From Saprospiraceae bacterium (GTDB lineage Bacteria > Bacteroidota > Bacteroidia > Chitinophagales > Saprospiraceae), in the NCBI GenBank assembly GCA_021739645.1, contig JAIPBL010000019.1, positions 16,206 to 80,205 on the forward strand: a stretch of 64,000 bases of DNA, in the 5' to 3' direction. Positions 1 through 64,000 of this stretch are shown here, one piece after another. The translations under genes were made by a program, and so were the position numbers. Every line of letters begins with the position of its first letter. Within the stretch, counting starts at the first letter, position 1. The notes beneath the pieces were generated by a model. It searched no databases. It was not told the DNA's origin and saw only the letters and a list, made by a program, of their open reading frames with translations.

Positions 1-1633
1 CCGAAGCATAATAAGCATACCGCAGCACCACGTTTTCACTGATGCTCTTGCGGATTTTCGAGGCAGCTTGAATGGCCTTCTGGTAGTGCGCCCCTTCCAT
101 TTCCAGACCCACCGCCCGCCACGACGAGCGAAGGAAGTACCGCAAAATGTCCTTGTTCTGCAAGCTGGTGCCGAGTACGGTAATCATCGTACCTGCTTCT
201 ACTCGAAGCCCATTGCCCTCGAAGTCTTCCTTCGTAAAATCATTCACAAAAGGGTAGTTGTCCGCTGTGCCCTCGAACACATGCGCCGTAGGCACCATGA
301 TGTCGCCTTTGCCGCCTTCCAGGATACCCGCCTTGCCCATGAGGGAAATGGAGGCGACCTTAAGTGGAATACGGGACTTGGGACTTGTGACGGCCCCATT
401 CTCCATTTTCAATTCTCCATTTTCAATTTCTTGTTCTCCATTTTCAATTTCAAACGGCTTCAACAACTCATCCATCACCTCATAAGCCTGTTCGCCAAAG
501 GCGTAGTCAATCACGAGCAGCAGCGGTTTTTCGGTGGCTACCAGTGCTGCGTTCCATTTTACTTCCGGGGCAAGCCCTTCTGGCTTAACTTGTTGGGTAT
601 CAATGATTTGAACGGTAATGTTTGTGCCGCTGTGGTCATCTAGTTGGTACATGCCATGCCGTGCGGCGTATTCCTCCACCTGCTGCCGCAGCTCTTGGTT
701 TTCGTCGTGGCTCAGTTCTATTGCAAGGTGTTCCATTGCTCCTCTGGATGACTTGTTGCGAGTAGCTCCGAATGCGTAGAGGCAGTTCATCACGCTGTGC
801 GGGTTGGAACTGATGATATGGATGGGGCGGTCGAGCCAGCCCTTTTTATGCAAGAACTGTTTAATGTTGTCGGCCCAAATACTGCCAAAGATATGGTGTC
901 CGATTTTCTCCCGCAGGGCTGCCGAAAACGTTATTTCCCGGTCATTTTTATCCTGTTCTTCATCGATGGAAAGCCTGCCCATCCAATATACGATGTGGAA
1001 AAGGCTACTGACCCGGCTGGTCAACTCGAACCGTTTCACAGCTGCCAGCGTCTCCTCGAAGGTGCGGCCCAACAATCCACTCAGGTAAGTGCAGGCCACC
1101 TCCCGGTTGATGGGTTCGCCGTGTTTTTCCAATTCCACCACTTGTTCGAGGTTGAGCCAGTCCCGTTTTTTGCGGCCTTTGGGGTCGAGGGCGTTGCGGC
1201 GCACTTTTTCTGCTTCGATGTAGAGGAAAGTCAGGTGCGTTAGGATGTCGTAAATATCCGAGCGGCCATTGGTCAGCTCGACGAACATCTGCTCTTCGTC
1301 AATGCGGTAACAGTTGCGCCTGCGCTTAGGCGGCACGATGGGCGTGAAACCTGACATTTCAAAGCCTTCCTTCGTAATGAGCCGGATATAACGGCACTCT
1401 TCGATGCCTTCCGGCAACCGTTGGAAGATGTAGTGCAAACCCTCCAGTTCCACTCGTTCTGGGTCGCTGAGGTTGCCATAAATCTCTGGCTGAAGTACCA
1501 TCAGCGCCTCAATCATGGCCTCCCCGCTCACCCCCAGCGGCTTGTACCCGCCCCGGATAAACAGGTGCCGCATGGAAATGTACAGTTGCTGAATGGCTGC
1601 CCGGGATTCTTGGGCTCTGGTTCTTTCTGTCAT
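1..1633 (-). CDS. Conserved hypothetical protein (possibly DUF6909-like), C-terminus truncated by window edge
   Basis: Manual reverse-strand translation from ATG at 1633 (MTERTRAQESRAAIQQLYISMRHLFIRGGYKPLGVSGEAMIEALMVLQPEIYG...) stays open to position 1; the ORF track misses it because it has no stop in the window. Confidence 0.75.
   Translation of the reverse strand, partial: MTERTRAQESRAAIQQLYISMRHLFIRGGYKPLGVSGEAMIEALMVLQPEIYGNLSDPERVELEGLHYIFQRLPEGIEECRYIRLITKEGFEMSGFTPIVPPKRRRNCYRIDEEQMFVELTNGRSDIYDILTHLTFLYIEAEKVRRNALDPKGRKKRDWLNLEQVVELEKHGEPINREVACTYLSGLLGRTFEETLAAVKRFELTSRVSSLFHIVYWMGRLSIDEEQDKNDREITFSAALREKIGHHIFGSIWADNIKQFLHKKGWLDRPIHIISSNPHSVMNCLYAFGATRNKSSRGAMEHLAIELSHDENQELRQQVEEYAARHGMYQLDDHSGTNITVQIIDTQQVKPEGLAPEVKWNAALVATEKPLLLVIDYAFGEQAYEVMDELLKPFEIENGEQEIENGELKMENGAVTSPKSRIPLKVASISLMGKAGILEGGKGDIMVPTAHVFEGTADNYPFVNDFTKEDFEGNGLRVEAGTMITVLGTSLQNKDILRYFLRSSWRAVGLEMEGAHYQKAIQAASKIRKSISENVVLRYAYYAS
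372..451. repeat. Short word-repeat tract (gggacttgggacttg and attctccattttcaatt units) inside the coding sequence
   Basis: attctccattttcaattctccattttcaatttcttgttctccattttcaattt read directly; translates in frame on - strand as FEIENGEQEIENGELKMENGAVTSPKS. Confidence 0.8.
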
Positions 1634-1922
1634 TTTGCTGCATTAATAGGTGTTCTGCCCTGTTGTCAAGTACCGCAATAATGAAAATCATGCGGCCTCT
1701 TATTTCATAAAGCATCGAAATATGCTTGGTAACAACACAACGGCGATAGCGAGGGATTTTTTCTGAGCGAGGGCAAATATGGCTGAACCTGGTAAGCGAA
1801 TCGGTTAACTTTTCGATTTTTTCATCCGTTGCAATGGCGGCATCAAGCGAAACGGACATGATACTATCAAGCAGTTCGGCATAAGTGTCTTTCCCGTATT
1901 CTGTCCATTCAACCTGATACAT
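1509..1922 (-). CDS. RelE/ParE-like toxin (type II toxin-antitoxin), C-terminal end overlaps downstream gene
   Basis: MYQVEWTEYGKDTYAELLDSIMSVSLDAAIATDEKIEKLTDSLTRF...RYRRCVVTKHISMLYEIRGRMIFIIAVLDNR is a RelE/ParE-like pattern; sits 10 bp after a small antitoxin-sized ORF. Confidence 0.65.
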   Translation of the reverse strand: MYQVEWTEYGKDTYAELLDSIMSVSLDAAIATDEKIEKLTDSLTRFSHICPRSEKIPRYRRCVVTKHISMLYEIRGRMIFIIAVLDNRAEHLLMQQNDRKNQSPRIPGSHSATVHFHAAPVYPGRVQAAGGERGGHD

Positions 1923-1932
1923 GGCGGGGATT

Positions 1933-2178
1933 TTATGGCCTTCTTAAGCGTTGTTTAATCTCCTCACGGACAGTGGCATTGGGGACAACCTTGCCTTCAT
2001 CAATCTGCGCTGCGCTTTTATGGACAAAGTTCTTTTGGGTCTCCGTCAACTCATCCCACCAATCGTCCTTTTCCCGCAGCTTGAAGGCGTAATCTGCCAG
2101 TTTTTTCAGAAAAGCAGTGTTGCTTTTATTTTCCAGAATAAGCTGAATGAGGTCTATTGGCAATTCAATGTCTTTCAT
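1933..2178 (-). CDS. Putative antitoxin partner of the RelE/ParE-like toxin
   Basis: 81-aa acidic/charged ORF (MKDIELPIDLIQLILENKSN...) immediately upstream of the toxin on the same strand. Confidence 0.55.
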   Translation of the reverse strand: MKDIELPIDLIQLILENKSNTAFLKKLADYAFKLREKDDWWDELTETQKNFVHKSAAQIDEGKVVPNATVREEIKQRLRRP

Positions 2179-2233
2179 AAAACATGTTTTTACAAACTTA
2201 CGTCAATTTGCAGCGTGGCTCAAAAGTTTTGGT

Positions 2234-3007
2234 TCAAACATTTTCAAACAACCTCGCCAACCGGTGCGCATGTTCGTCATACGCAGCTTCGAAGAGTTCG
2301 GTTGCCCGCTCCGTTCCAACGATGGCCCCAGCCGTCAGCACCTTCGGCGGTTGTCCGGCGGCGGTGAGCAGCTTCGCAATTTCCGCCTTCATGCAATTGA
2401 TGAGCAGCACCCCGCCCACCGTGGAGCCGGGCGCCACGGGCGTGTCCAGCTCTGGCACATACACCATCGAGTCGCCGATGGGGGCGCCCGTATCCAGCAC
2501 GAGGTCTGCGAAGTCGGTGAGCTTTTTTCCGTCCGGGCGCTTGCTGGTGCTGGCGTCCAAGTGCGCTTGACTGACCAGCGCCACGACCTTGATTCCTTTT
2601 TGCTGAAAGCCCTCCGCCATTTCAATCGGTACCACGTTGCAGCCGCTGGATGAGACGACGAGCGCCGTGTCCACAGGCTTCAGGTCAAAATTTCGGAGGA
2701 TGCGTCCGGCCAGCCCCGACACGTTTTCGAGGAACATGGCCTGCCGCTGCCCGTTTGCCCCCACGACGGGGTTGTGAAACGTTAGCGACAACTCCACGAT
2801 GGGGTTGAAGCCGGGGAAACTGCCGTACCTCGGCCACATTTCCTCCACCATGATTCGACTGTGCCCACTTCCGAACACATGCACCATGCGCCCAGCGAGA
2901 ATGGTCTCGGCGAACCATTGAGCAGCTTGACGGATTTTGACTTCTTGCTGCGCAACGGTGTGGAGTATTTGCTCACTTTTTTGGAGATAGTCTTGAATCA
3001 CGTTCAT
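2234..3007 (-). CDS. SIS-domain sugar isomerase-like protein
   Basis: MVHVFGSGHSRIMVEEMWPRYG...VVSSSGCNVVPIEMAEGFQQKGIKVVALVSQ is a SIS phosphosugar-binding pattern. Confidence 0.8.
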   Translation of the reverse strand: MNVIQDYLQKSEQILHTVAQQEVKIRQAAQWFAETILAGRMVHVFGSGHSRIMVEEMWPRYGSFPGFNPIVELSLTFHNPVVGANGQRQAMFLENVSGLAGRILRNFDLKPVDTALVVSSSGCNVVPIEMAEGFQQKGIKVVALVSQAHLDASTSKRPDGKKLTDFADLVLDTGAPIGDSMVYVPELDTPVAPGSTVGGVLLINCMKAEIAKLLTAAGQPPKVLTAGAIVGTERATELFEAAYDEHAHRLARLFENV

Positions 3008-3024
3008 TTCATTTCATTTCATTT
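3005..3024. repeat. Pentanucleotide tandem repeat (cattt)x4 spanning the SIS start codon
   Basis: cattt cattt cattt cattt read directly; minus strand gives four ATGs spaced 5 nt. Confidence 0.9.
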
Positions 3025-3037
3025 TAAACTGTTTTGC

Positions 3038-3943
3038 TCACCCTCTCACCCTCTGCTGCGCAAACGCCGCCGCCCCCATCGCCCCAGCAAACTCCCCAAA
3101 TTTGGCCAAAACAATGGGCACCTGTTTGCCGCCCGGCCGCCACTCGTACAAATCCACGAAGCTTTGCAGCGGCTGGAACAGCGCCTCGCCCGCCTTCGTG
3201 ATGCCGCCGCCCAGCACGACCACCTCCGGTGAGAGCAGGTTGGTCAGCGAACAGATACTGACGGCCAGTTTTTGCACCGAATCCAACCAGAGCCAAGTGC
3301 CGAAATGGTCGCCACGCTGGTAGGCGGCCACCAGTTCGTAGGTGTTCTGGAAGCGGCCATGCGAGCGCCGACCGACCGACTCGTTCCCGATATGTTCCTC
3401 AATGGCGCCGGGCATCCCCGTGGCGTCCCGGTGCACATCGTTGGCGTTGACGGTTGTGTGGGCCACGTGCCCGGCCAATTGGTAGTGGCCTTGGTACAGC
3501 TCCCCACCGATGAGGATGCCGCCGCCGACGCCCGTGCCGAGCGTGAGCAGCACGGCGTGTTGGTAGCCTTTGGCTGCGCCAAAACGGGCCTCGGAAACGA
3601 GGGCGGCGTGCCCGTCGTTGAGCACCCAGACCCGCTCCCCGAAGAACGATGACCAGTCGAAGCCCTCCAGCCCGAACAGCCTGCCGGGCATGCAGGTGAT
3701 GGCCGAATTGTTGGCATTAGCGAGGCCGGGAGCGGAAATGCCGACGGCCAGTTTTTGTCCTCCGAACTCTTTTTTCAGTTCGTGAAAAACATCCCGCACG
3801 GCGTTTTTCCAGACCCATTCATCTTCGGCTTGGTAGTGCTGCCCCGTGCTGCGGGTGGACTGGTGGAGGCAATGGCCCGTCTGGTCAATGACCACGGTTT
3901 TGATGTTGGTGCCGCCGATGTCGAGGCCGATGGAAAGGGTCAT
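3038..3943 (-). CDS. ROK family protein (sugar kinase)
   Basis: N-terminal MTLSIGLDIGGTNIKTVVID phosphate-1 motif; LTLGTGVGGGILIGGELYQGHYQLAGHVAH ROK-type segment. Confidence 0.88.
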   Translation of the reverse strand: MTLSIGLDIGGTNIKTVVIDQTGHCLHQSTRSTGQHYQAEDEWVWKNAVRDVFHELKKEFGGQKLAVGISAPGLANANNSAITCMPGRLFGLEGFDWSSFFGERVWVLNDGHAALVSEARFGAAKGYQHAVLLTLGTGVGGGILIGGELYQGHYQLAGHVAHTTVNANDVHRDATGMPGAIEEHIGNESVGRRSHGRFQNTYELVAAYQRGDHFGTWLWLDSVQKLAVSICSLTNLLSPEVVVLGGGITKAGEALFQPLQSFVDLYEWRPGGKQVPIVLAKFGEFAGAMGAAAFAQQRVRG

Positions 3944-3981
3944 GAAATCGAGAAATTAAGAATTAGCGATAGGTTATTTAT

Positions 3982-4181
3982 ACGAATTAGGGGTTGAAAA
4001 GTGCCGTTAGGCACGAAATATCGGTAGTAAATGATTGAAAAACGGGTCTGCGTGCCGTAGGTACGCAACTTTTGCCGCTGGTTGTTGCGTACCTACGGCA
4101 CGCAGCGTCTGCTTCTGGCAATATCCTACCGACATTATGTGCCTAACGGCACAATTAACCGCATTTCAACGCCTAATTCGC
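3982..4181. mobile_element. Copy A of palindromic MITE-like element (200 bp)
   Basis: Left arm ACGAATTAGGGGTTGAAAAGTGCCGTTAGGCACGAAATATCGGTAG matches reverse complement of right arm (GCGAATTAGGCGTTGAAATGCGGTTAATTGTGCCGTTAGGCACATAATGTCGGTAG); inner GCGTGCCGTAGGTACGCAAC / GTTGCGTACCTACGGCACGC pair. Confidence 0.8.
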
Positions 4182-4231
4182 ATCATTTACCTTTATTGAG
4201 CAGACTGGAAGAATATCGATGCTATTTGGGC

Positions 4232-5734
4232 TTAGCCACCTGGGTTTTGCTTTCTCCGAAACAAGGCTCGCTGCCCCGGTTCCAACACCCAAACCATCTC
4301 ATATCGGTCGGAAAACTGGTGGAAATTTTTCGTTTCACCGTAAAAAAATTCATAGTTGTCCGTTGGTTTGGGGGTTTCCAGCCATATCATTTCCGGTTGC
4401 ACATATTTTGCATACCTGCCATTGTTGCTTTGGATGTGAAATTTCAGGGAAAGAGAGAACAGCCAGTAGCTGTCGAAGCTGATGGGTTCGGTGCGGGCTT
4501 CCTGGATATAGAGGTTCTTGAGGTAGTCGAGTATGACGAAGCTGTCCCGGTCGAACCACCACTCTCGGCTCTGGCTCAGGTTGAATGCCCGAATCGGGAT
4601 GATGGCAGAGGCAAGTGCCATTGCCAATAAAAGTGGCCTTAAATAGCGGCGTGCGGCGGTGCCCACCAGCCATTGGCCGGTAGCGTAGAACGAGATGACC
4701 AGCAGCGGGTAGAAAAAAAGGCAAGACCGGGCCGGCAACCAAGCGGCATCGGTAAGCAGGGTCATGGCCAGGTTCACGGCCACCGTGCCGGGGAGCAGTG
4801 CGTTGAGCAGCAGGTTGGGCGTCCATCGGAAATGGTTGGTGGCCCAACGGACAAGGAAGATGATAGCGGCAGCTCCCAAAAATATGGACAAAAGAATGCT
4901 TGCAACCTCAACCGTGTGGGCACCGAGCAGCCCCTTCCCGTAAAAAAAATGGCGGATGGAACTCCGGACCGTGTCTTCGAAAAAGCCCGTCACACCAAAC
5001 TTCTCGAATTCCTTGTTGCCCAACATCCGAATTACCGGCAGGTACGTCAACCCCAACAACAGCAAATGGGAGCTGAAAAAGGCGAGCCACCACCGCCAGT
5101 TTCTCCTGGCATTTTGCCAAAGGAAAAGGAAAAAAACGGCGGAAAGGCAGCAATAAAAATTCAGCAGGGTGAAACTCGCTGCCACCGCCAGCCATGCCGA
5201 CATTAGTGAAAGGAGGAAGGCCTTCCCTGTTTGTTTTTCAAAAAAGCGAAAAGCATGGCAGATGGAAAAGGCCATAAGCCCGATGGACATGCCGTAACCA
5301 CGGCCAATGGAGAAAAACTCAGCCAGGTAGGGGTTTGCCAACCACACGAACAACCCGGCCACCCGGGTTATTGGGTGGCTGAAAAGCCGCCGAACCAGCC
5401 ATACACCTGCGCCCGCAAACAATGCCCCAGCCAGCAAATTGCCCAGCCGGGCACTCAGCAGGTTTGACCCAAAAATGCCAGTTAAGAATTTGATAGTCAA
5501 GGTGTTAAGGATGTGGTTGTTGGCACTTGGCTCAGGGTAGTCGTAAGTCAGTATTGCCCAAATATCCTTAGGGACGTAGTAGAGGATGCTGAACGACTCA
5601 TCAATGGTGGCCGGAATGAGGAAGGCACGGAGCGTCAGGTAGGCCACGTAGGCTGTAGCCAAAAAAAGCAGCGCACAATCCGAAGTACGGATGGGGCGAA
5701 GGACAAATTCACGGAGTTCTTTGATTCCTGTCAT
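4232..5734 (-). CDS. Polytopic membrane protein, glycosyltransferase family 39-like
   Basis: Many hydrophobic segments and an early acidic ATIDESFSILY motif in the first extracytoplasmic loop, as in PMT/ArnT-like GT-C proteins. Confidence 0.55.
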   Translation of the reverse strand: MTGIKELREFVLRPIRTSDCALLFLATAYVAYLTLRAFLIPATIDESFSILYYVPKDIWAILTYDYPEPSANNHILNTLTIKFLTGIFGSNLLSARLGNLLAGALFAGAGVWLVRRLFSHPITRVAGLFVWLANPYLAEFFSIGRGYGMSIGLMAFSICHAFRFFEKQTGKAFLLSLMSAWLAVAASFTLLNFYCCLSAVFFLFLWQNARRNWRWWLAFFSSHLLLLGLTYLPVIRMLGNKEFEKFGVTGFFEDTVRSSIRHFFYGKGLLGAHTVEVASILLSIFLGAAAIIFLVRWATNHFRWTPNLLLNALLPGTVAVNLAMTLLTDAAWLPARSCLFFYPLLVISFYATGQWLVGTAARRYLRPLLLAMALASAIIPIRAFNLSQSREWWFDRDSFVILDYLKNLYIQEARTEPISFDSYWLFSLSLKFHIQSNNGRYAKYVQPEMIWLETPKPTDNYEFFYGETKNFHQFSDRYEMVWVLEPGQRALFRRKQNPGG

Positions 5735-5747
5735 GCTGTTTTTTTTG

Positions 5748-6539
5748 TCAGTTCACTTTCCACCCTCCATCCACCGCCACCACCTGCCCGGTGATGAACC
5801 CAGCGGCGTCCGAGAGCAGCAGCGAGGCCAGGCCGTCCAAGTCGTGGGGCTGTCCGGCACGACCACCATCAAGGGGTTGGCGCTGGCGGACGTATTGCAT
5901 GATTTCTTCGTTTTGTACGGCCCGCTGCGCCATGGGCGTTTCGGTCAGGCCGGGGGCGATGACGTTGGCCCGGATGTTTTGCGGAGCGTAAAAAGCGGCA
6001 ATGCTCTTCGTAAAACCTTCGATGGCGGCCTTGGCGGCGGCGTAGGCATGGGTGGCGAAAAATTGCGGAGCAGGTGAAAATGCCAGTGCCGAGCCCATGT
6101 TGAGAATGGCTCCGCCAGTGTTTTGTCCCAAAAAATGCCGCACGGAGGCCCGGTTGGAGAGCATGACAGCGGTGAGGTTGAGTTGGAAGGTTTTTCCCCA
6201 AGCATCGAGCGTCATTTCGTGGAGCGGCCCGTCACCGAACCGCCTGCCGCTGCCGCCTGCCACGTGGTACAGCCCATCGAAGCCGCCAAACCGTTCGATG
6301 CACTTGGCAATGGCTGCTTCTGCCTGCCCCTCCTCGGTGGCATCGCCCGTGAGTACATGTGCGTTTCTCCCCAAAATTTCTATTGCTCGGATGGAGGTCA
6401 CCTTGTCCAGCCCCAGCGCAACGACCGCTGCGCCCTGCCGCTGGAAGGCTTGGGCTGCCGACAACCCGATGCCAGATGTGCCGCCGATGATGACTATTTT
6501 TTTGGTTGATAGCAATGTTCCCCAGTTTTGAATGGTCAA
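5748..6539 (-). CDS. SDR family oxidoreductase
   Basis: GGTSGIGLSAAQAF Rossmann motif, YAAAKAAIEGF active-site YxxxK, C-terminal GQVVAVDGGW. Confidence 0.9.
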   Translation of the reverse strand: MTIQNWGTLLSTKKIVIIGGTSGIGLSAAQAFQRQGAAVVALGLDKVTSIRAIEILGRNAHVLTGDATEEGQAEAAIAKCIERFGGFDGLYHVAGGSGRRFGDGPLHEMTLDAWGKTFQLNLTAVMLSNRASVRHFLGQNTGGAILNMGSALAFSPAPQFFATHAYAAAKAAIEGFTKSIAAFYAPQNIRANVIAPGLTETPMAQRAVQNEEIMQYVRQRQPLDGGRAGQPHDLDGLASLLLSDAAGFITGQVVAVDGGWKVN

Positions 6540-6601
6540 AATAACTTGCCGCTTGCGAGTGTTGCGAAGGTAATTTTTTGAAAAATATTTTCAACAAAAA
6601 A

Positions 6602-6630
6602 CGCCAACCGAGCAGCCTGCTCGGTTGGCG
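6602..6630 (-). terminator. Intrinsic terminator downstream of lipoprotein gene
   Basis: CGCCAACCGAGCA GCC TGCTCGGTTGGCG near-perfect stem; minus strand continues with TTTTTTG. Confidence 0.88.
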
Positions 6631-6658
6631 TTCCTTTAAATTCCCCAATTCCCCAACC

Positions 6659-7219
6659 TCACTCCACCACGCCCCTGATGTTCCAGTTGACACCTTCCCC
6701 GGTGCGCTCCTGGTAGGTTTTCCAGGCTTGGTCGGAGCCGGAGAAGAGCCAATCGGCATTTGTGTTGCGTGGCCCGGAGTCGCAGCCGATGGACGGCTGT
6801 TGCCCGGCGTGTTCAACGTAAACACTCAGCCAGAGGTCCTCGCCCGTGATTTCGATGGCGGGAGTGACTTTGAAATTGTTCCACTGGCCAGTCGTGATGG
6901 TACTGAGCACGTTGCTTTGGTAAACCTGCGGCCCGGGCGAGTACACGTCACCCTGCTTATAAACCTTGATGATGCAGGCCTGTGGCAAACTACCGACGAA
7001 GACTTGTACCTCCGTCAGTTTCTTGCCCACGTGGTCGGCCATCGAACTGGCGGGGAAACGGACGGCCAATTCGTGCTCACCAGCGGCCAAGAGCGGGCCA
7101 GAGACGTTGCCGTTGTCATATTTCAACGTGGTTGCGCCGGAAGGTGTTGGGTTGTCATCGTCCTTGCAAGCTGTAAAAGAGACGAGGCCAAGCAATAAAA
7201 ACAGGTGCGAAATTTTCAT
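6659..7219 (-). CDS. Hypothetical lipoprotein
   Basis: MKISHLFLLLGLVSFTACKDDDNPTPSG lipoprotein signal with lipobox Cys; start trimmed from ORF-track start 7285. Confidence 0.7.
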   Translation of the reverse strand: MKISHLFLLLGLVSFTACKDDDNPTPSGATTLKYDNGNVSGPLLAAGEHELAVRFPASSMADHVGKKLTEVQVFVGSLPQACIIKVYKQGDVYSPGPQVYQSNVLSTITTGQWNNFKVTPAIEITGEDLWLSVYVEHAGQQPSIGCDSGPRNTNADWLFSGSDQAWKTYQERTGEGVNWNIRGVVE

Positions 7220-7418
7220 AAGCAGTAGATTTTTAGTGAAAAAATGGGCAAAGCCATTTGACAATGGCCGAATTTGCTGACCCAAAATTAACGGATAGCG
7301 ACGGAGGCTGTCCTTCTTATCGGCAATAAATATTTGTTAAAGCAGGAAACGAGTAGAGTAGTCGTTGGCGAATAGAATTGTCACCAAAGCATTTGCTCCT
7401 AGATTGGCCAAAATAAAA

Positions 7419-7452
7419 AAGACGACTAGGCACATTAGGCCTAGCCGACTTT
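7419..7452 (-). terminator. Probable intrinsic terminator downstream of LytTR regulator
   Basis: Minus strand AAGTCGGCTAGGC CTAATGT GCCTAGTCGTCTT followed by TTTTATTTT. Confidence 0.6.
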
Positions 7453-7657
7453 CAAAGATGGTTTTTTAAAGATTTTGGATAAACTCTCAGGGAATGAAAT
7501 ATTAGAGAATGTTTTTCGCCGGGTACAAAAAAATGATTTGCGGGTGTTAATTTCAGACCGCAAACATACAAACTACAAGTGCAGGACTTCTACTGTAAAG
7601 TAATAACCCTGTTGTTTGGACGAATAACTGTGCAGTTTTGACAGCGTTTTACAATTT

Positions 7658-8422
7658 TTATTGGCCAGATTCAATTAAGAAATTGTTGAATTGCGCTTCA
7701 AAAGCCTCCATTTTGCCCACCGATATAGCTACTTCATCTCCCGTCCTCAGGTGAATGACGCCGTTCCTACCCGTGTGTGCATAGCGTTCAATGAAGCTCA
7801 AATTGACCAAATAACTATGGTGGCTACGTGAAAAAATGGAGCTGGGCAAAAGCTCTTCGACATCTTTCAAGGTCTTGGAGGCGGTGAACCGGGTTGTTTT
7901 GCCCGCTTTCAGGAAAAAAATGTCGGTGGTAGCGCCATCGGCCTGGCAGTAGATGATGTCACCCACTTTTATTACGACGTTTCCCTTTCGGGCGTCGGAA
8001 ATGAGGATGCTCTGCGATGCTGGGCTGGCCTTTTGTTCCCGCTCCATTTGCTCGATTTTTGCCGATGCACTTTGAATGGTACTGGCAAGGTCGGCTACGC
8101 TGTAGGGCTTCAAGAGGTAGCCCCAAGGTTGAATTTGGTTGATGGCCTGCACTGCGTAATTGGGGTAGGCCGTCACGAAGATGACGCCAAAGTTGGGGTT
8201 TTGGCATTTTTCAAGGAACTCGAAACCCGTGCCGAATGGCGGCATTTCTATATCGAGAAAGACCAGGTCGGGCTGGCTGCGCTGCAATTTTAATAGTGCA
8301 TCGCTGACGGAGCGGGCTTCTTCCAGGACTTTTACCTGTGGAAAAAAACGCTCCAACATGCCCCGCAAGGTATTGATGGCGCTGATTTCGTCGTCAATGA
8401 TAAAGGCGTTGATTTTTTTCAT
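7658..8422 (-). CDS. LytTR-family DNA-binding response regulator
   Basis: Receiver (INAFIIDDEISAINTL...PDLVFLDIEMP...VTAYPNYAVQAI) plus C-terminal LytTR (FSRSHHSYLVNLSFIERY). Confidence 0.9.
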   Translation of the reverse strand: MKKINAFIIDDEISAINTLRGMLERFFPQVKVLEEARSVSDALLKLQRSQPDLVFLDIEMPPFGTGFEFLEKCQNPNFGVIFVTAYPNYAVQAINQIQPWGYLLKPYSVADLASTIQSASAKIEQMEREQKASPASQSILISDARKGNVVIKVGDIIYCQADGATTDIFFLKAGKTTRFTASKTLKDVEELLPSSIFSRSHHSYLVNLSFIERYAHTGRNGVIHLRTGDEVAISVGKMEAFEAQFNNFLIESGQ

Positions 8423-8462
8423 ATCGCTTTGGTTTTTTTAGCTACTGTGCACTTTTACCGTA

Positions 8463-11400
8463 CTATTGATTCAAATTGAAAGCACTTTTTGACTTCCTTC
8501 TGCCAGCGGTCAACAACGAAATGGTTACCTCGGTGCCATGCTTTCCTTCTTCCAATTTGCCAATGTCTTTGGTTACTAACTTTATATCTGCCGTGTAAAG
8601 GTGATTTAGCATCTGCAATTTCTTTTCAAGGAGTTTGAGGCCCTTTGATGGCCGATTGGGTGGCTTAAGGCGTTTTCTCCTCAGCGACTCTTCCATGCCC
8701 ACGCCGTTGTCGGTCAGGGTGCAGGTCAATCGATTTTTATCCATTTCAAAATGAACTGTCAATTTAGATATTCCATCTGGCGAGAGGCCATGAATAGTCG
8801 CATTTTCCAAAAGTGGTTGCAGCAACATGGCCGGGAACTTGGCTTGCGGGTCAATCCCTTCATCGCCAAGGATGGTATAACTGAAATGCTCGCCAAATCG
8901 AAGTTCCACCATGGCCAAATAATCCTTTACATATTGGAGTTCGTCTTTGAAAGATATGAATTCTACCTCCGAAAAGGCCATTGTTCGGCGAAGCAGGTCA
9001 GAAAAGATAGAGATGTATTCACTGGCTTTTTCAGGGTCGGGTGGATAGAAAAACTGTTGGATGGCATTGATGCTGTTGCCCACGAAGTGAGGGTTCATTT
9101 GCGACTTGATGGCTTGCAGGTGCAGTTCGGCTGCAGTCCCTTGCAGTTGCAGGAAAGCTGCCCTTCCTTTGAATATTCTATAAATGAAAATACCAATCAG
9201 CGAAAAAGTGAATAGCATAGCCCACAAGGTTTGCCACCAATAGGGCATCACAGTTATGATGATTTTATCGGGTTGGATGCTGCGAATGCCGCCTGGAAGG
9301 ATAGCTGTGGTGGTATTCAGAAACCGTCCGGGTGTTAGGCTCAACCCGTAATTTTGCACACTGCCCTGAATGGTGTCCGTTTTTATTTTTTTGCCAAACA
9401 GGCAATTAATGACATTTTCAAAAGTGATAGCATAAAAAGGTAAAAGCATCTCCTGCTTGCTGTATTCAAATTGCAAATTGCCCCGGGTGCTGTAATGTAG
9501 GCTGGCCAGCTCTACCTCCAGCATAGTTGCACCAGGCGGTAGCGAAATTTTGTGCTGACCGAGGTTTTCGTTTGTCAGGTCGTATTGTTGCTTGTCATTG
9601 CCGTCAATGTATTTTACGCCAACGATGTGGGTTGGGAAATCACTGGGTTCATCTTTTTGTTGCAAAATCAGCTGGGAAAGCCCAGAAACAGTGGCGGCCC
9701 AAAGCGTGTCTTGGTCCACAAACACAGCATTTATGTCGTCGCTAGCCAGTCCATTGATTTGACTGTGGTGCCCAACCCTCCAATTGGTGTCAATCGAAAA
9801 AACACCCTTGTTGGTGGCCAACCAAACCCTCCCGTTTGCATCCGCAAAGATGGTTTGGATGTTTTCGATGGGCTTTGCCAGCTTGTCATTGATGATGTCA
9901 ACCCTGACCACTTCCCCTTTGTTGACGGTCACTTTTAGTAGGCCGTAGTCTGGTGTTGCTACCCAAAGCGCATCTTTACCTGCTTGTTTGATGTCCAGGA
10001 TTCTGCTGGCAAGTGGCCGAAAATGGTGACCCCATGATTTTTTGAAACCATCTTTCTCTGAAAACAAACCATCGAGTTTGCCAGCCCAAAGGCTATTTTG
10101 GGCATCGGGGAATACTATCATGGTGCGTCCTTCAGCTATAATTTTGGAGTTAGCGCCCTTGTCTTCCCAATTCATAAAGTGATTGGAAGTCCCTCCCCAA
10201 ATCTTGCCATCATACCAATTGGCCGATTTATAGGAGCCAACCGAGTTGGTCAATTGTAGAATACCCAGCTTTTCGGTGACGACGGCTTTGTCGGAAACCG
10301 CCATCCAGGTGCTGTCGGGTAGGGGTAGAATCTGCCTGATCCTATTGTAACCGATGTACTCTTTGATGGAGACCACTTTCCAGGTGCCATTCTTTTTTAG
10401 ATACAGGTGCCCCTTGTCATCGCCTGCTGCCAATCGGCCATCCAATAACTTGCAGATACTGATAACATTGTTTGACCGTAGTGGTGAGTTGGCACTAACC
10501 CGGTAATTTTGAACGGCATTTTTAGGCAAGGTGTATGCGCCGTCGTGGAGGGTGGCGAACCAAATATTTTTTTCCCGGTCTTCATAAATTTGCGATACCC
10601 GTTTCCCATAAAGGTACTTTTCCGGGTGTTTAAGGTTATGTTTTCGATGGTCAAAACAAAACGCCCCTTCGTCATTGTTGCTCACCCAAAACTTGCCCTC
10701 ACTGTCCGTGTAAGCAGTAGCAGAGGCCAACCCCAGAAGCCTGTCAATTTCCTTGAAACTTCCGTTTTCATATTCAAGCAAAAGTATGCCTTCCTTGTAC
10801 AGGTACAACAGCCGATTGCCGCTTTGTGCCATGCTGACATACCTGGTTTTTGAAAAAAAATCAAACGCTGAAGTAGGTCCTTTTTCTATGCCCTGTTTAA
10901 GTTTTTTTATGGTCTCAGCAGAAACACTAAGAAATGGAGGTGGCGTCGTGAACCTGATGTCAAACATGTTTTGGCTGGTCACCTTGTAGATGAACCAAAA
11001 CCCAAAAGCGAAAATTGAGCCTCCAAATTCACCGACTTTGTGGATGGAATTTTTAGAAGTGTAAATATCCACCCCGTCTTCATGCAGGCAATAAAGATTG
11101 TTTGTGCTAGAGCCTAGCCAAATCCGGTGCTGACGGTCTTCATGAAAATTGAAATTCCCGGCCTTATTCACTTTTGCAAGTGATGAATCGATGGTAGCAT
11201 TTGTAATCATGCCGTCCTGGAAATAAGCAGGGTGCTGCCCAAAACAGGACAACCAGATTCTGCCCTTGCTGTCCTCAAAAATATTGACCACCTCGTTGTC
11301 TGGCAGTCCATCCTTCATCCCAAAAACCTTGAACCTCGTTCCATCGAACCGCACCAAGCCCTTGTCCGTGCCAAACCATATATAGCCTTTCTGATCCTGT

Positions 11401-11540
11401 AACGTACAATAAACCACCCCACTTGGCAACCCGTCGTTTACGCCATAGTGTAGGTAAGCAGGCTCTTGCCCATGGCACGGCAGTACCAATATCGGCATTA
11501 GCAGCAGGACTATCAGTGGTCGAAAAAAGCTCAATTTCAT
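8463..11540 (-). CDS. Sensor histidine kinase with two-component-regulator propeller domain (LytS/YehU-type kinase)
   Basis: Repeated IWFGTDKGLVRFDG-like propeller blades; C-terminal QAIKSQMNPHFVGNSINAIQQFF and LLQPLLENATIHGL; start placed at MKLSFFRPLIVLLLMPILVLPCHG. Confidence 0.87.
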   Translation of the reverse strand: MKLSFFRPLIVLLLMPILVLPCHGQEPAYLHYGVNDGLPSGVVYCTLQDQKGYIWFGTDKGLVRFDGTRFKVFGMKDGLPDNEVVNIFEDSKGRIWLSCFGQHPAYFQDGMITNATIDSSLAKVNKAGNFNFHEDRQHRIWLGSSTNNLYCLHEDGVDIYTSKNSIHKVGEFGGSIFAFGFWFIYKVTSQNMFDIRFTTPPPFLSVSAETIKKLKQGIEKGPTSAFDFFSKTRYVSMAQSGNRLLYLYKEGILLLEYENGSFKEIDRLLGLASATAYTDSEGKFWVSNNDEGAFCFDHRKHNLKHPEKYLYGKRVSQIYEDREKNIWFATLHDGAYTLPKNAVQNYRVSANSPLRSNNVISICKLLDGRLAAGDDKGHLYLKKNGTWKVVSIKEYIGYNRIRQILPLPDSTWMAVSDKAVVTEKLGILQLTNSVGSYKSANWYDGKIWGGTSNHFMNWEDKGANSKIIAEGRTMIVFPDAQNSLWAGKLDGLFSEKDGFKKSWGHHFRPLASRILDIKQAGKDALWVATPDYGLLKVTVNKGEVVRVDIINDKLAKPIENIQTIFADANGRVWLATNKGVFSIDTNWRVGHHSQINGLASDDINAVFVDQDTLWAATVSGLSQLILQQKDEPSDFPTHIVGVKYIDGNDKQQYDLTNENLGQHKISLPPGATMLEVELASLHYSTRGNLQFEYSKQEMLLPFYAITFENVINCLFGKKIKTDTIQGSVQNYGLSLTPGRFLNTTTAILPGGIRSIQPDKIIITVMPYWWQTLWAMLFTFSLIGIFIYRIFKGRAAFLQLQGTAAELHLQAIKSQMNPHFVGNSINAIQQFFYPPDPEKASEYISIFSDLLRRTMAFSEVEFISFKDELQYVKDYLAMVELRFGEHFSYTILGDEGIDPQAKFPAMLLQPLLENATIHGLSPDGISKLTVHFEMDKNRLTCTLTDNGVGMEESLRRKRLKPPNRPSKGLKLLEKKLQMLNHLYTADIKLVTKDIGKLEEGKHGTEVTISLLTAGRRKSKSAFNLNQ

Positions 11541-11672
11541 GGCGTGAAAAGTACGCCGATTTTTCAAAAACGCCCCCCACAACCTTTTAACCCTGTCGAA
11601 AAGCAAAACAACCATGCAGTTTTTTCCCATTTTTGTTCCATCAACACTTGTCCCAAACCGAAATTGACGCAC

Positions 11673-13751
11673 ATGGTTCTCCGAATGCTTGCCCTATTTG
11701 CTTGTTTATCTTTGGTAAAAACTGCCACGGCGCAGGATGCGGCCACATGGAAAAAAAATGGCAACGACCTATTGGCAGCCGGACAGTTCCAACCCGCCCT
11801 CGAAGCCTTTTTGAATGCCGAAAAAACGGCACCCATCGATGCTGGAACTCGCACCAATATTGGCATCTGCCACTATCACCTCCACCATCCGATGGAAGCC
11901 GAGGCGCAACTCCTGGCTGCCTTTCAGGCAAAAAAAGAACCACCGCCCATCAATTACCTCTACCTCGCCAAGCTCCAGCAAGCCCAGCTTCACTTTGAAA
12001 AAGCCCCCATTTTTTACAAGCAATTTTTAAGAAAAACACCTGCCGACCACCCGTGGCGCCCAGCCGTTCGGGACGAAATCAGGCGCTGTGCGACTGGCCT
12101 GCGGCTGCGCCGCCAGTCCCCACTTGCCGCTGTGCTGCCGCTTGCCGACATCAATTCCAATGCCGACGATTTTAAGCCACTGCCCAGCCCATCCGGGCAG
12201 GAGCGGCTCTATTTTTCTGCGAATGGCCGAAGCACCACCGCCACCGATATTTTTTTTACGGAAGTAAGAGCAGGCGATTGGTCGGCACCCAATCTGCTGA
12301 ACCGCTTCGTCAACGGCGCCGACCATGAGGTTGCACTCGGCTTCGACGAGGATGGGGCGAACCTCTTTTTTTTCCGAGGAAAAACGCTGCAAAACGGCCA
12401 AATTTTAGTGGACTCCTTTCGGGAAAACCCCCTCGAACGCACCCTGTTTTTCGAACCGTTTGCCGGGCCGATGCGACCATCAGAAGGCGACTGCGAACCC
12501 TTTTTCTTCAATGACAGCATCCTCGTCTTCGCCAGTAGGCGGGCAGGCAGCTTTGGTGGCCTCGACCTCTACGTGAGCACCCAAACCAACGGCATTTGGA
12601 GCCCCGCCCTAAACCTTGGCCCCGTCATCAACTCGGCTTACGACGAAACCTCGCCCTTCCTCTCAAGGGACGGGCGCACCCTCTATTTTTCGAGCAACGC
12701 CACCGCTCGCAGCATGGGCGGCCTCGACATCCAGCGGGCCACCTACCTCGACTGGTCGGCCCGCTGGTCACCACCCATCAACCTCGGCCCGCCCATCAAC
12801 TCCGCTGCCGACGACGACCATTTCATGCTCTCCCACGGGGGAGACCGGGGCTTTTTCGACTCCGACCGCATCATCGGCGAAGGTGGGCGTGACCTTTTCG
12901 TAGCACTTTTCGACCAGCCATGTGAATGGCAACTGAGCGAATCGTCGCCCGTTGCCTTTTGCCTCGTTGCCGAAGGCAAAAAAACTCTCGAAATAAGCGA
13001 GCGGGCCGTTCAGCCACCGGGCGTTTTTTTCGATGAAATCAGCTCCTTCGAGCTGCCGGTGATGACGCTACCACCGCCCGGCGGCACACCGATTGAGCAA
13101 ACCGTCAACCAGTTTGCGTTGCTGGCGCAATTGCTCAAAAAATATCCAAAACTGGAGGTCACGGTTGCGCTCCACTCCGCAGAAGGGGACGATGCCGTGG
13201 GTGCTTTTTTGTTCGCTTCGCAAACGGCCACCGACCTGCTACGGCAAGAGGGCGTTGGCACTGAGCGGGTGACGCTGCTCTTCGCTGGCAGCAGCTTCCC
13301 CGTTGCCGATGGTGCTTTCGAAACGAACCGCCGAGCAGAGGTTTTTATCGAAAATCCAACCATCTTGCCCTTTGAGTTGCGCCGCCCTCCGCTGCCACCG
13401 GGAGCGTTCAAAGCGGAGTTTTTTCAAAAAAGCATGACCAGCCTCGCCTACTGGGTGACGGTTGATGGTGGGCGGGAAGGTGTTGACGGGAAAGGCTTGG
13501 CGAAACTTTTTGAGCTGTATCCAGCAGGGCTGCTGGAGCGGCGGCCAGGGCAGGGCAGCTTGATTTTTTCGCCCGGACTGTACCTCACCTACGATTCCAC
13601 CGAGGAGTGGCAACGGGCGCTGGTGCTCGATGGTTACCCTTCGGCCACCATCATCCCCTACCTGCGGGGCTTTGCACTGACGAAAGAGGCTGCTGCGAGG
13701 TTTGTTGATGACTTCCCAGATTTGCAGAATTTCATTGATAATGAGAATTAG
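11673..13751 (+). CDS. TPR + WD40-like (PD40) + degenerate OmpA-like domain protein, PorE-related
   Basis: Signal peptide MVLRMLALFACLSLVKTATAQ; TPR region; PD40 motifs (LYFSSNATARSMGGLDI); C-terminal ETNRRAEVFIENP OmpA-like remnant. Confidence 0.7.
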   Translation: MVLRMLALFACLSLVKTATAQDAATWKKNGNDLLAAGQFQPALEAFLNAEKTAPIDAGTRTNIGICHYHLHHPMEAEAQLLAAFQAKKEPPPINYLYLAKLQQAQLHFEKAPIFYKQFLRKTPADHPWRPAVRDEIRRCATGLRLRRQSPLAAVLPLADINSNADDFKPLPSPSGQERLYFSANGRSTTATDIFFTEVRAGDWSAPNLLNRFVNGADHEVALGFDEDGANLFFFRGKTLQNGQILVDSFRENPLERTLFFEPFAGPMRPSEGDCEPFFFNDSILVFASRRAGSFGGLDLYVSTQTNGIWSPALNLGPVINSAYDETSPFLSRDGRTLYFSSNATARSMGGLDIQRATYLDWSARWSPPINLGPPINSAADDDHFMLSHGGDRGFFDSDRIIGEGGRDLFVALFDQPCEWQLSESSPVAFCLVAEGKKTLEISERAVQPPGVFFDEISSFELPVMTLPPPGGTPIEQTVNQFALLAQLLKKYPKLEVTVALHSAEGDDAVGAFLFASQTATDLLRQEGVGTERVTLLFAGSSFPVADGAFETNRRAEVFIENPTILPFELRRPPLPPGAFKAEFFQKSMTSLAYWVTVDGGREGVDGKGLAKLFELYPAGLLERRPGQGSLIFSPGLYLTYDSTEEWQRALVLDGYPSATIIPYLRGFALTKEAAARFVDDFPDLQNFIDNEN

Positions 13752-14006
13752 GGGTTGAAATAGCTTTGAACGTGCCGTAGGCGCACGATGAATTTGGGCG
13801 TTACATCAGCCATGTTGTGTTGAAATAGCTTTGAACGTGCCGTAGGCACGAAATGTTGGTAGTAATTTACCCAAACGACGGTCTGCGTGCCGTAGGTACG
13901 CAACTACTACCACGATTCGTTGTGTACCTATGGCACGCAGACCCGTTTTTCAATCCATTTCTACCGATATTTTGTGCCTAACGGCACATTTCAACCCTTA
14001 ATTCGC
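13743..14006. mobile_element. Copy B of palindromic MITE-like element (264 bp, carries 65-bp internal duplication)
   Basis: Termini GAGAATTAGGGGTTGAAA / rc GCGAATTAAGGGTTGAAA; flanked by identical ATTGATAAT at 13734-13742 and 14007-14015; internal repeat gttgaaatagctttgaacgtgccgtagg at 13754 and 13819. Confidence 0.85.
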
Positions 14007-14208
14007 ATTGATAATTGAAATGGCGCCATCCCGTCATTTGCCGAGCTTTTTGTCAAAAATCCTCCAAACCTTCGTTTTCAATGGCCGTCCGAAAATAATC
14101 GGCCTAACTTCGTACCCTAACCCATTGGTTAAAAGTCACCCTGATGGCACGTCAAACTACCGTGCAATGCGCTATTTTCAACTGATTACTCACAAAAATT
14201 ATCCTGTG

Positions 14209-17200
14209 ATGAAAAAACGTCTCCAACTATTCTTTACCCTAATTTCCATTTGCTTTTTCATTCAAAACGCCCTTGCCCAGCAAGGCGGTAATATCATCGG
14301 CCCGCAGACGCTCTGTGTGGGTGCGTGCGACACCTACGAGGTAGTGTTGTTTAGTCCAAACGAATTCATCGAAGTGGTCACTTGGGGAGCAAACACTGGG
14401 ACTACCGTTGGCACTGGCAACCCAATTTCTTTTTGTCCCCAAGTCACAGCGCCTGGCACAGTGGTCTTGACAGCGGTGGTTATTGCTTTTGGCCCAAACG
14501 GGAACACAATCACTTATGACATGCAACTCCCCATAGTGATTACCTATGGCCTAACTCCCGTAATCGTGCCCACCATCGCCTCTTGCCCGCAGGACAGCAG
14601 CAACCAAAGCCCCTGCGAAAAGATTTGTGCTTTCGGCACGGCGCAGTACGAGGTGACGGGCATTCCTCCCACCACGCCCGTCACCTGGTCGGTGCAGGGT
14701 GCGCAGAGTTTCACCCCGAACGGACATATCGTGACGGTGGAGTGGGGGGCACCGGGGCAGGGGCAGGTGAGCGTGGTGGCGGGGGGGAATCCCGGTTCCA
14801 ACGGCCCTTTTCAATTTTTTTGTGGGCAGCAGAGCATAAGCGCTGCCCCCAATAGCACATCCGAAATCTATTTCAGCGAAGCAGATGGCACAGCACCTTA
14901 CACGGTAACCTATACTTGGAACGGTGTTGCACAAGCTCCCTTTACTTTACAATCTATGCCCACCGTTATGCCTTTCGCATCACCCGGTACTTATGTATTC
15001 ACTGTGACCGATGCAACTGGCCAAACTGACAACTGCACAACGACTGTCACCAATAGCGCCCAAGATTGTTGGGTCTCCGCTTACCCAAGTAATATTGACC
15101 ATCAAACCGATTTTTTAGCTTGCAATGGTGCTATTCAATTGGTGGGCGTTGGAGGGTTTCCACCCTACACGTTTCAATGGAGCAACGGAAACACCACCCA
15201 AAATCTGAACGACGTTTGCTGTGGCACTTATTCAGTTACGGTGTCAGATGCTTCGGGTTGTTTTTCGTCCACTTCAATTATCGTCGCCTGCCCCGACTCC
15301 ACCTCCACCTGCGCTGGCGAAACCTCCCTCTGCGTTGAAATCCTCGAAGAACCCGAAGCGAACATCGGCTCACTGCCACCGCCGCAGCCCAATGGTACGA
15401 TTGCCATTTGCCAAGGGCAAACCATCTATTTTCAAAACAACAGCCTCAACGCCACGAGCTACGTCTGGGATTTTGGGAACTTCAACACCTCCACCCAGTT
15501 CGAGCCGAGCCAGACCTACGATGTGCCGGGCAGCTACATCGTCTCGCTCATTGCCCGAAACGAATGCTACTGCGCCGACACCAGCTTCGTCGAGGTCTAT
15601 GTCATCGCTGCCGATGTGCCGGAAATCAACTGCACGGGCACCATCTGCGAGGGAGAAACGGTCACGTACAGCACCGATACTAATTGCGGCACATACACTT
15701 GGGCACTAACGGGCAGCTACAACATCCTCGACGGCGGTATGCCGACCGACAATTTCATCACGGTGGAATGGCTGGCCGGGCCACAAGGCACCATCTCGCT
15801 GAGTGTGGCGGGCTGCGCCGGAACGGTCTGCACCCTGCCAAACGTCGTGCCCATCCCCATCATCTCCGACAACGTGCAAATCCAAGGCCCCGACAAAGTC
15901 TGCGAGGGCAGCACCGAGGAGTACTACATCCCTGATTATCAAGGCACTAGCATCAACTGGACAGTGCTAGGCAGCGGTAACATCACCGACGGGCAGGGGA
16001 CTGAAAGGATTACGGTGAATTGGTTTGGCAACGCCAATCAGGGCAACCCGCAGCGGGTCATCGTTGAATTCGAGAACTGCTACCTCGGCTGCTCCGGCAA
16101 GGACACGCTGGATGTGAACATCGTGCCGGGCTTTTACGCCACCGGCCCCATCGAGGTTTGCGCCAGCAGCAGCGGCACGTACCAGAGCCGCAACACCGTC
16201 ACAAATGCGCTTATCCCTGCCAACTGGCAGGTAATCAACAGTTTAGGTGCGGTAGTTTGGTCGTCGCCTGCGGCAACCAACACGGCGAACATTCCCTTCA
16301 ACTTCCCAGCAGGAGCCTACACCGTGCGAGCCACTGCGGCAAACGCCAGTAGTTATTGCAACAATGGTTACAATATTTACATCAAACTAGTGGCGCCGCC
16401 GCCCGCTCCAACGGCGATTACGGGCGAGGACGAAATCTGCCCCGGACTGACTTACAGCTACGAAGGAGTCGGGTTAGCTACCACCGATTTTACTTGGACA
16501 TTTACAGGCGGTGCTCCTGCCAATTTCGGCGGAAATCCGGCCAACGTCACTTGGAACGCCGCTGGGCCATACGCTATTTCCGTGGTGCAAACAGCGACCA
16601 CCGGGCTAGCCTGCACCTCGCTCCCGGCCTCGCTTACGGTTAACCCCATACCTGCTTTCAGCGTCACGGGCGATAGCCAAGTCTGCCGAGAGCAGAGCGG
16701 GACGTACAGCGTACCCTTTTTTGAAAATATTGATTATCAATGGGTTATCAGTCCAGCTGCCGCCGGAACGGTAGTCAGTGGCGCAAACACTGAGCAGGTC
16801 GAAGTGCTGTGGCATACCGACGGCCCGGCGACGGTGGGCGTGACCGTTTGCGGAGCGACCGAAAACTACAACGTCACGGTGCTGCCGCTGCCGGAGCCTG
16901 TGGCGCAGACGCCCGCCAACCTCTGTCAAGGTGAAACAGCGGTGATCCAGACGACCGTGGGCTACGCCAGCTATGTTTGGAACAACGCCAGTGGTGCGCA
17001 GATTTCGACGTTGACCACTCCGAGCCTCGGTGCTGGCAATTACGAAGTGGAAGTCACGGACGCCAACGGATGCGTGGGCGACACGATTTTCGAAATCATC
17101 GAGCTAGCCGGCCCAAACATCTCAATTTCAACGCCAGCCTACTACGCCCTCTGCTCTGGCGGCCCGGCGGCTGTCTTGCATGCAACCGAGAGCAGCCCAG

Positions 17201-20200
17201 CGTACAGCTATCAATGGCAGCGCAATGGGGTAAACGTCGGCACCAATTCGCCGCTGTATTCCACCAATCAACCCGGTGATTATCAGGTGATTGCGACCAA
17301 TGTGGCGGGTTGTACCGCCATCTCAAATCTGCTGGTGCTCGTGGATTGCGCAGCGATCGGTGGCACCTGCGTGGGCGGCCAATGCTTCGGTGGGGCTGGT
17401 GGAGGGCCACCCGTTCCTGGTTGCACACCTGCGGGTACCGTGGATTTTTCGATGGGCACCTCGCCCGACTGCAATGCGCCGAGCTTCACCAACCTGTCCA
17501 CGAACTTTGTGCCCGGCAGTTTCACCTGGTATTTTGGCGATGGTACCACCAGCACCCTTGACAACCCGCCGCCCCACACCTACCCGAATGTCGGCTACTA
17601 CACGGTCGTCCTGATTGGCGAGGTGAACGGCGTCACACCTGGTACTTCTTGCGCCGTGGGCACCTACCACGACGTGCTCATCCCCGTGGAAGCTGACTTT
17701 GCCTACTCCTCGGCCTGTCCCGGTGCGCCGGTTCAGTTCACCGATTTGAGCGTGTTCTTGTCACCCTACGACATCATCGCTTGGTCGTGGGATTTTGGCG
17801 ACCCAAGCAGTGGCGGGGCCAATACTTCTGCTTCGCAAAACCCGATGCACACCTTCGCCTCGCCCGGCACCTACAACGTTGAGCTGACTATTTCCTCGTC
17901 GGCCTTCGGCGGCTGCACGGTTACCTTCGTAAAACCAGTGACCGTTTTCATGCCGCCAGCAGTGAGTTTTGCCTTGCCTTCGGCAACCTGCGAGAACACG
18001 TCCTTGCCGTTCGATGCGGTGGTGGGCAGCGGGGTGGCCAGCGTTTACTGGGATTTCGGCGACCCGACCAGTGGAGACGGCAATACCTCGGAGCAGTTCA
18101 ATTCTTTCCACGAATTCGATGCGCCGGGCAATTACACGATACAGTTGACCGCACTCAGCATCGAGGGTTGCCTCAATACTTTCACCGACAACATGACCAT
18201 CACTCCGAACACGCTATCGGGAAATATCACGATGGCGCCGCCTTCGCCGCTTTGCGAAGGAGAGACGACGACGCTTACTTCCCCAGCAGGCGGGGTGAGT
18301 TGGATTTGGTCGAACAGTGACATTTTGGACAATATAACCGTCTCCGAATCAGGTGTTTACACCGTGACGCTGACCGATGCGACGGGCTGTACCTATGCGC
18401 CGCCGCCTGCTTCGGTGGTCGTGTTTGGCGAGCCGAACGGCATCATCAAGGCGGTGGAATACAACGAGTTTGGGCAACCGGTGGCGTTTTATGAAAACAA
18501 CCACTCGGTCTGCGAGGGCGAGGACGTGTTCCTCATCATTCAGGGCAGTTCGAACAACAGCTACCAGTGGTCGAACGGCTCAACGGATGACCAACTGGAG
18601 TTTAGCGAAGACAAGGGCAACTTGTTGCCGGTAGGCGACCATGACTTCACGGTGACGGTGACGGACATGACGACGGGCTGTACCGCCACGGAAGGGCCCT
18701 TCACGGTGACGGTGAACCCTGTGCCGACCGTTGCGATTACCAGCTCGCCTTCCGGTTTTATTTGTGAAAACACCAGCGCCACGCTCAGCGTGACCAGCCC
18801 GAACGCCACTTACAACTACCAGTGGAACACCGGGGAAACTGGCAACAGCATCACCGTCGTTGCCGGAGGCACTTATTTTGCCACAGCCATCAACCAGTTT
18901 GGCTGCAAGAGCCAGAGCAATGAAGTTGACATTCACAATGCCCCGGACATTGACCTCGTGCCTTCTGGCTGCCATTCCCGCTGCGAGCCTGATACGATGT
19001 GCCTGCCGTTGATTCCTGACATCGCCAGCTACCAGTGGCTTTGGAACGGAAGCCCGATGGCTGCCCCGAACGGCACAATGGCCAACCCGATTTTTGACCA
19101 AAGCGGCGAGTATGCTGTGGTGCTGACCGACATCTACGGCTGTACCTCCACGAGCGAAGTGCTCACACTCGACCTGTTTGCTGGCTTCGGCGACATCACG
19201 GGCGACGTGTATTTTGACGTGAACGGCAACGGCGTGATTGACGCTGGCGATACGTTAGTGAGCGGCATCAATATTTTCCTGAACAACGGCACGATGAATG
19301 TGGACACGGTGACGAGCAGCCTTGCCACGGGTTACAATTTTGTGAACATCCTCGCTGCCAATTACGGCCTGATTCTCGACACGCTGAACCTCCCGGCGGA
19401 CTGGGAGGCGGTGCTGGTCAGTACCACCGTGACGCTCAGTGGCTGCGACGTGGAGGAGCAGTTCGACTGGCTGCTGTTCTCCAGTTGTCCCACCTCCACA
19501 GCTTCGGTTCAACTCTTTGCCTGCCCCGGTGGGGTGGCCGATTACAATGGCAACTTTATTGCCGAAGGCACCAGCCAAGATTTCACGCTGGTCAACTACC
19601 TCGGCTGCGACAGCATCGTGACGGTTTTTGTGAACCCACTGACGACCAGCACCGGGGCTGAAGCTTTCGATGCTTGCCCCGGCACTTCCATCAATTACAA
19701 CGGTACGGACGTTGCCGCAGGCACCAGCATGGATTTCACGCTGGTCAACTACCTCGGTTGCGACAGCATCGTGACGGTGACGGTGAACCCGTTGCCTGCC
19801 CCGACTTCTTCGGTGGCACTGACTGCCTGCACCGGCAGCTTCGCCGAATACAACGGAACCCCATTGCAGCCGGGGGCAGATACGCTTTTCCTTTTCCCAA
19901 GCGTACTTGGCTGCGACTCGGTGGTGAACGTGACGGTGACGGAACTGACCGCCAGCACTGGCTCGGAGAGCCTCAGTGCTTGCCCCGGCACGAGTGCGAA
20001 TTACAACGGCACGGACATCCTGGCGGGTGCTTCGCAAGATTTCACGCTGATGAACTGGCTGGGCTGCGACTCGGTGGTGACGGTGACGGTGACGCCGCTT
20101 CCTACCAGCACTTTGATTGTTGACGGAGTGGCCTGTTCGGGTACATTTTTCGATTACAACGGAACGCCTGTGGCGGCTGGAACGACAGAGACTTTTTACG

Positions 20201-21324
20201 AAGTAAACGCCTCGGGCTGCACCGATACCGTCGTGGTGGCGGTGGTGGAAATACCAACCAGCACGAGTGCCGCACAGTTGACTGCCTGCCCCGGCACGAC
20301 CGTGACCTACGGTGGCGTGACCCTCTCGCCGGGCGACGTGCAGCCGTTTACCCTGATGAACCAGTTCGGCTGCGACTCGGTGGTGACGGTGACGGTGCTT
20401 GCTTTGCAAAGCGACACGACGCAGTTGGCGTTTGAGGTTTGTGAGGGTGAAACGACCAGCTACAATGGCCAGACACTTGCCGCAGGCGACCAGTTTACTT
20501 GGGTTGGAACGAACCAAGCGGGCTGCGACTCAGTGGTTTACGTGAGCGTAACTGGCTTGCCGCCAGTGAGTTTTGCTTTGTCTGCTTCGCAAATTTGCTG
20601 GAACGCCGTGGATGGCAGCATCTCGGTTGGCAATATCAGTGGCAGTACCGGGCCGTACCAGTATTCGTTGAACGGCACGGCTTTTCAGGCAGATACGCTG
20701 TTCGCTGGTTTGCCGCCAGGCGACTACACGGTGTCGGTGCAAGACCAGAACGGCTGTGTTTTTAATGAGAATATCACCATGCCGGTCATCTCACCGATGG
20801 TTACAGAGGCGCAAGATGAGACGCTTGTTTGTGGCGAAACGGTCAAGCTGCGGCCATTGGTCCTCAGTGATTTGCCAGTGATTTGGGAGTGGTCGGACAG
20901 CACGGGCGTGATTTCTACGGCAGCTGAATTGCAGGTCAGCTCGCCCGGCATTTATGTTTTCAATGTGACAAATGACTGCGAAACCTCATCCGGCAACATC
21001 AACGTAGCGGTCGAGCCGCTGAAGCAGGCGAAGTTGATTTACCTGCCCAATTCCTTCTCGCCGAACGACGACGGCATCAATGACTGTTATCAGGGGTATG
21101 TTGACCCGGGAACGGAGCTACTTAGCTATGAGCTGAAAATCTTTGACCGCTGGGGCGACTTGCTTTTCAGGACGGAGGAGATTGATGGCTGCTGGGACGG
21201 CTTGTTCCAAGGCAAGAAGTTGAATCCTTCGGTGATGGTGTACCTCGTGCAGATGCAAGTACGCAACTGCGACGGCGTAGTGGTTGATTTGAAACGGAAG
21301 GGGGATATCCACTTGGTACGGTAA
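14209..21324 (+). CDS. Giant secreted PKD/SprB-repeat protein with T9SS type B (gliding motility-associated) C-terminal domain
   Basis: Signal peptide MKKRLQLFFTLISICFFIQNALAQ; PKD-like YVWDFGNFNTSTQFEPSQTY; C-terminal LPNSFSPNDDGINDCYQGY...LKIFDRWGDLLFRTEE type B CTD. Confidence 0.9.
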   Translation: MKKRLQLFFTLISICFFIQNALAQQGGNIIGPQTLCVGACDTYEVVLFSPNEFIEVVTWGANTGTTVGTGNPISFCPQVTAPGTVVLTAVVIAFGPNGNTITYDMQLPIVITYGLTPVIVPTIASCPQDSSNQSPCEKICAFGTAQYEVTGIPPTTPVTWSVQGAQSFTPNGHIVTVEWGAPGQGQVSVVAGGNPGSNGPFQFFCGQQSISAAPNSTSEIYFSEADGTAPYTVTYTWNGVAQAPFTLQSMPTVMPFASPGTYVFTVTDATGQTDNCTTTVTNSAQDCWVSAYPSNIDHQTDFLACNGAIQLVGVGGFPPYTFQWSNGNTTQNLNDVCCGTYSVTVSDASGCFSSTSIIVACPDSTSTCAGETSLCVEILEEPEANIGSLPPPQPNGTIAICQGQTIYFQNNSLNATSYVWDFGNFNTSTQFEPSQTYDVPGSYIVSLIARNECYCADTSFVEVYVIAADVPEINCTGTICEGETVTYSTDTNCGTYTWALTGSYNILDGGMPTDNFITVEWLAGPQGTISLSVAGCAGTVCTLPNVVPIPIISDNVQIQGPDKVCEGSTEEYYIPDYQGTSINWTVLGSGNITDGQGTERITVNWFGNANQGNPQRVIVEFENCYLGCSGKDTLDVNIVPGFYATGPIEVCASSSGTYQSRNTVTNALIPANWQVINSLGAVVWSSPAATNTANIPFNFPAGAYTVRATAANASSYCNNGYNIYIKLVAPPPAPTAITGEDEICPGLTYSYEGVGLATTDFTWTFTGGAPANFGGNPANVTWNAAGPYAISVVQTATTGLACTSLPASLTVNPIPAFSVTGDSQVCREQSGTYSVPFFENIDYQWVISPAAAGTVVSGANTEQVEVLWHTDGPATVGVTVCGATENYNVTVLPLPEPVAQTPANLCQGETAVIQTTVGYASYVWNNASGAQISTLTTPSLGAGNYEVEVTDANGCVGDTIFEIIELAGPNISISTPAYYALCSGGPAAVLHATESSPAYSYQWQRNGVNVGTNSPLYSTNQPGDYQVIATNVAGCTAISNLLVLVDCAAIGGTCVGGQCFGGAGGGPPVPGCTPAGTVDFSMGTSPDCNAPSFTNLSTNFVPGSFTWYFGDGTTSTLDNPPPHTYPNVGYYTVVLIGEVNGVTPGTSCAVGTYHDVLIPVEADFAYSSACPGAPVQFTDLSVFLSPYDIIAWSWDFGDPSSGGANTSASQNPMHTFASPGTYNVELTISSSAFGGCTVTFVKPVTVFMPPAVSFALPSATCENTSLPFDAVVGSGVASVYWDFGDPTSGDGNTSEQFNSFHEFDAPGNYTIQLTALSIEGCLNTFTDNMTITPNTLSGNITMAPPSPLCEGETTTLTSPAGGVSWIWSNSDILDNITVSESGVYTVTLTDATGCTYAPPPASVVVFGEPNGIIKAVEYNEFGQPVAFYENNHSVCEGEDVFLIIQGSSNNSYQWSNGSTDDQLEFSEDKGNLLPVGDHDFTVTVTDMTTGCTATEGPFTVTVNPVPTVAITSSPSGFICENTSATLSVTSPNATYNYQWNTGETGNSITVVAGGTYFATAINQFGCKSQSNEVDIHNAPDIDLVPSGCHSRCEPDTMCLPLIPDIASYQWLWNGSPMAAPNGTMANPIFDQSGEYAVVLTDIYGCTSTSEVLTLDLFAGFGDITGDVYFDVNGNGVIDAGDTLVSGINIFLNNGTMNVDTVTSSLATGYNFVNILAANYGLILDTLNLPADWEAVLVSTTVTLSGCDVEEQFDWLLFSSCPTSTASVQLFACPGGVADYNGNFIAEGTSQDFTLVNYLGCDSIVTVFVNPLTTSTGAEAFDACPGTSINYNGTDVAAGTSMDFTLVNYLGCDSIVTVTVNPLPAPTSSVALTACTGSFAEYNGTPLQPGADTLFLFPSVLGCDSVVNVTVTELTASTGSESLSACPGTSANYNGTDILAGASQDFTLMNWLGCDSVVTVTVTPLPTSTLIVDGVACSGTFFDYNGTPVAAGTTETFYEVNASGCTDTVVVAVVEIPTSTSAAQLTACPGTTVTYGGVTLSPGDVQPFTLMNQFGCDSVVTVTVLALQSDTTQLAFEVCEGETTSYNGQTLAAGDQFTWVGTNQAGCDSVVYVSVTGLPPVSFALSASQICWNAVDGSISVGNISGSTGPYQYSLNGTAFQADTLFAGLPPGDYTVSVQDQNGCVFNENITMPVISPMVTEAQDETLVCGETVKLRPLVLSDLPVIWEWSDSTGVISTAAELQVSSPGIYVFNVTNDCETSSGNINVAVEPLKQAKLIYLPNSFSPNDDGINDCYQGYVDPGTELLSYELKIFDRWGDLLFRTEEIDGCWDGLFQGKKLNPSVMVYLVQMQVRNCDGVVVDLKRKGDIHLVR
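19490..20566 (+). repeat. Seven tandem ~50-aa repeats (ACPGT..YNG...GCDSVVTVTV) within the giant protein
   Basis: Aligned by eye from the ORF translation: repeated C-P-G-T ... Y-N-G-T ... A-G ... GCDS(I/V)VTVTV units. Confidence 0.85.
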
Positions 21325-21358
21325 GGGGATTTACGATTTACGATTTTGGATTTACGAT

Positions 21359-21396
21359 TGGGGGCAGTGCGTTGATTTTCAATGCACTGCCCCTTG
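21359..21396 (+). terminator. Intrinsic terminator-like hairpin after giant type B cargo gene
   Basis: ggggcagtgcgttgattttcaatgcactgccccttgtt: GGGGCAGTGC / GCACTGCCCC stem. Confidence 0.7.
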
Positions 21397-21573
21397 TTAA
21401 TTACCATTCATTCTTACCCAGAAGCCGCTTTTGTGCTGAGACCTGTTTTTTACTTGCCTATGTTTACCTGCGTTTATTTTTTCACCTAAATACTAGTAGA
21501 GAGCACCTTTCGTATTTTGAGAAGCTAAAAATGAAGCTGGCTTGTTGATGTTGCCATGTGAAATTTTGACGAA

Positions 21574-24408
21574 ATGATTCGGAACAACCTGCTTACCCTA
21601 TTGTTGACAGCTTCGCTATTGGTATGGATTACTGATGGACGATGCCAACAAGTATTTGAGATAAAAGGGATTGGGCAAGCGTGGATGTTGAACGAGCACT
21701 TGGAGGTGTTAGAGACAACGGACGATTCGATTGACTTGGATGACGTATTGAGTCCTCTTTTTGCTGAAAAATTCCTTCCCTACGCCCAATTCATCCAGCC
21801 GTACCTACCCAGTGCCTCGCCGGAGCAACGGCTACTTAACCCTGAAAAAATATACTGGTGGCGAATCAAGCTCCAAAACCGCCTCGGCAACCCCATTCTC
21901 CATTGGGTATTGCACACGGGCCGCAGCAATTTCACCACCGTTTATAAATTGGACAGCGCCGGGAAGGTGGACACGAGCTTCACTGGTTTTTTGACACCTG
22001 CTTTTAAGAAGGACTTCCAAAATGGCAACCGGCAGGACGAAAGGGTGGCCTTCGACCTGCCTGCTGACAGCACCATTACTTTGTACTGCAAGGTCAAAGT
22101 CATCAACAACAAGCCACCGTACATCCACACAAGGATAACCTCAACTGATTTTTTCCAAACTTGGGACTACGTCCTGAAAAGCAGGGGGGACTGGGCATTC
22201 CTCGGTTTTTTGATGTCGTATATCCTCCTCAATTTGCTGCTTTACTTCTCCACGCTCGACCGGGTTTTTCTGTGGCATGCGCTTTTCCAAACGGGCATTT
22301 TTATTTACCTGCTTGAGTTCTTCAATATCATGCCCGACTTCCCCCACCTTCGGGACTATCCTCACCTGCTCCAATACATCGTCTATGCGGCGCTTTGTCT
22401 CATGGACGTGGCCTGTTTCCAGTTTATGCGATACTATATGGTGATGAAAAAATCAAAGCCGGTTTGGGACCGTCGTTTTCGATTTATCGTATGGTTCCGG
22501 CTGGGATTTGCGGCCATTGTAATTTCGCTCTACGCAGGTACGATGAACGTCAAGTTGACCGACAACATCACGGCGCTGTTCCTGGTGCTGGAATATATTA
22601 TCGCCATCATCAGCCTTCGGCTGATTTTTGGCAAATCGGACAGGCGTGGTTTCTTTCTTATTGCTGGAATGGCGTTCTTCGTAACGGGTGTGGTGCTGAA
22701 TGCCATTTACGTGATAAAAGGCGTAGGGCTTCGGTTTTCTTTTACCCAAATTGGCGTCATTGGCGAGGTGGGGCTCTTCACACTGGGACTTGGTTTTCGG
22801 ATGACATTTTTGCACATAGAAAAGCGCAAGGCGCTGACATTCAAGAGTTTGGATGAATTCAAGTCGAAATTTTACACCAATATCACCCATGAATTCCGAA
22901 CCCCGCTCACGGTTATTTTGGGCATGGCGGAGCAATTGGGAACTGCCAAATTGGAGACCGTTGGCAGCCAAAAAAACAAGGTAGAACTCATTCGTCGCAA
23001 CGGCGAACAACTGCTCCGCCTCATCAACCAACTGCTCGATTTGTCAAAAGCCCAGTCCGGCAAACTGTCCCTGAACATGCAGCAGGCCGATGCTGCCGAC
23101 TACCTTCGCTACCTCGTGGATTCATTCAATTCCTTTGCCACTTCAAAGGATATCCGGCTGCGTTTTCTTAGTGAAATTGACCATTTGAACATGGACTTCG
23201 ATGCGGAAAAACTGCAGGATGTGATGACCAACCTGCTTTCCAACGCCATCAAGTTTACGCCGCCGGGTGGAGAAATCAATGTGAGGCTCAGTCGGGCTAC
23301 GGGGAATTTTTTGACCATAAAAATTCAGGACGATGGAGCGGGAATTTCCGCAGAAGCACTGCCGCACATCTTCGATAGGTTCTTCACCGCAAAGGACGCA
23401 GGCAACCCCGCTGGCGGCTCCGGCATCGGGCTGGCGCTCACGAAAGAACTGGTCGAGATTATGTCTGGTACCATTGCCGCCGAAAGTGAAATGGAAGTAG
23501 GCTCCACATTCACCATCCGCCTACCCATCACCAACCAGGCACAGCCTTCCGAAAGCCCTAACATGCCAAACCCACTGGCAGAACCCGTCGCCAGCCAGTT
23601 TTTTATGCCGGTAGAACAGTCCAATATTCGAGTATCTGGAGAGGAGGACGAGAAGCCGATTTGCCTCGTCATTGATGACAGCGCCGACATCGTCCGGTAC
23701 CTCCAAATGCTGCTCGAACCGACTTATGTGGTGGCGGTGGCATACGACGGCAAACGTGGGATAGAAAAAGCGCTGGAACTGCTTCCCGACGTCATCATCT
23801 CCGACGTGATGATGCCGGAAAAAGATGGGCTGGAGGTCTGCGATTTTCTGAAAAACGACGAGCGAACCAGCCATATTCCCATCATTTTGCTCACCGCAAA
23901 AGCCACCGTGGCCGACCGCATCGAGGGTCTCCGGCGGGGCGCAGATGCTTACCTACAAAAGCCATTCAACCAAGAAGAACTTTTTATTCAGTTGAAAAAA
24001 TCGGTGGAGCTACGCCGGAGGCTGATCAGCTATTTTTCAAAAATGCCCAACTTGAGTAGCGGTGAATCTGCCCCTGAGCTTGATATTGAAATAGAGGATG
24101 CATTCTTGAAAAAGGCAAGGATGGCCGTTGAAAAAGACTTTGCAAACGAGGATTTTGACATTCATCGGCTGTGCAGGGCGCTGACCATGAGCCGGGCACA
24201 GTTGCACCGCAAGCTCACGGCGCTCACGGGCATGTCCGCCACGCATTTTATCCGCTCCATCCGCCTGCAACGGGCGAAGGAACTGCTCGAAACGACGAGC
24301 CTCACCGTCTCCGAAATTGCTTACGAAGTGGGTTTCCGTGACCCCAATTATTTTTCAAGAACCTTCACCGAAGAATTCGGCACTCCGCCGAGTGAGACAC
24401 GTAAGTGA
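21574..24408 (+). CDS. Hybrid sensor: 7TM-DISM sensor, histidine kinase, receiver and AraC-type HTH output
   Basis: Seven hydrophobic segments; FYTNITHEFRTPLTVILGMAEQL H-box; GIGLALTKELVEIM; ICLVIDDSADIVRYLQ..DVIISDVMMPEKDG receiver; AraC HTH LTVSEIAYEVGFRDPNYFSRTFTEEFGTPPSE. Confidence 0.92.
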   Translation: MIRNNLLTLLLTASLLVWITDGRCQQVFEIKGIGQAWMLNEHLEVLETTDDSIDLDDVLSPLFAEKFLPYAQFIQPYLPSASPEQRLLNPEKIYWWRIKLQNRLGNPILHWVLHTGRSNFTTVYKLDSAGKVDTSFTGFLTPAFKKDFQNGNRQDERVAFDLPADSTITLYCKVKVINNKPPYIHTRITSTDFFQTWDYVLKSRGDWAFLGFLMSYILLNLLLYFSTLDRVFLWHALFQTGIFIYLLEFFNIMPDFPHLRDYPHLLQYIVYAALCLMDVACFQFMRYYMVMKKSKPVWDRRFRFIVWFRLGFAAIVISLYAGTMNVKLTDNITALFLVLEYIIAIISLRLIFGKSDRRGFFLIAGMAFFVTGVVLNAIYVIKGVGLRFSFTQIGVIGEVGLFTLGLGFRMTFLHIEKRKALTFKSLDEFKSKFYTNITHEFRTPLTVILGMAEQLGTAKLETVGSQKNKVELIRRNGEQLLRLINQLLDLSKAQSGKLSLNMQQADAADYLRYLVDSFNSFATSKDIRLRFLSEIDHLNMDFDAEKLQDVMTNLLSNAIKFTPPGGEINVRLSRATGNFLTIKIQDDGAGISAEALPHIFDRFFTAKDAGNPAGGSGIGLALTKELVEIMSGTIAAESEMEVGSTFTIRLPITNQAQPSESPNMPNPLAEPVASQFFMPVEQSNIRVSGEEDEKPICLVIDDSADIVRYLQMLLEPTYVVAVAYDGKRGIEKALELLPDVIISDVMMPEKDGLEVCDFLKNDERTSHIPIILLTAKATVADRIEGLRRGADAYLQKPFNQEELFIQLKKSVELRRRLISYFSKMPNLSSGESAPELDIEIEDAFLKKARMAVEKDFANEDFDIHRLCRALTMSRAQLHRKLTALTGMSATHFIRSIRLQRAKELLETTSLTVSEIAYEVGFRDPNYFSRTFTEEFGTPPSETRK

Positions 24409-24748
24409 TTGATTTTCAGAAACTTGACCCTGTTTTTTTAGCCTATCTACAACAATAGTCCAGAAGTTTTCCTATTGCCCGCAACCATGCTCCATGCCTT
24501 TGAAACAATGGTGCGTGGTGTTCGGCGTGGGTTGCCCTCACCTTTGGCTTATCAACCAATACGATGGTTGGCGCATGATTGGAACGGTAAATTCAACACT
24601 GCATAGAACCGTTCAGGCGACCCTTAAAAACTTACCAAACTAAAAATTTCAACCCCTCACCGCTTATCCGACCCGTCGGGAGCCTGGCCATCTTTTGCCT
24701 GTCGGTGAGCATCGGGACTATTTTTTAACTACTTAAACTATTTGTGCT

Positions 24749-25099
24749 ATGACCAAGATGATTGTTTTTTTGATGCTTGCCACAGCCCCATTTGCGCTGT
24801 GTTTTACCAAGGCCGCTGAGGGTGGCCAAACCTGCCCGGAACCCGCCAACCTGACCATCCCCTCAAAATCGAGTGGCAGTATTGCCTTCGATTGGAGCGA
24901 TTGCACGGGGGGCTGCAACCAGTACCTGGTGAAATACTGCCGGGTGGGCGATGACTTCCAGAGCCAGTTATTTACCGCTGTCCGTTCCGAGATTTCGTTC
25001 AGTGGATTGCCAGCGGGCACTTACGATTTCTCGTTTGCGACCGGTTGCGGTTCTGCTGCGAGTGGCTGGATTGTCATTGAGGATTCTATTTCCAATTGA
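24749..25099 (+). CDS. Small secreted FN3-like hypothetical protein
   Basis: Signal-like N-terminus; CPEPANLTIPSKSSGSIAFDWSDCTGGCNQYLVKYCRVGDD...SFSGLPAGTYDFSF resembles a fibronectin III fold. Confidence 0.6.
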   Translation: MTKMIVFLMLATAPFALCFTKAAEGGQTCPEPANLTIPSKSSGSIAFDWSDCTGGCNQYLVKYCRVGDDFQSQLFTAVRSEISFSGLPAGTYDFSFATGCGSAASGWIVIEDSISN

Positions 25100-25105
25100 T
25101 TAGTG

Positions 25106-25132
25106 GGTGGGCTGTCAAGCCGACAGCCCACC
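25106..25132. terminator. Terminator hairpin between convergent genes
   Basis: GGTGGGCTGTC aagcc GACAGCCCACC followed by TTTTATTT on + strand; overlaps 3' end of the minus-strand gene. Confidence 0.8.
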
Positions 25133-26578
25133 TTTTATTTCGCCCGTTTTTTCCAATATCCACTGCTTGCCCTGTATAAACTCCTCCTGGTTGATTTGTT
25201 CCTCGAAATTTTCCAACCATTTCTCTTCCCATTTTTTTTCAATCCTATTTTTCATTAAAGTTGTGGTGTACTTCACAAAGTTCAAGTAGGCCGTTTTCCG
25301 GCCTTCGGAAAGCAGTTTGTCACGATGGATATATTTCCTAAAAGCTTCGCCAAAATCCAACAGAAACAAGAGGTAGGAATCATCGTTTTTGCAGGCTTCA
25401 AAATAGGCTTCCATAAGGAGAATCTTTCCTTCCAAGGCAAAACGGTGGTTTGTAAACTTGTGCGTGGAAAGCAAGATGATGGATTTCTCGAAATCATGCT
25501 GTTTAAATAAAGTATGTGCAGTGGCCCATATCCTTCCATCTTCCCGCATTTCATGTGCCAGCTTGTCCGAATATTCATTGACAAACCTTTTTGTGAAATC
25601 GAACTGCTGAAGGCTGTTGCCAGTGGTCACGATATTGGAAAATGTTGTTTCTGACAACCTTCCATAATTGATGAGCAATCCTTCCTTTATACCCATTTGG
25701 TACAGTTCCAGTAATTCGCCCATAATTTGAACAAAACCTTTTATCCACAATGAAATGGCAGCGTTTATCAGGTAGTACAGCAAGAGTTTTTTGTCCTTTT
25801 CGGACATGTATTCAAACTTGGCAAATACCGCTGTTTTTAAATGGAGATATCCTTCCATGGAGGGGGACTTGGTCAAGTCCAGCCGTTTTTTATAAATCCT
25901 CAGCGCCGGGATGTCAAGGTGTTGCGTCTGTTGCTCCAATTGCGGGATGTTCCAAGTCGGTGGAGCGCCTTCTGGCAAAATCAGTTGCCGCTCGTTCAGT
26001 TCGGTGACGCACCGCCATTTATGCAGGCCGTAAAAGCAGTCGAGGTAGCGGTCGGCAGCCAGCAGCAATGCCTGGCTTGATTTAAGTTTGGTTGATTGAG
26101 GCCGCTCATAAAGTTCGGCATGGAGTTGTCCCAGAAGAAGGAAGTCTTCGGTTTCCTTTGCTTTTTTTGCCTCCAGTTTGTTGATGATTTCACCTACCTG
26201 TTTTTCGTGCCAATCGCCCTCGTGCCTTTCGAGGTATTCCTTCCCCAGTAGCTGTGCGGAAAGTATGTCATCGCTTTCCAATCGTTGGTGTACCAGGAAT
26301 TGCTCCACCTGCTTGCACAAGGCCGCCATGAGGTTGCGCATCCATTTGTCATCAAAGACCTTATCGGGATAAAGTTTTTTGAACAACTGCGCTTTGTCCA
26401 TCGACTTTGCGCCAAAATCGGGGTGCTGCTTCTGCAGGATATTGTACAGTGATACCAGCTTTTTGTTGGTGTTGGCCCAGGGCGATTGTAGCCACAGGCC
26501 CAAGGATTTGAATTCTTCTGGGGTCAGAATGGCCAGCATCCGGGCCATTTTTGTGGATTGAAGGCTTGTTTCTTTCAT
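25115..26578 (-). CDS. Hypothetical protein (alpha-helical, about 487 aa)
   Basis: Long ORF with good coding character; start set at MKETSLQSTKMARMLAILTPEEF. Confidence 0.65.
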   Translation of the reverse strand: MKETSLQSTKMARMLAILTPEEFKSLGLWLQSPWANTNKKLVSLYNILQKQHPDFGAKSMDKAQLFKKLYPDKVFDDKWMRNLMAALCKQVEQFLVHQRLESDDILSAQLLGKEYLERHEGDWHEKQVGEIINKLEAKKAKETEDFLLLGQLHAELYERPQSTKLKSSQALLLAADRYLDCFYGLHKWRCVTELNERQLILPEGAPPTWNIPQLEQQTQHLDIPALRIYKKRLDLTKSPSMEGYLHLKTAVFAKFEYMSEKDKKLLLYYLINAAISLWIKGFVQIMGELLELYQMGIKEGLLINYGRLSETTFSNIVTTGNSLQQFDFTKRFVNEYSDKLAHEMREDGRIWATAHTLFKQHDFEKSIILLSTHKFTNHRFALEGKILLMEAYFEACKNDDSYLLFLLDFGEAFRKYIHRDKLLSEGRKTAYLNFVKYTTTLMKNRIEKKWEEKWLENFEEQINQEEFIQGKQWILEKTGEIKGGLSA

Positions 26579-26770
26579 GGCGTTATTATTTTCATAAACC
26601 ACAGTTAGACAGGCTTTTAGGAAAAATAGGCCGCACAATGTACCGCTTATTTTTGTGGCAAACTGGATTATTTGTCTTTGGTGGGTGAGGGGCTTGCCTG
26701 TAGGTTTGTTTTAATAATAGTCACCAGATAATTAACCATGCTTTGGTGAGCAATATTAATCTACCACCAC

Positions 26771-27580
26771 ATGAAAATCCATGGAAAAACCGCAATCATT
26801 ACTGGCTCTACAATGGGAATCGGTAAATCCATCGCCCACCATTTGGCGATGGAAGGCGCCAGCGTAATCATCAATGGCCGGAATGCGGATAGATTGGGAG
26901 CTACTTTGTCAGAATTTAAACACGCTGGATATGCTGTTTCCGCTTTTAATGGCGATGTATCGAACCCGGCTGATTGCAAAAAACTTGTGGCTTATGCCAA
27001 AGCAGAATATGGTGGGGTTGACATCCTCGTGAACAACGTGGGCGTGGCCTCTAGGGGGGCATTTGAAAGTACCAACCACGAGGTTTTTCAACACGTACTG
27101 AACAGCAATGTTTTAGGAACAATATACCCCACTTTGGAAGCAATGCCGCTCTTAAAAACCAGCAAGGGCAGTGTCGTTTTCATCTCCTCACTTGCTGGTC
27201 TCAGGGGCATACCCAATATAGCGCCGTACTGTATGTCGAAAATGGCGCTGACTTCTCTGGCTGAGTCACTTAGGATAGAAACCGCAAGTTTTGGTGTCCA
27301 TGTGGGCATCGTTTACGTGGGTATGACGAAGAACCACCCTGAAAAAAGAGTGCTCCATGCCGATGGCACCTGGGCCACCCTTCAGGAGCGTGGAAATAGG
27401 TTTGTTGACCTTCCTGCCGATACGGCACGTTCGGTACTTGCAGCCATAAAGAATCGGAGTTTCAAGAATACTGTGGGCCTGAAGGGCAAAGCATATTATT
27501 GGCTGCAAATGCTGGCCCCGTGGGTCGTGGATTTTTCCTTCAAAAACGGAATGAAAACATTGGGGGAGGCTCAGCAATGA
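26771..27580 (+). CDS. SDR family oxidoreductase
   Basis: ITGSTMGIGKSIAHHLA, NNVGVASRG, YCMSKMALTSL motifs. Confidence 0.9.
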   Translation: MKIHGKTAIITGSTMGIGKSIAHHLAMEGASVIINGRNADRLGATLSEFKHAGYAVSAFNGDVSNPADCKKLVAYAKAEYGGVDILVNNVGVASRGAFESTNHEVFQHVLNSNVLGTIYPTLEAMPLLKTSKGSVVFISSLAGLRGIPNIAPYCMSKMALTSLAESLRIETASFGVHVGIVYVGMTKNHPEKRVLHADGTWATLQERGNRFVDLPADTARSVLAAIKNRSFKNTVGLKGKAYYWLQMLAPWVVDFSFKNGMKTLGEAQQ

Positions 27581-28200
27581 GCTTCCCCCCAACCCTAAAT
27601 CAAATTGATATGTGGAGTCCTATATTATTTCCATGTTTTATGCTGCTGCCATTCATTGGCTCAAAGCCTGCTACTGCCATTCGGTTTAATATACTGCACA
27701 ATGGCGATTCTGTTGGGGAGTTAACTGCCCTGAAGGTCATTGACGGCAAGCAAACCACTTATTATAATAACATGGACATTAAGGTGAAAGTATTAGCCAC
27801 GATACGTATGAACTTCGATGTCCAGTCCACTTATATAAACCAGGAGCTGGAATACTCCAAAGTGGATATTACCCTGAACGGCAGGCCTTATGTTACAAAC
27901 ACTACCAAAAGGGTGGGCAATAAATACCAATTCTGCAAGGATGGTAAACTGAAAACCACCTTCGATGGCCCCATTCAATACTCAGCGGCTATGATGATTT
28001 TCGGAGAACCAATCGGCTATAGTTCGGCTTATTCGGAAGAATATGGAGGTTTTCATACGATTAAAAAATCAACGACCAATGTGTATGAAAAACAGAATTC
28101 AAGGGGGCGAAAATCCATTTATTATTATCAAAATCAAGTGCTGAAAAGCATGGACGTGGATGTTGGTTTAGCAACTGTTGATATGGTGTTGAAGGAATGA
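27577..28200 (+). CDS. DUF6134-like hypothetical protein
   Basis: ATGA overlap with upstream stop; IRFNILHNGDSVGELTALK...YVTNTTKRVGNKYQFCKDGKLKTTFDGPIQYSAAMMIFGEP pattern. Confidence 0.6.
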   Translation: MSFPPTLNQIDMWSPILFPCFMLLPFIGSKPATAIRFNILHNGDSVGELTALKVIDGKQTTYYNNMDIKVKVLATIRMNFDVQSTYINQELEYSKVDITLNGRPYVTNTTKRVGNKYQFCKDGKLKTTFDGPIQYSAAMMIFGEPIGYSSAYSEEYGGFHTIKKSTTNVYEKQNSRGRKSIYYYQNQVLKSMDVDVGLATVDMVLKE

Positions 28201-28249
28201 ATGCCACGCTGGACTTGTGCATATATTTTTCACTTAAAAATCAGATTAA

Positions 28250-29278
28250 ATGAAAACGCTAATTACAGGTGCAAACGGATATATTGGCAATCACCTTGCG
28301 GAGGAACTCTTGAACAGGGGATACGATGTGAATACACTCATGCTGAAAGGCACCGATGCCCAATCGCTCGACTATCTGCCGGTGAACGTATTCTTTGGTG
28401 ACGTTCGCCAAGCCGAGACCCTTGAGCCGGCATTGGAAGGATGCGATACGGTATTCCACCTCGCATCAGTGGTAGGCATTTGGGCAAAAGACCCGACCGT
28501 TTTTCACAGCGTGAACGTCGTTGGCACTGATACTTTACTGAAAACCTGTCTTCGAAAAGGGGTGAGGCGGGTGGTGGTGGTTTCTTCTTGCGGCGTCTTC
28601 GGATTGTCGCACCAAAACCAAACCCTCGACGAGCAGACCGATAATGGCGCCAATTTGACCGACCCTTATGAGGTGTCAAAGTTTCAGCAAGTCGAAGTCA
28701 GCAAAAAATACCTCGAATATGGGCTGGAGGTCGTCTTTGTTTACCTAGCCAGGGTCTTCGGCCCGGGCATCAAGAGCGAAGGCAACAGCATCACGGGCAT
28801 TATCGAGGGGATAGTGAACGGCACCTGGCGCATCGTGCCGGGCAACGGCAAAACCATCGGGAATTACGCTTATGTCCATGACGTGGCAAACGGGATGATT
28901 CAAGCAATGGTAAGGGGCAGGAGCGGCGAAGGCTATATCCTCGGTGGTGAAAACCTCAGTTATTTGCAGCTTTTTGGATTCGTGGAAGAACTGGCGGGGC
29001 GGCATTTCAACCTGACCCGAATCCCGTATCCGCTCTTGTGGATGGTGGGGTTGGTGGAAGGAACACGCTCAAAGATAACGGGCAAAAAACCTTTCATTAC
29101 CACTTTCATTGCGAGGAAATTCACCACCAATGCCATTTTCTCCTGCCAAAAAGCAAAGAATGAAATTGGTTATACCGTAACGACCGCCAAGGAGGCCGTT
29201 AGGCAAACGTTGGGAGGACTACCAAGCTATTCGAAGCGTAAAAATCAATTGATGATAAGTCGTAAATCATTAGCGTAA
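28250..29278 (+). CDS. NAD-dependent epimerase/dehydratase (extended SDR)
   Basis: MKTLITGANGYIGNHLAEELLNRGYDV; DPYEVSK (YxxxK). Confidence 0.88.
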   Translation: MKTLITGANGYIGNHLAEELLNRGYDVNTLMLKGTDAQSLDYLPVNVFFGDVRQAETLEPALEGCDTVFHLASVVGIWAKDPTVFHSVNVVGTDTLLKTCLRKGVRRVVVVSSCGVFGLSHQNQTLDEQTDNGANLTDPYEVSKFQQVEVSKKYLEYGLEVVFVYLARVFGPGIKSEGNSITGIIEGIVNGTWRIVPGNGKTIGNYAYVHDVANGMIQAMVRGRSGEGYILGGENLSYLQLFGFVEELAGRHFNLTRIPYPLLWMVGLVEGTRSKITGKKPFITTFIARKFTTNAIFSCQKAKNEIGYTVTTAKEAVRQTLGGLPSYSKRKNQLMISRKSLA

Positions 29279-29279
29279 A

Positions 29280-29870
29280 ATGGAAAATAACTACAGTACA
29301 ATAAACCCTAAAAGGCAGTCGGAAAAGATAACTGGTGCTGCCTTTATGTACCACCAGTTGAGAGGTCATGACCCAAAAGCCGTGAGGCTATTGTGTGAGG
29401 GAATTAAACGCCATCTTCAACTCGGAAAATACGGGAAAGCAACCTCGGCTGAAGACCAGGAAGAGCTCGTCAACGATACAGCTGTGTTTGTGCTCCGAAA
29501 AATAGGCGATGGCACTTTCAGTTTTATCGGGGTCAGTCCATTGAGTTATGCCAAAACGGTTGCAGACAATTTGCTTCGCAATTTTTGCCGGAGGAAACGC
29601 CAGCATTGGCAGGCGCTTGAAACTGTAACCCTGCCAATTCAGCCGGAAGTCGAAGCTTATTTCACCCAAATAGAATTGAAAAACCAAGTAGAAAATGCGC
29701 TTTCAAAGTTGAGCGAAGCCAGCCAATTGGTCATTCGACTCAAGTATTTTGAAGACCTGAAAGACGAGGAAATCGTGCGGGACGGGCTATCGCCACATCG
29801 AACCACCGACTCGCTTAAAAGCGCCAGGTGCAGGAGCTTGAAGCGGCTAGCGGTGATGATGGGTGCGTGA
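29280..29870 (+). CDS. RNA polymerase sigma-70-family (ECF-like) sigma factor
   Basis: Region 2-like YAKTVADNLLRNFCRRKRQHW; region 4-like ALSKLSEASQLVIRLKYFEDLKDEEIVRDG; directly abuts upstream stop. Confidence 0.75.
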   Translation: MENNYSTINPKRQSEKITGAAFMYHQLRGHDPKAVRLLCEGIKRHLQLGKYGKATSAEDQEELVNDTAVFVLRKIGDGTFSFIGVSPLSYAKTVADNLLRNFCRRKRQHWQALETVTLPIQPEVEAYFTQIELKNQVENALSKLSEASQLVIRLKYFEDLKDEEIVRDGLSPHRTTDSLKSARCRSLKRLAVMMGA

Positions 29871-29877
29871 GGAAGCC

Positions 29878-31755
29878 TTACCCCTCCCTTTCCAGCCCCC
29901 GTATCCTTTCCCGTTTCCCGATCAATTCCAGCCTTTTTTTCAAAAAAAATGCCTCGTTCGCTTCTAAAATGGAAAAGTATTGGAGGCCGCTGCCAATCGT
30001 CCAAAGGCCGAAAATGAGCAGCAGCACGAAGACCGAAATTCCAGTTACCGCCACTATTTCAAACACTTGCGCACCAGTATCGGACAGGTGGAAATTCATG
30101 CCGATGATGTCGAGCAGGAACCAGAGTAGGCCAGAGTCGAGGATGAGGAAGAACAACAGGCCCGTGATCAGTAGCGTGAGGTAGAGGCCGAGCATTTGGC
30201 CGAACTGCGTCCCCATCAAATCGCCCGTGCGGGAGATGTTGCTGAAAATATTGCCGCCCTCGAAAATGATGACTTGCGTGAGCAAGAAAAAAATAGGGAA
30301 AACGAACGGCAACAACAACACGGCGGCCCATCCGGGCAGCAGGAAAATCAAACTGAAAGTTGTCACCGCCACCATGGTTTTCAGGAAGCGGGAAAGGATG
30401 CTCCCGAAGCTGGACGTTGAGTGGTCGTCCTCCGTACCATCGGGGGCATGGTTGCGCCAGCGCTGCAAGAAAAACTGGGTGACAAAAGTGACGATGCTCA
30501 TGGCCAAAACAGCAAACGGAAAAAGCCAGGGATTGCCAGGGTTTTTGAAGAAATCGGGCACGGTTTGTACCACCCCAAAAAGGTCTTGCCGATAGTTGAA
30601 GAGTTCGGCTGGCTGGGTGCTAGCGAGTAAAAACGCACCAGCACAGAACAAGGCAGTGCCGCCCAGCGCTGCCAGCCCGATGGGTCGGAGGCATTTTCTG
30701 AAAAAAATAAAGGCATCGGTGAAAAGCTCCCCGGCGGTTTTCACGACGGTAAAGTCCACCCGGCGTTCCGAGTCGGGTGTGAGGCGAACGTCCTCGGCCT
30801 TGAATTGTCCCCGTCGGGCTTTCATTCGGGGGTAAATTGCGAAGTAAAAAATCACGATTGCGAAGCAACTAAAAATGAAAAACGCCCGCAGCCAGTCGGG
30901 AGCATCCGTGTGGCGGGTGAGGTAGCTCTCCGTGAACCCGGCGAAAATGAACAGTGGCACCACGCCCACCATCAGGCTCATGCCCCGTCTTGCGGCCAGT
31001 TGGAACGACCGCTCCCGCGACAAGGTGCCAGGAAAGACAAGCCCCCGCCCCATCGTCAGGCCCGCAGCCCCAGCGATGACGATGCTCGAAATCTCGAAAG
31101 CACCGTGCAGCCAAACCGCCAGGAACGACTCTTGGAACAGCCCTTTTTCAATAAAAAAGTACTGGAAAGCGCCCACCATCACGCCGTTGTAAATCAGGAT
31201 GCCGACCGTCCCGATGCCGTAAATGATGCCGAAAATGAAGGTGCGGAATGCGACGAGGATGTTGTTGAGGGTAATGCCGAGGAACATGTTGAACGCCCCG
31301 GCCTCTTTGTACACGGCCATGGGGTCGCCGGAGCGGATGTTCTCCTCGGTCATTTCGACATAGGAATCGCCAAGGATGGTGTGCAAAAAGTCGGGGTCGG
31401 CCCAGCAAGACAACATGCCGATGGCCATGGACAGGGAGAAGATGAACAATGCAATGCGGAGGTCGAAGCGGGCCTCGTAGATGAGGCGGGGAAGGTCGTC
31501 GGTCCAGAACTCGACGAAGTTGCTTCGCCTCGATTTTTTGTTTTTGTAAATATTAAAGAAAATCTTCTGTGCAAGCCCGTTGAGATAGACCCGCACGGAG
31601 CGGTTGGGGTAAAAAGTGCGGGCAAACGATAAGTCGTCGGTTACCTTCACGAACAGCTCGTTGAGCTTTTCCGGGTCATTGACCTGCCCTTCCAGCAGTT
31701 GTTCGAATTCCTGCCATTTCTGCTGGTTTTGCTCGATGAAGGTGGTTTCTCTCAT
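29878..31755 (-). CDS. Stage II sporulation protein M-like integral membrane protein
   Basis: FMNPG-less SpoIIM-like core (NMFLGITLNNILVAFRTFIFGIIYGIGTVGILIYNGVMVGAFQYFF...AVWLHGAFEISSIVIAGAAGLTMGRGLVFPGTLSR) with multiple TM helices. Confidence 0.8.
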   Translation of the reverse strand: MRETTFIEQNQQKWQEFEQLLEGQVNDPEKLNELFVKVTDDLSFARTFYPNRSVRVYLNGLAQKIFFNIYKNKKSRRSNFVEFWTDDLPRLIYEARFDLRIALFIFSLSMAIGMLSCWADPDFLHTILGDSYVEMTEENIRSGDPMAVYKEAGAFNMFLGITLNNILVAFRTFIFGIIYGIGTVGILIYNGVMVGAFQYFFIEKGLFQESFLAVWLHGAFEISSIVIAGAAGLTMGRGLVFPGTLSRERSFQLAARRGMSLMVGVVPLFIFAGFTESYLTRHTDAPDWLRAFFIFSCFAIVIFYFAIYPRMKARRGQFKAEDVRLTPDSERRVDFTVVKTAGELFTDAFIFFRKCLRPIGLAALGGTALFCAGAFLLASTQPAELFNYRQDLFGVVQTVPDFFKNPGNPWLFPFAVLAMSIVTFVTQFFLQRWRNHAPDGTEDDHSTSSFGSILSRFLKTMVAVTTFSLIFLLPGWAAVLLLPFVFPIFFLLTQVIIFEGGNIFSNISRTGDLMGTQFGQMLGLYLTLLITGLLFFLILDSGLLWFLLDIIGMNFHLSDTGAQVFEIVAVTGISVFVLLLIFGLWTIGSGLQYFSILEANEAFFLKKRLELIGKRERIRGLEREG

Positions 31756-31760
31756 TTCTA

Positions 31761-31838
31761 GAGAAGTGAGAGGGTGAGAGGGTGAGAGATTCGAGGTGGC
31801 ACGCACTCTCACATCTCTCACCCTCTCACTCTCTTATC
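31761..31838. repeat. Word-repeat inverted repeat (gtgagagggtgagag ... ctctcaccctctcac)
   Basis: gagaagtgagagggtgagagggtgagag ... ctctcacatctctcaccctctcactctc read directly. Confidence 0.8.
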
Positions 31839-32667
31839 TTATGGACAACAAATAAGCTGCCGCAAAGGGCAACACAAAAATGAATGCATCGAATCGGTCG
31901 AGGACGCCCCCATGACCGGGAAGCAGGGTGCCGGAGTCTTTGGCGCCGATACTTCGTTTGAGCATGGACTCGATGAGGTCGCCGAAGGATCCGAAAACGG
32001 AGACGATGAGCGCCAATACCATCCAATCAAAAAGGTTCAATTCCCCGGAGATGGCGCAAAAAAGGTAGCCCACCAGGAAGGTAACAGCCATGCCTCCGAG
32101 GGTGCCTTCCCACGTTTTTTTTGGTGAAATACGCGGGAACAAAGGCGTTTTTCCGAACAAGGAGCCGACGAGGTAGGCTCCGGTGTCGTTCATCCAAGTG
32201 AGCAGCAAAATGCCAAAAATGGGCCAGACGTTGAACCCGTCTTCGTTGAAAGCGATGAAGTTGAGGAGAGAAAATGGCGCGCCGATATAGACCATGCCGA
32301 GTACGACATAGGCCACGTTCTGAAATGGCTTATCTGCTCCGCTGAACAGCTCGTAAATGAAAGAAAGGAATAGCAGCGGGAAAAACAAGATGGAAGTGAA
32401 AATGACAAATCGGTCGTTGTTGGCGGTAGCGATGTGCATGCCCGCCGCCAGCACGAATGGGGTCAGGCCAAAAGCTACCCCAAGAAAAATACGAATCCAG
32501 TCCCGTCGGGTGTCGTGGTGGAGCACCATGTTGAGAAACTCCCAGAGGCATAGGGTGGTAATAACTGCAAAGAGAAAAATGAAGGACATTCGGCCTACGA
32601 ACAGCCCGGCCATCATCACAATCACAAAAATTACGGCAGTTGCCGCCCTACGGGTTAGTCCTTTCAT
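31834..32667 (-). CDS. cdsA: Phosphatidate cytidylyltransferase
   Basis: C-terminal signature SVFGSFGDLIESMLKRSIGAKDSGTLLPGHGGVLDRFDAFIFVLP; polytopic membrane protein. Confidence 0.93.
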   Translation of the reverse strand: MKGLTRRAATAVIFVIVMMAGLFVGRMSFIFLFAVITTLCLWEFLNMVLHHDTRRDWIRIFLGVAFGLTPFVLAAGMHIATANNDRFVIFTSILFFPLLFLSFIYELFSGADKPFQNVAYVVLGMVYIGAPFSLLNFIAFNEDGFNVWPIFGILLLTWMNDTGAYLVGSLFGKTPLFPRISPKKTWEGTLGGMAVTFLVGYLFCAISGELNLFDWMVLALIVSVFGSFGDLIESMLKRSIGAKDSGTLLPGHGGVLDRFDAFIFVLPFAAAYLLSIR

Positions 32668-32745
32668 AGAATTGATTGAAGGATTTTAGGATCGCAAGAA
32701 CTCGAAAATATTTCAATTGTGGGGTTGAAAATTCGATTGTGCGGC

Positions 32746-33513
32746 TTACCAAGCCATTATTTCATCCGAGAAAATCCAACCGGTACTGCCTGTGCCCGAG
32801 TGCCAAGCTGGCAGTGACGGAAGGGCTATTAACTTGATTTTCAGGTATTTATGCCGATGCTGGGGCAATTCCACGCTGATGATTTCCATGCTGTCCGCCA
32901 GTTCAAGGGCTTCGTCTGGCAATGCTTGGCTTGCTATCAGTTTTCCTTTTTCATCATAAACTTCAATGGTGGCAGGCAAGAAAATCCATGCGTTCTGCTG
33001 CCGCAACAGCCCAACCATGATGTGAGAAACGGGTCGTTTTTTAGTAAAAAAAAGGTCCAACTCAATTTCCCCTCCCTCGAATCCCAACCAGTTTTGCCGA
33101 AAATTGGCATCTCCTAATCTCTTGTCGCACAAGGTTTTCCAGCCGTTTCCTGGATATTTTTTTGGAGCTGGCGTAATTCCTACGCTGTCAATTGAGCGGC
33201 TGTGAAACGGCAAGATTTGAACGGTGATAGATTCCGAAGGCAAGAAGCCAGTTTTGAAGGATTTGGCTTTTAAGGTTGCGGGGCCTTTGATTTCCAGTGG
33301 TTGGGTAAAAATTTTCGACTCCGTTGTGGGTTCGGTACCATCGGTAGTGTAGCGGATTTCGGCATCCAATAGCCGAAAGTTGAAGTCGATTTTGGTGCCG
33401 AGTGCTGCAAAAAGCCGGGTACTCGGCGTTTGCGGTGGCGCCAGTTGGAGGTCTTGGGCGCTTATTCTACCCAAACCCAAAATCAACAAAATAAGTAGCG
33501 AATTTTTCAGCAT
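32746..33513 (-). CDS. Secreted protein with chitobiase/FN3-associated domain
   Basis: Signal peptide MLKNSLLILLILGLGRISAQ; IRYTTDGTEPTTESKIFTQPLEIKGPATLKAKSF is a CHB_HEX_C/FN3-associated pattern. Confidence 0.75.
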   Translation of the reverse strand: MLKNSLLILLILGLGRISAQDLQLAPPQTPSTRLFAALGTKIDFNFRLLDAEIRYTTDGTEPTTESKIFTQPLEIKGPATLKAKSFKTGFLPSESITVQILPFHSRSIDSVGITPAPKKYPGNGWKTLCDKRLGDANFRQNWLGFEGGEIELDLFFTKKRPVSHIMVGLLRQQNAWIFLPATIEVYDEKGKLIASQALPDEALELADSMEIISVELPQHRHKYLKIKLIALPSLPAWHSGTGSTGWIFSDEIMAW

Positions 33514-33518
33514 AAAAA

Positions 33519-34550
33519 TCAGCCAATCGGCGTGAATTTGTACGGATAAACCTGCCCAGAATTCCACTGGCAAACGTAAAGGTTCTCTTCGTCATCCACC
33601 AGCACGTCGTGTGGGTGCTTGAAGAGTTGGATGGTTTGGTAAAACGGTTGCAAGCTTCCATCGGGGTTGTATGCCGCTTCTGCACCGCCTACGGCAGACA
33701 CCACCTTGCTTTCCTTGTTCAGAATGATGACAAATCCTGTGTTGTCGGTGCCCATGTGTGGGGAGCGTAGCACGGCGGCGTAGAGGTAGTCGCCCTTGAT
33801 GACGGGCCTGCAAACACAAGCACCGGGAAGCTCGATTTTTTCGAGGTATTCGCCTTGCAACGTGAAGCGCTTGAAGCAGCAGCGGGTGCGGTCGGTGATG
33901 AGCAGGGTGGGGGAGCCGTTGCGGCTGTCCACGCAGATGCCGTGGGCATTGTCGAGGTGGTGGTCACCCTCACCCCGACCACCGAAGCTGTTTTTTAGGA
34001 ACCCATCCGCACCGTAGTGGAGAATGTGCTGCTCGCCATAGCCGTCCGCCACATAAAATTCGCCATTTGGAAGCACCGTCGTTTCGGTGGGCACGAATTG
34101 CTTTGGGTCTTGGTAGAGTCCCGTGTCCATCGGGCATTGCCAAGCTTGAATAGTATTTCCGTTCAGGTCGGTTTTAAAGACTTGATGCAAGTCCGTGTCG
34201 GTGATGAAAAGCACCTGGTCGTTGCCTTCTCCGGCTAGGGTCAGGCCGTGGCCACCGGGGAAGTTGTGCGCAGTGGAACCCAGCACGCTCCCCGACTTGT
34301 CGAAGCTGATGATGTTGTTCTTGGTTTCGTTGGTGAGCAGGAGGATTTGGCCTTGGGTGGCTTGCACCATTTCATGGCAGTCCTTCACTGGGAGGCTTGC
34401 GGGCGTTGCTTTTACCCAGTCTCGGTCGAGGGTGTACTGCTTTTCGTTTTGCCCGAAGGTGAGTGGATTTGGATTTTTGCGAAGCAGGCCTCCAGAAAGA
34501 ATGGAGAAACCTGCCAGTGCGGTATTTTTAAGGAAGGGTCTCCGAAGCAT
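33519..34550 (-). CDS. NHL-repeat / six-bladed beta-propeller protein
   Basis: Repeated blades (GHGLTLAGEGNDQVLFITDTDLHQVFKTDLNG; HGICVDSRNGSPTLLITDR; HPHDVLVDDEENLYVCQWNSG). Confidence 0.75.
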   Translation of the reverse strand: MLRRPFLKNTALAGFSILSGGLLRKNPNPLTFGQNEKQYTLDRDWVKATPASLPVKDCHEMVQATQGQILLLTNETKNNIISFDKSGSVLGSTAHNFPGGHGLTLAGEGNDQVLFITDTDLHQVFKTDLNGNTIQAWQCPMDTGLYQDPKQFVPTETTVLPNGEFYVADGYGEQHILHYGADGFLKNSFGGRGEGDHHLDNAHGICVDSRNGSPTLLITDRTRCCFKRFTLQGEYLEKIELPGACVCRPVIKGDYLYAAVLRSPHMGTDNTGFVIILNKESKVVSAVGGAEAAYNPDGSLQPFYQTIQLFKHPHDVLVDDEENLYVCQWNSGQVYPYKFTPIG

Positions 34551-34605
34551 TGTTGAAATTCGTGGTTTGAATGATTCAAAAATAGATTTCTAAATTTGAA
34601 GGCAC

Positions 34606-35031
34606 CTAGTTCAAATAGGCCCTGATAAGTCCCAGCATGGCATTTGGTGGGATTTCCTTGTCAAGGCACTCCCGCATGACGTCGATGAGGTCGGAAATCA
34701 TTTCTCGCCGGAATCCGAGCCGGAAGCCGATATGGTGGCACATGTTTTCTTCTTCTTTGCTGATGTTGTTATCGGCCCGCATCATGAAGAGTAGGTAGTA
34801 CAGGACGTTCATTCGCTCCTGCTCGTTTGGCGGTGGGGCTATCTCATAGGCTTTGGGGTTGAGCCGAATGGCTGCTACGTCAGTGTCTGAAAGCCCAAGC
34901 GTTTTGGCGGCGTAGGAGAGGTACCTTTTTTCTAGGATTGAGAAATCCTGATCGGCCTGTGCTTCCCGCACAATCATGGCGATGATGAACTGTTTCAGTG
35001 CTAGTTCATGTTCAGGTGAGCCGAAATCCAT
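34606..35031 (-). CDS. TerB-like helical protein
   Basis: 141-aa ORF with MIVREAQADQDFSILEKRYLSYAAKTLGLSDTDV..RADNNISKEEENMCHHIGFRLGF acidic-helical pattern reminiscent of TerB. Confidence 0.5.
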   Translation of the reverse strand: MDFGSPEHELALKQFIIAMIVREAQADQDFSILEKRYLSYAAKTLGLSDTDVAAIRLNPKAYEIAPPPNEQERMNVLYYLLFMMRADNNISKEEENMCHHIGFRLGFRREMISDLIDVMRECLDKEIPPNAMLGLIRAYLN

Positions 35032-35568
35032 AGGTTTTTGCCTGGTTGGTGAATTAATTTGAAAAAAAACTTGGTGAAAGTAAGCCTTTTTTGAAAATCC
35101 ACGTAGAAGGAAATAGGTAGCTATTTTTGAAGGAATATTTTAAGGTTGAGTTTTTGTATTCCTACTTCCATGCATCGAAAAAAAAAGTAGCTTCTACCTC
35201 AAAAAACAAGGCGAGTAAAAAGTGATTGAATATCTTTTTAATACAATATCATTCTTTAAAGCATTGATTGTTAGCTAGTTGTAAAATATTTTACTTTTAC
35301 TAATTTTAAGTGCCAGTAATTTAATAATACCTAAACATAGGGATGTTTTATGGCTAAATACCATTTACATTTGCATCGTGAAATTATACCAGTTCAGTTT
35401 TTTGCCTGAACTCCCGTGAACAAAGAATAAGGATAGCACCTGAAAACCTGCTGTCCGACCCGCTACATTAGTATTAAAAATAGAAACCAACGATACCTTA
35501 AGCCGATTTACAAAGAATACACATCTTACCAGTTGTTGGACGGTCTCACCGCACCACTATTTGATAAA

Positions 35569-35583
35569 GTAGTACCGTACTAC
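35569..35583. promoter_or_regulatory. Perfect 7+1+7 palindrome upstream of giant adhesin gene (candidate operator)
   Basis: GTAGTAC C GTACTAC read directly. Confidence 0.35.
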
Positions 35584-35766
35584 ATTTCTGACAGTTTCCC
35601 GATTTTTAGAATTTAAGCACGAGTGTCTCGCTCGGGTCATTTTGGTTTTCATGGTCTTTTCCATTTGCCAAAATAGCTCAACAAGTTTGGATATTCTACA
35701 TGTGGACAGGTTCATCCCTGACCACTGGGCAAATATTTTAATTCACTAAACTCAAGCCTAACGACT

Positions 35767-38700
35767 ATGCAAAATTTTAACACTCAAGCGGGGTTCCGAA
35801 ACCGCTTATCATCCCATGAACAGGTTTTCAAGGCTTCCCCCCTGCCAAATGGATTGAAAACTTGGTTCGCAGCAACGGTGGCAGTATTGCTGCTGTGTTG
35901 CTTTTCCTTTCAAGCAGCAAATGCCCAATGCAACCCAGACATCACTGCTCCTACAGCCGTGTGCGAAGGGCCATTCACCATTGCCCTTAACACGAACGGC
36001 AATGCGCCCATCAATCCAGATGACATTGATGCCGGCAGTTTTGACAATTGCGGCGCAGTGACTTTAGCGGTATCGCCCAGCTCTGTCAACTGTACCAACC
36101 TCGGCACTTTTTCAGTAGTGCTGACGGTAACTGACTTGGCTGGCAACACCAACACTTGCCTAACTATTGTTACGATAGTGGATAACTTGCCGCCAGCCAT
36201 TATTTGCCCAGGGCCAGCAACGGTGACTTGTGGTTCATCTACTCTCCCTGCCGCCACTGGCTTTGCCACGGCAATAGACAACTGCGGCGGAAACTTGGCG
36301 CAAGCCGGAATCTACTGCCCCCCAGCGCCCCCAACCATGCCTTCTTTCCCTGCTGGTATCACCTACTGCGACGGCGTAGGTGGCTGTGCTGGTGGTTTTA
36401 CCCGTACATGGCGAGCCACTTACGATGGACTAACTTCGGCTCCTTGCACACAAAACATCATAATAAATGACACGGAGAAACCTGTCATTGATTGGGACGG
36501 CAGCGGAACTGCTGGCAATGGCAGTGGCCCAGCGAACACGAGCATTTCCTGTAGTGCAGCACTCCCCGCTGCAGTAGTTTTTCCGCTTGTGCCAGGCCCT
36601 GCTGACCCCAGAGTCATCGACAATTGCGATACTAGTCCAACACCTACCTTTGTAGAAACGACGACAAGGATTATGAATCCGAACGTTTGTTTATATTACA
36701 GTTATACAATTACGAGGACTTACGGTGCCATAGATGATTGTGGCAATACTGCCATCCCTTATGTTCATACCATTACAGTTGTTGACAACTCGGCTCCAGT
36801 AATCACGGCACCTGCTACTGTAAACATATCTGCAGGCGTTAACTGTACGGCCAATGTGATTTTCCCAGCGGTCACTGTTAGTGACAACTGCGCAGCCCCG
36901 GCCAATATCCTTACCTCTTTTGTTGTCACAAACAATGTCACTGGCCTTGTGGTCAATAGTGGCTCAGGCCTGAACCCAAGCGCTGTTTATGCAGCTGGTG
37001 CTTACACGGTTTCGTTCTTGGCGCACGACCCATGTGGCAACCCTGGTGTCGCTACCACAGCCTTAAACGTTGTGGACAACGTAGCTCCGACAGCAGTTTG
37101 TGTGGCTGGTTCCATTCAGGTATCCATCCCGCCAACTGGTACAACCACCTTGACGGCTGCACAAGTGAACAATGGCAGCTTCGACAACTGTACACCAGCC
37201 AATATGTTGACGTTCACACTTACCAATGCTACTTTCAATTGTACGCACGTGGGTACAACGCAAACGGTTACACTGAATGTAACTGATACCTATGGTAACA
37301 TGAACACCTGTACGGCCACCGTGAACATTGTAAACAATTCACCTCCCGCCATATTTTGCAAAAACCTTACTGTCAATTTGGACGCAATGGGCAATGTCAT
37401 CGTGAATGCAATCCAATTTGACAATGGAAGCTCCGATATTTGCGATGCCACCGCACCGCTTACTTTTGAATATATGTCAGTAAATGGAGTTACTCTTGGA
37501 GTTCCGGCTACCAGCTTCACCTTTAATTGCGGTCATGTGACGCTTTCCCCAGCACCTGCAATTCCAGTGGTGATTAGAGTGACGGAAGTAGATGACGACC
37601 AATCACCAAATTATACGAATAGTGGCACGTGTTCGCAAACAATTAGGGTGCAAGATGTAACGCCACCAACACCAGTTTGTAACACGGCTACCTTCCAATT
37701 GGACGATGACGGGATGATTTCCGTGTTTGATGCGGGAACGACATTGACCCCCTTTACAAATGGCACGGACGTATCCATCCCAGACAACGATATTATCATC
37801 GGTGCAAGCTCCGTGATAAACGTGCCGACACTTGGCACCGTGTCAGATGTAAATGTGTTGGTTGACATCAACCACACGTTCATTGGCGACCTTATTGTGA
37901 CCCTGACTTCACCTGCGGGCACCACTGTCACCATATTTGACAGGCCAGGTTCCCCTCCAGGTTTTGGTTGTGGTGCTGATGACCTTTCGACAACATTTGA
38001 CGACCAGGCGAGCCTTACGGCAACTGACTTTGAAACTGCTTGCGTTGCCAACAACGCCGGGACTTACCGCCCACTCGTTTCTTTTTCAGCATTCGAAGGA
38101 GAAAACTTTCAAGGAGACTGGACACTCAGGGTCTATGATGCAGCAGGTGTTGATTTGGGAATAATTGACAGTTGGAGCTTGACCCTGACCAATTCCCTTG
38201 TTGACCTTTTGGCTGCTGGCAGCACCGATAACTGCAACGTGGCTTGGAGCGTTGCGCCGACCATGTTCAATTGCAGCGATGTGGGCGACCAAGACCTGAA
38301 CGCCATGGGCATTCAGAACAACGACTACATCCTGACTGTAACCGACCCAAGCGGTAATACGGCATCCATCAATTGCACAAATGCAATCGTTATTCAGGAT
38401 ATGGAAGCACCAGTTGTTACCTGCGCTCCAATAACGGTGAGCACAGGAATGCTCAACCCGGTAACGAACATAAGTACACCAGGACAGGTGACAGTCTATC
38501 CAACCGATGTGGTAACTGGTGGCCTGTACATGTCCACGAGCAACACGGGTTCTGGCAACCCAGGCACGAACAATTTCCAGATTACAATGCCGAACGTGCT
38601 GACGTTCACGTTTGACTGGAGCTATGTTTCCAACAACAGTTCACCAATTTGGGACAAATTTGGCTACTACGTGGGCACTACGTTCACGCAATTGACCAAC

Positions 38701-41700
38701 AACAACGGCCCATTGAGCCAAAGCGGAACCGCTACCGTTTCCGTAACGGCAGGTGCCACTTTCGGCTTCCGTGCTGAGACTGTGGACAATTTGGGTGGAA
38801 ACGCCGAAATCTGGATTACCAAATTCAGCCCACGCTTTGCTGGCCCGTTCAAGCCGAGCAACTGGACGCACAACACCACCAGCCCTGATGGCAAGCAGTT
38901 TTTTTATGATGCCTGTGGTTTCCCTAACTGGGCGATTTCAGCAAACGGCGGCCCATTTGCGGCTTTCGCCACTTTCGATTGTGCAAGCATTACTGCACTG
39001 CCCAATCCTGAAGATATCGTCATCCGTGCAACTGATGCCAGTGGCAATATTACGGTTTGTAGCACCACCGTCACTGTTGTTGACAAAGAAGCGCCACAGG
39101 CTCAGTGCCAACCATTGCTGGTTTCATTGCCAGGTAGCGGCACGGCAACCATCCTCGCCTCTGATATCAACTTCGGGAGCAGCGATGCTTGCTCGCCGCC
39201 AGTTTTCCTTGCTACTTCAAAGAACAATGGTGCTAATTTTAATCTAAGCACTACTTTTAACTGCTCGAACATCGGCCCAAACAACGTCATCCTGCGTGTT
39301 AGGGACAGTGCTACTCCACCCAATGAGGCCTTCTGCCAAACCACAGTGACTATTAATGACCAGTTGCCTCCTGCAATTACTTGTCCGCCTAACAGGGATG
39401 GTATTTCACTTCCGAAGGTTAACTGCGACCAGTCAATAGATCCAAACTCCACAGGTTGGGCCACTGCCACCGACAACTGCAATGCGTCGCCTTTCATTTG
39501 GCATACTGACAGTCCGTTAGCTCCTGGTAGCCATGCAAATTGTCGTACGATTACCCGTACCTGGAAGGCTACTGACGCTGCCGTGCCAAACGGCAACCAG
39601 CCAACGAACGGTAACATCAGTGTCTGCTTCCAGACGATAATCGTCCAAGACTTGGTGTTTCCAAATTTTGATTGGAATGGAGCATTAGTAAATGGCCTTG
39701 GCAATGCACCAAACGACACATTTTTATACGCTTGTGTTGTGCCAGCTGCAGCTATCGCTGTTGGTACTGACAATTGCGATACAGACGTTCCTGTTGCTTT
39801 TACTGTACCTGTGAATACGAAAGGCTCGAATCCTGCAATATGTAGTTTTTACAACTATAACATTACCCGTAGGTGGACTGCGTCGGACAATTGTGGCAAT
39901 CCAATTCTCTACGAGCAAGATATTGTTGTTAGCGATACAACTAGACCAGCATACAGCTTTCCTGCCATGTTCATGTTCAACAACAATGCTGGCAACTGTG
40001 CAGGTACCGCCAATATCAATTTGTTGCAGTATATCACGGACTGTGCTGCAGGCCATTTAACAGTGACTTATAAGATTGATGGTGGTGCTCCACAAACAGG
40101 TGGTACATTGAACGCTGTCCTGAGTGTTGGTTCGCACAATATCAGGGTGAGTGCGGTAGATCCTTGCGCAAACACCACAAACGCTGGGCTTGCTTCAATA
40201 ACCTTTACCATCCTCATCAAGGACACAGAGTCTCCGACTGCCATTTGCCAGTCGGGTCCAATTTCTGTGACGCTGAACAGCAACGGCATTGCCAACATTA
40301 CGCCAGCGACTGTCAACAATGGCAGCAACGACAACTGTGGGATAGCTTCTTTGAATGTCAACCCTGCTACATTCAACTGCTTTACTACACCTAATCCGCA
40401 CACGGTGACACTAACCGTGACAGATGCTGCTGGCAATTTCAATACCTGCACGACGACGGTTCAAATCCTGAACGTTTCGGCACCGACCATCCAATGCCCA
40501 GCCGATATAACGGTTGCTTGCAACATATTCATGGCGAATAACCCAGCCACTTCTGGGGGTTCAGCTACTGCTATGACTGCTTGTGGCCCTGTTACGCCAA
40601 CGCCTTCGGACGTAATCGTTAGTGGCTCTGGTAACTGTAGGGTCATCAACCGGACTTGGTCAGCAACCACAGCAGGTGGTACAGCTACTTGCCTTCAGGT
40701 AATAACAGTGCAGGACAATATAGCACCAGTACTGGTCGGTGGCCCAGCCAATATTACGGTGGATGCCTGTGCAGTTCCAATGCCAGCAGCTGTGACTGCT
40801 ACTGACAACTGTGCTACGGTCACACCAACAATGGCCCAATCTTCAACACAAGATCCGAATCCAGCCAACTCAGGATATTACAACTATACGATTACACGTA
40901 CTTGGAATGCAACAGATGGCTGTGGGAACAATGCGGTTCCACATGTCCAGACGATTACGGTGCAAGATGTAGCACTACCCGTGTTGGCTATTCCGGACCC
41001 GTTGATAATCAACACAGACCCGAACAAGTGCGAGGCGAATGTAAATGTAAACCTGTTGAGCTACATCTCGGACTGTGCTGCTGACCAGTATCTTGTGGTA
41101 ACAAACAATGCACCTTCTGGGCCTGGAACGAGCTTGATTGCCGGGATTTATGCTGCTGGTAATTATACCATCACCGTTAATGCCAATGACCCAAGTAGCG
41201 CACCTGCTGGGCCAAGCACTCAAACTTTCGTGTTGAGCATCCGTGACGGCCAATCGCCAGTTGCTATTTGCTTGACAGACATAACTGTGGTGTTGGACAA
41301 TACGGGCAATGCGACCATCACTTCGAACGAGGTAAACAATGGCAGCTACGACAACTGTGGCATTGCAAGCATTACCCTGTCGCAATACAATTTCAACACC
41401 AGCCATGCTGGGCTGGCAATTCCAGTAACGATGACGGTAACGGACCTTGCTGGCAATACGAACACTTGTGTCGTGATAGTACACGTAGTTGACGATCCTA
41501 CCTTCAGGGTAAACAGCGTAACAGCTGTCAACGGCGAGATGAAGTTGATACCAGTGACGGTCAATCAGTTTGACGATATCGTTTCTTTTGAAATGGATTT
41601 TGACATTGACGACATTGGCGTGGCAACTTTAGTGGATATTGTTGACATTGACCCAAGCCTAGCAGGGCCATCGTTCATAAAAACAATTACCGCTGGTCAT

Positions 41701-43191
41701 GGTGAGGTTTCATGGATAGACAATGCTGCACCATTCGGTGTTTACCTTGCTGATGGCACTGTTGCGTTCAATCTTAAGGTGATGGTGGTTGGCGCTGCCG
41801 GCAGCGCTACCGATATTGACATCAACAACTTGGAAGTTGCACAAGAGATACCAGGTGTCGTTCCTTCGCTTGGATTGACTGGCACCTTGACCGTAGTTGA
41901 CCCAGGCTCATCGTTTACCGTGTCTGGGGAGCTTCGTGGTCGCCCAGATTGTGCTCCGGGATTGATTTCTCAGGCTAATGTCAATTATGTTGGAACGCTT
42001 ACCGGAGTATTGACCAATGTGCCGGGAACGTACAGCCTTAACGTCCCTGCTGGTGCAAATGAGACATTTACACCAACCAAGGGTGCTGTTGCATTGAATC
42101 CAAATATCACTGCAGCCGATGCCCTAGCCGCTCATAATTATGCGGCAGGCACACCGAATCCGCCACTCACTCCGTATCAAATTGTGGCTTGTGACGCTAA
42201 TAACTCAAATAGCGTGACTGCTTATGATGCATTCTTGATACATCAAATGAGCGCCGGGTATTCTGTTAACTTGCCAAAATACTGGCGCTTTGTACCAGTT
42301 ACTCCTGGTTTTGCGCCAAACTCGGATCCATTTGCTGCGCCATTCAACGAGTTCATTTCCCTTACCAATATCAACGCAAATATCAATAACGCTGATTTTT
42401 ATGGGATGAAAGTCGGTGATGTGGTTAATACAGCTGGCTCTGGGGTACCCTGCAATTCATTTGGCGGCAACCCGATATCTGACGGCAACGGCAACGATGT
42501 GGTACTTCGCATACAGGATCAGCCAATAAGCGCAGGTTCGGATGTGTATGTTACGCTTAAAGCGAAGGAGTTCAACCAGATGGTGACCTGTCAGGCTACC
42601 TTGAACTTCGATGCACAATCGCTCCAGTACCAAGAAGTGGTTCCTGGCAATGTGCCAAACATGAATCAGTCCTGCTTCAACCCGATGTTGACAGGTGAGG
42701 GCATGTTGGCAGCCGTTTGGTACAACTCTGATGCGGTAAGCTTGGACAATGGCCAAGAAGTATTCACCGTGAAATTCAAGGCATTGAAAGATGCGGCTTC
42801 ATTGACTGACCTGATTTGGGTAAGTGCTGATTTTGTACCTATTGAAGCTTTGAGTGCGGATGGTGTTCCGGGTGGCGTTCAACTGACCTTCGATGGTAGT
42901 GCATCTGCCACTGGGGAACAGGCTTCTAGCCACTTCGCACTGCACCAGAACCGCCCGAACCCGTTCAGTACCCGTACCGCAATTGGCTTTAACCTGCCAA
43001 CTGCCGACCACGCAACGCTGACCATCACCGATGCTTCCGGCAAGTCGCTGAAAGTAGTCGAGGGCAACTTTACCGCAGGCTACCACCAGTTCATGATTGA
43101 GCGCAAAGAATTGCCCGCAACCGGCGTATTCTTCTACCAACTCAAAACAGCTGAATTCCAAGCTGTGAAGAAGATGATATTAGTTGATTAA
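35767..43191 (+). CDS. Giant secreted HYR-domain protein with P-domain, cohesin-like and dockerin-like modules and T9SS type A C-terminal domain
   Basis: HYR-like repeats; P-domain INHTFIGDLIVTLTSPAGTTVTIFDRPG...FQGDWTLRVYDAAGVDLGIIDSWSL; cohesin-like 41499-41880 and 42490-42900; dockerin-like DANNSNSVTAYD; C-terminal NRPNPFSTRTAIGFNLP...GVFFYQLKTAEFQAVKKMILVD. Confidence 0.88.
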   Translation: MQNFNTQAGFRNRLSSHEQVFKASPLPNGLKTWFAATVAVLLLCCFSFQAANAQCNPDITAPTAVCEGPFTIALNTNGNAPINPDDIDAGSFDNCGAVTLAVSPSSVNCTNLGTFSVVLTVTDLAGNTNTCLTIVTIVDNLPPAIICPGPATVTCGSSTLPAATGFATAIDNCGGNLAQAGIYCPPAPPTMPSFPAGITYCDGVGGCAGGFTRTWRATYDGLTSAPCTQNIIINDTEKPVIDWDGSGTAGNGSGPANTSISCSAALPAAVVFPLVPGPADPRVIDNCDTSPTPTFVETTTRIMNPNVCLYYSYTITRTYGAIDDCGNTAIPYVHTITVVDNSAPVITAPATVNISAGVNCTANVIFPAVTVSDNCAAPANILTSFVVTNNVTGLVVNSGSGLNPSAVYAAGAYTVSFLAHDPCGNPGVATTALNVVDNVAPTAVCVAGSIQVSIPPTGTTTLTAAQVNNGSFDNCTPANMLTFTLTNATFNCTHVGTTQTVTLNVTDTYGNMNTCTATVNIVNNSPPAIFCKNLTVNLDAMGNVIVNAIQFDNGSSDICDATAPLTFEYMSVNGVTLGVPATSFTFNCGHVTLSPAPAIPVVIRVTEVDDDQSPNYTNSGTCSQTIRVQDVTPPTPVCNTATFQLDDDGMISVFDAGTTLTPFTNGTDVSIPDNDIIIGASSVINVPTLGTVSDVNVLVDINHTFIGDLIVTLTSPAGTTVTIFDRPGSPPGFGCGADDLSTTFDDQASLTATDFETACVANNAGTYRPLVSFSAFEGENFQGDWTLRVYDAAGVDLGIIDSWSLTLTNSLVDLLAAGSTDNCNVAWSVAPTMFNCSDVGDQDLNAMGIQNNDYILTVTDPSGNTASINCTNAIVIQDMEAPVVTCAPITVSTGMLNPVTNISTPGQVTVYPTDVVTGGLYMSTSNTGSGNPGTNNFQITMPNVLTFTFDWSYVSNNSSPIWDKFGYYVGTTFTQLTNNNGPLSQSGTATVSVTAGATFGFRAETVDNLGGNAEIWITKFSPRFAGPFKPSNWTHNTTSPDGKQFFYDACGFPNWAISANGGPFAAFATFDCASITALPNPEDIVIRATDASGNITVCSTTVTVVDKEAPQAQCQPLLVSLPGSGTATILASDINFGSSDACSPPVFLATSKNNGANFNLSTTFNCSNIGPNNVILRVRDSATPPNEAFCQTTVTINDQLPPAITCPPNRDGISLPKVNCDQSIDPNSTGWATATDNCNASPFIWHTDSPLAPGSHANCRTITRTWKATDAAVPNGNQPTNGNISVCFQTIIVQDLVFPNFDWNGALVNGLGNAPNDTFLYACVVPAAAIAVGTDNCDTDVPVAFTVPVNTKGSNPAICSFYNYNITRRWTASDNCGNPILYEQDIVVSDTTRPAYSFPAMFMFNNNAGNCAGTANINLLQYITDCAAGHLTVTYKIDGGAPQTGGTLNAVLSVGSHNIRVSAVDPCANTTNAGLASITFTILIKDTESPTAICQSGPISVTLNSNGIANITPATVNNGSNDNCGIASLNVNPATFNCFTTPNPHTVTLTVTDAAGNFNTCTTTVQILNVSAPTIQCPADITVACNIFMANNPATSGGSATAMTACGPVTPTPSDVIVSGSGNCRVINRTWSATTAGGTATCLQVITVQDNIAPVLVGGPANITVDACAVPMPAAVTATDNCATVTPTMAQSSTQDPNPANSGYYNYTITRTWNATDGCGNNAVPHVQTITVQDVALPVLAIPDPLIINTDPNKCEANVNVNLLSYISDCAADQYLVVTNNAPSGPGTSLIAGIYAAGNYTITVNANDPSSAPAGPSTQTFVLSIRDGQSPVAICLTDITVVLDNTGNATITSNEVNNGSYDNCGIASITLSQYNFNTSHAGLAIPVTMTVTDLAGNTNTCVVIVHVVDDPTFRVNSVTAVNGEMKLIPVTVNQFDDIVSFEMDFDIDDIGVATLVDIVDIDPSLAGPSFIKTITAGHGEVSWIDNAAPFGVYLADGTVAFNLKVMVVGAAGSATDIDINNLEVAQEIPGVVPSLGLTGTLTVVDPGSSFTVSGELRGRPDCAPGLISQANVNYVGTLTGVLTNVPGTYSLNVPAGANETFTPTKGAVALNPNITAADALAAHNYAAGTPNPPLTPYQIVACDANNSNSVTAYDAFLIHQMSAGYSVNLPKYWRFVPVTPGFAPNSDPFAAPFNEFISLTNINANINNADFYGMKVGDVVNTAGSGVPCNSFGGNPISDGNGNDVVLRIQDQPISAGSDVYVTLKAKEFNQMVTCQATLNFDAQSLQYQEVVPGNVPNMNQSCFNPMLTGEGMLAAVWYNSDAVSLDNGQEVFTVKFKALKDAASLTDLIWVSADFVPIEALSADGVPGGVQLTFDGSASATGEQASSHFALHQNRPNPFSTRTAIGFNLPTADHATLTITDASGKSLKVVEGNFTAGYHQFMIERKELPATGVFFYQLKTAEFQAVKKMILVD

Positions 43192-43211
43192 GATTACTGA
43201 GTAAACAGGCA

Positions 43212-43256
43212 GCAATTGACAGGCTTTTTTTCGCAAGAAAAAAAGCTGTCAATTGC
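43212..43256 (+). terminator. Intrinsic terminator-like hairpin after HYR gene
   Basis: GCAATTGACAGGCTTTTTTTC GCAA GAAAAAAAGCTGTCAATTGC, single bulge. Confidence 0.7.
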
Positions 43257-43414
43257 AATGTTTATTTCATTCTGGTTCTTGGAAAATAGGGCCGGACACC
43301 CACTATAAGCCCGAAACAGTTCTTCCTCCTAATTTGGGAGGAAGGGCCTTCGGGATGTGTTTCAGATTTGGCCTCAATCCAAAAATCGATTAAAGAAACC
43401 ATCAACCGTAAGAC

Positions 43415-46400
43415 ATGAAAAAACTTTTACCACTACTGATTATCTCCTTTCTTGCTTGGCTTCCCACGACCGATGCTCAATTGACAATTTCAGGAGAAAA
43501 CGTTATTGTTTGCGATCATGGAACAGTCAGCATTGACATTTCTGCCAGCAATTTCATTGACATTACTAGTGCCCAGTTTGGCATTACATGGGATACCAAT
43601 GTTATTTCGTTCACAGGCGTAACGAACAACATGCCCGCATCGGAGATGTACAATCCCATGTACACAGCCAATGGAGAGCTAATTTTTTCTTGGTTCGACT
43701 CGGGCCCGCCACCAGCAGGCTACACACTACCACCAGCTGGCTCCGGCATTCTTTTCACCATCAATTTCAGTGTAGTAGGGAATTACAATCCCGATAGCTT
43801 ATCGGTTATCAACATCGGGAACTCTCCACATTATACCATGGAGGTTGTTTCTACTTCTGGCGTTATTCCCAATGGAAACATAACCATAAACCCCGGCAGC
43901 GTTACGATAGATGATTCCGTTAAACCCCTTCTTACTTGCCCGCCCAATATAGACACTACGGCTGCGATGGGACAAAACACCGTCACGGTAAATTATTTAG
44001 CCCCAACCATAACTGATAATTGCGATTCGCCTGCTCCTATGGGTACGTACAGTCCAATTTCAGGTAGCAGTTTCATGGCAGGCACGACAACAACCGTTAC
44101 CTGCACTGCGACTGATAGCGCGGGCAACTCCGGTAATTGCACCTTCACGGTTAGGGTGAACCCTAACCCCAATGCACTGATGATTCTCGCTGACGACATT
44201 GCCCTGAATTGCAACGCGACTGCGGTGGACATCCCAGTTAGGGTCAAGAATTTTGACGACATGGTCAGTGCGCAGTTTGCCCTTGTCTGGGATCCCACTG
44301 TGTTGGAATATGTGGACTCCACAGATTTTATAAATGTCACTGGCCATCCAAGTGCTATTTACAATGCCAATAATGTATCATCCGGAGAGTTTCGTTTTAT
44401 TTGGATAGATGCAAATAACCCAGCAGGTGAAAACTTGCCGGACAGCTCCGTGATATTCGTCCTGCATTTTACCTTGCTGGACGACACCGCCCTGCCAGAC
44501 GTAGTCGCATTCGCTGCCCTGCCCGGGTTTGTTATTGAATTTGCAAATACCGGAGGCGTAATAAGCCCGTCAAGCTATGCATTGGACGATGCCATCGTTT
44601 CAGTTAAACCCGACACCATCCCGCCGAGCATCACCTGCCCCGCCGACCAGACTTTGGCGACGAATGCCAGTTGCGCAGCGATGCTCCCAAATTACACCTC
44701 GCTGGGCACTGCGACCGACAACTGTTCGGCGCCGGTGGACATCGTCATCACACAGTTGCCGCTTGCAGGCACGGTCGTTTCGGACACGACCGACGTGCTG
44801 CTGATTGCGACCGACGAGGCTGGCCTGAAGGACACCTGCACCTTCCAGGTGATTTTGTTTGACAATATTTCGCCGAGCATCACCTGCCCAGCCGACCAGG
44901 CTTTGGCGACGAATGCCAATTGCGAAGCGATGCTCCCCGACTACACCTCGCTCGGCACTGCGATAGACAACTGCTCGGCTCCGATTGACATCGTCATCAC
45001 GCAATTGCCGCTTGCTGGCACGGTCATTTCGGACACGACGGATGTGATGCTGATTGCCACCGACGAGGCTGGCTTGAAGGACACTTGCAGTTTCCAAGTG
45101 ATTTTGTTTGACACCATCCCGCCGAGCATCACCTGCCCAGCCAATCAGTTGGTTTTTGCTGACGCCAATTGCGAAGCAATTTTGCCTGATTACACATCGC
45201 TGGGTGTTGCCGCTGACAATTGCACGGATACCATTGACATCGTCATCACGCAGTTGCCGCTTGCAGGCACGGTCATCACGGATTCTACCGAGGTGATGCT
45301 GATAGCGACCGACTTGGCTGGTTTGATGGACACCTGCAGCTTCCAAGTAACGATTCTGGATACCATTCCACCTATGATTACTTGTCCGGCAAATGATACG
45401 CTGGACGTAGATTCAGCGGCATGTTTTGCCACCTTCATTTTACCAGCGGCCTCTGCCACGGACAGTTGCGGCATGGTCTCCATTACCGATAATGGCCCGG
45501 CGAACGATGAGTTCCCGGTTGGCCTGACGACGGTGACGTTCACGGCTACCGACATGAGTGGCAATGCCGCCACCTGCCAGATGACGATTTTGGTAAATGA
45601 CACGATACCGCCGGTGATAACTTGTCCCGTTGATACTTCGCAAACAACCGACCTTGGCGACTGCACAGCAGTGGTCACATGGGCTACACCTACGGTGGTG
45701 GACAACTGTACGAACGTCACCATTACCTGTACGCCACCATCTGGCTCGACGTTTCCGGTTGGTGACTCGACGGTGGTTTGCATCGTCGAAGACCCGGGTG
45801 GAAACAAGGACACCTGCTCGTTCGTGGTGACGGTGTTTGATGGCGAAAACCCGACCCTCGATTGCCCCAGCTATACCACCATCATGGTGCCAGCGGGAAC
45901 GGTTGATACCGTGATTAATAACATTTACTTGTTCTTTATCGGTGACAATTGCACGAGCCCGGTTGATACCAGCTACTACCATTTTGCTGGCGCAATACCT
46001 TCGGGTGGCGGCAATGGCATTGATGCCAGTGGCACGGCCTTCCCGGTCGGCACCACCACCGTTACCTATTTTGGAGTGGATGATGCGACCAATGTTGGCT
46101 CCTGTTCTTTCGATGTTACGATTGAAGAAGACCCACAGGTAATGATTGCCTGCTCGGCTCCTCATACTGTTGACAACGGCCCTGGAATCTGCGGCGCACT
46201 CGTCAGTGGCGTAACCGCCGATGCCCAGCCATCCGCCTCGGTGGTAGCTTCTTTTTACCAGAAAAGTGGGGCAACCATCGGCAATGGCCTTGGGTTGGAT
46301 GCCAGTGGGGGGTACAGCGGCGGCTTGACGACGGTGACTTTCTTTGCCGTCAGCACGTTTGGCGATACGGTCAGTTGTTCAACGACCGTGCAGGTGAACG

Positions 46401-49400
46401 ACACGGAACTTCCCGTTTTCACCAACTGCCCGACCGACACCGTTACGATGAACAATACCACTGACCAGTGCGGCCTGCTGTTCAATGGCGCAGTGGTGCC
46501 AGTGGCAACCGATAACTGTCCCAACGTTGCGCTCAGCTACAACTTTACTGTTGGTTCGTTGATTCCGGTCGGCTTCAATACGGTTGTTGCTACCGCAATG
46601 GATATGTCGGGGAATGCCTCCACTTGCACCTACGTACTTAGGGTGGTTGACAATCAGCCGCCTACTTTCACCAACTGCACAAACGGCGCTACTATTTCGA
46701 GGGTAAACGACCCGAACCAGTGCGGTGCAGTGGTCGCCTTTTCGCCAGTGGTGGATGCGCTGGACAATTGCTCACTGCTTGCTTTTACAGAAACAGTGCC
46801 GGGTAACGGAAGCTTTTTCCCGATTGGAAATACGACGGTAACTTACACCGCTGTGGACAATGTTGGCAATGTTGCTACTTGTGAAATCATTGTGACGGTG
46901 AGCGATACGCAGCTACCGACAGTGACTTGCCCTGGCAACCAACCGCCTGTGAACACGGATATGAACCAATGCTCTGCAGCCGTGAGCTTTGTGGTGCCAA
47001 CAGCATCGGACAACTGCGCAGTCATCAGCTTCGGGCCAACCACCCCCATCGGGCCGGTTTTTGCCGAAGGCGTACACACCGTAAACTATGTGGCATCGGA
47101 TGCAGCTGGCAACATGGCGACCTGCACCTTCACGGTGACGGTGGTGGACAACCAGTTCCCTTTCATCCCGAACATGCCTGCTGACCTGACAGTGTACACA
47201 ACCGCTGCAAATTGCGGAGCAAATGTATTCTGGACGCCACCTAATGTTCCAATCGACAACTGCGGCATTGACACATTTGGGCCAAGTGGCGGTGCTCCCG
47301 GCGATTTCTTCGGTGTGGGCATGCATGTGGTGAAATACGTGGCAATGGACGTCAACGGCAACATCACGGTGAAGGATTTGCACATCACCGTGTTGGATAC
47401 TTTGCCACCTGCCATCGACTGCCCGGCTGGCATTTCCATTTCTGTTGACGGCACTAATATTGACGACCCGGATGGATTCTTGATAGGAAGCCAGCCAGTT
47501 GATTGCAACAATATTGAACTTGATTTTGCTGCACTGATGGCCACTGATGCTTGCGGGATAGCTTCGGTAAATCAAATTGCAGGTTTGCCTTCTGGCAGCC
47601 CGTTCCCAGTGGGTTTGACCACGATGACCTTTGAAGCAAAAGATAACTACGGCAACATTTCCACCTGTTCCTTCGGGATAAATGTACTGGGCTTGCAAGT
47701 GGCACCGGCCACGGTTTCGCAAGGTTTGGTATGCGAAGGTGGCACGGTTACCTTCTCCGTAGGCACATTGCCGGGCGCCACATACACCTGGACAACTGGC
47801 AACACTCAGGTTTCCAACCAACCAGTTTTCACCATAGCAAACGCAGCACTGAACCAGAGCGGCATTTACACCGTGGTGGTTTCTACCGCATACTGCGACA
47901 TCCAGTTCACGACAGAACTCAACGTGAGTGCCGTGCCAGTTGTGACGATTGACGCAGATGATATTTTGTGCGCAGCTAGCGGCCTACCATTGGTCGTTAC
48001 TGGCCAGAACAGCTCCACGGCCAATGTGAACAACTGGGCTTGGACTTTTCCGAACGTACCCGGTAACCCAACTGGCCAGATGCAGACCATTTCAAATCCG
48101 ACACCGAATAACTCGGGCAATTACTGCGTGACAGCGACCACGTTGGTTGGCTGCTCCGCAACGGCTTGCGAGCAGGTCACCGTGAGCACGGGGCCACCAC
48201 CGCCGACTTTGTTCGGTGATGTGTCCAACCTATGTTTGGGCGCAGACGTAACGATTACCAATGCTACTTTGTACGGAGGAAATAATGTGACTTACCACTG
48301 GTACGCCACGCCCGCAGTTGGAAGTGGGTTGCTGCAAAGCATCAACAACCCGATAATCAAACCTAAGCCTACCGCTGCTGGCAGCTACACCTACCATTTA
48401 TACGTGACTGTAGATGGCTGTACCTCCGACACTGCCGAGTGGGTGGTCATCGTGGAGGCCGCACCGGCCATCGTTTTGACGGTGACTGGAGAAACGCAGT
48501 GTGTGGACGGTGGCAGCAATATTACCTTGATGGACATCGGCAGCGGTGGCACGACTTGGATGTGGAGCGGTGGGCCATTCCCTGTTTTGCCCGGCAACAC
48601 CAACAGCGTGGTTCTGCAAAACGTGGTTCCTGCATATTCAGGCACTTACACGGTCGTTGCATCTTCGGCAATTGGCTGTACCAGTTCAGCAAGTACGCAG
48701 TTGACCTTCACGGCAGCACCAGCTGCGCCCCAGTTGACTGCCAGCCAAACTACAATTTGCGAGGGCGACATCGTGACGCTAACAGGTTCGCAGTACACGG
48801 GCGTGGTGAATTATATTTGGACAGGCGATGGCATACCGCCGAACAGTCCGAACAACAACCAGATTAATGTTTTCCCACCAAATGGCCCAGGCAGCTACGA
48901 CTACGGTTTTTCTGCCTTCGTCAATGGCTGCCATTCCGATACGGCCACGGTAACAGTCACCGTTGCGCCAGCGCCAGTACTTGCCATAAATGTGGTGGGT
49001 GATTTGGATTGCGTGGATGGTACATCGAGCATCACGCTTTCGTCGGCCTTGACTGGGCTTTCGAACATTGAATGGACGAATGACAACGGCACCGTACTGA
49101 GCCACGCCGACCCATTGGTGCTCGGCAATGTTACATCCGCTACTTCGGGCAGCTACTACTTGACGGCTTCCAATGCGCAAGGGTGCATCGGCTACGGGAA
49201 CACGACGCTGACCATCAGCGATGCCATTGATGGGCTTACTGCTACATCGGCCATGGCTGATTGCGCTACGGCGACTGTTACCCTTGAGGCGAGCTCGATT
49301 GCCAATGCTAGCTACGCTTGGTTCAAGCCCAATGGGCAGCTTTTTGCCATGACCCAGAACACCACTTTGTCCAGTGCTGCTGACGGGATTTACAAAGTGG

Positions 49401-50014
49401 TCGCATCGGTGAACGGATGTACGGACACGGCGACTGTCACCCTCAATTTGCCCAATGTGCTCAAAGCCAATAACAAGTTGGTACTTTGTGTTGTGAACCA
49501 GCCGCAAGGCTTCAACATCCTGGCCATGGACATTTATGAGGTTGGGCAACCGTTTACCATCAACATCTTGCAACAGCCAACCAGTGGCACGGTGAAATAT
49601 TTTGGTACCGACAGCATTTACACCTACACGCCGAACCATGGGTTCTGGGGCAATGATTTTATTATTTATGAAATCTGTTACGACGCCTGCCCCGATTTGT
49701 GCAGCACGGCGAGAGTGACCTTCCAAGTAAACCATAAGCCGGATGAATGCGTCATTACGACGGTTATTTCACCCAACAGCGATGGCATAAACGACGAGTT
49801 TGTGATATCCTGTGTGGAGGACGGTGCATACCCATTGAATACCCTGTACATCTATAATCAATGGGGTGACTTGGTTTACGATACAAAAGGTTACAAGAAT
49901 AACTGGAAAGGAACACACGATGCAAGAGACTTGCCGGACGGTACGTATTTCTTCGTTTTTCAGCGTGACCCAGATACGCCAGCGCAAAAGGGTTTTGTGA
50001 TGATTTACCGATGA
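43415..50014 (+). CDS. Giant secreted protein with two N-terminal cohesin-like domains, HYR repeats and T9SS type B C-terminal domain
   Basis: Signal peptide MKKLLPLLIISFLAWLPTTDAQ; repeated CP...DNC...FPVGTTTVTYTATD HYR units; C-terminal VISPNSDGINDEFVISC...LYIYNQWGDLVYDTKGYKNNWKGTHDARDLPDGTYFFVF. Confidence 0.92.
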   Translation: MKKLLPLLIISFLAWLPTTDAQLTISGENVIVCDHGTVSIDISASNFIDITSAQFGITWDTNVISFTGVTNNMPASEMYNPMYTANGELIFSWFDSGPPPAGYTLPPAGSGILFTINFSVVGNYNPDSLSVINIGNSPHYTMEVVSTSGVIPNGNITINPGSVTIDDSVKPLLTCPPNIDTTAAMGQNTVTVNYLAPTITDNCDSPAPMGTYSPISGSSFMAGTTTTVTCTATDSAGNSGNCTFTVRVNPNPNALMILADDIALNCNATAVDIPVRVKNFDDMVSAQFALVWDPTVLEYVDSTDFINVTGHPSAIYNANNVSSGEFRFIWIDANNPAGENLPDSSVIFVLHFTLLDDTALPDVVAFAALPGFVIEFANTGGVISPSSYALDDAIVSVKPDTIPPSITCPADQTLATNASCAAMLPNYTSLGTATDNCSAPVDIVITQLPLAGTVVSDTTDVLLIATDEAGLKDTCTFQVILFDNISPSITCPADQALATNANCEAMLPDYTSLGTAIDNCSAPIDIVITQLPLAGTVISDTTDVMLIATDEAGLKDTCSFQVILFDTIPPSITCPANQLVFADANCEAILPDYTSLGVAADNCTDTIDIVITQLPLAGTVITDSTEVMLIATDLAGLMDTCSFQVTILDTIPPMITCPANDTLDVDSAACFATFILPAASATDSCGMVSITDNGPANDEFPVGLTTVTFTATDMSGNAATCQMTILVNDTIPPVITCPVDTSQTTDLGDCTAVVTWATPTVVDNCTNVTITCTPPSGSTFPVGDSTVVCIVEDPGGNKDTCSFVVTVFDGENPTLDCPSYTTIMVPAGTVDTVINNIYLFFIGDNCTSPVDTSYYHFAGAIPSGGGNGIDASGTAFPVGTTTVTYFGVDDATNVGSCSFDVTIEEDPQVMIACSAPHTVDNGPGICGALVSGVTADAQPSASVVASFYQKSGATIGNGLGLDASGGYSGGLTTVTFFAVSTFGDTVSCSTTVQVNDTELPVFTNCPTDTVTMNNTTDQCGLLFNGAVVPVATDNCPNVALSYNFTVGSLIPVGFNTVVATAMDMSGNASTCTYVLRVVDNQPPTFTNCTNGATISRVNDPNQCGAVVAFSPVVDALDNCSLLAFTETVPGNGSFFPIGNTTVTYTAVDNVGNVATCEIIVTVSDTQLPTVTCPGNQPPVNTDMNQCSAAVSFVVPTASDNCAVISFGPTTPIGPVFAEGVHTVNYVASDAAGNMATCTFTVTVVDNQFPFIPNMPADLTVYTTAANCGANVFWTPPNVPIDNCGIDTFGPSGGAPGDFFGVGMHVVKYVAMDVNGNITVKDLHITVLDTLPPAIDCPAGISISVDGTNIDDPDGFLIGSQPVDCNNIELDFAALMATDACGIASVNQIAGLPSGSPFPVGLTTMTFEAKDNYGNISTCSFGINVLGLQVAPATVSQGLVCEGGTVTFSVGTLPGATYTWTTGNTQVSNQPVFTIANAALNQSGIYTVVVSTAYCDIQFTTELNVSAVPVVTIDADDILCAASGLPLVVTGQNSSTANVNNWAWTFPNVPGNPTGQMQTISNPTPNNSGNYCVTATTLVGCSATACEQVTVSTGPPPPTLFGDVSNLCLGADVTITNATLYGGNNVTYHWYATPAVGSGLLQSINNPIIKPKPTAAGSYTYHLYVTVDGCTSDTAEWVVIVEAAPAIVLTVTGETQCVDGGSNITLMDIGSGGTTWMWSGGPFPVLPGNTNSVVLQNVVPAYSGTYTVVASSAIGCTSSASTQLTFTAAPAAPQLTASQTTICEGDIVTLTGSQYTGVVNYIWTGDGIPPNSPNNNQINVFPPNGPGSYDYGFSAFVNGCHSDTATVTVTVAPAPVLAINVVGDLDCVDGTSSITLSSALTGLSNIEWTNDNGTVLSHADPLVLGNVTSATSGSYYLTASNAQGCIGYGNTTLTISDAIDGLTATSAMADCATATVTLEASSIANASYAWFKPNGQLFAMTQNTTLSSAADGIYKVVASVNGCTDTATVTLNLPNVLKANNKLVLCVVNQPQGFNILAMDIYEVGQPFTINILQQPTSGTVKYFGTDSIYTYTPNHGFWGNDFIIYEICYDACPDLCSTARVTFQVNHKPDECVITTVISPNSDGINDEFVISCVEDGAYPLNTLYIYNQWGDLVYDTKGYKNNWKGTHDARDLPDGTYFFVFQRDPDTPAQKGFVMIYR
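44621..45368 (+). repeat. Three consecutive 249-bp direct repeats encoding near-identical HYR domains
   Basis: ccgagcatcacctgccc landmark at 44621, 44870 and 45119, next diverged unit at 45368; exact 249-bp (83-aa) spacing. Confidence 0.9.
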
Positions 50015-50111
50015 AAAATGATATTGGGAAATTGGGTGGTTGATTTTTTTCACTAGCCCAATTTCCCCTATCTCCCAATACTTCAATTTCTCAATTCCGA
50101 AAATAACAGCA

Positions 50112-51062
50112 ATGAAAAATCTTTTTACCATTATATTTCTCTTGCTTGGCCTCAGCCTTTCGGCGCAGCAGGAGCCGCATTACACCAATTTCATGTACAA
50201 CCAGCAGTTGTTCAATCCATCCTATGTTGGAAGTCGCAATACCCCATCGTTTACTGCACTCCATCGCAGCCAGTGGATTGGGTTTGAAGGCGCTCCCTAC
50301 TCGGAGGTGTTGAGTTTCCATTCGCCCATCATGCGTAATAGGGCGGGTGTTGGTGGCACGATTTCTCGTTATGCCATCGGCGTATCGTATGCTTGGTATG
50401 GCTCGGTAGCATACTCCTACAACCTTAAGCTGACACAAGACCTGAACGTGCGCTTGGGGATGCAGGGCACCTTGGAGGACTTGGGGATAAACTTTGCGGA
50501 CCAAAAGGTTGTGACCGTTTCACAGTTTGACCCCTCGCTCAACGAGAAGCGGTTTGAAGAAAAATACGTGGGGAATGTTGGAGTTGGCGCATACATCACC
50601 TACAAAAACTTGTTTTACTTGGGGCTATCCGCTCCGCAACTTTATCCTAACGATGTTGGGCTGAATGATAATGTACGGATAACATCCATCCAATCCCCCC
50701 ATCGGTACGCAAACCTGGGCGCTGTTATACCGGTGAGTGAGCAATTGGATTTGATGCCCAATTTCATGATGAAATGGGTGGACCATGCACCGATTGACTT
50801 TGATATCAACTTTAGTATCCGCTACCTACAGAAAATAACGGTAGGCGTGACGGCAAGAACGGGTGGAGACAGTGCGATAGAAAGTATGGATGGGCTGCTG
50901 TTCTTCCAGGTTAGTCCAAAATTTGGCGTTGGACTTGGGTACGACTATACGTTATCCAAAATCAAGAATTACCAATCAGGTTCAGTGGAAGTGCTGCTCC
51001 GCTACGACCTGCGTGATGAGAAGGGAGACCTTGAAAATCCCCGGTATTTTAAGAAAAAATAA
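50112..51062 (+). CDS. PorP/SprF family type IX secretion membrane protein
   Basis: MKNLFTIIFLLLGLSLSAQQEPHYTNFMYNQQLFNPSYVGSRNTPSFTALHRSQWIGFEGAP is a strong PorP/SprF pattern; start trimmed from 50040. Confidence 0.93.
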   Translation: MKNLFTIIFLLLGLSLSAQQEPHYTNFMYNQQLFNPSYVGSRNTPSFTALHRSQWIGFEGAPYSEVLSFHSPIMRNRAGVGGTISRYAIGVSYAWYGSVAYSYNLKLTQDLNVRLGMQGTLEDLGINFADQKVVTVSQFDPSLNEKRFEEKYVGNVGVGAYITYKNLFYLGLSAPQLYPNDVGLNDNVRITSIQSPHRYANLGAVIPVSEQLDLMPNFMMKWVDHAPIDFDINFSIRYLQKITVGVTARTGGDSAIESMDGLLFFQVSPKFGVGLGYDYTLSKIKNYQSGSVEVLLRYDLRDEKGDLENPRYFKKK

Positions 51063-51240
51063 ATGGCAACGCTGACCAAACTCCTTGTGGCACTGACTTG
51101 ATTGCATATTCTAAAATGCTGACTTACAAATAGTTGAGCATGCACTTGAGTCGTCTTGCTTCTGCCTGCTAACATGTTTGCAACCGATACGGTGCAAGAT
51201 TTGCTAAAAGAAGCAAAGACTATTTTTACCAATTTGAATT

Positions 51241-53595
51241 ATGAAAAAAGTATCGACACTTGTAGCCTATCTGATAATTGCGCTGACAGCTTCAAACCTG
51301 TACGGGCAGATTGCCCTTGGCGACGACCGCATTGTGCTCACCAACGAGCGACGGGTCAACTCTGACGAGTTGGAGTACAGCCCCGTTTTTTACAAGGATG
51401 GCATCGTGTTCGTGACCACCCGCACGGAAAATTTGGTGTACGACAACATCAAGGACAAACGTGCCGGAGGCGTCCACCTCATGTCCATGTACTGGTCACA
51501 GCGGGACGAAGAGGGCTTCCTGAAAGAACCCGAACCCTTTTCAAATGAACTGATAACCAAGGTTCACGAAGGCCCAATGACCTTTGACCGGACTGCCAGC
51601 ACCATCTTTTTCACCCGGAACGAGCTGTCTGAATTTGCCCCGGATAAGCTGCTGAAAATGCAGATTTATCAAGCCGAAAAGGACAGCCTAGAAGTATGGG
51701 GCAAGGTTCAGAAATTGTCGTTCAACAATACCACATTCAATTTCATGCACCCAACCATCTCTGCCGAAGGCGATGTACTCTACTTGGCTTCGGACGTGCC
51801 GGGCGGACAAGGAGGCATGGACCTCTATGTGGCAAAGAAAGTAGGTGAAACTTGGGGGCAAATGGTCAATCTTGGCCCAACCGTCAATACGCCCGGCAAC
51901 GAGGTGTTTCCTTATATTGCCGCCGATGGTGCGCTTTATTTTTCCTCTGACGGCCATGGCGGTCTTGGCAACCTCGACCTGTTTTTTACAATTCAAAACA
52001 ACAGCTCGCAAAAATGGGCTGCACCTGAGAACCTTGGTGCACCGTTTTCCTCCCCTGCCGATGATTTGGGTTTTATCGTTGACAGCGAAAACCGCAACGG
52101 TTATTTCTCTTCCGATCGTCTTGGCGGATTCGGAATGGACGATATATACGGCTTCCACGTGGATGGTCCGTTCAGCCCGTTTGCCGATGCGAACCGCAAT
52201 CTCGACGGCCTCGTGATAAAGGATGCCGACGGCAACCCAATGGAAGGTGTCGATGTCAGTGCCATCAATTTCAATGAAATCGCACTTTCTGGCACTGATG
52301 AAAATTTTGTGAAACTACTTCCAGGCGACAATGGTCCTGACAATTTCGTGCTGGATGTTAACGCTGGCGAAATGGGTGAAAAGGGCCTGACCAGTGCTGA
52401 CGGCACGGCCAAGGTGCCGCTTCGCAGGGGCAGCAGCGTCATCAAAATCGAGAAGGAAGGCTACCTCCCAGAGTACGTCGTGGTGACACCAGAAACAGAC
52501 CTTTCCAAGCTGGACATTAGAATGCGAAAGGCTTCGAACTGTGTGCCGTTGGACGGAGAACTACTGATGCAATCCAATCAAATGGCAGTGGCTGGTGCTG
52601 AAATTCATATTGTAGATGTGAACAGCAGGGAAGCTATCATCGTGTACAGCGACCGAGAAGGCAAGTTTGAATACTGTTTGCCGTGCAACCGCTCTTTTAC
52701 CGTTTATGCTGTTAACAATGGTATTAATTCAGCCCCCGGTATTGTCTCAACAAAGGAAATCCCTTGCACACAGAATGCTCGGATTCCATTGACCCTATAC
52801 CTCGGCGGTACGCCGCTGTATGCGGGGATGACTATCCAATTGCCCAATATTTATTTCAACTTCAATGATGCCTCGCTCAGGCCCGATGCCTACCCCGATT
52901 TGAACGAAGTAGTAGCGATGATGAACAGCTACCCTGGCATGAAGCTGGAATTGGCATCTCACACGGACTCAAGAGGAGGGCCAGCCTACAACCTTGACCT
53001 ATCAAAGCGCCGTTCGGCGAGTGTGCTGAAATACTTGAAATCGAAAGGAATAGGCGGCGAACGACTCGTACCACGTGGTTACGGTGAGTCGCAACTGCGC
53101 AACCGCTGTACATCTGGCGTAGCATGCTCAGAGCGGGAGCACCAGTACAACCGCCGCACGGAGGTGAAAATATTGGAGATGGGCGACCCTGAACTCGCCG
53201 TTGCCAAATCGGCGCCAATTGCCTCAAACGATGACACTGGCAACGACGGCAGCGATGACCCTGCAATGGGCGAACCTGATGCAGGAAAGGGTGGGCAAGA
53301 AGGAATCTCTGACGACACTGAGGTGGCACCATTAAACGAGTCTAAGTCTATCAAGACAGAATACAAAAATAAAGCGTTCACCGTAGTAGCTGGCACATTT
53401 GCCAACCAAGACTTTGCGGTCAGGCGGCAAAACCTGCTTATGAAAATGGGCTATTCGGTCACTTCCATCGTGAAGCAGTCACGAAGCGGTCTTTACGCTG
53501 TTTACGTAAACACCTACGACGCCAAGTCCGATGCATTTGGGTTGGTGAAAAAACTGGCAGGTCAGCAGTTGAATGCCTATGTTTTGAGGCAGTGA
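51241..53595 (+). CDS. PorE-like OmpA family protein (PD40, regulatory-like domain, OmpA, SPOR)
   Basis: PD40 motifs LYFSSDGHGGLGNLDLFF; OmpA core LELASHTDSRGGPAYNLDLSKRRSASVLKYLKSKGIGGERLVPRGYGES; C-terminal SPOR-like VVAGTFANQDFAVRRQNLLMKMGY. Confidence 0.9.
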   Translation: MKKVSTLVAYLIIALTASNLYGQIALGDDRIVLTNERRVNSDELEYSPVFYKDGIVFVTTRTENLVYDNIKDKRAGGVHLMSMYWSQRDEEGFLKEPEPFSNELITKVHEGPMTFDRTASTIFFTRNELSEFAPDKLLKMQIYQAEKDSLEVWGKVQKLSFNNTTFNFMHPTISAEGDVLYLASDVPGGQGGMDLYVAKKVGETWGQMVNLGPTVNTPGNEVFPYIAADGALYFSSDGHGGLGNLDLFFTIQNNSSQKWAAPENLGAPFSSPADDLGFIVDSENRNGYFSSDRLGGFGMDDIYGFHVDGPFSPFADANRNLDGLVIKDADGNPMEGVDVSAINFNEIALSGTDENFVKLLPGDNGPDNFVLDVNAGEMGEKGLTSADGTAKVPLRRGSSVIKIEKEGYLPEYVVVTPETDLSKLDIRMRKASNCVPLDGELLMQSNQMAVAGAEIHIVDVNSREAIIVYSDREGKFEYCLPCNRSFTVYAVNNGINSAPGIVSTKEIPCTQNARIPLTLYLGGTPLYAGMTIQLPNIYFNFNDASLRPDAYPDLNEVVAMMNSYPGMKLELASHTDSRGGPAYNLDLSKRRSASVLKYLKSKGIGGERLVPRGYGESQLRNRCTSGVACSEREHQYNRRTEVKILEMGDPELAVAKSAPIASNDDTGNDGSDDPAMGEPDAGKGGQEGISDDTEVAPLNESKSIKTEYKNKAFTVVAGTFANQDFAVRRQNLLMKMGYSVTSIVKQSRSGLYAVYVNTYDAKSDAFGLVKKLAGQQLNAYVLRQ

Positions 53596-53603
53596 CGAAA
53601 GGT

Positions 53604-53650
53604 AAGTTATGGGTTATTGGCGTTGCCTGCAACCCCATAACCCATAACTC
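53604..53650. terminator. Inverted word-repeat between convergent genes, possible bidirectional terminator
   Basis: agttatgggttattgg ... ccccataacccataact. Confidence 0.5.
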
Positions 53651-53664
53651 AAACCTCTCAAGGC

Positions 53665-54324
53665 TCAAACGAGCCTTTGCTGCACAGCGAACTTGACGAG
53701 TTCAGTGCTGGAATTGAAATCTAATTTTCGAAGAATGTTCTTCCGGTGCGTCTCCACGGTGTGCTTGCTGATGTAAAGCGTCTGGCCAATCCGCTGACTG
53801 CTGAGGCCACGACTGATGAGCACAAGTATCTCCTGCTCTCGGCGTGAAAGACAAAGGCGCTTGCGGAAGTCGTCAGTCAGTGAGGCATGATCGGTGGCAG
53901 GAGCTATGTCCGTTTGGGCGTGCGCAACCATCGTTACATGGATTTCACCTGAAAAAACACCCTGGATGGCGTTTGAGATTTCCGAAGGAGATGCGGTCTT
54001 CGGTAAATAGCCAGCTACTCCACCATGGATGAGCGACCTAACGAGGTCAGTCGAGTGGTAGGAAGTGTAGATTAGGATTTTCACCCAAGGGGCATTGGCT
54101 TTTACCCAGTTGATGTTTTCATAGAAATCCTTGCCGGGCATGTTGAGGTCTAGGAGAAGTACATTGGGCTTGGCAAGGAGCATTTTTCTGGCAAGCTCAT
54201 CGCCGGAAATGGCCGTACCAACTACTTGAAACTCAGGGCGATTGGAAAGAACACAAGACACACCCTGGAGCACGATAGGGTGGTCATCGGCAATAAATAC
54301 CTTGATTTGTTGATGCTTGTTCAT
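53665..54324 (-). CDS. NarL/LuxR-family response regulator
   Basis: Receiver KVFIADDHPIVLQGVSCVL..LLLDLNMPG; LuxR HTH LSRREQEILVLISRGLSSQRIGQTLYISKHTVETHRKNILRKL. Confidence 0.92.
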   Translation of the reverse strand: MNKHQQIKVFIADDHPIVLQGVSCVLSNRPEFQVVGTAISGDELARKMLLAKPNVLLLDLNMPGKDFYENINWVKANAPWVKILIYTSYHSTDLVRSLIHGGVAGYLPKTASPSEISNAIQGVFSGEIHVTMVAHAQTDIAPATDHASLTDDFRKRLCLSRREQEILVLISRGLSSQRIGQTLYISKHTVETHRKNILRKLDFNSSTELVKFAVQQRLV

Positions 54325-54632
54325 GGGAAATACTTTAAAATGTTAAAAAAAAAACATAGAGCCTGTGTTCTAAATAGTGCTGGATGTCTTTCAAGAAGGA
54401 TGATTGAAATGCGGCGGAGCAACAAGAATGTTGCAACCAAATCGAAAGCAGCGAGGGTGAAAAAGGATTAGCTTTTTGCTGCTGTGGTAGGATGTCGTAT
54501 TTAATCGGTTCTTGAAAATCGCTGCAAGTTAAGCATTTGGACAAAACCACAAAAGTTATGAAGATAATTGTAAACTGATTTTGACGAAAGCCTGATTACC
54601 CATTTCAAAAATTTTAGAACAAACTAGAAAAC

Positions 54633-55052
54633 ATGATAGAGCAAACCAAAACCACAGAGCAGTTGACCAAAGAAATCAGCATGTTGCGCAGGGAGAACAA
54701 AGAGCTATCTGCCCAGCTTGCTTTTCACCGCAAGGTTTTTAGGGAAGTGAACCAAGCAATAGGTGAAGTCAACAAGGTCACTTCATCGAGTCAGGACACT
54801 GACGAAACCATGACCAAGGTTGTGAAGGAGAACCAGTTGCTCAAAAGTCAGATGAAAATATTCAGGCTGACAGGCCGTGAAAAGGAAGTACTCAAACTAA
54901 TTGTGAATGGCCTTACCTCCAAGGAAATAGCGGATGACCTGGGAATCAGCAAATTGACGGTTGACACCCACCGAAAACATATACAACAGAAATTGGGCGT
55001 TTCGAAGCAGGTGGACCTGTTGAAGCTGGCGATGCAATCAGGCATGGCCTGA
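54633..55052 (+). CDS. LuxR-type HTH protein with N-terminal coiled coil, no receiver domain
   Basis: TKEISMLRRENKELSAQLAF coiled-coil; LTGREKEVLKLIVNGLTSKEIADDLGISKLTVDTHRKHIQQKLGV. Confidence 0.85.
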   Translation: MIEQTKTTEQLTKEISMLRRENKELSAQLAFHRKVFREVNQAIGEVNKVTSSSQDTDETMTKVVKENQLLKSQMKIFRLTGREKEVLKLIVNGLTSKEIADDLGISKLTVDTHRKHIQQKLGVSKQVDLLKLAMQSGMA

Positions 55053-55146
55053 GTAGCTTAATCAGGCGCTTGTTTTTTGTGAAAAAAGGGCAAAACATGG
55101 GAAACTTTCCTGTGCTTTGCCCTTTGTTTTTCGCCAAAATTGAGAT

Positions 55147-55782
55147 ATGAACCAGCAGAAAAAAATCAACGCCTATTGCGAAGCGCACACAACGCTCCCC
55201 GTGCCAGTGCTGTATGAACTGGAGCGGGAAACACATCTCTGTACTTTGTCGCCCCAGATGATAAGTGGTCGGGTACAGGGCCACCTCCTGACGTTGTTGG
55301 CTTCGCTTGCGCGCCCAAAACTAGCCCTTGAGGTGGGAACGTTCACAGGCTATGCGAGTATCTGTATTGCCAAAGGATTGCCAGAAGGCGGCATGTTGCA
55401 TACCATTGAAATCAACCCGGAACTGGCGCATATCAGCCGCAAGTATTTCGAGGAAACTGGACTTGCCGACCGGATAACCGCTCACCAGGGCGATGCCAAG
55501 GCTATCATCCCCGCTTTAGGCCTCCGGTTCGATTTCGTTTTCATGGATGCTGCAAAGTTCGACTACCAGTTTTATTATGAACTTTTGATAGAACGGTTGA
55601 ACATTGGGGGCCTTTTGATTGCCGACAATGTGCTCTGGGGCGGCAAAGTGGTGATAAAATCCACCGATTCGGATACCATGAATATTGATGCGTTCAATAA
55701 AATGGTGAACGCCGACCCCAGGGTGGAAAACCTGATGTTGCCCGTTAGGGATGGTATTTTGGTGGTGAAGAAACTTGGTTGA
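55147..55782 (+). CDS. Class I SAM-dependent O-methyltransferase (caffeoyl-CoA OMT-like)
   Basis: ALEVGTFTGYASICIAKGLPEGGMLHTIEINPE..FDFVFMDAAKFDYQFYYE..LIADNVLWGG. Confidence 0.92.
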   Translation: MNQQKKINAYCEAHTTLPVPVLYELERETHLCTLSPQMISGRVQGHLLTLLASLARPKLALEVGTFTGYASICIAKGLPEGGMLHTIEINPELAHISRKYFEETGLADRITAHQGDAKAIIPALGLRFDFVFMDAAKFDYQFYYELLIERLNIGGLLIADNVLWGGKVVIKSTDSDTMNIDAFNKMVNADPRVENLMLPVRDGILVVKKLG

Positions 55783-55857
55783 TTTCATAAATGGCCAAGG
55801 TTCTTAGAAAAAGTGCAAGACGTTACTTATTAGACCCTAACAAGTCCCAATACTAAT

Positions 55858-56055
55858 GCGGATAACGGGTTCAACTAGTGGAAAAAGTGCCTTTAGGCAC
55901 GAAATGTCGGTAGAAATGTTGAACCGACGACTTGCGTGCCGTAGGTACGTTACTTTTCGTGGGCTTGTGGCGTACCTACGGTACGCTAATCTGACATTTC
56001 AACCCATTTCTACCGACATTTTGTGCCTAAAGGCACATTTCAACCCGTTATTCGC
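55858..56055. mobile_element. Copy C of palindromic MITE-like element (198 bp)
   Basis: Termini GCGGATAACGGGTTCAAC / rc GCGAATAACGGGTTGAAA; flanks AATACTAAT (55849-55857) and ATTACTAAT (56056-56064), 8/9 identical. Confidence 0.85.
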
Positions 56056-56268
56056 ATTACTAATTAAGGTTGAATAGATGAAAACACAATGTTTTTAATT
56101 CGTCAACAAGCCTCAGTTTTTTGAAAGGAATTGGTACATTTGCTGGTGCTGCCGAATCAATATGACTTGCCTATCTGCAGTTAAACCCATTCTATACAAT
56201 CGAATTGTCAATTCTCTCGAAGGATAATAAGTCCGTATTCATTAATTCAAATCTAAAAAAGACAGTGT

Positions 56269-57387
56269 ATGAAAAAGCCACTAATTCTACTTAATTCGCT
56301 ATTCTTAATGGCGATATCCCTTCAAGCACAAATTGGGTTAGAGGGCCTGCCTACCAACCCAATTCCCGGCAAGTGTTATATCCGTTGCGTGACGCCAGAA
56401 CGGTACGAAAAAGTTGAAAGGCGTATTTTGGCTCGCCCAACCTACACCACGCTGAAGAAAATCCCTGCTGAGTATAAAACGGTAGAAGAAAGGGTAATGG
56501 TGAAGGCTGCTTCCAAAAAGTATGTGGCGTACCCAGCTGAATACAGGACGGAAACTGAAACCTACCAAATCGAGGATCCCTACAATGAAATCACAATAAT
56601 ACCTGCAAAATTGGGCGTAAAATCTGACACTATTGAAGTGCGTCCAAGAGTTACCCGCTGGGAGTACCAGTCTTCTGCCGAAAATTGCAGCTCTGACGAC
56701 CCCCGTGATTGCATGATACTCTGCTATGTGGAGCACCCCGCTGAGTATCGCGATATTAACATAAAGACGGTTGAAAGTGATGCTACCTTCACAAAAGTCA
56801 AAAAAGGTGGGAAGTCGATGACTGTAAGCCGCCAAGTTATTGCGAAGGAAGCTCGCTACGAGACTATTGAAATACCGGCTGAGTACAAGACCATCACCAC
56901 CCGCAAACTGGTAATGGACGAGGATGTTGAAAAAACGGAAATTCCATCGGAATATGCCATTGAAATGATTGAGACCTTGCAAGACGCCGGAGGAATTGCA
57001 AAATGGGACACCATCAGCTGTAGCCTGACGAATAACAACGTTTTGCCTATCAATTATGAGCTTGGTTCTGCACGTCTTACCTCCGAGGCTCGAAGCACCA
57101 TCGATTCAAAACTTTTGAAATTGATGAAAGACAAGCCGGACATCCGTGTTCAAATCAGTTCTCATACAGACTCACGTGGTTCCTCCGAATCAAACATGAG
57201 CCTTTCGCAAGCTCGTGCCGAGGCAGTCGTAAACTATCTGATTGGGCGTGGCATCCAGCGCAGCCGCCTTGTAGCCAGGGGCTTCGGCGAGACGGTACTC
57301 AAGAATAGTTGCGCGGATGGCGTAGAATGCTCAGAAGAAGAACACGCCAAGAACCGGCGCACTGAGTTCAAGGTTTTGAGCAACTAA
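56269..57387 (+). CDS. OmpA family protein with repeated PAEY motifs
   Basis: C-terminal OmpA VQISSHTDSRGSSESNMSLSQARAEAVVNYLIGRGIQRSRLVARGFGE..NRRTEFKV; N-terminal IPAEYKT/YPAEYRT/HPAEYRD/IPAEYKT/IPSEYAI. Confidence 0.9.
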   Translation: MKKPLILLNSLFLMAISLQAQIGLEGLPTNPIPGKCYIRCVTPERYEKVERRILARPTYTTLKKIPAEYKTVEERVMVKAASKKYVAYPAEYRTETETYQIEDPYNEITIIPAKLGVKSDTIEVRPRVTRWEYQSSAENCSSDDPRDCMILCYVEHPAEYRDINIKTVESDATFTKVKKGGKSMTVSRQVIAKEARYETIEIPAEYKTITTRKLVMDEDVEKTEIPSEYAIEMIETLQDAGGIAKWDTISCSLTNNNVLPINYELGSARLTSEARSTIDSKLLKLMKDKPDIRVQISSHTDSRGSSESNMSLSQARAEAVVNYLIGRGIQRSRLVARGFGETVLKNSCADGVECSEEEHAKNRRTEFKVLSN

Positions 57388-57433
57388 TTTTTTTCTGGAA
57401 ATTTCCATTTTTCCACAAGCAGCTTCTTTTGAT

Positions 57434-57475
57434 AAAAAAAGAGAGCCACTTGCAAACGCAGGTGGCTCTCTTTTT
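57434..57475. terminator. Bidirectional intrinsic terminator between convergent genes
   Basis: aaaaaaagagagccac ttgcaaacgcag gtggctctcttttttt; A and T tracts on both sides. Confidence 0.92.
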
Positions 57476-57490
57476 TTGGATGGTAGGCTA

Positions 57491-59500
57491 TCATTTCAAA
57501 AAACCATACATCTTCCCATACTCCAGCATCTGCTTCGTAAAGTCGTCCGGATACTCCAGCTTCACGTCCGTGATATTGCCTTTGGCGTCAGCCGCGGGGA
57601 CGAGGCGAGGGTTGATGAACCCGCCGTAGGGAGGCAGGTTCAGCTTTTCGGAACGGGCCAAAACCTCCTTGTGAATGGGTTGGTCCACCTTCACGCCGTA
57701 GGTTTCCACCAATGCCTTACCTGCCTTGGCATCGCCCTGCGACTTGATGCGCTGGATTTCCTTCAAGAGGTTGCCAAAAAGCACTCGCAGCTTTTGGTAG
57801 TCGTTTATTTTGAAATAAGTCTTGCCATCCTTTGAAACCTTCTCAATGACGTTGTCCTTCTTGCCCATTTCATACGCCCATGAGGCCACGAGTTGGCGGT
57901 TGCGCATGTGCGCTTCTTCGATGTTTTGGCCTGGCTTGATGCGGCGCAGTTGAAGCATTAGTCCGTTGCGGATGTAGCTTTCGTATTCGGCTTTGCCCAC
58001 ATCGAAAGAGGACATCATTTTTAGGTCAATCAGCTTTTGGTCCATGATGTAGTAAAGGGCAAACAAGTCGGCACGGGCTTCTTCCAGCGTGGAAGAGTAG
58101 CCGGGCAGTGTGACGGACGGTTGCCCAATGCCTGGCTCCAAAATGCCGGAAGCATGGCCGAGCACTTCGTGCATGGCAGTGGTCAATTTACCAGCCAGTT
58201 CGCCATACTCTTCCGCCCGCTTCACTTCGGCTTCGTCATTCGCAAACTCTTTGGTGAGGCCAGGGCCGCCTGCATTGCTGTAGGCATCCTCAATATTGCC
58301 GAGGCTGACGGACTTGGAGCCGTACTTCGAGCGAATCCAGTTGGAGTTCGGCAGATTCACGCCAATGGGCGTCGCCGGGGAGGCATCGCCGGATTCCCCG
58401 GCAGTGTTCACCACTTTGTAGGTTACGCCGGTCACGTTCTTCTTCTTGTGGTTGGGCAGCAGCGGTGAGTTATCCTCGAACCATTGGGCGTTATCGGTGA
58501 ACACTTTCATGCGCTTTGAGGCATCAAAATCGTTGATTTGAACGATGGCCTCATAGCTTCCCCTCATGCTCATCGGGTCGTGATAGACTTCAATGAACCC
58601 AAGAATGTAGTCCACGTCACCCTCGGTAGCTTGCGACCAAGCGATGTTGTATTCTGCCCATTTCTTCAGGTCGCCCGTTTTGAAATAGTCAACCAAAATG
58701 ACGAGGGCCTTCTTCTGCTTCTCGTTCTCGGCCACTGTTACGGCCTTTTCGAGCCAAAAAATTATCTGGTCAATGGCAGCGCCGTACATACCGCCCGATT
58801 TCCAGACGTTCTCTTTCAGCTTGCCGTCTGGCCCTTTTTCGAGGCGGGAATTGAGGCCCCATTCCAGCGGCTCTGGGTCTTCACTGGTGTTTTTTGCTTC
58901 GTAAAATTTCTCCACATCGGCGGTCGTGATGCCCGGTGCCTGAAAGTTGACGGCAGAGGTGAGCACATTGTCCACGCCATCCTGTTGGTTCACCCGCTTC
59001 GGGTCAATTTTTGGGTCAAACATGGCATTGAGTGCCTCAGCCGAAAGGCTGCCGCCCACATCCCTAATCGTTTTTGCGAACCATTCCTTAGAAAAGCCCG
59101 GCTGGAATTTGTCATGCGAATAGTGGTGGTGAATGCCGTTGGAGAACCAAACCTGCTTGGCGTAAATCAGCAGTTCAGAGAAGTCATTGCTGTTACGGTC
59201 CCCTTTGTATTTGGTGACGATTTCATCCAAAGTCTGCCGAATGGGCAGGTTGAATCGGTAGTTCTGGTCGTAGGTGATGTCACGGCCGCTGAGGCCAGCC
59301 TGCGTGAGGTAGTACACCAGCTTTTTCTGCTGGAGCGTCAGTTTGTCGAAGCCAGGTACTTGGTATCGGATGATTTTTTTGTCAGCAAATGTCTCCGTGG
59401 TCCATTTGAAGCTGTCAGTGGTAGCTGTTTTCGCAAGTTTTTTATTGCCGCAGGCGAAGGCGAAAATGGCGGCAAGGAAAAGGAATGAAAGTTTTTTCAT
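57491..59500 (-). CDS. Dipeptidyl peptidase III-like M49 metallopeptidase, predicted lipoprotein
   Basis: HEVLGH zinc motif (HEXXXH) and EEARAD second motif; MKKLSFLFLAAIFAFACGNKK lipobox; start trimmed from 59584. Confidence 0.88.
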   Translation of the reverse strand: MKKLSFLFLAAIFAFACGNKKLAKTATTDSFKWTTETFADKKIIRYQVPGFDKLTLQQKKLVYYLTQAGLSGRDITYDQNYRFNLPIRQTLDEIVTKYKGDRNSNDFSELLIYAKQVWFSNGIHHHYSHDKFQPGFSKEWFAKTIRDVGGSLSAEALNAMFDPKIDPKRVNQQDGVDNVLTSAVNFQAPGITTADVEKFYEAKNTSEDPEPLEWGLNSRLEKGPDGKLKENVWKSGGMYGAAIDQIIFWLEKAVTVAENEKQKKALVILVDYFKTGDLKKWAEYNIAWSQATEGDVDYILGFIEVYHDPMSMRGSYEAIVQINDFDASKRMKVFTDNAQWFEDNSPLLPNHKKKNVTGVTYKVVNTAGESGDASPATPIGVNLPNSNWIRSKYGSKSVSLGNIEDAYSNAGGPGLTKEFANDEAEVKRAEEYGELAGKLTTAMHEVLGHASGILEPGIGQPSVTLPGYSSTLEEARADLFALYYIMDQKLIDLKMMSSFDVGKAEYESYIRNGLMLQLRRIKPGQNIEEAHMRNRQLVASWAYEMGKKDNVIEKVSKDGKTYFKINDYQKLRVLFGNLLKEIQRIKSQGDAKAGKALVETYGVKVDQPIHKEVLARSEKLNLPPYGGFINPRLVPAADAKGNITDVKLEYPDDFTKQMLEYGKMYGFLK

Positions 59501-59949
59501 GTCGTCCCAGATTAAGTTTTTGATAAAAAAATATGGTTGGTAAGGGTTGAATTGCGGGGTGAAATTAAGCCAAGTATTAACCATAATGGTAGATTTTGGG
59601 CAATTTGTCTAAAAACGACAGCAGAAATAAACACCTTTTTTGCCAGTAAGTATCTACCAGGAATTGTTCGTTTGCCGGACAAAACATCCAAGTTTGTCCC
59701 GATGTACCGCGCCTTGTCAAATCTTGGATTTAGAATTTATGGGTGCCTTCATTTCGGCCAAATTTTTGCAACATCTACCAACCCCACGGCATTTTTAGCA
59801 ATTTATTTTTTAATATGTAAAATGAACTTACCTTTGCCCCGGCTGCATTGGTTTCAGCGACGACTATCACTACCTACCCCCACCGTTACATTGGTTTACA
59901 GGCAGGGAAACGTATTAACCTTCAACATACGTTTTACAATTTTTACACC

Positions 59950-62900
59950 ATGAAAAAGCGAACTTACTACGCCATTGCTGCCGTTATCCTATTTTTTGGT
60001 TTGGGCCTCATGCTCGATTTCGGGGTTTCGAAAGAAGACCACCTCGATACTTATGTGCATCGCATCGAACGGAGTTTGCACAAAAAAGAGTCCGAGGTAT
60101 ATTCTTTCCTGTCAGATTCAGGCTTCATTTTTAGGCAACTTAGGGGTGTAGAGCACCTCCCGTCACCACAGCAAAAGGCTGACCTCGACCGTCTGCTCTT
60201 CCTTACCAATAAGCAATATAACATCCGTCTTTACTACAAGGATTCGTTGGTCTATTGGCTCAACAACCGTGCTTACCTTTCTCCTGAGCAAGCCATGGTA
60301 CTGGCCAATGAACCAGAAAATATTCGCCTGCTCCGGCTCCCAAATGGATACTTTGAGCTTATCAAACAAAAATTGAATGAAGATGTGATGGCATTGGCCA
60401 TGATTCCCATCAAACGGGAGTTCTCCAGGAAAAGCGATTTTTTGCCCAACGAGTTTGTGACCGACGACTTCCCTATTCCAGCCGACGTGTTTCTCAAAGA
60501 GTCTGGTGACAAATTCGCAATCAAAAGCATGGACGGGAAACCGCTCGCTTGGCTTGACGCCACTGGACCTGCCAAAGACCGTGTCAACCTTCAACTGGTC
60601 TTTTTCATCTACCTAACCGGATTCATTTTCATTGGTGTGCTCATAAATGACCTCGCTGTTTTGCTGGTCAAAAAATATAAACCTTGGGTCGGTGCTGCTT
60701 TCGTATTGGGTTCAGTCATTTTCGTCCGATACCTGACTATCCAGTTTGGTTTTGCACAACACTTTGCTACTTTTCAAACCTTCTCCACCGTGTTTACCGA
60801 TCCGATACTGGAAGGGGTAAACTCGCTCGGCGAATTGCTAATCAACATCATTCTGCTCGTTTGGATGATGGTATTTTTTAACCGAGAATTTCAAGTAAAG
60901 GAGTTTGCCCACCCCTCGGTGGCCATCCGATTTGGCCTGACGGCGCTCAATTTTTTTAGCGTAAACCTGGCCATGCTGATGGTTTGCAGCATTTTCAAAT
61001 CCATCATACTCGACTCCTCCATTGTTTTTGATTTTGAAAATGTATTCAACCTCAATTCCCAAAGCGTGCTGGCAATGATTGGGGTCGTGCTTTTACTTTT
61101 AGCATTTTTCCTCTTTAGCCACCGAATGATGCAGGCCATCTACAAAGTCGGATTGAGTAAGAATGGCCGATTGGGAGCAATTGCGGTATCGTTGTTGGCT
61201 TCGATACCGGTGGTCATGTACGGTGATTTGAAATTGCCCGTGGTATATTTTCTCACGGCAGCGGTTATTTACCTCATTGTTTTCGAATTTTTTGTGGAAG
61301 TACGTGTATTGTCCTTACAGTGGCTGGTTGGTTGGTTGATGCTTTTTTCTTGCCTCACGGCAATGCTGCTCTACAAATACAACGGCGACAAGGACTACCT
61401 CCGCCGGGAGGAATATGCCATTGCACTTGCCAGCTACGAGGACAAGCAGGCCGAGGAGGGGGTCATTGAGATTGGAGACCTGTTGCTGGCCGATTCTACC
61501 CTTCACATGTGGAACCTGCTCACCAATTATTACGAAGATGAGCTGATACCCAAAGAGGAGGCACGAGACATCATGGATGCTCATTTCGGCATAAACAAGT
61601 ACCTGCTCCAAAACTATAAATTCACGCTTTACGGGTATTATCGGGAAAATGGCGAAGCTGCATTGAGTGAACAAAACAAGACATTCGGTGATATGGAGCG
61701 GCAGTTCATGCAGGCCAATGCCACCAGCAGTCCTATCCTGCGCTTCCGCCCCGAGAAAACGAGGGATCCTGGCTACCTGCTCCGTCTTGACCTCAAGACG
61801 AGCCACCCGCTGACCATTTTTGTGATGCTGAAACGTTCGTTTTCTACCCCGTCGAAGGTGTACACGGAGATGCTGCTGGACAAAAAATACAAGAACCTTG
61901 GGGAACTCGACAACTACGACTACGGCATTTACCAAAACGATACCCTCGTTGAAGACAGGAACGAAACCTACGCCAAGCAACTGACGGACTCGCTGCCGCC
62001 AGAGGGGCAGATGCGAATTGTGAAACACAGCAGCACCCGTTCGGAGCTACTTTATCACGCTCCCAACAATATCGCCATCAAAATAGGGCGTGTGACGGGC
62101 GGGTACATCAAACCGCTTTCACTATTCTCTTATGTTTTCACCTTGCTGACCTTGGCCATTATGCTTTTTGGTGGCATCAATTATTTCACCAATGCCCTGC
62201 CAGGGCCGCTCAATTTTTTCCGAACGGCAAAACCATCCCTGCGAAACCAGTTTCAGTTCTGGGTCATCAGCATGGTCTTATTCTCTTTCCTTGGCATTGG
62301 ATTCGTGACAGTTTGGTACTTCCAGAAGTCCTCCAACGATTACCACAAAGGCCGCCTTGACCGGAAAGTGACCTCCGCACTTGCCAGCGTAAACTATGAA
62401 ATCAGGGCATGGCACAAGGAACGCCAACGGGAGTGGGAAAACGAGCGCCGCAGTGAATCGAAAGGCATTGGGAAGGATGCGGAAGAGCTCGCTCGGGAGA
62501 AAAAACGGGAAAAAGAACTTGAAAAGAAAGTTGGTCCCGTGGCAGAAAACGAAAGGGAGCAGGCCAGCGAGAAAGAATTGGAACGCAGGCGGGAGGAACA
62601 ACCACATAAGTTCAGGATAAAACTGGAAAAACCACACGAAGAGTTGATGGTGGGCGCTGTGGAAGAACTGAACGCATTCTCATTGTCCTCGCTGATTCCG
62701 TTGGTCTCGGAGGTCCACCGCCTCGACGTCAACATCTACAACCTCAATGGTGACCTGATTACCTCCTCAGAAGAAGATATTTTCAAGGGCGGCCTTGTCT
62801 CTAGTAAAATGGGCGCTTTTGCCTACCTGAACCTGCACAGCCTCGGCTTCGAGCGCAGTGACCAAGACGAAAGCATCGGCAACTTGTTCTACACTGCCGC

Positions 62901-63936
62901 ATACCTTCCGCTCAAGGATTTGGAGGGCAACACGCTTGCCTACATGGGCATACCCTACTACGCCCAGCACCGGGAGTTGCGCAGTGAGGTGACGGACTTC
63001 ATGAGTACGCTGCTAAATGTTTATGTCTTCTTGCTGTTGATTGCAGGTGGTTTGGCCATCGTCATCGCCAACAGCATTACCAAGAAGCTGACGGAACTGG
63101 GCAACAGCCTCCAGCGCCTCCGCCTCGGTGGCAACGAGCCAATCGTGTGGCGGCGAAAGGACGAAATCGGCGACCTCGTGGAAGCCTACAACCGTGCTGT
63201 GAAAAAAATTGAAGAAAGCTCGTTGCTGCTGGCGCAATCTGAGCGGGACGGCGCTTGGCGAGAAATGGCCAAACAAGTGGCCCACGAAATCAAGAACCCA
63301 TTGACGCCCATGAAGCTCAGCATCCAGTACCTGCTCCATGCCTACCAGTCGAACCCCGACCCAAAAAGCATCGAGCCGCTGCTGAAGCGGGTTTCTGGAA
63401 CACTGGTGGAGCAGATTGAGTCGCTGGCGCAAATTGCGACCGAGTTCTCCAATTTCGCCAAGATGCCACAGGCGCAGAACATCCAGTTTTCGCTCAACGA
63501 CCTGGCTGCCTCGGTGCACCACCTGTTTAAAAACGAGCGCCCGGACATGGATATCAACATCGAAATGCCCAAAACAGATTTTGAAGTGTATGCCGACCGG
63601 AACCACGTGACCCGTGTCATCAATAACCTGTTTAAAAACGCCATCCAGGCCATTCCCGACGACAGGAAAGGTATAATAAAAATGATGCTTTACCAGGAAG
63701 GGGACAAGGCAATACTGAAGGTCGAAGACAACGGGTCTGGCATCCCGCCAGAGATTCAGGAGAAAGTTTTCTCCCCAAATTTTTCAACTAAAAACTCTGG
63801 AACGGGCCTCGGCCTCGCCATTTGCAAAAGCATTATAGAAGGTTTCAAGGGCGATATTTATTTTGAAACGGAGATGGACAAAGGCACTACTTTCTTCGTG
63901 GAACTGCCACTGATGAGCGTGACGGAATTGGCTTAG
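59950..63936 (+). CDS. Membrane sensor histidine kinase, NtrY-like, with HAMP
   Basis: Multiple TMs; HAMP region near VYNRAVKKIEES; EMAKQVAHEIKNPLTPMKLSIQYLL H-box; VINNLFKNAIQAIP N-box; GTGLGLAICKSIIEGF; start trimmed from 59848. Confidence 0.92.
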   Translation: MKKRTYYAIAAVILFFGLGLMLDFGVSKEDHLDTYVHRIERSLHKKESEVYSFLSDSGFIFRQLRGVEHLPSPQQKADLDRLLFLTNKQYNIRLYYKDSLVYWLNNRAYLSPEQAMVLANEPENIRLLRLPNGYFELIKQKLNEDVMALAMIPIKREFSRKSDFLPNEFVTDDFPIPADVFLKESGDKFAIKSMDGKPLAWLDATGPAKDRVNLQLVFFIYLTGFIFIGVLINDLAVLLVKKYKPWVGAAFVLGSVIFVRYLTIQFGFAQHFATFQTFSTVFTDPILEGVNSLGELLINIILLVWMMVFFNREFQVKEFAHPSVAIRFGLTALNFFSVNLAMLMVCSIFKSIILDSSIVFDFENVFNLNSQSVLAMIGVVLLLLAFFLFSHRMMQAIYKVGLSKNGRLGAIAVSLLASIPVVMYGDLKLPVVYFLTAAVIYLIVFEFFVEVRVLSLQWLVGWLMLFSCLTAMLLYKYNGDKDYLRREEYAIALASYEDKQAEEGVIEIGDLLLADSTLHMWNLLTNYYEDELIPKEEARDIMDAHFGINKYLLQNYKFTLYGYYRENGEAALSEQNKTFGDMERQFMQANATSSPILRFRPEKTRDPGYLLRLDLKTSHPLTIFVMLKRSFSTPSKVYTEMLLDKKYKNLGELDNYDYGIYQNDTLVEDRNETYAKQLTDSLPPEGQMRIVKHSSTRSELLYHAPNNIAIKIGRVTGGYIKPLSLFSYVFTLLTLAIMLFGGINYFTNALPGPLNFFRTAKPSLRNQFQFWVISMVLFSFLGIGFVTVWYFQKSSNDYHKGRLDRKVTSALASVNYEIRAWHKERQREWENERRSESKGIGKDAEELAREKKREKELEKKVGPVAENEREQASEKELERRREEQPHKFRIKLEKPHEELMVGAVEELNAFSLSSLIPLVSEVHRLDVNIYNLNGDLITSSEEDIFKGGLVSSKMGAFAYLNLHSLGFERSDQDESIGNLFYTAAYLPLKDLEGNTLAYMGIPYYAQHRELRSEVTDFMSTLLNVYVFLLLIAGGLAIVIANSITKKLTELGNSLQRLRLGGNEPIVWRRKDEIGDLVEAYNRAVKKIEESSLLLAQSERDGAWREMAKQVAHEIKNPLTPMKLSIQYLLHAYQSNPDPKSIEPLLKRVSGTLVEQIESLAQIATEFSNFAKMPQAQNIQFSLNDLAASVHHLFKNERPDMDINIEMPKTDFEVYADRNHVTRVINNLFKNAIQAIPDDRKGIIKMMLYQEGDKAILKVEDNGSGIPPEIQEKVFSPNFSTKNSGTGLGLAICKSIIEGFKGDIYFETEMDKGTTFFVELPLMSVTELA

Positions 63937-63948
63937 TGCCCTGTTTGT

Positions 63949-64000
63949 GGTCGCCCAATTTATTGGGCTGACCGAGATGGCCAACGGTCTGCCCAATAAA
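63949..64000 (+). terminator. Hairpin after kinase gene with alternative overlapping pairing partner
   Basis: ggtcgcccaat/attgggctgacc stem and downstream ggtctgcccaataaa complementary to tttattgggctgacc. Confidence 0.5.

Follow-up and report, generated by a model that had tools for sequence, protein, structure and literature searches.

A palindromic MITE family in a Saprospiraceae genome, probably moved by an IS982-like transposase, with one copy inserted at a stop codon

Insertion sequences of the IS982 family are 845–1282 bp long, encode a transposase of ~290 aa, end in AC in 57 and in CC in 5 of 69 members, and produce direct repeats of 2–10 bp (PMC7335449, Fayad et al. 2020). Miniature inverted-repeat transposable elements (MITEs) are known in this family from Cardinium, where MITECca01 and MITECca02 derive from the IS982-family element ISCca4 (PMC9769881), and in Coxiella burnetii QMITE1 and QMITE2 lie at the 3′ ends of functional genes, for which neutral changes of the C-terminus have been proposed (PMC5896051). 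We analyzed a 64,000-nt stretch of a Saprospiraceae draft genome (hereafter the window), which carries copies A, B, and C of a MITE family. Like MITECca01/02, these are transposase-less, IS982-type MITEs of the Bacteroidota in the size range of ~240 bp, with the terminal inverted repeats (TIRs) of a parental IS; they nevertheless form a separate family, whose central part, a conserved hairpin with covarying pairs, is not recognizably IS-derived, and for which the parental-type IS is found in related genomes and not in the assembly that carries the MITEs. Like QMITE1/QMITE2, copy B supplies the last residues of a protein or overlaps its end, although the Coxiella elements are a different family in a gammaproteobacterial host and no link to an IS982-like transposase was shown there. 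The literature (ISfinder being outside the search) yielded no report of the present family. The family is new and its kind already known, and the insertion is real but largely ordinary. We hold with high confidence that copy B is a nonautonomous MITE, mobilized in trans by an IS982-like DDE transposase with a 5-bp target-site duplication (TSD), whose insertion at a gene end was nearly neutral. The observations behind this reading are the element boundaries, the duplication, the target preference, the dispersed copies, the empty sites, and, in a related genome, an autonomous element whose ends match and whose transposase gene is intact.

Copy B (268 bp, positions 13741–14008 of the window, forward strand) was delimited by TIR alignment across copies. 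Its left TIR, ATGAGAATTAGGGGTTGAAAT (13741–13761, forward strand), carries a new TAG stop codon, its right TIR (13988–14008, reverse strand) has the reverse complement ATGCGAATTAAGGGTTGAAAT, and TGATA stands on either side as the TSD (13736–13740 and 14009–14013). We placed the boundaries here because AT opens the inverted repeat both in clean copies and in the autonomous IS. The nine nucleotides ATTGATAAT do occur on both flanks (13734–13742 and 14007–14015), as the original prediction stated, with GAGAATTAGGGG...CCCTTAATTCGC between them; the match is not a chance one, since most related copies with readable ends lie between direct repeats that match exactly and do not vary in length. The length of that repeat is, however, 5 bp and not the 9 bp first proposed. 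Among 32 elements with TIR-defined boundaries, copies B and C included, an exact 5-bp TSD was found in 22, some copies have imperfect TSDs, and no element has a match of 6 bp or longer (0/32).

The difference between five and nine is accounted for by the target. From 62 insertions with exact TSDs, the symmetrized empty target is ATTANTAAT, a preference for AT-TANTA-AT: AT precedes the TSD in 29/62 and follows it in 23/62 (background 0.10; pooled P about 5e-20) and stands on both sides in 10/62 (P about 1e-9). The site of copy B, ATTGATAAT, differs from the target consensus at one position, and on each side its 9-bp match is composed of TGATA, one AT derived from the TIR, and one AT of the host. 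The apparent 9-bp repeat therefore arises because the favored target, in which a 5-bp TSD is made, has an outer AT identical to the end of the TIR. The same AT-N5-AT lookalike is present in six autonomous copies (loci L166, L169, L172, L178, L196, and L203), and these, together with copy B, are what speaks for a true 9-bp duplication around an element ending in GCGAATTA, as it was first delimited, in a family of 9-bp duplications. Once AT is assigned to the TIR, the 32 TIR-bounded elements contradict such a duplication, and the extra AT pairs are explained by the target preference; we rejected it as extremely improbable. Junctions of this type can mimic longer repeats, so that a seeming 9-bp duplication calls for caution.

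The insertion itself is borne out by two close relatives, G008 and G012, in which the orthologous locus lacks the element and synteny is conserved on both sides. Aligned to the joined flanks, the empty site reads ...TTTCATAGAAAATTGA in G008 (orthologue 71% identical) and ...TTTCATTGAAAACTGA in G012 (62% identical), and past it homology picks up again in the downstream gene. In both, the protein ends F-I-E-N followed by TGA at the corresponding position. The prediction of an empty site with its TGA thus holds, with E in place of the D that had been expected. The exact 12-mer ATTGATAATTGA was not found in the orthologues compared (G008 and G012, both from other species).

The gene that received copy B encodes a 735-aa PD40/beta-propeller and TPR-like protein (11544–13751, forward strand; Pfam PF07676 PD40, E = 1.1e-10, and orthologues). 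Its last codons are TTC ATT GAT AAT GAG AAT TAG, and removal in silico of the element plus one repeat gives TTC ATT GAT AAT TGA. The F-I-D-N-E-N-TAG ending with an element-derived TAG was thus correctly predicted, whereas the idea that the insertion restored the stop codon was not upheld: the TGA was replaced by a TAG internal to the left TIR (13749–13751, forward strand), which lengthens the protein by two residues (E-N), and the former TGA is displaced 3′ of the element (14016–14018, forward strand), where the orthologues end ...N-TGA. Copy B entered ATTGATAAT two bases 5′ of that TGA, and the TIR, read in this phase as (A)AT GAG AAT TAG, ends the gene two codons later; we infer that such a change was close to neutral.

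It had also been suggested that the terminus of the element can supply a stop codon. An in-frame TAG is indeed provided, but any copy with such a TIR can do so, and copy B is not special in this. When a typical copy is translated from one of its ends toward the center, whichever end is taken, a stop codon follows after 5 residues in phase 0, after 2 in phase 2 (the phase of copy B, with its extra E and N before TAG), and after 9 or 18 in phase 1, so that two of the three phases meet a stop within six codons of either end. Elsewhere in the same genome, one gene is extended by 9 residues to an element-borne TAG (C119:87387, locus L003), and at another junction the stop codon is re-formed as GAG TA/G, the slash marking the junction (C80, L013).

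Insertion sites fall at a stop codon in 9 of 66 cases, whereas 2.3% of positions drawn at random from these loci do so. This excess would be expected if insertion at stop codons were adaptive, the hairpin being kept as a 3′-UTR element (protection of the mRNA end or a transcription barrier) and stop targeting being a feature of the element; the target consensus includes TAA, the first base of the element, A, re-forms TA/A, and the Coxiella MITEs, which lie where functional genes end, offer a precedent (PMC5896051). Among noncoding positions, however, about 10% lie equally near a stop codon (10.4% expected), and the 9/40 observed there is a weak enrichment (P = 0.02); several of the nine stop sites may belong to spurious ORFs, and the remainder is explained by the purging of insertions inside genes. 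After this correction stop-codon targeting is weakly supported as a property of the element, adaptive insertion seems unlikely, and neutral survival at gene ends is the simplest reading. Copy B then offers a testable example of a MITE settling harmlessly at the end of a gene, with a TIR that brings early stop codons in two of three phases.

The genome holds ~25 copies of the MITE, some cut at contig ends. In the window, copy A (204 bp, 3980–4183, reverse strand) is flanked by TATTT/CATTT, a TSD with one mismatch, and copy C (202 bp, 55856–56057, forward strand) by TACTA (55851–55855 and 56058–56062). End alignment of the copies gave the TIR as ATGCGAATTARGGGTTGAAAT, with a subfamily ATGCGRATAACGGGTTSAA (the TIR is also given as ATGCGAATTAGGGGTTGAAAT); TIRs are ~20 bp long and in most copies depart from the consensus by 0–2 mismatches per end. 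The TIR subfamily of copy C, ATGCGRATAACGGGTT, is the one found in the autonomous IS of the congener G007. Element length ranges from 202 to 268 bp, and no ORF of at least 100 aa is confined to the element. Copy B exceeds the usual 204 bp by about 64–65 bp, the extra length coming from a partial duplication inside this copy and specific to it (13754–13847, forward strand), in which GTTGAAATAGCTTTGAACGTGCCGTAGGC occurs at 13754–13782 and again at 13819–13847; GAATTTGGGCGTTACATCAGCC, which lies between the duplicated parts, occurs once in the genome. Short (under the ~600 bp usual for the class), without a transposase gene, bounded by TIRs, flanked by TSDs of constant length, dispersed in copies, matched by empty sites, and paired through its TIRs and TSD length with autonomous elements in G007 and G009, the element is a MITE. 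The plasmids of PLSDB contain no match to it. No Rfam family was found in the window at the gathering threshold; sub-threshold matches of the element to mir-238 and Acido-Lenti-1 were weak and were set aside as most likely palindrome artifacts.

Genus TIR searches recovered an autonomous IS in G007 (1,009 bp, TIR ATGCGAATAACGGGTTGAAA, TSD CAGTA) with an intact ORF of 306 aa. Its product matches Pfam DDE_Tnp_1 and the NCBIfam IS982 model NF033520 (E = 4.4e-28, 98.5 bits, below the curated cut-off of 130), and all 16 relatives examined matched the same model (16/16, best E = 3.3e-38). The AlphaFold model (pLDDT 84.7), whose best structural match in the PDB is the Tn5 transposase, supports a DDE fold; a sequence search of the PDB gave no match. 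Conservation points to E263 as the putative catalytic residue; it is followed by SFFNWVN, and the next K/R is K272. An IS of 1,005 bp in G009, at 55% identity to that of G007, has the same ends and TSD TATTA, and a relative with about 40% identity in G033 has the ends ATGCGAATCCAGGGCTAAA. A scan of genome_contigs returned 80 related loci, mostly from Bacteroidota; most of the resolved ones have the ends ATGCGAAT and 5-bp TSDs, many have the TIR ATGCGAATCAAGGGTTGAAA, and TIR-bounded autonomous copies are mostly about 950–1,090 bp long.

This group shares with the IS982 family a length of about 1 kb, a single DDE transposase of ~300 aa of atypical type (no K/R 6–7 residues after the catalytic E), a TIR that fits A-x-N6-T-N5-TT, and a TSD within the reported 2–10 bp. 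It differs in that its ends in the TIR-bounded copies are AT(GCGAAT) and not AC or CC (AT was a requirement of the search behind the 62-insertion set, though not of the genus TIR search or the locus-end survey), that its TSD is uniformly 5 bp in a strongly palindromic target, ATTANTAAT, and that the G007 transposase scores below the NCBIfam cut-off. Because size, DDE type, direct-repeat range, and TIR pattern fit but the AC end does not, the group behaves as IS982 does and is best called IS982-like. The MITE family of the genus is thereby tied to an IS982-like group that extends across the Bacteroidota, ends in AT, always makes a 5-bp TSD, and has a target of its own that can be specified.

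Three facts count against our preferred reading: no mover of copy B was found in its own genome, the MITE has an interior that is not recognizably derived from the known IS, and the TSDs of some copies are imperfect. Neither the IS982 model nor the G007 transposase found a homologue in this draft of 147 contigs, and no full-length IS was found at the single TIR-like ends on contigs C73, C115, C103, and C54, where there were only short TIR-only derivatives (e.g., 68 bp, TSD GCTTT). This absence is not proof, since the draft is broken at repeats and a transposase gene may be missed. Contigs C25, C88, C122, and C142 start or stop inside MITE copies; this repeat is therefore one at which the assembly breaks, and autonomous copies may have dropped out of it. 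TIR-only derivatives of 68–133 bp (L124:2546–2613, L136, L138, and L146) have the same TIRs and exact 5-bp TSDs around unrelated interiors. One type of transposase seems to be common to several MITE subfamilies. The element was probably moved by an IS982-like transposase of the type seen in related bacteria, a group that makes 5-bp duplications, prefers the symmetric target AT-TANTA-AT, and would act in trans; for copy B, the candidate mover is the G007-type transposase or a similar enzyme whose gene was lost or did not assemble.

The MITE is a single long palindrome, complete but for a small part, with ~20-bp TIRs, ATGCGAATTAGGGGTTGAAAT, and a length of about 204 bp (268 bp in copy B); as DNA, a 204-bp copy folds at −73.8 kcal/mol, compared with −25.7 in shuffles. 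We aligned 18 cores from 8 genomes (mean column identity 72%). The consensus structure has compensatory changes in 11 of 36 pairs; paired cells amount to 95.1%, against 88.9% in shuffles and 26–39% when slid, controls that are supportive and not proof, as the structure was taken from the very alignment on which it was scored, and the cores share ancestry. Several stem sequences occur in the arm hairpins (GTGCC/GGCAC, CGTCC/GGACG, GTCCC/GGGAC, GATCCC/GGGATC, and GCCCC/GGGGC). The core (13835–13985 in the window; loci L092–L117), with its covarying pairs, is common to elements of differing termini: in G002, G003, and G004 it lies between CATGAGTCATCCCGAATT ends, and the termini in G009 are AACGTGAGTT.

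Conserved small hairpins with compensatory changes, and similar cores within other termini, are also what a REP/BIME-like hairpin would present if a single-strand transposase of RAYT type (Y1/HUH) had spread it, its repeat-like flanks being due to chance. To our knowledge, however, 5-bp duplications next to TIRs are not an expected product of Y1/HUH transposases; here such duplications are exact in 22/32 elements, and the same type of TIR is carried by autonomous DDE ISs, so that in place of a missing TSD and a Y1 partner we find a TSD and a DDE partner. We regard this alternative as very improbable for the MITE, although a process of REP/RAYT type may have spread the core where its termini are different ones.

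With mobilization by the IS982-like group retained for the MITE, terminus swapping around the hairpin core is possible. The interior could be more than filler: a structurally conserved module, made up of a long central stem, a neck, and two small arm hairpins and maintained by compensatory changes, that was acquired between unrelated transposon ends, ATGCGAATTAGGGG... in some genomes and CATGAGTCATCCCGAATT... in related ones, an idea that we put forward tentatively and think rather unlikely. If true, a hairpin cassette would swap its mobility machinery and keep its structure, presumably for a function of its own as RNA or single-stranded DNA. These patterns may mean that the structure is maintained because it has a function, or that palindromes have been corrected repeatedly. 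A covarying core between different termini is the more unusual part of these results and of specialist interest.

The CATGAGTCATCCCGAATT-ended elements (L095, L096, L100, L106, and L111; G002, G003, and G004) have no clear direct repeat, and their flanks look palindromic, AACATGAG...CTCATGTT, perhaps through a palindromic CATG duplication. Some MITE copies of G036 (L094 and L110) lie in targets GACTC-ATG, beside sequences like the ends of CATGAG-type elements, which suggests nested insertions. In two copies (L125:5421–5638 on C68, and L009, C45:23916–24133), a palindrome, CCCGATAGCTATCGGG or CCCGACACCTATCGGG, changes one of the arm hairpins. Elsewhere in the window, tandem repeats of 249 nt (44612–45358) and 153 nt (19518–20397) lie in very long ORFs (about 2200–2440 aa), which probably encode repeat-rich surface proteins.
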